This document shows positions 1 through 41,714 of a DNA stretch of 41,714 nucleotides, in pieces. Source of the stretch: Ectocarpus siliculosus (Eukaryota; Sar; Phaeophyceae; Ectocarpales; Ectocarpaceae); NCBI GenBank assembly GCA_000310025.1, contig FN649740.1, positions 2,028,277-2,069,990 on the forward strand, given 5' to 3'. A model generated the notes under the pieces. That model was not told where the DNA came from and ran no database searches. It worked only from the letters and a program-made list of their open reading frames with translations. Position numbers and translations under genes: made by a program. Numbering within the stretch: position 1 is the first letter of the stretch; each line of letters starts with the position of its first letter.

Positions 1-553
1 CTGCTCCTCCCGGGTACCTACGTTTTGGGCCGGGCGGGCGATATGGGGGGGGTGCGGCGGCGGCGGCGGGGATAGGAGTCGGCTCAGATGGTAGGGAGGG
101 AGGGGCACTGGGAGGGAGGGTTGGGCTCGTTCTCTTGTCTCTTGTCTCGGTGTAGACGACTCGTCGTGAAGAATATTCGCAACAATCAACATGGAATGCC
201 TCTTCCAGAGGAACGCTCCTGTTCAGCAGGATTGTCTGCTCACCTCACATGGCGATTTTGATCACGGTGTGCTCGTCTCTCTGTGCCTCCGGCTGGAACA
301 CGGACACCTATCCTGCAGTACAGACTGCCCAATAGGCCAAACACAACACTTCTTGGGGACTACAGCAGAAAGCCTCCTTTTTTCGAGAACCTGAAATGGA
401 ACTCCTTCCGCACAGGAACTCGGGCGGAGCGTCTGTGGAAACAACGTGATTGGAAGTATGCATACTACTTTGGAAAATAGGCAGCATGCGTACGCTGCTT
501 CTCCTGTGTAGAGGGACTGCCTCCCGCAAAGGTACCGTAAAAGTCTGGCACCG
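1..553. other. Gene-free stretch, GC-rich at left edge
   Basis: I see no supported gene here. The first ~120 bases are G-rich with short GCG and GGGA runs, as in a 5' leader or CpG-rich upstream region, but no exon can be tied to it. The short ORFs on both strands overlap each other and show no family motif. Confidence 0.4.
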
Positions 554-643
554 GTCGGGAAGATGGCACCGGGGTGCGCAAAAAAAACAAGAACGACGTG
601 ATTTAACTGTCGGTGAGATCGCACATCGTATGATCTCACCGAC
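554..643. repeat. Small inverted-repeat element, GTCGG-GAGAT family
   Basis: A ~90-bp unit begins with GTCGGGAAGATGGCACCGGG and ends with a perfect 12-bp palindromic arm pair: GTCGGTGAGATC at 609-620 and GATCTCACCGAC at 632-643, with an 11-nt loop. The outer left end (GTCGGGAAGAT) resembles the inverse of the right end. It shares the GTCGG-N-GAGAT and GCACCGGGGTGC words with the element at 1221-1391, so the two look like members of one small non-autonomous family (inference). Confidence 0.5.
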
Positions 644-1220
644 CCTCAAAATCTAAGGTTGAGCTCTTTTTGAAGCTGCTGTAACAGAGATACATGTGCG
701 TACCTTTTGACATGTGGTGACGGTGTCAGCGGAGCGCCACTCCTTAATGTGCGCATGTACGGTCGGCGCGGTTCACGCGGAATCGTCTGTTGTTTTCATT
801 TAATCGGTATGGAAGTTGCAAACCGTACACCACCCAAGCACGCAACATACAAGCCATAACCTACCCCAACCTTAGGCAAGGAAATCTAGTGTACTGATGC
901 TTGCGCACTGGTATTCGTAGAGAGGAAGACCGAAACGAACGTGGGAGACAAACCTCATACCACCGTATGTACGGGTACCCCAGATGGAAACCTCACCGGT
1001 GTTTGTTGTCTTTTGTCACGCCATGACCAAACTCGCATTCATCCCATGGACCATATGGAAAGCTGCTACGTGCCAGCCTACGTTGTAGGGTTCACCCACA
1101 TCGTCTGCTTGTGGATACCTACACTGGTCGACGAGATGGTACCGGGGTGGGTGCATTCAGCACCGCCGTGCGCTATTTAGAAGTAAGACCGCCGTGTGTA
1201 CTTGATTGGGCATCGCACGG
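644..1220. other. Intergenic stretch, nothing recognised
   Basis: No exon, RNA gene or repeat could be supported between the two small inverted-repeat elements. Confidence 0.4.
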
Positions 1221-1391
1221 GTCGGAGAGATAGATAGCACCGGGGTGCCGGTGGAAGGAAACGATTTATTAGAATTTCCACGCCGGGGTCGGAGAGATCG
1301 CACCGGTCGGAGAGATCGTATTGGGGTGCGATGAAAACCACGAAGAAAAAACAATGAAGAAACCCATCGCCCCCAGTGCCATCTCTCCGAC
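1221..1391. repeat. MITE-like element, GTCGG-GAGAT family
   Basis: The left end GTCGGAGAGAT (1221-1231) is matched by its exact inverse ATCTCTCCGAC (1381-1391). The similarity continues inward with GCAC-GGGG words on both sides. Two further direct copies of GTCGGAGAGATCG lie inside, at about 1289-1320. No coding capacity. The structure fits a miniature inverted-repeat element with partly duplicated ends; no convincing target duplication was seen. Confidence 0.5.
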
Positions 1392-1998
1392 TCTTTGCGG
1401 CGTGTACCAAAACTGCTGCACTATTGTGGTAAATACGAGATTTGGTTGAATCCATCAAAAATCGTCGTCCAATACGCTACACAGCACATCAAAGACGCCC
1501 CCTCAACCCTTCACCGTCCCCTCACTCCGCTACTCCGGTGGTGCTGTGTCTCATGCGCGAGCTCGAAGATTGGCTGTTTGCTGCGAAATCTGCGATAAAG
1601 ACTGCACGATTCGGCTCTCATGTTCTCAAAGGTCATGCTGTGGGATAACCCGTAGCACAGAAGTTGTACTGCTGTAAACCTTAACCTACGAGACGGCAGT
1701 CACCCGCAGCAACTCCGCTCACTTGGATGTTGCAATTGTGGCTACTCTCCTCCAGTTTTAGGTCGGTGTGGCCTGGGTATGAGTGCAACGTCTTGATCAC
1801 GTTGATCAGTTGAGCTGCTAAGCTGTCTGCTGGTCCACACGGTGCACTCGAACTCGAGACAGCAGCTCTTTAGATTTGGCGGAATCTCGCCCGTACCGGC
1901 GGGCAAGGGGTGTGTGTCGATCTACAAAACGCACCTGCCCTGAACAACAAGGTGTTTTCTCCTAAATCCCTCCTTCTACGTTGTGGTGTACACTTCGA

Positions 1999-2040
<42 letters not shown>

Positions 2041-2648
2041 TTGGTTGAACGGGCTTACTGCTGTACACACACGTAGAACGGCTCCTGCGGCAACTGCTGC
2101 CGTATACTAAAACTGCCTTTTGCGGTTGTGAATTCAAATAACGTGTTTCGTGATACGGGTACAATAGCAGCAGCAGTTGTGTGCACACACCAATTCTTAG
2201 AGCCGCATTGCAAGCTCTCACCCGCAAAACATGTACCCTCTCTACCACACAGGAAGAGAGTCCCCCCCCCCCCTCTCTCTCTCCCCAGCGGCGCTCACCA
2301 TGCGTCGGCTGCATCGGTCGGCTGCCGTGGCTGTTTGGTTGACCCTCGAGGCGGCGGCGGCCCACCGCCGTTCCATCCCCACGATGGCTGCTCTCCAGCT
2401 GTCAAGGAACAAGTCGACACCAGGACTAGCAGCAGCGCGGTGGCGCCACCACGCCCGCAACGCACCCCAGCTGAGCGCATGGTTGCGTATTTGGTGTACT
2501 TGAGACTGGCTGTCCAACTCGTCTCCATCTCCAGGAGGGGCTCCGTGGGATGTGTTACTTCCAGTGCGGGGGTCATTTTGGGAGTGAGCGGCAGCGGCAG
2601 CAGCTGAGCGCGGCCCTCGGTGTCAGCTGCGTCTTGTAGCATCCAAGC
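1392..2648. other. Upstream region of the 2.6-kb gene
   Basis: No exon supported. It contains two copies of the dispersed word TACTGCTGTA (1667-1676 and 2056-2065), a long AG microsatellite, and C/CT-rich and CAG/CTG-rich stretches just before the ATG at 2649. The promoter and 5' leader of the plus-strand gene should lie here, but no TATA-like box can be assigned. Confidence 0.4.
2001..2038 (+). repeat. (AG)n microsatellite, about 19 units
   Basis: Uninterrupted AG dinucleotide run read directly from the sequence. Confidence 0.95.
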
Positions 2649-5600
2649 ATGGAAGCCAACAACGAACCAGGCCGGCTGACTGCTGTGTTGCAGTCGTCCA
2701 TCACCAGCAAGCTAGCAGACAGTTCCTGCTGCTGCCACTGTCGAAGACAGAAGAGGCGGACAGCAGCAGTATACAGACGAGCCGCGACGTGGCTGCCTGC
2801 TATGGCCGTTGTTGCACTGCTGCTGTTGATCGTCCGCTCCTTGCCCGGGGCAGAGGCCGCCGGGTTCTGGGGGCTGGGGAGCGGGAGAGCGGGGCACGGC
2901 TTTCTAGTCGGGTCGGATGGCCCAGATGATGACGACATGGCTGAGGTTTTCGCGAAGTTCCAAGAGGAGCAGGTACACAAACTACGCAGGCCGTGTAGCC
3001 AGCGCGCCACCCGCGCCCGTCAAGCACTGACTGCTGTACATCCTGTGAGCAGCAGCAGCAGCAGCAGCTGCAGCTCGTCGTTGTCTCTCGATCATTGTGC
3101 TGCGGTGCTCTCTTCCTCAAGAGGGAATGATTTGACGCTGTGGTGTTACAAAGAGCGAGGACGCTCATACACTACATACATTTACGGCCCGCCGAACAGC
3201 GATGTGTGAAGCCGCCGTTGCGGTCCTTGTCGCTGAAGCTATGTATGCGTATGTAGCTGTAGAACCAACTCTCATTTTTCGACCGCCCAACGAGGGTACC
3301 GATTGGGTACGTTCGGGCTAAGGCCATCGAGAGTGCCTCCGGCGTGATTGACCTTTCGCTGCCAACATGTATCTTGTGCACGAAAACGTCGAGACTTCGA
3401 GACTCCCGTATGTAGCATAAACGGACATCTCGAAGAGTTGTGTTGAGGACACAGACACAGGCTACCGTCAGAGACAGGAGCCGGTGCCGCTGCAGTGTTC
3501 CCCTACTGCCAAGGGCGGCTATTTCCTTTTGTGAGATGTAACGAGGAGAGAGGGAGAAAGAGTGACCAGCAGAGGGTAGAGGAAGGAGAGTCGAAGACTC
3601 TCCGCCTCCACTCTCGGCAGGTGATTTTTCGCAACCGCTGCTAAAAGTGCCGTAGGAGGAGAATTCACCTGGGGAATCCGTTCCGCAGAGGTAGACGAGT
3701 GGAGGCGGAGAGTCTTCGACTCTCCTTCCTCTACCCTCTGTTGGTCACTCTTTCTATCTCTCTCCTCGTTACATCTCACGAAAGGGAATGGCCACCCTTG
3801 GCATTAGGGGAACACTGCAGCGGCACCGGTTCCTCTTTTCACCCGCGAGGAAAAAATGAAATTCCACAATGTCAAGAAATGATAACTGCGTACCGAATCC
3901 GTTGTGGTTTGGACATCGCGCCGCCTGATAAAGCTTTGTCTCCTACCCCAGCTGAACAAGGAGATCCAAAATCGCCCAGTACAACCAGGAAACGAAAACG
4001 AAAACAGGCAGCGAATCCTCCTGAAGAACCTTCACCTCGAAAATTGGTTGCGCAAAGTGACTCTGAACCACCTATTAATAGCAAAACCAACAAACGACCG
4101 AGAATTCCTCAAAGGAATCGACATTTACCCCAGTCGCCTTCTGCTGAGGACCAAGGTGATGTTACATTGCGTCTGCTCTGTAAGCAAGGTCGGATTCAGG
4201 GCCGTATCCCCGAAGACGCAAACGATACTTGTAGTTGCACGGGGTTTTCGGCCCCCTACCACTCTTATGACTTTCCACTTTGTCAACGACGTGGGACTCA
4301 ATTTTCGGTTGAGCTTCGTCGGGATGGTCTAGCTCGGGCAACGTAATCTGGCGTCCTAAGAAAAACTCGGAAAGTTTATCAAGGTCCGGCGCAGGTGGCG
4401 TCTTCCTCGCATAATATTGTTTAATGTGGGCTAAATGGACCGAAGCCTGTCCGTCTCCACGCTCGGTAGGTGGTCAAAGACGATGGAAGAGACAGATAGA
4501 TCTCAACGATGTGTTACTTGTGACTCTCTCCCGATGGCAAGTTACCCCGATGGATCGTATCCTCCTAACTCTGTATGTGCACAAATGGTTGGTTGGTTGT
4601 ACTTCCGACAGGTGTCCTCCACACTGTAGGCACATGCACAGCAGTCAAAGAGGTACACTGCTGTGAACCAAGAAAAAGTCTACAGAACCACTCGTATCGG
4701 ACGCCACACCCCGCGCGCGACCACCCCACTGTCTTCCGCCGATTTTCTGTGTTTCTTTCTCTACGCAACGCCCGACGTGTCCTCAGCTTTGGGAGGACGT
4801 CGAATATGCCGGCATGGAGGTGCTGGAAGAGGAGGTCGCTGAGAAGAAAACGAAGGAGATATTTGCGCAAGTCGCCAAGGGTTGCTCAGTCGGGGCACAG
4901 ATGACCCTCATCATGGGCGGAGGAGCTCTCTTGTTCAGGTGCACGGCGCTGGCTTGCCACCAAGGATATTTCAAACTCGTATGGTGTAACGGTTTGCGTG
5001 TCCCCAATAGATACTGGCACGGTCTTTCAGAAGCAGAATTGAATCCTCGGTGAGATGTTCACACTCCACGGAAGCAGTAGAAGGGCAGGCTCTATTATCT
5101 GTTGCGTCACTTGTCGAATACGAAAGCACTGATGCGCACCGTACGTAGCCTCTACTAATACCGTCTATTGGTTCAGTGAGTTATTCATACCCTTTTTCTA
5201 TCTTGTGCTATTGCCCTGCGTCTCTTTCGATTCTCCTCTTGGCCGTATGTAGCCCGAAGCAAAACGCCTAACAAGCGTCCTCTCCCCGTATCGAGAAGCT
5301 CTACAACAAGACCTCTCTCTCCCCACTGGGGCACGATGTACCCACTGGCGGCAGGCTGCTCCCGATCCTGCTAGGCCACGACCTAGACGACGACGAAGGC
5401 GACGACGCAAACTCCCCTTACCTGTTGCAGCTAGACGGCGACCGGCCGCAGCACGCCTCGCTGGACCTCCCGAGAGGCCGCCGGCAACCGCTCTTGACCA
5501 ACGTTCCGAACGAGGATGCGGGGGTGCGATTGCACGGGGAGGAGACAGAGGGCGACGGGACTGCCGTTGTTGTAGGTTTGGCGGTGGCGGAGGGGGAGGG

Positions 5601-7087
5601 GGAAGGCGGCGGTGGGGCCTTGGTAGCGGAGGCGGGCGGAGGGGTTGTCGTGGCGACGAGAGACGGTGCGGAGGAGGAGGAGGAGGAGGAGGAGGAGGTC
5701 GGGGATGTCGACGTTGTCGTTGAGACTCGGTTGGTGAGTGAATGGACTCGGTGTCTTCCCACGCCGCGCCGCCATGCCCATCTTCGAGCAGGCGGTTTCT
5801 CTTGCGGCAGCAGCGAGCTCGTTGTTGCCGCAGAAGAATCCTACTGTAGCACCAGGCCGAGGGTAGCAGACGCACGTATGATGGGGTTGTCCTCCCCAAG
5901 TCGTTCCAACCTGTTGAAGCCTTGCATCGTGAAGAACTTGTCGGTGTCTTTCATTGTGGCGGTATTCATACGTGCCGGTCTTGGCACTAGCAATGCGCGA
6001 CGACACGCGTACCTTCCGGTCGCGATGCTCCTCATGACCTCCTGTGCGCCAAAGCTCCAAAGCACGCTTTTCCGTGTTTCTTTACTGGATGATTTGTCGC
6101 TGCGTCGCTGATGGCATGTTGAAGGGCGCGCACCGTCGGAACGACACCAAAGGGTCTCCACAACGCCCCCCCCCCCCCCCCCCCCCCGAAGGCAGACGTT
6201 CACAGTATTTTTGAGGAGACCAACCCGGTTCTTCCATCAAGCCTGTGTTTGCCTGAGCCGGTTGGCCTTGCGTCTTTCCTTCTGTTTGGTGGCAACTGGC
6301 TTACCTGCCGGACGTGCCTTTATCGCCTTCCATTTGTTTCGTGGTAACTGGCTTACCGGTCTGCCTTCGTCCGCCCGTCCGTCCGTGGACACGTGCTTCT
6401 TTTGTGCCTGCCGATGACAGCGAGTTTCCCTCAGAAAGGCTAGGCGGTTGTCTCGGCCCTTCCTGAAGGCCATGGCGCCCCCGCTGGCCTTGCTGCTGGT
6501 GGCGCGCCTGGCGCTGGGGACCGTGTTGGCGCGGAGGATAGACCCGACGCTCGAGCTTCTCTTTGGCGACGACGTGATGGACTTGTGAGTGTATTTGTTT
6601 TCTCTCTCTCTCTCTCGCTCTCTCTCTCTCTCTTGCTTGGATGGTTGTTGTTGTTGTGCTTTTGTTGTCGCCATCCTTCACGTACAGCGCTTGGGCGAGT
6701 TGTACACTAGTACCAGCCCAAAGTGCATCAATCCAAGGAGGGGGGGGAGGTGTAACGAAGGCTTGACAAGGGAAGAACACACAGAGAGAGAGAGGGGGTC
6801 TATTTTGTGCGTTGCCCATGCCACTTGTTGTCTCGCGTTTTTCTTTTCCTCTGACGGCCGTTCCCCATTTTCTTGGGTGGTGGCCGCGCTGCCTGCCAAC
6901 CAGGTACTCCACCAACAAGAAGGTGATCAACAAGGTCGACATGCCGTTCGCCAAGGACGCACAAGACGTGCCGGGACGGAAGAAAATGAAGGGGAAGGGG
7001 GTGCAGCGACGACCGCGACCAGACGGCGAGGAGGGTAGAGGAGGGGAGGGAGTCGAAACGGAAAGCGAGCCGGAGGCCGACTTGTAG
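2649..7087 (+). CDS. Unrecognised membrane-type protein, five exons
   Basis: Hand-built exons are 2649-2972, 4787-4938, 5355-5733, 6421-6584 and 6904-7087. They join in frame on GT-AG borders to give 400 aa. An equally in-frame variant uses 4787-4978 joined to 5296-5733 (433 aa). The ATG at 2649 follows an in-frame TAG at 2637. Exon 1 has a basic start and a hydrophobic core (AMAVVALLLLIV, ~residues 51-62) ending in a possible signal-cleavage region. Exon 2 carries a charged helix (LEEEVAEKKTKEIFAQVAKG) and a short hydrophobic run (MTLIMGGGALLF). Exon 3 is acidic/Gly-rich with a poly-Glu tract. Exon 4 has a third hydrophobic run (MAPPLALLLVARLALGTVLA). Exon 5 is a basic then acidic hydrophilic tail ending ESEPEADL. 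The three hydrophobic segments suggest a membrane protein, possibly secretory or plastid. I recognise no family. Exons 4-5 are the firmest join; the exon 2/3 borders are uncertain. Confidence 0.6.
3475..3835. repeat. Fold-back element with ~139-bp inverted arms
   Basis: Arms at 3475-3613 and 3697-3835 are reverse complements with only about nine mismatches in ~138 aligned bases (counted by eye), around an 83-bp loop. The inner ends read CGCCTCCACTC and GAGTGGAGGCG. It has no coding capacity. It lies in intron 1 of the five-exon gene and would make a strong hairpin in that pre-mRNA. It fits a fold-back or MITE-type transposon; no clear target duplication was seen. Confidence 0.8.
3846..4346 (+). 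other. ORF of different composition inside intron 1
   Basis: An open frame runs from just after the fold-back element to a TAA at 4344. Its middle (about 3880-4180) is visibly more A-rich than the local exons and uses A-ending codons (AAA, CCA, GAA). The product is hydrophilic, with two basic clusters (TTRKRKRKQ and KTNKRPRIPQ) spaced by Pro/Ser/Glu-rich sequence, like a nuclear-localising DNA-binding or structural protein. No domain is recognised. It could be the remains of a mobile-element or viral ORF, or chance. There is no good start codon within this segment. Confidence 0.3.
6166..6187 (+). repeat. C22 homopolymer
   Basis: Run of 22 cytosines in the intron between exons 3 and 4 of the five-exon gene. 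Length calls in such runs are error-prone. Confidence 0.9.
6601..6633 (+). repeat. (TC)n microsatellite
   Basis: TC run broken once by a G, 16 bases inside the intron that begins at 6585. Confidence 0.95.
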
Positions 7088-9308
7088 TACACGTGGTCGG
7101 GCCTTTCTCACAAAGGACGGGTCACTGATTTTGCGTGCGCGTCGTTGCAACCTCTCGTTGATTTTCGCTGCTCGTGGTGTGCGATACCACGGCTTTTTTC
7201 TGCTGCTACCGGGGTACAGAAGTCGTCGTAAAGATGCGAACAGGAATTGCTTTTGCTGTGGCGGTAGACCTGATTTCTGTTTGTTCGTCGAAGATTTTGC
7301 GCAACCTTTGTGCTGTTACGAGTATCGATCGCTCCTGTAGGTGGCCGAGGCGATCTTCGACTCTGTACCTGCCCACACTTGGACACTCCCTCGGTGCGTT
7401 GTCCATTGTTGCTTGGCATGCACGGGATGGCGTGCCCTTCTATTGCCCAGGAGTTCATCATCAGGTATCGCAGCAGTCGTGCCCCCCTCTCGGAAGTACC
7501 TTCGAAGTAAAGATTTGCGTTTGTGAACACTGCCAAGGTGGCCACCACACCCCGTCATTGTAGGCCGTAGCCTACTTTCACCTCTTGCTGGTCGGGGTTT
7601 GAAGAATTCTCCCTCCGTATTATGGCCTTGTGCGTCCAGAATTGCACCGAAAGGTGCAAGGATCGACTTCCAGAACAGAATAAATGGGAGAGACAACAAG
7701 TAATAAAAGGGGGTGGCCCAGGACCTTTTGTTGGGTATGGTGAGGCGAGGGTGTCGGGAGAGACCTTTACCTTTTCTCGTTTGAGGTGCAGCTACTGCTT
7801 TGGATCTCATCGCCGGGGTCGGTCGTGAATATTGTGCCCTCCAGAGGAGGAGAGGGACCTCTCGAGCTTCATCTTTGCCGAGCGTCGTGTGATTTGCCGC
7901 AAAGCAGTTTTTTGCCTGTATTGTTCATTCCTTCAGCGAGGCTTGGTCTTCGAACAAACCCTGGCTCCCCGTTGCCCCTTTTCGCCTCCTCGTGTTGCGT
8001 AATGAAAAACGCCACATTTGCCATCCTGGTGGATATGTTTCGATGGTTTCGGCGGAATCGACCCGCTTGTGCGCTGTCACTTCGTTGCGATGAATTAACC
8101 CGATGCGCTGCGAATCTAGGAACGGGATGGCTTTGTGCGTGGGCAAATTATGCCGTTTTCCCCCCGTCTTCCTCCCCAGTGTAGACCTTATTCTCGCTTC
8201 GCTTGTACTGCAATATTCCTCCTTTATAACTAACTACTCTACTAATTAGGTTTGCCAATCGTTGTTGTTTGATCCAGCAAGACTTCCGGCAGATCGACGA
8301 GGAGGGGGGTAGGTGGGAGCGCCGAGTGAAAAGACCCAAACTGTTTTTCGACACATTTTATTACTGACAGCACCCTGTATCGTTGCTTAGCTAGATTAGA
8401 TCTCTTCTACGAAACCATTAACTCGTACCATTTGCACGCGATTCTTGTTCTACACTTTATCTTGAACGTTCCTACAGTACAGCCCACAGGGTCTACAGCA
8501 GTAGGGGGACAACAACGAGAAAACCGCGACACCAAAGAGAAAATATCTCCAACATTATCTGTCTGGCTGCCATTCAGTGCGAAGCACTCGGTTAAGCACT
8601 TATGACCACCTCTCTCTCACAACAACCCTGACACGCTAGAGCCTCCCTAGAGCTTTAATTGTTCGGATAACATACATAACATACACACACGACGCACGAG
8701 TTACCGCAGAGCAATCCCGACAACAGCTATCTGATCACGACCTCACGTCTCATCGAAACACATCTTGCAGGATGCGTTCTTATGGGCAACGAAACCGTCC
8801 GGGATCCCACTCCTTCCACAATGCCACGCCCGCCAACACCACGCTTATATGACACACACCCTTGTTATAGGCTTACAGCACAAAGTAGACCGGGGCTATT
8901 TATAACACCTCCTCACACATTTCAGCGATATAGCCTAGTGTCCTCTCCGTCACCGAAACACTTCCATAATTTGTAGAACACTCACGCTGCTGATTTTTTA
9001 CACACACACAACTAAATCTGCTCTGCACGAGACCAAAAGTAGTTCTGAACCATCGAAGTACTGAAGCTGAAAACGTAACACAGGAACAAGACAAAAAAGG
9101 CTGCCCTAGAAAATGATACTAGGTCGCGTTTGGTTCGCACTCTTCAGACACCCGGAGACACCCAAGAAAACATCCTATTCTACAAGGCCCTTAACCTCCC
9201 CCTCGCAAAAAATGATCATCACCTCCGGCCGCCACCCGTGACTCCGGCTCGCCAAGGGAGCAGGTCACCTCGTCTCACGGGCCAAAAGCAAAAAAATCGG
9301 CCACGTCA
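7088..9308. other. Intergenic stretch between convergent genes
   Basis: No exon supported. It lies between the 3' ends of the plus-strand five-exon gene and the minus-strand Gln/His-rich gene, so it should hold both 3' UTRs. From about 8200 the sequence becomes more A/T-rich. One copy of the dispersed word TACAGCAGTA lies at 8494-8503. Confidence 0.4.
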
Positions 9309-9827
9309 TCAATACACGTGGTGACACTGGCAAGGGTATCGGCAGCAGCGGTTGCAATGACCCTGGAATTCGTTCACGAAGGGCACCTGAGGACGAATCA
9401 TCTGGGGGTGGATTCTTTGAACGGGGACCATCTGAGGAGGAGGCAGCAACACGGGGGGCGGGGGGCATTCGACGGGGACGAGGATGACCGGTGGTCTTCC
9501 TTGCTGCTGCTGCTGCTGCTGCTGCAGCTGCTGCTGCTGTTGATGGTGCTGCGCGTGGTGCTGGGGGTGGTGGTGCTGGTAGAATTGTTGCTGGTACGGA
9601 TGATGCTGTTGATGCTGTTGGTGACCGTGCTGTTGCCAACCCCCGGCCTGAAACACCTGGCCGTGGCCGTCGTCCTGCAAGGCCCCGTGGTGAGGAGCAT
9701 GCGGCGCAACCCGGTGCTGCTGTCGTGGTTGAGGCTGCTGTGGCTTCGGCTGCGTCTGCGGCGGGAGCCTGGGCGGCGCCGGGACATAGGCCGGTCGAGG
9801 GTTTCTTCCTTGCTGCTCGAAGCCCAT
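9309..9827 (-). CDS. Gln/His/Pro-rich protein with Cys-rich tail
   Basis: From an ATG at 9827 the minus strand is open to a TGA at 9309-9311 (172 aa). The middle is strongly Gln/His-rich with a polyglutamine run coded by CAG repeats, flanked by Pro-rich stretches. The C-terminus is different: HCNRCCRYPCQCHHVY, a cluster of five Cys and three His that could bind a metal. An acceptor-like pyrimidine tract and CAG lie about 15 bases upstream. A possible upstream exon with an ATG at 10005 and a GTGAAT donor would splice in frame, so the start is uncertain. Low-complexity Q/H proteins are common in brown algae, and some are transcriptional co-factors, but no function can be assigned. The opposite strand is also open but would read only as poly-Leu/Ala. 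Confidence 0.55.
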   Translation of the reverse strand: MGFEQQGRNPRPAYVPAPPRLPPQTQPKPQQPQPRQQHRVAPHAPHHGALQDDGHGQVFQAGGWQQHGHQQHQQHHPYQQQFYQHHHPQHHAQHHQQQQQLQQQQQQQQGRPPVILVPVECPPPPVLLPPPQMVPVQRIHPQMIRPQVPFVNEFQGHCNRCCRYPCQCHHVY

Positions 9828-10005
9828 CGTGTACGGGGTCTGGATATATGTAGTGAGAAGCACACAGGACGGTCGAGGAAGATGTGGTACACAAGGGGGT
9901 CAGGGCGAAAGTAGGATTCACCAGGACTTCGGGTGGCATGTTGGCGAAGAAGTGCGCAAAAGGAGTCGAAAGTATAGGTGAAGGACAACCTGATGGTGAA
10001 GCCAT

Positions 10006-11816
10006 TCCGGCCAGTTGTAAGCCGTCATTCTGTCAACAACATGAGCAAAAACTTGTCAGCACAAAAAGAAAACTACGTAGCACGAGGACGCGTACCGCAG
10101 CGGCATCGTAAGAAGCCCATGAATCACCCTAGCGGCTGCGATGCCCTCGACCGATTATTAATGACTTCAAACAAGCGCTTTTTCTTGTATCAAGCAATAT
10201 TTATCGATCGTTACCTAAATACAGGACCGTAGTCAACATGCTTTACAAATGTCCACAACTGTAGAAACGGACCGGTATATAAAACTCACGGGTCTGGCAT
10301 GCGCTCGCGGTACCGCCGCGGACCACCGTTCCTCGGCCACCGCGCCGCCAGGAAGTCCTCCGCCTGTGGCCATACCCTGTCCCAAATCACCCCTAGTTCT
10401 AGCAAACTGGTTGTGAGGAGGTTTAGCCTGATGACGAAGTGGTGCTGCCCCACACTTGTATGGCTTGGTGACACGACTCGGCTGGGCTCCATGAACGGCC
10501 CTCATTAACCCGAAGATGTGGAGGTCTTCTTCCGTCTCCACGACACCCTCGGCCGGTCTTGTCCAATTCAACTGCAAATTATTTTGAACGAGGACCAGCA
10601 AAACCAGGATGAGGTGCGAAAGTGCAGCTGTAGCAAGGAGGTGGTTGGAGATTTGACGACGGCTGGGGGCACCGAGTTATGGAAGACGGTAAGGCGTGTG
10701 TGGGTAGATTTGTGTACGTTCGTCGTCACGTCTGGTCGGTTCGAGAGTTTCCACCTATTCATGTTCAACGCTACAGCCGCCCGTCCGTGTGGTCATAGAG
10801 AAGGAAGGAAAATATAGGTAGATGTGGCGAGACCATATTTTGCCGATGGTGATACGCAAATGCAGGAGGTCCGTAGTTTTTTTCGTAATTGATTCCAACC
10901 ACAGCAGGCACAGACACTATGTGTTCCGCACACTACAACGAAGGAACAAAGCAAGCAAAGCGCCGAACGCGCACAGCAGGTACGCGGTAGACAGCAGTCT
11001 CCTTGTACTATTTCACAGGCTGGACAAAATGCTGTTGATATTGCTGTAGGTTGTGTGTGTGCACGCGCGACAATCTGGACTAGGTGCAATCGGGCGGTTG
11101 AAAGTTTTCTTCAAGACTGGACGAGCAACGCACTCTCAATGGCACCCATGCGTCGAGCTTTCGATCAAACGCGTATTATTATGTATTCATGTGCGGCAGC
11201 ACCTTGCGTCCGCCCAATCGATTGATTCCCAGCAATGGAGCTACAACACAAGAGCGCGATTGAATACATCGCATCACCTGGGCATACCCAAACGGCTTCC
11301 AGGCCAACCAGTCAGCGAGTCCCAAGCGTCCGGGGAGCTGGAGGTCGTGAATATCTGATCGCCATCGACATCGGCGGTTCATGTTGATCGTCAACAACTT
11401 CCTTTGAGGGCTGGGCTAAAGTGTGTGGAGAGGCGACGAACGAATGAACCACCTTGTCAATCGATCACCACGAAGATCAATGGGTTGTGGAAGGAGGGGG
11501 AGTGATGTTTAGACGGAATATTTTCCAAAAAACGGGCTCCGTAGGGAGGTGATCGTTATCCTCGCTCGCTCAAACCGACTTTCTCTCCCGAAACCGTTGG
11601 GGTTTCTGCGAAACGATACGTCAGATGGTACCGCATTAAAAAACCTTCGATTCGACGTAACCCCCATCTCGCCCCTCTCGGCCGGAACATGCATGTGTAC
11701 CGGCCTGCAGCAGTCACTTGCAGCGCGGTGGCACATGTCAGTGGTCAACGTCCATCCTCTGTCCCCGTCTTGCTTCCTGTGCCGTTGTCACGTGACCTCG
11801 CACCTCTCCACGGACC
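10006..11816. other. Upstream region between divergent genes
   Basis: It lies between the minus-strand Gln/His-rich gene and the plus-strand mARC gene, so it probably holds both promoters. A minus-strand ORF at 10233-10601 (122 aa) has no recognisable motif and no clear splice partners; I leave it uncalled. Confidence 0.4.
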
Positions 11817-14800
11817 ATGGATTTGCTCGAGAAGCTCGTTGGTGAAGGCACGGGTGGTTTGATCCTGTGCGGGGCGTTGTTGGTGCTGGGAACCTGCGTC
11901 TTGCCGATGTGCGCCGGGATGCGCGTGCCGCGCCAAGACGGCGAGAAGTGTCGCCCAGACGAGCCTCACGAGAGTGAGTATTGCGGTTAGGGTAGCTTAC
12001 CTGCACCTCTGTGCTGCTCTGGAAGCAGCTAGTCTGTACCTAGAGCTACAGCAGTAAAGTGGCAGCTTGCTGCTTTGTCCCGCAGTACAGAACACCGCAA
12101 TGTTTTCGCCCGCGTGCCGTTAGCATGTTTATCGTCAAACAAACACAGCACAGCTGCCCTGTCTTGCGTTAACAAACAGATCGCCTAGTGTGTTAAATGG
12201 CCGTATGTCGTCGTCGGTCGTGCTGGCATACACGGATATAGGTGGCCCACACTGCCACACCGCTGATGGTCTCGTCTACCGTAGGTTGCGTAAGATACCA
12301 CACCCCCTGGACCGATTTTCAGAGCTTCCTTGCTTTGCAGCAAAACAGCGATGGTGCCGGAAATGGCGGCGTTGGAACTGCCTCGTCGAGCGCTTTCCGC
12401 AAATGCGTTATTGACGGTGGCATCCCCTTCGTCGTGGAGTAGTCAAGCTTTGAAATTCGGTCCAGGGGATATTACATCTTATGCAACCTAAGGGACACGA
12501 CCTCTCGTGCCACTGCTCTTGTGTGCTCGCTTGGAATACCACCTCCGAGGTAGATATGTCGTACCTGGTGTGTAGCTGGCTTCAATCACACAGCACGTGC
12601 CTCCCCGCTTGCGCTCCCTTTGTTTCGGTCCATTCCTCCCCCCAAAAAAACATGATTGCATGACAACAAGCAGTTCCAGCCAAGGCCAAGATTACCTCGC
12701 TCCGCGTCTACCCCGTGAAGTCTTGCGCCGGGCACGAGGTGCAGCAGGCCTCTCTGGGAGACCGTGGCCTCGAGATGGACAGGCAATGGATGATCGTCGA
12801 CGGGCGCGGGCGTTTCATGTCCCAGAGGCGCTTTTCCAAGCTGGCGCTCATATCACCGTCTCTACCTAAGACCAAAGACGAGGTGGGTGCGGTGAGGATG
12901 ACGGTGAAAGCGTCCGTACGATGTGTGAGCAATCAGTCAGTAATCGGTGTTGTTGTGGGTTGTTTTGTTCGGCAGCCTTCCTTGCGGCGAGGACGGTATG
13001 CATGCGGTTAACATGTGAGATGACACGCATCGGCCGTTTGTAGCAGCACTCTTACGACGGCGAATAGCCGGAGCTAGCTAGGAATGCCACGAGTGTGTTT
13101 CCTGCCGTATCGTTGGCAAGATGAAGAGAAGGCATATGGTTAACTACGCGTGCCGTACCGTCGGCAAGATGAAGAGAGGCAGATGGTTAACTACGCGTGA
13201 CAGAGCGATCGATAATCGCGTTGAAGACATTCGCAAGTTCTCGCAAATCTCACAAGTCAGGCCAAAGTCTGTTTGTCGAATTCGTAGTACAGGTATGCGA
13301 TGCTCGCAAACTCTACGCCAAGTAGGTGACAAACACAACACGCTTGACACATGCAACGGAGCCTATCGCACTGCTCATCGCACCAACCACCTCCAACGAT
13401 ACTACACCGCTCGCCTCGCGTCCCTCCAACGAATCATGGCCCTCCTTTGTTCTCACCAAAACGTCAACAACAAAAAAAATAGCCCCTAGTTCTGTCTGCG
13501 CCGGGGGTGGCCTCTCTGGAGGTGCCGGTGGTGCGCAAGGTCGGTGCCGGCGGCCCAGCGGCAGGCGGAGAGCTTGTCGAAGTCGGGGTTTGGAAGGACA
13601 CGTGCCAAGCGATCGACCAGGGGGACGCCGCAGCTTCGTGGTTGCAAGCTTTCTTGGGAGTGGTGAGTCGAATGAGGGAAAACAGGGTGCTCCGGGTGTG
13701 TGTGTGTGTGTGTGTGTGTGGTAACGGCAAAGAAACGTTTTGGCTTCGACTAGCAGCCCTCTATTTATTGTTGAAAGCATCCGAAGGTTTGGGGCGAAAT
13801 GAATCCTAGGAGATAGTGCTGTTGAGATAGTGCTGTTGCAGGGTTAAACCTTTTGGGGAGGGGCACAGCAGTACGGATCAAGGTTTGGGTCCGGGGGTGG
13901 GCATCTGCCGGACAAGTGCAATCGCGCGATTGCTGTACTGGCGTACTCATGGGGACAGATCTGAAAGCGACATGGTTGTTTCGACACACCCCGTCTGAAG
14001 TGCTGCGTCAACTGCAGAGGTAATTGCTCAAGCTTGGCGGTGGTGTTTCTCTAGCACTCTGCGTCGAAGGTGGTGTCGGACGCCTTTGCCTGCGAGCATT
14101 TTAGACACAAGCCTCCCCCTTTCTCCCCGCCCTGGTTCATCAGTCTCTCCCCAAGCTCCTGAGCCACACGCGGCTGCGCGAAAAAGGAAGGCACACAGAT
14201 AGACAGATAGATCACACGTTCACCGACCACGGTGTGGTGGCCGTACCAGACCAACACGTACATAATACGTGGTCGTCGCTGCGCGTGAATGCATGTGTCA
14301 TCCATCTATCCTCTTTTTGTCGCGGTCTGCTTCCCTCAGTTCCAGATCACACAAGCTTCCTCTCCTCCATATTTTTTGCCTCTTTTAAACTATGGACACC
14401 GCTCGTTCCACGTGCCGAATACATGCTCATGCGGTCTGAGTGTGTATAGGACAACTTGAGGCTGGTTCGGATGAAGGACGGCTTCGTGCGGCCGACCGAT
14501 CCCGGCTACGGGACCGGCTTCCGCACCGGCTTCGCCGACGGCTTCCCCATGCTCCTGGTGGCGGAAGAATCCCTGGAAGAGCTCAACTCGAGAATAGCTG
14601 CGACGGGGGACGGCGAGCAGGCCGCCGTCGGTATGGACCGATTTCGACCGAAGTAAGTGCCCACGAGAAACGTGTGTCCAGAATTTGAGAAGGTAGATCC
14701 ATAAGGGAAGATACAGTGGGGCCCTTTTTCTGTGGCATGGTGTTCGGTCGAGCACCAAGTGGGGGCCGCACGTTTACGGTTGGCGTGAGCCTATGCATTG

Positions 14801-16235
14801 TTCGCCCCCAAAGGTTGTTTCTGCTCTGGCTGCTGCCGCTGCGACGAAGAGTATGTCGTTTTCGTTTTTTTTACGCGTCTTTCGTGAGAGTGTACGTGCT
14901 TTGTAGCGTGGTCTCATGGCCGGTGTTTTCCGCGGTTCGCCTGCTCTGGTGTTGGTGTATTGATTTGAAGCCATATAATAGTGCGCCAGTAGACTTTTGT
15001 CGTCCATCGTGCATCCCTCCCGTACATCGTGTTTCGCGATATACTGTAGTTGGCACGGTTCTGTCGCGACGAACGCGGTTCTAGGGACATCATACACTAA
15101 TGTGTCGCTACTATAATGGGAACATCATCACACTGCTGTGGTTCCGCGTCTAGGAACACCGGTTCACTACTACGGTTACGGGTTCGAACATTTTTTTTTC
15201 GTCGTCGACTCTCTCTTTTCGGGGGCCACCAATGTCTCGTTTCTCCCTCCTGATGTCCTCTGCGTTGCATTGCCATCCTTCTCTCCTCTGTTTCTTATTT
15301 TGTCCGCGTGCGCGCACGCCCGCCCTTCGCTGTCGGTGTGTCCTGTGTCGGGGGCACTTGCTTGCCGCACTACACAGCATCGTGGTGCGAGGGTGGGGCC
15401 CCTTCGCCGAGGACGACTGGACCAAGATCAGGGTCGGCAGGATCGGCATGCGCACCCCGAAGCCGTGCAGCCGGTGCCAGATACCCGGCATCAACCAGAG
15501 CACCCTCGAGGTTCGAAAAGAGCCCAGGCAGACTCTGGACACTTTCCGGTGCGAGTTTTGTTTTGTACAAATCGTTGTTGTACCTCTATCTCGTTTCTAG
15601 ACCGCCTGGTGTTCCAGCGTGTGCATTCTTCGGCCATGGTTTTGGAAACCTTCGGGGGCTACGGAGACCCCTTTCTCTTCCGTCTGTGGGCAGCATTTTT
15701 CGCCTCTGCGTTGGCCGAACAGCTCTCCGGTCGCGCTGGTGCTGCCGTCTTGCCACGACAGCAGTCAGTAGTAAGGACTTATCCACCACGTTCGGTCGGG
15801 GATTTGTATCATGAAAGTGTGCTGCAATAGCCCCCCACACGACTGCACAGCCCTTGTTGCGTCGTTTACCGCTCATCCCCGCGGGTCCCACATGGCTGTT
15901 CCTCCCGACAAAATGATATTCCTTCCACAGCCTTTTTCAGGGTCTGCAGGCAATACGATCCTGCCCTTTCTGTCTCCGCCCTGCCTCGTTTCCCCGCCTT
16001 TTTTTCCCCTGCGATCCGTGTTTACCCAAAAACTGTTGCGTTCGCTTTCTTTTTTCCCCTGCATGGCAATAAAAAAAGAACCGGGTCTCACGTTGCCCGG
16101 TGGAACGAGAAGTGGTCGAAGGACGTTTTCTTCGGCATGAACGTGCTGCACGAGTCCACGGGCGTGCTGCGCGTGGGCAACGACGTCGACGTCTTGAGAG
16201 CGGCGTCCAAGGCGAGCGCCAAGAAAACGCAATAA
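11817..16235 (+). CDS. MARC: mARC-type MOSC-domain molybdenum enzyme
   Basis: Six exons join in frame to 358 aa: 11817-11973, 12674-12882, 13483-13662, 14450-14652, 15378-15548 and 16079-16235 (TAA). Residues ~14-35 form a hydrophobic anchor (GLILCGALLVLGTCVLPM), as in mARC proteins, which sit on mitochondrial membranes in animals. Then comes the MOSC N-terminal barrel (ITSLRVYPVKSCAGHEV, LEMDRQWMIVD, FMSQR) and the catalytic MOSC domain: VGVWKDTCQAIDQGDAAASW, RFRPNIVV, then KPCSRC at residues 278-283. The Cys pair C280/C283 lies where mARC places its molybdenum-ligating Cys. The end (VFFGMN, LRVGNDVDVL) is also typical. Known mARCs take electrons from cytochrome b5 and its reductase to reduce N-hydroxylated compounds. 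Exon 2 could extend 21 bases to 12903, also in frame. A competing acceptor at 15940 would insert a non-homologous, stop-containing stretch, so I reject it. Confidence 0.93.
12279..12494. repeat. MITE-like element in mARC intron 1
   Basis: Inverted ends at 12279-12320 and 12452-12494 share AGGTTGC, TAAGAT and CCCCTGGACCGA in the same order; about 31 of 38 aligned bases match by eye. The interior (for example CTCGTCGAGCGCTTTCC and CCTTCGTCGTGGA) is homologous to the element at 23209-23452. Non-coding; fits a non-autonomous DNA transposon of ~216 bp. Confidence 0.7.
13696..13720 (+). repeat. (GT)n microsatellite
   Basis: GT run in mARC intron 3. Confidence 0.95.
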
Positions 16236-16236
16236 A
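16231..16236 (+). terminator. AATAAA overlapping the mARC stop codon
   Basis: The hexamer AATAAA spans the final CAA-TAA codons of mARC and is followed at once by a GT run and 13 Gs. It matches the canonical polyadenylation signal, but a signal this close to the stop would leave a very short 3' UTR, and many protists do not rely on it. The match may be fortuitous. Confidence 0.25.
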
Positions 16237-16263
16237 GTGTGTGTGTGTGTGGGGGGGGGGGGG
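16237..16263 (+). repeat. (GT)n plus G13 tract after mARC stop
   Basis: A GT dinucleotide run passes directly into a run of at least 13 Gs, starting one base after the TAA stop. Confidence 0.9.
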
Positions 16264-17826
16264 ACCAACCACTACCAGCAGCGGTGCCCCCGAGCATCTC
16301 GAATGAGGGCAGGCGTGCTGGGATGCTGCATGTACCAAGGAGGCGGCACGCAGTTTTCTGATTGGTCAATACGGTGTACAACTCTACAAGAATTGCTTGA
16401 TGTTGGGAGGGCGGATGCGGTTTGGTAAGGAGGCGCGCGATAGGTTGGTCCGCCGCTGCGGTGCCTTTTAACCACGCCGTCGTAGCACAGGCCGTAAGCC
16501 CGGCGCCTCCCACATACCGCACATGGGAGGCGTTATGAACAAGCGGTGTTGATTTTCTTGAGGAGGGAAGAGTACGGACGGTTTTCAAACATGGTTTTCG
16601 TCTGACCGACTACGAACTCAAGACCGGGCGTCATCTTCCAAGCAAGCTGGCAGGAATTGCTCGTTGGTGCTCACGCGACTCTGTTTCATTGACAACGGCA
16701 GTGTACCGAAACTCTCCAAAAGATCAGGCAACATTTTCCCCAGCTGCCACCCGGGTTCATGAATTTGGATTGTGAAGGACTCCGGGTAGCAAGGTTATTG
16801 CCGGGGATAAGATAGGTGGGTTTCGAGACCCCAAAATGTCGGCTGTATGTTAGTGTCCCCTTTCCACCGAGGACCGAACCACCGATTGGCTAGGGGGGGG
16901 GCGCGAAGAACGGACGGAATGAGACGGTGTGGCCCCTGATTAACCTTGGTGGGTACGCGAGAATAGCAACACTCTAGCTCTCCACACTACTATTATACCC
17001 CTTTTGGCAGGTATTCAATTTGATGAGAGAAGCCGGAAGCAGGTAAACAGACGGACATTTAATGTAGTGGGAAAAATTGGCGGGCAAGAGCCGGTGAGGG
17101 AGTCGTCGAGGGGCAACTTAGCGTCAAAGGAGAGCCAAGAGAGGCACACTTGCCGACTCGATTCCGTCGGGCAGGGAAATGGCAAGGAAGGATGAAACGA
17201 CGAGGGCAGTATCGACCGACCTTGTTATTTTTGAGGCAAGTGAAGGGGTTTGGTTTGCAGCAGGGGATCCAGTTCTGCCGAAGCGAGTTGAGGACAACAA
17301 ATCTTGGAAAAACACGCGCAAGTCGCAACAACCCCGTAAATCGATCGAACCGAGAGAGAGATTGAGAGTGTAGAGAGGGAGGGGGAAGAGCGAACGAAAA
17401 ATGTTATTATTTAGCTATTAATAACAGTTTTGTTCCTTCTGGAATGGTGCCACGCATAATGCTTGACAACAAAATTTCCACCCGTGTCACCTTAGTCACA
17501 CCGGCTGGTGACAAGAGAGAACCCTTGCCGCACTACATGACACGCGTGTCTGCATAGATAGCCAAACAAGACCACAACACTGACATGGGGCTTGGTACCC
17601 TGACGCAGGCACCTCGTAACGTACGCAGGGAAGAAGGGAAAGCGGAGGTATGTCAAGGCGCCGCTCTTCCGGCCATCTTCCGACCACACACAAACGTACC
17701 GCTCAATGCTCGTCCGGAGTCAGCCCTTAACAACGAAACAACACACAACGTTTCGACAAGGAACAGCGTAAACACCGCCGCAGCGGGGAGCAAATGCGCC
17801 CTCCACAAAAAAAAACTGTCACCCTT
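16264..17826. other. Intergenic stretch between convergent mARC and COQ3
   Basis: No exon or structured RNA supported. It holds the 3' UTRs of both convergent genes. A purine-rich stretch lies near 17340-17400 and a short A/T-rich one near 17400-17430. Confidence 0.4.
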
Positions 17827-20800
17827 TCACCCCGTTCCCCCACCCCCACGCAGAGCGGTCACAATGTAATTCACGTCCAAGTCCCCCGGGTTCTCCTTCC
17901 ATCTGCCCGACACCGGGTTGTACATCAACCCGCACGTCTCCACGAGCTCTCCTGGAAACCCGTGTGCCTGCAGCATCGCCGCGAGGTCCTCTGGGGGGAC
18001 AAACTTCCGCCAGTCGTGGGTCCCCACCGGCACGATGCCTGCCAGGTACTCCGCGCCCACGATCGCGAGCGCGAAGGACTGTGAGGTTGGGGGCGTTGGT
18101 GGGGGAAATGGGAAGCGAACGGTAACGGTTTGTTGTCGTTGTCGTTCAAGCCAAAATCTACGCGTGTTTCTCGACCCCCGTCGAAGTATCTCTTGTTTCG
18201 TGTCCCCCCTACCGGGAGCAACAGGCCCGCGGTCACACACTACCTCGAAAGGCACAAGTTTGGTTGTAGCAAGGACGGGCTTCGACGCTGCTGCTGGGTG
18301 ACTCTTTTGGTAATGTGTGCGCCTGAATAAGTAACTTTGAGGATGCTGCCTCCCTCGATGTTCATACGAGCGGTGAAAGCTTCCCAAACTGTAGTACCCC
18401 GAAAGACGCATGCATGCCGCGCCTTTCCGCAGCAACGGCGGATGCCAAAAATCTGAAGTACTTCTTTACAGAGACAAGACAATCGCGCCACCCCAAATAC
18501 GAGGCACCAGGCACATGAAGCAGCACGCGTTCACAGGTAGTGTGCTGGGATGTGAGGAACTCATGCTCAGGAGACCTACCTTAGCGGTTCGGTTGATCGT
18601 CGACATGGCCAGCATCCCCCCGGGCCGTGTCAGGCTTGCCAAGGACGACACGAAACCGGCGGGGTCTTCCACGTGCTCGATCACCTCCAGCGATGTAACC
18701 AGGTCGAACTGCTCTCCTGTATGTACGTGTGTCCGCGCAATTTGGGTTTGTCGATAGCACCTCTCTCGTTTTGCATCAAGGGGTCGCCTTGGTCTTCAGA
18801 CCGGCAACTTCAGGTTGGAAGCACGCCAAAAGCGCCTGAAACTCCGGTGACGCGCTCTATCTAGACGCACCTGGGCGTGTAAATACACGACACTCCGACA
18901 CGAAAGCTAAAAAAAATACGCCTTGAGCTGCTACTACACCCAGCAACAGCGATCGAACGGGAGGGGGTAAAAACACACGATTGCGACCACTGTAAAGCTA
19001 GCGTTTGACGGTGATATAGTACACGCTTGCTCAACCACAAACACGGTCGCGAAAGCTAGCCCCTGTTGTCGACTGATTCCTACTTAAAGGATTGCTAAAG
19101 CTTAGGTCGGACCTTGAACAGACTAGAAAACCAAATCCATAATTCAGAGGAACCTTGCCCACCCGCATCAACAGATCAGGAACGCACCTCGATTCTCCAG
19201 CTCTTCTGCGGTCGTGGCCTCGTAGCGGATCGTCCGAGTCAGCGGATCGCCTTGGGCGTGCGCAGATGCCACGGCCACGTTCTCTGGCGACGGGTCAACC
19301 CCCACCACCTCTGCCCCAAGCCGCGCCAAAGACTGTTTCGAGGTGGAGAGAAGAAAAGGGGGCGCACGAAGACAGACGAGACGGAGAGGGAATAGGAAGA
19401 GGAGGAGCGTTGCTCGCGCTTCGTCAACTCGCCACGTGAAGTGAGGAGTGGGTGGCGCCCACGTAAGTAGCTCTTGCATATGAACTGGCGCCGAAGGATG
19501 ACCGGAGCAATCACGTCTTGGCGATCACGCTGGCGAATGATATTCTATGCCATCTCATCGACAAAAAAAAATCACGTGCGGTAGCCAAGCAAATATGCCC
19601 GTGTATTGAAGGTTTTCTACCCACCATAACGTGGCGCCATCTACCAGTTTTAGCAACTACAATACAGCAGGGTCATGACGTGTGCCGGAGTCGTGCGGCA
19701 ATAAACTATGTTGGACAATCGTTCAAAAGAGATCGTTGCCAGATGTCAGCCAATCTGTTCTAGAACACGTGGAACCCCCCATCCCCCCCCACCGACACAA
19801 ACGAATTCGCATCTATGTTTGAAAACCAGGGAACCTTGCGGATATTCACAATTCACCTCTCTAACCTAACCGAACTACACGTCTGAACGTCTGCGGGAAA
19901 ACATCGCGGGCGGGCGACCTATTCTCGCCTCGCAAACCACCAGACACACGCCACACCACGCACACCTCGCTCAGCAGCCCCCCGCCGCACCCGACGTCCA
20001 GCGCACGGAGCCCGGCTAGCGGCGTCGCAGACCCCCAGTGCGGCGAAGCCTCGGGCAGCGACGAACCCACCTGCCTGTTCCGTTTCCATGGTCAGCAGTA
20101 CACACGAGGGTTCAGCAGCACGCACGAGTCCGAGAGCGGGAGGCGGAGGGACACCGCGCGAGAACAGAAAGCAACACCGGCAAGGGCTGATCATGGTTTT
20201 GCGACGCGAAGGTCGAGCGAGGTCGCGCGTGTACACGAAGGTGGGAGGTGGTGGCGCCACCGGGCCACAATACGGTGCGCGCGGATACGGGATGGTCGGC
20301 GCGAGGAAATGTGGTGGAGTACGGTTCCCCGGAACGGGAAGATGGGAAAATGAGACCTGTGGTAATATCCGAGAGAAAGAAGAGCATTGGTGGTCGCGTT
20401 TTGTCCCGTGCCACGTTGGACATTCAAGTCTGTGTTCCGACGAGGCTAGAAAAGTGTGCCGAAAATCCTGTGTAGTTTACCCTGAACCAGACTCTTCTGC
20501 TGCCTGCCTTGCAGTTCAGAAGAAAGTTGCCACACAATCAACGCCCGTCTTGAAACTCAAGGTATTCCAGAGAAACTCGCCCGAAAATTCTGTAGCCGTT
20601 CTGTTGTACGCTGAGCTGTGCGTACCTGACAATGTACTGCACGCGCGTCACATTCATGGAGTGCAGCGGCCCGGCTCCTTGCCTGGAAGCCGGGTTCCAC
20701 CACTCCCTGCGTAACGTCAAGGTCACGAATAGACGTGAGAGAGGAGGAAACGGCAACGTCAGGGTACAGCGTTGCGGGTGACGGCGCGTGGGAGATGCGC

Positions 20801-22211
20801 TGTACTATCTTGCGGAAACTCGTTGGGATGGCGCTATCGTCAGAAGGCGATCGGCCGGCGGTTGACGAATTCGGCCCGGCGGCGCACCACAGATCGTTAA
20901 TGAACCAGCCGCTGTGAATCCCTTGACCCCTCTGGGGCTGCCCTACTTACCTTCCCGCTGGACTGTGCTATCAAATAATTCATTTCCGCTTTTCCATCAT
21001 AATAGTGCCAGAAAGCGAGACGTACAGACAGGTGGGCCGGGCAGGAAGTTATTCAGAGGCGGTGCCAACAGCCCGCGACAGGCTGATGGAGTCGCATAGG
21101 TTCGTTAGGATTCTACCGAGTTGTTGTGCTATCGTTCGGCGCACAGCCCTTTATGGTTCATGCCTTCCACCATTCTTTTTCAAGGCATTCCTAAATCCTT
21201 ACTCGCAAAACGGTCACCAAGCGCCGCTTCATGCCCCCGGGGACAATATGCACCGTCGGTATCCGTTCGGGCTACCTTATAGAGCTCCTGAGAGATACGC
21301 ACGTCAACATGACATACCACGCCGGGGCAGCAACCTCTGCCGGCATCTGCTGCTGCTGCTGCTGCTGTGTGTAGCGTGCTTCGAGAAGCAGTGCGCCGTT
21401 ATCACGTGGGGCGTGTGTGAAAGCAAACGAGCGTGGTGAGCAGATACTGTTGTGAGAAGCAACTGAGCAGCAGCAACATGTTTGGCCATATCGCATGCAT
21501 ACCACCCACCCGCTTCTAAGACTACGGTTTGGCGCACTGTCTACGCGACAAGCACTGGACTGCAAACAAAAACAACAACTCAAAATACGATCCATCACTA
21601 TTTACCACTTGTCAGTAAAAACACACGGAGTAGAAGCAAGGTTAAACTACAGTCTACACCTCACCCGGGATCCAGCGTTACCACAGGGAAGCTAATGTGT
21701 AACTGTAGTCTGTAGAGCAGTTCTACGCGGGTACAAGGAAACATGTACGATTGAGCACATGGCGTGCGCTGCCACACTACACCACTCAATCGAATGGCGT
21801 GGTTGACAGTTTTGACGTATGCGATTCTTCGCACTTCGTACTCCCCACAGTAGGGCTACTGCTGCTGACTATGACACGCACCACCTTCTCCTCACTATCC
21901 TGGATCATCCTCTGGTCCTACACGCATACTACAGCAGTACAGCAGAGGTGCTCCTCAGCTCACTTCTCAAGGTGGCGAAATTTCTCGAGCTCTTCTTCGC
22001 TGATATTGGCCCTGCTGTGCCGTGATTCTCTTATTCCTTCTGTTCCTTCTTGTCCTGTACCCGCCTTATCTTCGGCTACCCCTTCTCCTGCCTGAGTAGA
22101 GTGTGCCGAGGGAGTGCTGTACGGGAAGCTTGGTGTGTGCCGAGTCTGTTGCAGCGCCGCCCATGGACGGAGTTTCCGAGGACAGCTGCATCGCCACAAC
22201 AGCCGGTGCAT
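17827..22211 (-). CDS. COQ3: Ubiquinone biosynthesis O-methyltransferase COQ3/UbiG
   Basis: Six exons, in transcript order 22211-21964, 20706-20626, 20074-19966, 19332-19188, 18716-18580 and 18078-17827, give exactly 972 nt including the TGA (323 aa), all on GT-AG borders. COQ3 O-methylates hydroxylated polyprenyl-benzene intermediates, using S-adenosylmethionine, at two steps of ubiquinone synthesis on the matrix side of the inner membrane. The first ~45 residues are Arg/Ser/Trp-rich without acidic residues (HRLLWRCSCPRKLRPWAAL), a mitochondrial-type presequence. Family signatures follow: ISEEELEKFRHLEKEWWNP, then GPLHSMNVTRVQYI, SAM motif I ALDVGCGGGLLSE (134-146), the acidic ribose-binding VVGVD (Asp159), FDLVTSLEVIEHVEDP (198-213), LTRPGGMLAMSTINRT, and the C-terminal GTHDWRKFVPPEDLAAML and GLMYNP. 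The typical A-s-x-WWD is here E-K-E-WWN. It is nested among no other genes and convergent with mARC. Confidence 0.96.
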
Positions 22212-23208
22212 AGCGGAGCGCAAGAAAACCGCACAACCTTTCCCTGGTTATCCCCGACGGCGGCACGCACTTTCCCAGTCTACCGGGCTGTGTGGGTTAT
22301 GGGTTATGGGCTCTGGGCTCCGGTAGGTTTTTTAGAAAGGTTTTCCGAGGTTCGAGACTTCCCGAAGCGACACCAGACATTCCGCGCGTGACGTCATACC
22401 CCGATACCCAGAGTTCTCCTGGTTCCTTGTTCCCGCCCTCCTCACACTTTCGTCTAGTCCACGGCCGTGAGCTCAGCATGAAGGTAGTGTGCACCGGGTT
22501 GTTGTTATTGATCTGGCAAGCGCCTAGTGTTCGCATCCATGGAGCAGGTAGCGTATGTCGTGCGTGGCGGTTACTGCTTTGTGATCTGTGCGCCTCGCAT
22601 GTTGCACCGCCGTTTTTGTACACAGTGGTTGGTGATTCGTCTACAGCAGTGTGCGAAACAGGTTCTCGTGTCCCGTCGCTTTTCGCGCTCTTTCTGTCTG
22701 GTGTGCTCGTTGACTCCTGAGCGACCGACGATAACTTTTCTCGGGGGCTAGTGGCATAGAACACTTGAGCGACGCACGAGCGTGTACTTTCAATCGGGAG
22801 CAACGTCGGGCTATTTTAAGAGCCGAAATTGCACCTACCTGCTTCTTCTCGGAAAGGCCCACGCGAAGGAGAGATTCCGGGCGGAAATCGTCCCGCACAC
22901 ATCACGTCGATGTTACAGTAGTAGTTAGCATCCACAACGGGTGACTGCAATGACCCCTCAACAGCAGTATGTACGAGCCCGGCCACTGCCGCTTCTTCTT
23001 CTCAAGCCTAACACGCGCTCATGATGAATGATGACAAGGTTCGGTCCGCCAAACAAATTGATCATGAGGTTCGCTCACCCACCCAGAAGTTGATTCCCTT
23101 GTCCCTCACATCTGGTGATGGGAAAGTGCGGGCTAGCGCAGAGGTTTGTTGGTTTCGCGCCCCTCGGAGCAATTGCACCGGGTGGGTCCAAACCGAAAGA
23201 ACGACATA
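22212..23208. other. COQ3 upstream region
   Basis: No exon supported. A short direct repeat of GGGTTATG with GGGCTCTGGGCTCC lies at about 22293-22320. One exact copy of ACAGCAGTA near 22960 and a partial copy, CTACAGCAGTG, near 22641 belong to the dispersed motif family. The COQ3 promoter should lie in the left part. Confidence 0.35.
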
Positions 23209-23452
23209 CCGTAGGTGACACAAGATACCACCCCCCCTCTGGATCGATTTCCAAAGCTCTGTTTCTCCACAGCCTAAGTATGTACCGCTGCCGGTAGTGG
23301 CGGTGCCGCAGATGACGGCCTTGGAGCCGTCTCGTCGAGAGCTTTCCGGAAACGTATCGTGTATGTATACATCCTCTTCGTCGTGGAATACTACTACTAC
23401 TGTATTCGAGCTTTGAAAATGCAGAGGGTGTGGTGCCTTGCGTCACCTGCGG
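23209..23452. repeat. MITE-like element, second copy
   Basis: The left end CCGTAGGTGACACAAG-ATACCAC is matched by the inverse of the right end (CCGCAGGTGACGCAAG-GCACCAC when reverse-complemented). The dinucleotide TA sits outside both ends, compatible with a TA target duplication. Interior words (CTCGTCGAGAGCTTTCC, CTCTTCGTCGTGGA, GAGCTTTGAAA) match the 12279-12494 element in the same orientation. Confidence 0.7.
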
Positions 23453-23769
23453 TAATTTATTGGATGCTATAATATTCGATTTCTGCACCAGAATCGCACC
23501 AACCTAAACCCTTGCGTGAGATTGCGAGCTGAAGCAGCTCCGGGCTCATTCTTGAGCGGTAACTGATACTGCAGTTGGCACTTTCGATCCCGGGAGGGTA
23601 TAATCTTGTTGGGGAGCCCTGGGGTGCCCATAAAACGGGGAAAAGACACCTACTTGATAATGTAGTCTCGTGCAGCAATATTGAGCAAAATTCAAAGAAA
23701 ATGTTTTTTAACCTAGTTTGGAGTGCCTCCCCCCCTTTCCAGGCCCTCTGAGGGTACCTCGGTGTGAGG

Positions 23770-24150
23770 GATATTTGTTATGGGCATCGTTGGGGCGCCA
23801 CGGCCGTCGCACACATAAATGTCCTGCAATTTTTCAACTGGCTTGGGCCGTCCAAACCCCGACGTGTACGTACGTAGTACTTCGTATGCACTTTGGATTT
23901 ACGGAATTATTATGCTAATTTCAAGACATGTCGCACACACAAATGTCCTGCAATTTTTCAACTTGTTGGGCCGACCAAACCCCGATATGTACGTTATATA
24001 TGCACTTCGGATTTACCACATAATTGTCCACCTCCTTCTCACAGCTGCAGCACCTCATACCACCTCAAACAAAAAAAATCCTGGAGGACCAGCACGGGTG
24101 CCCGAGGCAAGCTGCGATACAATTTGTTATGGGCATCCTTGGGGCGCCAC
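23770..24150 (+). repeat. Nested direct repeats, ~120-bp spacing
   Basis: A ~87-bp unit beginning GTCGCACACA-AAATGTCCTG and ending in a GGATTTAC word occurs at 23806-23894 and 23929-24016 with few differences. Outside this pair, TTGTTATGGGCATC-TTGGGGCGCCAC occurs at about 23776 and again at about 24125. The pattern looks like a locally duplicated non-coding repeat; no ORF or inverted ends were found. Confidence 0.7.
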
Positions 24151-24987
24151 TTCTTTTCCGTTTTTCACCGCCGTGGTGCATCCGTATGATAGGAATGAGT
24201 CAAACTGTGTTATTTTGCGGTACGTTCGAAAAATGCATTTCACCCAACCAAGCATTTGCGAGACACTCTTGACCTGACACATTGGGTGCGAGTGTGGCCG
24301 TGGTTCTGGGTGCGCCGAGTGCCCACATCTGTGCGATTGTTTTTTGTCATTCTGCCACCTTTTGTCGTGATCTCATTGTTTCGCCGCGTTTTCCAGTTCG
24401 CGGCCGACACCTACCTGCATAGGCGGTGTGTCGTGTATGCTTTGCTACGCATGGTCGCTGCTGTGGTGACATTCAGTATCGCACCTATCGGGGTCATCTA
24501 ACCGGGAGTACATGTACGAAAGCAGCGCAGGACGAGAAAAGTGGCTGTGTTATGCTTCTTCAGTTATCGCGCAGGGGGTGCGTTGGAAACGCTGGAACGA
24601 AAACAGTTGCTAGTTTCCCGCACTGGGGTCAACGTTGTCGCGGGATACGGGAGGTGCGACAAAAAACACAAGAAAAAACACAAGAAAGAAAAACCTCAGG
24701 CCCGTTGTCATGGCAATCTGATACTATTGCCAAGACGGATTGATTTGGGGACTGCAAGAGCCGATATACGAGTTCCCATACCGCCGAGAATCACCGCAGC
24801 TACAATACATCATCTGTATCCGGCTGCAAGATCTCCGGTGAAATTTTGAACGGAGCAGCACACCAAGAAAATCTTGCCCGAACCGTTGTCCGTACTCGGA
24901 AGCATTTTGTGAAGGACAACACGTTGCCGATCAAGGAGGAGAAATAGACTGTCACGACGCGCAGCCGCCTGTCGTGGCCAGCTAAAT
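24151..24987. other. Stretch before MoaD, nothing firm
   Basis: No supported exon. It contains an A-rich purine tract at about 24658-24695. The MoaD promoter, and possibly a first exon, would lie here. Confidence 0.35.
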
Positions 24988-25308
24988 ATGCTCTTTCACG
25001 TCGAGCTTAAAAGTGGTGTTCCATGTTTGCCCCGCGTGAAATCGTCACCCGCACAACAGGTGAAAGTCCTCTTCTTCGCGTCATGCCGAGAGATGGCGGG
25101 GACCAAGGAGACCTCCCTCGAGCTGCCCGGAGACAGCTCTTCGATCGCCCAGCTCAGGGAGCACATCGTTGAGAAGCTGCCGGGCCTCCAGCCGGTGGCC
25201 GCCACGGTGACTCTGGCCCTGAACCAGGAGTACCTAGACCCCGAACAAGACGCCACCCTCAAGGAAGGCGACGAGGTAGCCTTCATACCGCCCATCAGCG
25301 GAGGGTGA
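24988..25308 (+). CDS. MOCS2A: Molybdopterin synthase small subunit (MoaD/MOCS2A)
   Basis: The frame from the ATG at 24988 to the TGA at 25306-25308 gives 106 aa. From residue ~25 it is a complete MoaD ubiquitin-like fold: VKVLFFASCREMAGTKE, LREHIVEKLPGL, VTLALNQEYLDPEQDATLKE, then GDEVAFIPPISGG ending exactly at the diagnostic Gly-Gly. In molybdopterin synthase this terminal Gly is thiocarboxylated and inserted into the MoaE active site to supply sulfur for the dithiolene. The family is usually ~80-90 aa, so the first ~25 residues are an extension. A CAG acceptor directly before GTGAAAGTCC (25062) offers an alternative in which an unseen upstream exon supplies the start. The usual partner MoaE/MOCS2B, which in animals shares the MOCS2 transcript, was not found downstream. 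Confidence 0.9.
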   Translation: MLFHVELKSGVPCLPRVKSSPAQQVKVLFFASCREMAGTKETSLELPGDSSSIAQLREHIVEKLPGLQPVAATVTLALNQEYLDPEQDATLKEGDEVAFIPPISGG

Positions 25309-27191
25309 GCTTGCCTTCTTCCCGCCCATCGGCTCTTCCTTAGTAGAACGCGGAGGCACCGTGTAGATCGCGTTGGTAGCGCTCTTGGTTCGAAGGGGCG
25401 TTCGCGAGCCTGCGGTGGGGGGGGAAAGAGATCAGCGAGGGGGATACATGTTCGATTGTCCTTGTAGACACCTGCCAGAACTAGAAGTGCTGTCCACGCT
25501 CGCAATAGTACTGCGAAATCCTTGCCACACCGCCGTAAAACAGGTTTTTGTTCCGGCTGCTGTTTTAGCACGGGAACGCCGGGGGTGGTTCAAAGCGATT
25601 CTCGGTGGCGGATCTGATACCACCCCGTCGTTATTGGCGAGGGGTGGAAGTTTTTAACACATCTGTCTCATACGACTGTAATTAGAACATCGGCGATTCT
25701 TGTGTTCGGCTTGGTGTAGCGATGGTTGGTGTGCAACTCTTCTCGATGATGGTGGTGAGTTTTTTGTTCGTGTGCTGTAAAAACAGGTTTGTCTGCTCCT
25801 TGAATTTTGGTTGGCCGATGGAGATGAGGTTCTAGCTCATTAATGTGGCGAGCGGATATTTTTGCGCGTTTCCCGCTGTCGGTGTGCGTATGTGTTGATT
25901 CAGGCGCTCATTCATGTTTTGTTGTTGTGAGATAAACGGGGTTTCGGAATAGTGTATACGTCATTGCACGAGTTTCGTGTGTGATTTCAGTCATGTAAGT
26001 ACTGGGTGGGACTTATTGCTGCTGCTAGAGACGTATTGGGAGGCAGACAGGATGTGGCTAATCGTTGGTAGGATTTTGCCTTTTTGCAGGCGCAAGGGCT
26101 GACCTCGTGAGCGAAATTCCTGTCGGCTGCTATGCTTTAGCCCCGCTGCTGCTCTTCCTCGTGCACCCAGCAAATATTGCGGCAATCAAACGGAAGAGAT
26201 GTGTTCGAGCAAGATTGCATGTATTTTCCATTTTGACTCCTTGGGCTATGCATGTTGGCCAGTCCTTTGCATCATAGCAGCACTCAAGCAGTATCGGAGC
26301 TTGGCATGTCCGCGACAGAAACGCATTAAGTTTTGTGAAGCAGTAAAGTTTTTTAAGCCCACCACGACACGGAGTTGGAGAAAACGCGCGGTTTCGGGTC
26401 ATCATCACGACACACGAAAACTGCGAAGGTGACAAGCTGCTGCCCGCATGACGGCGAACCCAATACAAAGCTTGATGGTTACGCGTGGGTCAGCTACGCC
26501 GCGCGGATGTTAGCGGCACTAGCGCGGGCAACTCGTCACAAAGTGCGTGTGAAGCCCGCGAAAGTTAAGCCTAACCTAATTTTACCTTCGAGGTTCCCGA
26601 GTCGCGTTAAGATGCGCTCTCAGCACCCGCGGTTGGGGGGAGCCTTCGGATATCATCTTGTTGTTTTCGCCCGTCCACATGGCGTCTTGACAAGACCACG
26701 CGGTCTTTTGGCTCGCGAACAATCACGTAGAGAACTCCCAGCGTCTAGTCTACCATAGGTTACAAGTCCTCCCAGTTTGAGCATGCTTCGCGAAAAGTAG
26801 GGGGGTGGGCACAGGGCGTGCACGCACGCACCATTTCTATGTACAAAATCTACAAACCACACAAACTGCCGAGTAGTCGTTCATACAGCTTCCGTCCACG
26901 GCCCTCTTCCTTTGACGCCCAAACATCCACGTCGCTGAGAGCGGTTCGTAAAGAACGTCTGGGACGGAGTCAACAAACCCAGAGTGCTCGCTCTCGACGG
27001 CCTTGTGGCTGCTCCTACCTCCAGCAGCGGTTGCGGAACATGCCACGTCTTTACATTTCATTATATGGCCGTACAAGCCTTCGAAGCCACGTTGTGCTCT
27101 GGGTACGTGCAAGACGCTCGTGCTCCAGGCTAGCAGGAGCGGTCTGTCGACCCAACACAAACGACACAAATGAACAGCCACCACGCCATAA
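25309..27191. other. Intergenic between convergent MoaD and SDR
   Basis: No exon supported. GT/TTTTG-rich sequence after 25650 fits a long 3' UTR or intergenic DNA. I looked for a MoaE-like exon on both strands and recognised none. Confidence 0.4.
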
Positions 27192-30100
27192 TCATGCATA
27201 GCTGAAGCCGCTGAGCTCTTCCAGCACCCTCCACAGCCGCCGGCACGCCTCGTCGTCTTCCGCCGGTGGGGGCGGGGTGGTCACCCTGCGGCTGACGTAG
27301 TACTCGCCGGAGCTGTCGGTCACATCGTCACTCGTCGCCAGATAGAACTGGTCGTTCGCGCTGGAACGACGTGGTAAGTCACGCGAGCGAAAGTAGACAA
27401 GAGCGGAGGCAGGTAGAAGCATATGGAGGGAGGGAGAGAGAGAAGAGAGAGAGAGGGGGGGGGGGGGGGGAGAGAGAGAGAGGAGGGAGAGAGAGAGACA
27501 GAGAGAGAGCATTAGAGGCTGTACCGAAGATACCCGCGGGTGAAATGGATTGTTCTCCGTACCAACCACGGTACGGGATTCCCGGCAATAGCAGGTTTAG
27601 TGTTCGTTGTACGGGATGCCCAACACCCCCCCCCCCCCTCCCGTCTGGTCTGCACAAGGGAAAACAAGAGCATCGCCCTCAACAGATGTTGGCGAGGGTA
27701 TTACTCTCTATTGAAATGTCATACCTATCCACAGAAGACATTTCTCAATGCAGGACGTCTCTTACGAGAAAACCGTTCACCTCTTCACAGGGATGCCGCC
27801 CATTCCCCACCCAGCCCTCAACATCTTGGTGTTTACGGTGCCGGGGTCGAGCGAGTTGCACGTGATTCCCTTCGGTGCTCTCCGGGCGAGCTCCGCGTTA
27901 AACATGATGTCCAGCAGCTTCGACAGAGAGTAGGAGGCGTGGTCGCTGTAGCCGCCCTTTTCGAACTGCGGGGTCCCACGGGGTGTACGCAAACCGCACG
28001 CGGTTTGTCGTCGGATTAGTCACGAACCACTACTTTTCGACGCGATTCCTATTCTGCATGTACACAGCACGCACAGAAGGTGGCAAGCGCTACCAAACAG
28101 TGGTCGTGGTGGTGCTTGTGGTGATACACAGTGAACTAAAACCGGGGCAACGCGGACTGTAACACGGGCGACAGGGCTAAGAGCTGCTACGCCGCATATC
28201 ACATCGAGCGGCCCACATCTCCGGTCCCGGCGTTGTCGTGAACGTTGGCTCGGGTTCGAAAGAGATAGCAAGCGGGGCTCAAGCGAAGTGACGGGATCGA
28301 ACGGAACAAGCCAACCGCGTGAGCATCTGCCAATCAAAAACCAAGCCTAACGTACGTGAAATGAGGGCATCGTCCTCGACGAGCGTTGGCGAGATTGTTC
28401 CCTTATGCAGGAGGTCTCCGCACATACCCTTATGCTATGCGCGTACACCCGCCCCCCCCCAAGGATCGAGTCTGAAACATCCGATCTCTTCGATCTCCAA
28501 GATTCCCCTGCCAACCATTCCGCCCAGGTTTTGCTCAAAGGCCATGTGAGCTGGCCGCAATGCGGTTGGTCTCCCCACCTGAAGATTGTCGAAGTCCAGC
28601 GAGTAGGAAGCGGACAGGCTCGCCACGTTCACTACGCGACCGCCGCCGGGTGCCTTGGCGAGTAAGTCCAGCAGACGGCCGGTGATGACGTACGGTGCGA
28701 GCACGTTCACTGGGCGAACGGGGAGGGGACGGTGTTTTGACAATAAACAACAGGAGAGTGGGACCTTCAAAACCACGCGGTGGGATAAAACGGAAAGTCA
28801 CAGAGAGATTTCACTTATAGTGGCGCGGGAAGAGGTGTGCAGATTGTAGCCAGGGAGATACGACTATCGAAGATGAGGGTAGGGACGTTTGGGGAGGTTC
28901 TCAATCCGGAAATTTAGAAATGTATTCGCACAGGGTTGAAATAAACACAAGGGGCATATGCGCTAATGGTAGCACCGGCTCGGTACGTCGGCGCGTTCAA
29001 TCTTGCCATGGACACACACTTGCCCCGGGGGACGCAATCCTTTACCTGCAAAGGTGTACTCCAGTCCGTCGTCGCTATGCCGAAAGTCAGCCTCGAAAAC
29101 TCCTGTCCGAGCGAGAGAGCGTGTGAACGATGAACACAACGCAATGAGGCGAAAAAGGTGGGGGGAGCAACACGTAGAGTGCAGTTCCGTTTAGTGGAAG
29201 AGGTTGAGTACGATGCCGCAAAAACAACACGGGGCCTTGTGAATAAAGAGTGATTGGAGGTGGGTGTTCCATCGGCAAGCTCGAAATCGCCACCTCTACG
29301 ACACCCGTCCTGCCGTACTAGGTATAAGTTACATGTAGCTTACCAGGTTCGCTCCAGTGGACAAGTGCGACCTTCCAAGCTGTACAACTGTAGATTATAT
29401 ACCTCCTCTTACCTGCGTTGTTGAGGAGGCAGTCTAGCCTGTCCGTCAGACGCAGAACCTCATCGCACAGGTGGTTCGCCCCTCGCAGCGAGCTCAAGTC
29501 GGCCACGATCCCCTCCACCTTCCCCTTTCCTCCTCCAACGTGCTCGACGGCTTCCCTTACGGCGGATTCTCGCCTGCCGTGGACCAGCACCGTCGCGCCT
29601 TCCTCGGCGAGGCGCGAGGCCGTGTGCCTGCGATTTTGCGTAACCCGGGCAGAACGCAGCAAGAGACCGAATTGACACGCTGCATATACTGCTACTGCCC
29701 TACCACAACAGTTGCTTGTGGTAGGCGTCCGCACTTGTAGGTTTAGCTGAGGCAACGTAGGATTCTTCGTTCCTAGAAGGTTAGTTATTATTATTATAAA
29801 GGCTATAGGGGATACATTTCTTAACTATCAAGTTCTTACGTGCGGGCGCTAATGGTACTGCTGTACCTTGGAACTGCTGCTCTTGTCGGGGAGCACCCGC
29901 ACGCATTATACAGGGTCTCCACAAAACAAATTGGTTGGTTTCTCCCACATCGGACAGAAGTTGGTATTCGTAGGGCTAGACGCGAAGCGAAGCTCGCATG
30001 CCGTGCACACAAACGCAACGCGCTTGCTTCTCCCTCGTCAATTTCACGGATCTTAATTTTTCCATAAATGTACATCGGAAGCTACACTGCTGCTGCCCCA

Positions 30101-30279
30101 AAGGGTCCGCTGGTGTGAATCATGCGGCATCATGCTTTGTAGAGCTGTAGAGCCCCCGCTTGCGAAAGTCAGAACGGAAACATCGTTCATGTGGGACCGC
30201 AACCTGGTCTTGCACAATCACTCACTTCCCGATGCCATCAGTCGACCCCGTCACCAGATAAACCTTGTCGGCCAGTCTC
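27192..30279 (-). CDS. Short-chain dehydrogenase, retinol dehydrogenase/WWOX type (5' exon missing)
   Basis: Six exons, in transcript order 30279-30226, 29627-29413, 29102-29046, 28709-28579, 27965-27781 and 27360-27192 (TGA), join in frame on GT-AG borders to ~270 aa. Classical SDR motifs are all present: the cofactor loop KVYLVTGSTDGIGKHTAS (TGxxxGxG), the NADP-favouring HGRR after strand 2, VADLSS, the structural LLNNAG, VNVLAPYVITGRLL, the catalytic Ser region VVNVASLSASYS, the catalytic YSLSK, and NSLDPGTVNTKM. The tail (DQFYLATSDDVTDSSGEYY) matches the retinol dehydrogenase/WWOX/protochlorophyllide-reductase-like branch. It likely oxidises or reduces a lipid-type alcohol or ketone with NADP(H); the substrate is unknown. 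The first seen exon starts in phase 2 at CAG|GAGACTGG, so a short upstream exon with the ATG is missing. I could not place it in 30280-31150. Confidence 0.9.
27424..27509 (+). repeat. GA/G-rich low-complexity tract
   Basis: (GA)n, G-run and (GA)n stretches in succession, inside the last intron of the SDR gene (27361-27780). Confidence 0.9.
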
Positions 30280-31152
30280 CTGCGTTGGGGGGAAACGCGT
30301 ACATACAAATCCGCCGAACCGAACCAAGGCAAGGACGTCGAAGAAGGGGCGCCATCGTCATGTGTCACTTCTTTGCACACTGGGGAGATCCGCTGTCATC
30401 ACATTTCACACTTCATCATGTGTGTGGCAGCCTTGGTTCTCGCTACGATTGGTGCGCCTTCCCATCTGCTACTAGCACCCCTTCAGCACTACCTTCACGC
30501 CCACCCCATCCTCTCGCTCCTTGCTACTTTCCCTCAGACTAAACGGAAGCATGCACAGACGACCCAACTCGGCAGTGATTGTTGCGCTTACCCAGTGACA
30601 GCGGCGGACATTTTTGTTGTTCGTCCGACATCGAGCGAGGACAATGATCTCCTCGTACATAAGAACGCGCTGCACAAGGTTGGACACACCAACACGAAAG
30701 ACAGCATGCGGCCCTTCGATGATGGCATGTTATGTCGCGACTATGTCCTCTGTTCTCTGTCCTGGGAACAACAACACAACAAATTATATGTCACATAGCC
30801 TTTGCAACAAAGAAATCATCCCGCATATATGGGGGGCGCGCAGAAAACAATAACCAATTAAGGGGGGGGGGTGCTGCCACCGGTGCCACTGGCCGGCAGC
30901 CGCGAACACGGAACACACAACACATGGCTGCGACTGCTGTCGCCACACCAACTGTGTGCTGTGCTGTGTGTGCGCATAGTGCATTGCCTGCACACACCTT
31001 TCCTCCGTCGGAATTTTTTGTGCCTAATTTTGAGTAGGCACTGGCGGAGGAGGTGCTCTGTGTTGAGACGAGAGCTCGGGATTAAAATTGGCTTCTCATT
31101 AGTTAGAGCAGCAAACCGACCAGCAGCAGCATATCTACAGCAGTAGGAAGTC
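30280..31152. promoter_or_regulatory. Shared upstream region of divergent SDR and Sec14-like genes
   Basis: The SDR gene reads leftward and the Sec14-like gene rightward from this ~870-bp interval, which must hold the missing SDR first exon and the start region of the Sec14-like gene. It contains a G9 run at 30862-30870. A dispersed-motif copy TACAGCAGTA ends seven bases before the Sec14-like ATG. No core promoter element can be assigned with confidence. Confidence 0.4.
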
Positions 31153-34100
31153 ATGGCGGCTCCACCTAGAGACGATGGCGGCAATCAAGAGTCCGCTGCA
31201 GACAAAGATCTGAGGGCAGCCGAACTGAGCTTAGGGATCAGCCGGCACCTAGCGCGCGCCGATGTGGCCGAGTTTAGTAGCGGCAGCAGTAGCGGCAGCA
31301 GTAGCGGCGGGAGCGACTACAGCAGCGACAGCTTAGACACAACGTCGTTGTCAACGGCAGCAACGGCGCAGGAGAACCAACGTGCAGCGGCAGCGAAAGA
31401 AAAAGAAGCAGCAGCGCCTCCACCTCCACCAGGTATGTCCCATGCCTGAGCAGGAGGTTCGTTTGTCGCAATGCTCTTGAGGCCTGTAGTACATGTTCGA
31501 CTTCCCAGCAGCAACCTCTGTCTGGACGCTGGTGTGATTGTGTAGACACAACCGCCCGCTTGCTCCCGCCAAAGAATGCCGCTCCAGAAACCATCCTGTG
31601 GGAGCTAATGTGCTGCCGTTGCGCGAGGATCAGTCGAAGCCCAGGTAGGTCGTACAACTCTTCGAGTCTATCGCGAATATACGCTGAACCTTCCTGCAAA
31701 TAAGCATAATCTGCAAGAGGAGAAAATCGCAAACTACCGTGCTGTAAAGGTTGCGGTAAATAAGGCACCTTTCTCGCGTTCCTCTCCCGCCGTGTGGTTG
31801 TTGGAACCGGAGAAAAGAGGCAAGAGAAAATTCTCGTGTGGTTTATTGTCGTGCAAACCTATTCATACGCTGATGTGAGCGTGTGGCCAACCTCTTCTTC
31901 CCCCTTTCCTTGTTTCCAGAGACCCGCCTCTCATGTACTTTACGTTTTTTATCGCGCCGGGCTTCCGAACTTCCCTCCGATCCGAGGCCTGAGGAAGAAC
32001 GCACAACTCTATCTGCATCTCCGGCACGTTGCCATCTCCACAGCCCCAGCAGACAAGATACACGTGCCTTCACCCACCCTACACATGAACCGGCAACTAG
32101 AGATATATACCACATTCCACTTTGCCAGACTACTATGGTCTTCGTCCCCATCGTTGTAGAGCAGAACCATCTCAACTTATTTTGGCAAACTGCATACATA
32201 CGTACTCCAAGCATACGTACGCACCAAGTTCCGTGATCTTCTCTACGAGGGTGCAACAAGATAACACATCCAAGAATCTAGCATCTCCATCTTCCCAGCT
32301 TTACGTATGGTCCGATGCACAAGATGGCCACCAAACTATCATGTAGAGCCTGTTGCCCACAGGGGAGATGTAGCTGTATGCTTCTTTGGGAATCGTATAA
32401 TAACACAGGCCGTGCTCCGCTAACGCTCTGAAGCTACAATAATTCTAGACCCTGATCTATGGATCTATGGATCTACGGATACAGATGGATTTGTTGTTCT
32501 TATAGCAAGAATTAATAGAAAGAAGATGAAGCGTTCGTTCCTTCTCGAGATAAAGAAACTATTGAGGTACGCCGTTAACCCCTTTGGGTCTAGGCTGGAC
32601 TGTCAGATTTTTTTTTTGCGCCAAAAAAAAAAAATGAGAGCGAGAGCGAGCGGGAGAGAGAGAAGTGCAGAGAAAGACACCAGTGTACTTCTGCACACGC
32701 AACAGCTATCTCCACCTGTAGGCCATGAGAGAAGCCGGCGACAGGGTGGTGGCCACAGATAGGGTCGTAGAAGGGTTGGTGGGTGGTCGCGCTGCGGTCA
32801 GTAGGGCAGGTTAGCTGTGTAGCCTTTGAAATGATCAGTCGTCTAGCTGCCTCAACTAGTCTATTTTCGGTATATTGTAAATGATCAGTCCAGAGAGGGC
32901 AAAATGATCAGTGAAGACCCATAGCTGGTATTTGTACTTCTGTACTTCTCTGTTCTCTGCCCCCCCCCGAAATGTGCCCTGCCAACTCTCTAGAGCTCCT
33001 GTGTTTTTCAAACAACAAGCACATCCACCAGCACACACCTGTACCTCGTGGTTTCCTAGGTTCGGGCGAGGGTGGTATGTGTGGCGCTACGAGTGTGGAT
33101 GTGTTGCTGATATGTTTTACTCGTCTACAGCAGTAGTAGTAGTGTTGTTGTAGCGTTCGTTGTAGCTGTTGACACAATGACTGCTGCTGGATCTTGGGAA
33201 CGATTTTCAAATTGTTGGGAACCACGATATCCTCGATATCTGGGCTTCGGCAGGGACTGCAATACCCCTCCCTTTTGCTGTCCTCTGCTCTTTGCAGCAG
33301 TGGCTTCCTACGTTCGGGCGAGTGTATGTGTGGTGCTGCGAAAGAACACATATGTATGTATGTATGTACTGTATGCACACACGCGTTCATTGACATGTGC
33401 ATATGTTGAGAGATTCATGATTTGGCATTGATTGGCCCCATTCCCATTCCCGAGACCTTGATATTACCCGCTGTCACTGAAGTCTCTTCATTGGTCAGCC
33501 GGTTAGCGCGGGTGCTAATAATCTAGACACACCTACCTATGGACTTGCCAATACACGGCGCGAAGGGCTGCAGGGCGGCAACTCCACGACTTGCCACTAC
33601 ACCAGCATTTGCAAATGATCAATCAATGATCAGTGAGAACGCCTGAAGACTCAAAAGGGTTAATACGAGGGGACGAGGGGTTCGGGAGTATCGAGCAACC
33701 AACAAACGGCGATGATTCGCTGAAAATCGACTCGCGATCGTCTGTCCTTTCGGCTCATCGCAAAAACATGTCCTCTGTAGCGATTCCCTCGAGCTGCGCG
33801 TGGTGGGCGTTTGCATCCATATCTTCCGCAGGAGGGGATAAGAGCAAGCGGAGCACCAGCAGCAGCGGCGGCGGCGGCGGCGGCGGCGGCGCGAGTGCAA
33901 GTTCGCTGCGGCGAGGAGAGTTCTTCGTAGAGCCGGAGTGGCAGCGAGCTGCGGGCAGATGGACGAGGTTCGAGGAAGGCCTCCTCAGGGAGATGAAGGC
34001 CGAGCTGCAAGGCGACCTCAGGGCGGCGCCGCCGTTTCCGGAGGTCGTCGGTACTAGACGCATGCTTCGATTTCTGAGGTGCGACGGGGTTAGAAAAATG

Positions 34101-37100
34101 CTGCTGCCATCGAAAGCAACAAGGCGCTCTCATGTAGTTCCATGCACTGGCCGTTCGCGAGACACTTTGGTTCTAGGGCGCTTGTACCCCCCCCCCCCCG
34201 GTCCTCGCCTACGTGTGGTACGCATGTACCGCTGTTTACGGGGCCGTCTATGTCTTTTTCCATGGTTCTAGTCCTCCTGATCGTCATGCTTTCTCAGCAT
34301 TTATGTCCCTGTGTAGGTGCTGCTCGATCTAAGAGTCGGTGATATGTTTTTGCCCGGCCCTTGCGCGAACACACGGACAGGGGGCACGACCACGACGCGG
34401 CCAAGGCCGCGGTAATGATGCGGCGGATGCTGCAGTGGCGCAAGGACAACGGCGTCGACGACATCCGCGAGGACATCATGCAGAACAAGAAGTTCGACCC
34501 CAGGTTAGTAGACGGCAGCGAGCTTGCGTCTTCGGGTAGTGTGACAAGGGGAAAGCACGTAGGTTTGTGTAAAGTGTGCCGAAAGGAAGCGGCTCAAGAC
34601 TGACATATATCGGACCGCAGCAGTGCGTCTCCTTCCCGAGGTCCGAACAGCCTTCGGTGCCCTGTGGTAGTGAGTATGACTCATGTTGACTCATGTTGTC
34701 TGAGGTCTCCGTTTGACGCATGTTTGTCTGAGTCCGTTTGACGCGTCTCCTTTACTTTTCTCGTGTTTCTGTCCGATTTATTTCCCCCGCGGTGGCGCTG
34801 GAGCCAGCCTGTTTCCAGAAGGCGAGATGATCACGAAGCTGTTCCCGCTGCTCGTGGCGAGCCCGCTGTGCGTCGATATGGACGGAGCTCCGATCTCGTA
34901 CGAGTCTTACGAGTTCAGCCCGAGGCAGGCGAGTCCCAGCAAGTGGTGCACGATATCAAATCAATTAAACACGGTGTTTCGAGCGTGTTTGAGATGTTTG
35001 GCCGCAACAGCTGCACAAGCAGCAGAAGTTAAGTAGCACGCGCAGAGCGTTTTTTTTTCGTTTCAAGGAAGGTGCACTCTGACAAGAGGAGGCGCTGCCC
35101 AAGGGAAAAAGTGTTGCTGCTGTGCTACCTTGTCCGTCCACAGCAGCCAGCCGCACCCAGCACACACCTTAGCCTCCCCCATCACCGGGTCCCTGGTCAT
35201 GGCATTTAGAAGCATTGTCTGTTTTGGAGCCGCACTGAGGCTGACGTCTTTTCATTGGTCAGCCGGTTAGCTCGGTCGATGACAATAATAAAGACACACA
35301 CACCTTAGCCTCCCCCATCACGGGTTCCCAGATCGTAGCATTTAGAAGCATTTTCTGTTTTCAGCCGCACTTGAGACTGACATATGTTCATTGACGAGCC
35401 GGTAAGCGCTGCCGATGCTTATCTTATTATTTGCACGCACATACCTTAGCTTCGTCAATAGCTCCCCCTCCACTCACGGGGTCCCAGGTCATGGACTTTA
35501 GAAGCATTTTCTGTTTTCAGCCGCACGTGAGACTGACGTCTTGTCATTGGTCAGCCGGATAGCGCGGTCAATCCTAATAATTAAATCTCACACACCTTAG
35601 CTCCCCGGACCATGGTCTTTAGAAGCAATTTCTGTTTTCAGCGGAACGCGAGACTGGCGTCGTTTTATTGGTCGGCATGTTGACCGTTGACGCGGTCGAT
35701 GCTTCTATCACAAGCAAACACATACTCCACCCTTGCCCTTCCCTCGGGCGTCGTCTCACGCGTACGGCTGTCCCGCACAGGTGACCGCGCACGCGAACGG
35801 CGACCTCGGTTTCTTCATCAAGTTTCACATCTACTGCCAGGAGTTCAAGCAGGTGAGCCCGAGGGGGAGCCGGTGGTGTTTTTCCTCCTTATTCGTCGTC
35901 GGTGGTGGTGGTGGTGGTGGTATTGGTGTTGTTGTTGTTGGTCGCATTGTTTGAAGCGGGCTCAAAACAAGGCAAGACACGGCCGCCGCAGCCTTGCCCC
36001 CGCCCCCGCCCCCGCCCCGTGCTATTTTCGAGCGCTGTACCGGATGGCCGGCATTCCGTCGACCGTAGGATCCACCTCTGTAGCGGCTCGTTGAAAGCAC
36101 AACCAACCCACCAATCACCGCTCTCCTGTCAGTATTCACAGCCGTCCAACTTGTCACCGCTCTTGCCGCTCTTGCCAGATATGCCTGGACAGCCTGTCAG
36201 ACGCCAAGGAGATGGAGAACCTCGCGAGGAGGGCCAAGCGTGCCTCGTCGCCCTCGCCGCCGCCGACAGAGTCGACGGCGACCGACCCTCGTGTCCCCGC
36301 CACCGGTGGCAGCGGCGGCGGCGGCGGCGGTGGCGGCGGTGGCGGCGGAACCACGGGCGGAGGAGGGCGGGACACGGGGGCGGGTAGAGGTATGCGGGGG
36401 AGAGCTAGCACCATCGGCGGAGGAGGCCTTCCGCTACCCGAAAGCGAAGACAAGGGGGGCACGGTTCCGCCAAAGTTGGAGGGGCGAGGCGTGGAGAGTG
36501 AGGAGGAGGGGAAGGGGCCGTGGGGGGTCGTGCTTCGAAACACGATCATTAGGGACCTGTCGGGGTTCGGCATGGAGCACGCCGGGACGATCGGGAGGTC
36601 CCTCATCTCGCAGGTGTTGGCCGTCAGCCAGGACAATTATCCGGAAATGGTGAGAGAGAGAGAGGGAGGGAGAGAGAAAGAGAGAGATCGATAGGGTGGT
36701 GTTTTTTTTTCTTTGTCTGTTTTTTTTGGACAAGAGGTGTATTTATGCGTTGAGATTCGTGTCGTTCGGGAGGTTTTTTCGTCGTTGGAGGGTGGTCATT
36801 TGCGGGAGAATTTCGCGGGGCAATTCCTACGTAGATGCTTTTTTTGTATTTCTGGGAGCAGCGTGTGGGGGACTGGACGAATCGCGGAAACAGATGTTGA
36901 CCGCGGAACCCCCTCGGTGTTTTCTCTTACCCTTCTCGTGCTCTTTCGCATTGACCACTATGCGGTAGCGGTGGAGCTTTCTTTGCGACATTCGTCAAAA
37001 ATGGCGGCGTCGACGTGTCGGATTGCGAACCCCGACGCATGTTTTGGTGGGGTGACTCACGCGTTCCGACAGCTGTAACCCCGGTGCGATGAAGCCGCAG

Positions 37101-40100
37101 CAGCCAAGTACTAAAAATCAAAACCCAGCACCTTTCCCATGCACACGAGAGTACGCCCTACCCCGATGCACACCAACCGGCCTTGATACTATTGTCGTGA
37201 TTGACGGCGACCCCATAGCTGTTGTGTGTAAAGGTAGTGCATAGGGTTCGAGAAGGATACCAACGCTTGGGTTAACGAAGGGGGTTTGATTCGGAAGCGT
37301 CAAGCGGCGCATCATTCTCGGAAGGCCTCCGCACCACAACCACAACCCCCGCAGCAGAACCTTCCCAGAACGTTCTTGTTCTTCCGACAGCAGCAGACTA
37401 GCCAATCTCCCGTTCTGGACACCGATACGCCGCTGTTCGTCCCCCAAGCCACTCTCGTCCCATCCGTGTGGATCTTATCTTTATCTGACAGATGGAGAAG
37501 TGCTACATCATCAACGCGCCCTGGGTGTTCTACGCGTTGTGGAAGGGACTGCAGCCGTTGATGTCGGCGGGCACAGCAAAGAAAGTGCAGGTGCGAAGAT
37601 GGTGTTTGTTATTACGCTCTTCTCCGTAGACAAACGAGCGCAGCATATTGTAGGGGGCTGTTTTTCGTGTGTCTTATTTTCAGGGTACACCTCGGTACTA
37701 GTTTTTTAGGCGGATCCAGGCGGGGCGGTACGTCAATGTGGCGGTACTTTTTTGGCGGTTGGCGGTATTTCGTTTTCCGGCGGTACCGCCTTTGGCGGTT
37801 CCCGGTACTGCCAATAATGGCGGTACTTTTTTGGCGGTACGTCAATATGGCGTTTTTTTTTAGGCGGTTCCCGGTACTGCCAAATACGGCGGTATTTTTC
37901 TGACGGTACTGAAATATGGCGGTACCGCCTTCGGCGGTTCCCGGTACTGCCAAATATGGCGGTATTTTTCTGGCGGTACTGAAATATGGCGGTACCGTCT
38001 TCGGCGGTTCCCGGTACTGCCAAATATGGCGGTTTTTTGGTGGCGGTACTGAAATATGGCGGCACCGCCTTCGAGGGTTGCGAGTAGACCAGAATATCAA
38101 AATATAAAATATGGCGATGCCAAACTACATTTCGGTGCCCTTGGCGCCCCATCAACCGGCGAACCTCTTTCCTCTCTTTCAGGATGGGTCTTTCTTTGTC
38201 TCTTGTATGTACGCTTGAGAGCCTGCATCTCCCATATGATTTCGTGATTTCACGATGCGATGCATACCCATGGTCAAATCGAGCTGTTCATGGACAAACG
38301 AAAGGCAACCAAAAGAAGAAAGAAAATGCAAAAAGAGAAGAGCGCGCCAAAACGCGATCCGTCGAATGCCACGGGTGTGTTCGAACAGCTGACGATCGGC
38401 GACAGATGAAAGAGGTTCCGCCGAAAAGGAACAAGGCAGAACCAAAAAAATAAATAAATATATATATGTATGACGAAAGAGAAAAAGAAAAAAGAATAAA
38501 TGTGAACAAAGACGCACGCCAGTTGGACTCGAACCACTGTTCTGCGCGAGACATGGCGTTGGAGATAGTGCCCTATGCTACTTTAGAGGGCAAAACTGAA
38601 GTATGGCGGTACCATTTTGGCGGTACTGCAGTACGGCGGTATTTTTTCGGCGGTACTGCAATATGGCGGTTCTCTTTTGGCGGTTCCCGGTACTTCGTTT
38701 TTTGGCGGTACCATTTTGGCGGTACTGCAGTACGGCGGTACTTTTTCGGCGGTACTGCAATATGGCGGTTCTTTTTAGGCGGTTCCCGGTACTTCGTTTT
38801 TTGGCGGTACTTTTTCGGCGGTACTGCAATGTGGCGGTACTTTTTAGGCGGTCGGCGGTTTTTCGTTTTTCGGCGGTACCGCCTTCGGCGGTTCCCGGTA
38901 CCACCGAATGTGGCGGTAATTCCCGCCAGTACCGGGACCGTCCACCACGGCGGGAAAAAAACGGCGGGAATTTTCCCGAGGTGTACCCTGCTTATTTTCT
39001 TTGTTTTGGGTCAGCGGTGCGTGCGACGTGCGGTGTTTTCGGGGCGGGACTGCTGTGCAACAGTATGGAAGGAAGCTGCGAGGTGTTGTCAGGGAGCTGC
39101 GGTAGGTAGACCACGCCGCTCTTGTACCGTTTGCCGGGAGACTTGGTCGCGAAAGATGTTCACGAAGCCAACGCGAGTAGCTGCTTATGCTCGGACTCTC
39201 CAAGCCTTGCTGCTGACGCAGCTACTGGTTCGCGAGCCACTGCTGTTCGCTGTTTCTGCTGCTGCCACAAGCAACTTCGATTGCGTTCGGAATTGTTTCA
39301 CAAGGTGCTACTACTGCTTGCGCCGCCCACCCCGCGCGCTCTTTTGCCACGAACAAAAAAAAAAAAAAGATGCTCAAGTACGACGTCCTTTCTTGTCTGA
39401 GCGAGACGATATCGTTGGAGCGACTGCCGACGAGCGCGGGGGGAGCGTGCGACCCCGACATGGCGACCACGGAGCAAATGCACGATTTCGTCGTGTGCGG
39501 CCGAGTGGCGAAGCTTCCTGGGGGGGACGGGGCGGCGTCATCTGAGGGGGGGAGCGGGGCGAGCGTGGATGACTCCGAGCAAGAAGAGGAGGAGGAGGAA
39601 GGCGACCGGCTGTTTGGAGAGCAGCGGCGCCGGGGGAAGGGAGCAGCGGGAGGTCTTGCGGGTGGTGGGGGTGGTGGAAGGAGTAGCCGTCGTGGGAGCA
39701 CCCGGCGGAACAGCGGCAGCAGCGGCGCCGGGGACCGCACCGCCGCCGCCGGTAGCGGCAAGAACCACATCACCTTCAGGAGCCTGTTCGAGCGACTGCA
39801 GGCTAGGGACGATCCCCGCGAGCTCACCGCCGCCGCTGCTACCGCCGGTGGTCCCCAGCGGCGGCGACTGGGGTCCTCGCCGTCCATCTCTCGAGCCACG
39901 TCGTTCCACAGCCACGCCTCGTCGTTCTATTCCCCGCCCCTGTCGAGGCACGGCAGCAACGCCAGCGCCTCAGGCCACGGCGACGGCGGGGGCAGCCGGC
40001 GTCAAGACCCGCGGCTGTCGCCGGGAAGGCCGTTCGCCTCGCCGGGGCCCCGGGGTATCCGACGGTCCAACACGGGGGGGGTAGAGGTCGGGGCCGGCGG

Positions 40101-40245
40101 GGGGGGTGACGTGGCCAACGGCAGCGACCCCGGCAGGCCCACCGGGGGCGCCGGCGCAGCCGGAGAAGGCCAGGCGGAGGACTTCGACAGCCGGCTGGTG
40201 GGCCGTGCGCTTAAGCTGTCCATGAAGCGAAAGGTGTGCCCGTAG
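31153..40245 (+). CDS. Sec14-like CRAL-TRIO lipid-transfer protein
   Basis: Eight exons join in frame: 31153-31432, 33832-34078, 34381-34503, 34808-34928, 35781-35852, 36179-36649, 37492-37590 and 39370-40245 (762 aa if it ends at the TAG). Residues 1-~110 are Ser/Ala/Gly-rich and probably disordered. A CRAL-TRIO N-terminal helical region follows (FEEGLLREMKAELQGDL, RRMLRFLRGHDHDAAKA, MLQWRKDNGVDDI). The lipid-binding lobe has GEMITKLFPLL, VDMDGAPISYE, DLGFFIKFHIYCQEFKQ, then VVLRNTIIRDLSGFGMEHAG, SQDNYPEM, EKCYIINAPWVFYALW, AGTAKKVQMLKYD and LERLPTSAGGACD, the usual Sec14 order. Such proteins exchange phosphatidylinositol or other lipids between membranes. Intron 4 appears to be GC-AG. A ~90-residue Gly-rich insert (about 303-394) splits the lipid-binding domain. 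The tail after ~500 is disordered. At 40233 a GT donor could skip the TAG and continue into exons at 40570-40650 and 41102-41284, both phase 0, so the gene may run off the window. Confidence 0.92.
32579..33659. mobile_element. Non-autonomous piggyBac-like element in intron 1
   Basis: TTAA flanks both sides (32575-32578 and 33660-33663), the target duplication typical of piggyBac. The left end reads CCCCTTTGGGTCT and the inverse of the right end reads CCCTTTTGAGTCT: 11 of 13 match, and both fit the CCCTTTG-like start known for this superfamily. Inside, copies of AATGATCAGT cluster near both ends (about 32831, 32881, 32906 and 33627). There is no transposase-like ORF, so it would be a 1081-bp non-autonomous copy. 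It lies wholly within intron 1 of the Sec14-like gene. Confidence 0.6.
33466..33540 (+). repeat. Partial copy of the intron-4 repeat
   Basis: It contains TTCATTGGTCAGCCGGTTAG followed by a CTAATAATCTAGACACACCT-type tail, matching the end of the repeat unit at 35161-35715. It lies inside the piggyBac-like element. Confidence 0.6.
34928..34930 (+). other. Probable GC splice donor (intron 4, Sec14-like gene)
   Basis: The exon border reads CAG|GCGAGT. It is the only border here that leaves phase 0, which is required by the next exon, CAG|GTGACC at 35781. It resembles the known GC-AG donor consensus. The nearest GT donors give the wrong phase or add residues outside the family pattern. Confidence 0.55.
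35161..35715 (+). repeat. Four diverged tandem copies of a ~140-bp unit
   Basis: Copies begin near 35161, 35293, 35436 and 35587. Each starts with a CACAC-CTTAGC word, has TTTAGAAGCA-TTTCTGTTTT in the middle, and most end with ATTGGTCAGCCGG and an A/T-rich AATAATTAAA-like tail. The array fills much of intron 4 of the Sec14-like gene. Confidence 0.75.
36311..36352 (+). repeat. (GGC)n tract coding polyglycine
   Basis: GGC repeats in exon 6 of the Sec14-like gene encode the Gly run of the insert in the lipid-binding domain. Similar runs occur near 33866 (exon 2) and 41170. Confidence 0.85.
37724..38080 (+). repeat. GGCGGTA array, left (70-bp period)
   Basis: Twelve GGCGGTA words, all on the plus strand. 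The last units start at 37902, 37972 and 38042, exactly 70 bases apart, and contain ACTGAAATATGGCGGTACCG followed by TTCCCGGTACTGCCAAATA. The palindrome GGCGGTACCGCC occurs twice. Confidence 0.9.
38470..38590 (-). other. Pol III-like A box/B box/T-run module
   Basis: Minus strand: TAGCATAGGG (38571-38580) fits the tRNA-type A box and GGTTCGAGTCC (38525-38535) fits the B box exactly, 35 bases apart. A T6 run follows in the 38480-38500 area, as a Pol III terminator would. The acceptor, D and T stems do not form a proper cloverleaf, so it is not an intact tRNA gene. It could be a tRNA-derived SINE fragment or a decayed tRNA captured by the hAT-like element. Confidence 0.45.
38605..38900 (+). repeat. 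GGCGGTA array, right (99-bp period)
   Basis: Twelve GGCGGTA words, again all on the plus strand (a 13th follows at the GGCGGTAATTCC before the right end). Units starting GGCGGTACCATTTTGGCGG occur at 38605 and 38704. The palindrome GGCGGTACCGCC recurs near 38872. Confidence 0.9.
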
Positions 40246-40569
40246 GGTTGGTGGTGAACCGTCCCGTGTTTTAGGGTGCCCCTGGCGGGCTTGTCGTGTG
40301 GGCACGGTGTTTATATTAACGTGGACCCCGCTTGAAGAGATGCGCGGTTGACTCAAAACCCTGCGTTTAATACCCACTCCAAGAGAGAATGAGAACGTCA
40401 CAGCAGAAGACTACGCAGGTTTTCATTTGGCAACAATACTGGGAACAGTAAAAAAATACTGGAAAAAAGCATAGGAATCGGCGGATGTTGGGGGGGGCTA
40501 CGGGAAGGTTAGGGGCCTACGCAGCCCCTGCCTCTCAATTTCACACATAAACTTAACTTCTTGGCGCAG

Positions 40570-41284
40570 GGCAGTCCGAACGGCATCCGGAGCATCGAGG
40601 GGGCTCCGACGTATCATACTTTCTCAAGATCACATACCCAAGAGATCCGCGTAGACCGGTGCCACGACCGAGTGGTACACCACACAGCAGTAGTTCGTGT
40701 TATCTGCATATGTTGCTCTATTAATAGGTTGGGGGGCGGGGCTGGAGAGGCCGTTCTCCCGCAAGCCTCCGTCCATCTGCACCTACGCCGGAATCGTAAA
40801 CACGCACCCTGGTGTGGCGATACTGTATGCATAGCTATCCCGGCTTCGTGGGACGACGGCCCCACGTCGGGGTTGTCGGCGACCCGTCCCGGGCTTCCGT
40901 GGGAATTCACGGAACACCGAACACTTCCGGCTGCTGCTGCTGTGTGTGTACCGAAGCATGGTTTGTTTGCTCGCGGGTCGCGGCCACGGTCTTACCCATC
41001 GGGGGTGCTGCTCTCTCCTTCGCGAATACCGTACGGACGTTGCCCGTTTCCTCGTGCTTCCCTTCGTGGTTCCCTTTCCGAACCCGTTCCAAACCCGTCA
41101 GGCTCGGCGGTTCAAGGCCTCACAGGCTGCGGCGGGCGGAGGGGGAGCAGCAGCGGCGCGCAGCAGCGACGGCGGCGGCGGCGGCGGCGGCGGAACCGAC
41201 GACAGGAGCATCAGCCCCCTGCCCGGCGAGCGATCGTCAGAGGAGCACGAGAAGGGCGGGTGGGCGAAGAAGAAGTGGCGGGCG
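40570..41284 (+). CDS. Possible further exons of the Sec14-like gene or next gene
   Basis: Two plus-strand exon candidates. 40570-40650 (CAG|GGCAGTCC to CGC|GTAGAC) codes GSPNGIRSIEGAPTYH and onward. 41102-41284 (CAG|GCTCGG to GCG|GTGAGT) codes a Gly/Ala/Ser-rich stretch with ISPLPGERSSEEHEKGGW, then KKKWRA. Both are phase 0 on both sides and would follow an alternative donor at 40233, three codons before the TAG of the Sec14-like gene. The 41102 exon is well supported by its strong donor and composition. Whether it belongs to the Sec14-like gene or to a new gene starting near 40.5 kb cannot be decided here. The 3' end lies outside the window. Confidence 0.5.
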
Positions 41285-41394
41285 GTGAGTTGTCTTCTGT
41301 TGCATATGTACGCTGGCCCAAAAACGTTTTTACATTTTGGCTTGCGCTTGCCCTTTGTCGGCGAATGTATGAGGTACCTTCGTTTCGCTACAAA

Positions 41395-41590
41395 TGGTGT
41401 TTTGGGGCGGCGATATCGCGTTGTTGGTGCTTGAAACTGTGCTGGCCAACGTCACATGTATCCGGTTCCTTACCTCGTACTGTCCGAGGTACACCTCCGC
41501 CGCTCTTGTTGGTGCCGCTGATGTTTTTGGGTGGCGTTGTTTCGTTGTTGTTACTCGAAACTCTTCTGACCAAGGTTACGTGCCTTCTTA
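41395..41590 (+). repeat. Two diverged direct repeats near the right edge
   Basis: Stretches near 41403-41460 and 41529-41583 share GGGYGGCG, TCGTTGTTGT-type words, CGAAACT/TGAAACT and CTGRCCAASGTYACRTG in order, ~126 bases apart. Non-coding, within what should be an intron after 41284. Confidence 0.5.
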
Positions 41591-41714
41591 CACCCGCGGT
41601 GCAGAAATGAAGGGCTATAGGCCAGCACCCGAATGCTGATGAGGTTAGGCATGCCAAGGCGGGGCACCACCGCACTATTTTTTACTGTGTGGCACAGCCT
41701 CGTTTTTTCATCGT

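Follow-up and report, generated by a model that had tools for sequence, protein, structure and literature searches.

The element and its host intron

The window, a stretch of 41,714 bp from contig FN649740.1 of Ectocarpus siliculosus, contains a 1,310-bp element at 37681–38990 whose 15-bp inverted ends are perfect (100% complementary), as established both by reading the sequence and by a scan for inverted pairs. The octamer CTTATTTT abuts it on both sides as a perfect 8-bp repeat. The size, the termini and the duplication given in the earlier note are thus correct to the base. CAGGG stands at both ends and fits a short terminal inverted repeat (TIR) of the form YARNG, which is the form taken by hAT ends. 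The boundary features are as follows.

37673–37680, no strand: left target-site duplication CTTATTTT, by direct reading; identical to 38991–38998
37681–37695, plus strand: left TIR CAGGGTACACCTCGG, from the inverted-pair scan; 83 exact genome copies against 0 for the control
38976–38990, minus strand: right TIR, from the inverted-pair scan
38991–38998, no strand: right target-site duplication CTTATTTT, by direct reading

Exons encoding a CRAL-TRIO (Sec14-like) domain appear to lie on either side of the element. A query hand-joined from two exon pieces upstream and one downstream of it matches CRAL_TRIO (PF00650, E 4.7e-21, residues 8–101 of 107) across the position of the insertion, in agreement with the Sec14-like host gene that had been claimed. 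With its boundaries judged by eye, the host intron extends from about 37591 to about 39369, and the insertion makes up roughly three quarters of it. Rfam returned nothing at the gathering score for the window.

A family of copies with the same ends

The 15-bp end occurs exactly 83 times in the 189-Mb genome, and the same word reversed, used as a control, does not occur at all; with one mismatch allowed, the counts are 127 and 8. As a DNA query the element gave at least 68 genome matches (the best 40 of 177 candidates were scored), and among these, seven, including the window itself, align over 1,310–1,326 bases of the 1,326-base query at 96–100% identity. We fetched 58 loci (L001–L058) and tabulated 43 end-bounded copies, namely the window copy and 42 of these loci, the remainder being without a second recognisable end or having been fetched for other reasons. 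Genomic copies therefore do end at these TIRs, the point on which the earlier note had been prepared to see its reading fail. The TIR plus five bases, sought in viral contigs, gave 0 matches.

The 8-mers abutting the 43 copies are identical on the two sides in 21 cases, differ by one mismatch in 7 and by two or more in 15, whereas the left 8-mer of one copy is identical to the right 8-mer of another in 6 of 1,806 control pairings. Duplicated octamers are 86% A+T, as against 50% in the flanks. When the perfect duplications are oriented, 19 of 21 begin with a purine and 18 of 21 end with a pyrimidine, the bases between being A or T, so that the pattern is roughly RWWWWWWY. In seven of the 43 copies (L004, L008, L009, L011, L013, L024 and L028), one to three extra bases lie between TIR and duplication on one or both sides, and it is only with these bases allowed that their duplications match at seven of eight positions or better; the extra bases perhaps reflect imprecise cleavage of the ends. 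Twelve copies of 298–522 bp belong to the same family. The window copy, at 1,310 bp, lies outside the classical definition of a MITE (under about 600 bp, with high copy number).

To look for empty sites, we built queries for 20 of the 21 perfect copies, each consisting of the two flanks fused at a single octamer, and ran them against the genome; the best 40 of 948 candidates were scored. Within that set, the L007 flank matched 20 listed sites end to end at 94–96% and the L022 flank 20 at 96–99%; both insertions lie within high-copy repeats. In all ten uninterrupted sites that were read, five per flank, the octamer (TAAAATAC and GATTTTTC) is single and without a gap, and 83–85 of 88 columns are identical. 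L007 shares its deletion form with the window copy, and the two differ by 1.0%. The empty site with a single octamer that the earlier note called for is thus found for two sister copies, while for the window insertion's own flank no match was listed among the best 40 of 948 candidates.

A coding relative and the internal deletion

A longer member of the family, L037 (5,286 bp), lies on FN649740.1 as well, about 0.64 Mb from the window copy. The TIR recurs at its ends with two mismatches or in shifted form, and L037 also has a duplication matching at seven of eight positions and the same subterminal arrays. Its frame 3602–4384 matches the hAT C-terminal dimerisation domain (PF05699, 24.1 bits; cut-off 21.4), and for the family this evidence comes from the single copy with a broken gene. 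A BED-like zinc finger scores 15.1 bits, under its cut-off of 20.6. Homology to an open hAT frame in another locus, L043, jumps from frame 2 to frame 1 and back to frame 2; for the DDE/RNase H core, homology to another hAT protein covers the later part only, and the N-terminal catalytic half was not found in L037. A PDB sequence search with the C-terminal piece returned no significant hAT transposase, its five hits being weak and unrelated chains (best E 0.011). The L037 transposase gene is broken.

The hAT label, which the earlier note had based solely on CAGGG at the termini and an 8-bp duplication, is strengthened by L037, since a copy with the same ends and arrays carries PF05699, and since its gene sits exactly in the stretch absent from the window copy. 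The two are collinear in four blocks separated by three gaps, the second of which (L037 4540–2279) spans the whole gene.

37681–38265, plus strand: left block, matching L037 5565–4987 at its far end, 89.8% identity
38262–38375, plus strand: block aligned to L037 4677–4540, 74.6% over 138 columns
38373–38375, no strand: putative deletion joint, where two alignments meet; L037 2280–4539, transposase gene included, is missing
38373–38466, plus strand: block aligned to L037 2279–2183, just upstream of the gene, with a single GTTCGAAC at 38379–38386
38469–38990, plus strand: right block, aligned to L037 835–280, 78.5%
38525–38535, minus strand: tRNA-like B-box word GGTTCGAGTCC, by direct reading; present in L037 too

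The L037 4677–4540 segment lies just 3' of the transposase stop codon (about 4387). Because the second gap removes the whole transposase gene, the window copy is an internal deletion of the Ds type, in which both ends of the coding relative are kept and the gene between them is absent. None of eight reading frames of the element, some of which extend beyond it, reached the cut-off of a Pfam family, which bears out the statement that no transposase lies inside. The B-box word, of the pol III kind, is perfect both in the window and at 769–779 of L037; a tRNA gene at this position was considered and dropped, as ARAGORN called no tRNA in the window or in seven loci, and GGTTCGAGTCC stays a word.

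Several deletion forms exist. Mean divergence is 1.5% for the 1.2–1.3-kb form (10 copies), 2.7% for a second form, class B (8), and 6.5% for a form of 300–414 bp (11). Since the ten copies of the window's form share its deletion and are on average only 1.5% apart, the deleted form itself must have multiplied. Class A copies retain the stretch just after the transposase stop, and the eight class B copies retain L037 2266–2519, presumed to be the first part of the gene; in class B and in L001 this stretch, which precedes the zinc-finger-like part, is continuous with family sequence.

Subterminal arrays and comparison with known elements

The hexamer GGCGGT occurs 38 times on the plus strand of the element and 4 times on the minus strand. 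Of the forward motifs, 18 lie in the first 400 bp and 20 in the last 400 bp; elsewhere in the window the density is 0.45 per kb.

37724–38047, plus strand: left subterminal array, 18 of the 38 forward GGCGGT (starts 37724–38042), by motif count
38605–38917, plus strand: right subterminal array, 20 forward GGCGGT (starts 38605–38912), by motif count

Copies of 298–414 bp have 11–16 forward and 2–4 reverse GGCGGT. By analogy with Ac and Hermes, these motifs are putative transposase binding sites. In maize Ac, according to PMC3260210, subterminal hexamers bind the transposase. Ac/Ds as described there (Ds-del, Ds2/Ds1) resembles our family in its described features: the duplications are 8 bp long, the TIRs are short, a longer element has given rise to internal deletion derivatives, some forms are only about 400 bp long, and subterminal hexamers are many. 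The TIR is 15 bp here and 11 bp in Ac/Ds, and the hexamer is GGCGGT (38 forward, 4 reverse) rather than AAACGG (PMC3260210). Unlike in Ac/Ds, the motifs here occupy two stretches of some 320 bp each, and no intact autonomous partner was found. Hermes of the house fly, as described in PMC10368747, is likewise a hAT element with many subterminal repeats at its two ends, asymmetric in orientation and bound by BED zinc fingers; its motif is AAGT rather than GGCGGT, and binding in our family is proposed only by extension. The copies of 298–414 bp may also be compared with hAT MITEs such as Mar of Drosophila (PMC3517528), likewise short hAT derivatives that lack a gene; host and sequence differ, and the likeness is one of description, not of sequence comparison. 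Four hAT families are listed in the Ectocarpus transposon paper PMC12477816. Without a claim that it is unpublished, ours is presumably a new family of a well-known kind, and the element is an ordinary Ds-like hAT derivative.

Origin, mobilisation and alternative explanations

We consider it very probable that the element is a non-autonomous hAT member that arose by internal deletion of an L037-like element and was mobilised in trans into the intron. A longer element of this type would have lost internal DNA, the whole transposase gene included, with both ends kept. A hAT transposase supplied by another copy would then bind the 15-bp TIR and, most likely, the GGCGGT arrays too, excise the element and paste it into an AT-rich octamer of the intron by presumed cut-and-paste chemistry; the staggered cut would duplicate the octamer, leaving CTTATTTT on both sides.

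Movement in trans by a related autonomous element, as proposed in the earlier note, is the part of this scheme that we infer with good support, while the relative itself was not found intact. In a protein search with the L037 piece, only L037 itself exceeded 41% identity among the 15 listed matches, and none of the 41 matches to its gene region at the DNA level was a second full copy. L039, L040 and L041 contain decayed or distant pieces, those in L040 and L039 being decayed sections of the 3' region; the frames submitted from these three loci showed no hAT domain in Pfam. Other long copies were tried as autonomous candidates and rejected: L002 (4.9 kb) has a gene of another kind (DDE_1, PF03184, E 5.9e-29), and the frames submitted from L001 and L003 gave no Pfam family over cut-off. 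An intact autonomous element of the family was thus not found in the assembly, and L037, alone among the copies in having a recognisable hAT domain, is broken, so that the partner may have been lost, may be unassembled, may persist in other strains or may belong to another hAT family.

The last of these, in which the mobilising transposase would come from a second hAT family of this genome and not from the family's own autonomous member, seems to us unlikely, if worth serious thought. It would accommodate both the lack of an intact own-family gene in the protein and DNA searches and the youth of the deleted copies (1.5%), and there are PF05699 matches with long open frames elsewhere (664 and 682 aa). 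However, the nearest other hAT proteins are only 34–41% identical to the L037 C-terminal piece (among the 15 listed), and two of the loci that encode them, L043 and L044, have neither an end within three mismatches of the TIR nor a convincing TIR pair with an octamer duplication. Somewhat less likely again is a more particular version, an orphaned hAT family, possibly served by the enzyme of another, whose recognition would depend on the unusually long one-way GGCGGT arrays, running in the same direction at both ends, rather than on mirror-image ends. That the family belongs to another cut-and-paste superfamily altogether (P, Merlin, MULE or KDZ/Zisupton), with the hAT gene of L037 as a separate nested insertion, we regard as highly improbable. 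Octamer duplications are not unique to hAT, and 8-bp or near-8-bp duplications occur outside it; moreover, the RWWWWWWY pattern is not tied to a published hAT pattern, and the hAT domain is known from one broken copy. Against this, family sequence runs into the gene from both sides, in class B and L001 before it and in class A after its stop, and a scan of L037 for YARNG TIR pairs with 8-bp repeats returned the outer pair only. Finally, tandem repeats of 30/70/99 bp abound in the element, and a chance arrangement of such repeats in the intron might merely resemble a transposon; this explanation, to which we give practically no weight, is refuted by the copies that the same ends bound at many unrelated sites, with their octamer duplications and empty sites.

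Internal deletion of an L037-like element followed by mobilisation in trans leaves what is known of hAT elements unchanged. The gain for this genome is a hAT family documented in detail, with empty sites verified and several deletion forms recognised. Its young insertions, which lie in introns and repeats, would serve as presence/absence markers and as a test case for the number of subterminal sites that a hAT transposase needs.

Nested and composite copies

Three kinds of more complex copy were seen. Frame 2607–3671 of L002 (C13) is a pogo/Tigger-like DDE_1 transposase gene inside a family copy that has a perfect octamer duplication; the gene is probably part of a nested element. Composite copies (L011, L015 and L024, and also L030 and L034) hold a further internal TIR. 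L015 and L024 share the junction ttattttgtt before the inner TIR and are composites at different places, and such copies give the impression that a double-ended unit was transposed as a whole. Lastly, all eight class B copies (L010, L018, L020, L021, L023, L025, L027 and L031) contain a nested second hAT-like element of 303–343 bp, with the ends CAGCGCTTTAAATA and TATTTAAAGCGCTG at no more than one mismatch. It is flanked by GTTCGAAC, identical on both sides in six of the eight and with one mismatch in the other two; the same octamer is present once in the window copy and in 8 of 10 class A copies, which represent the empty site of the nested element.
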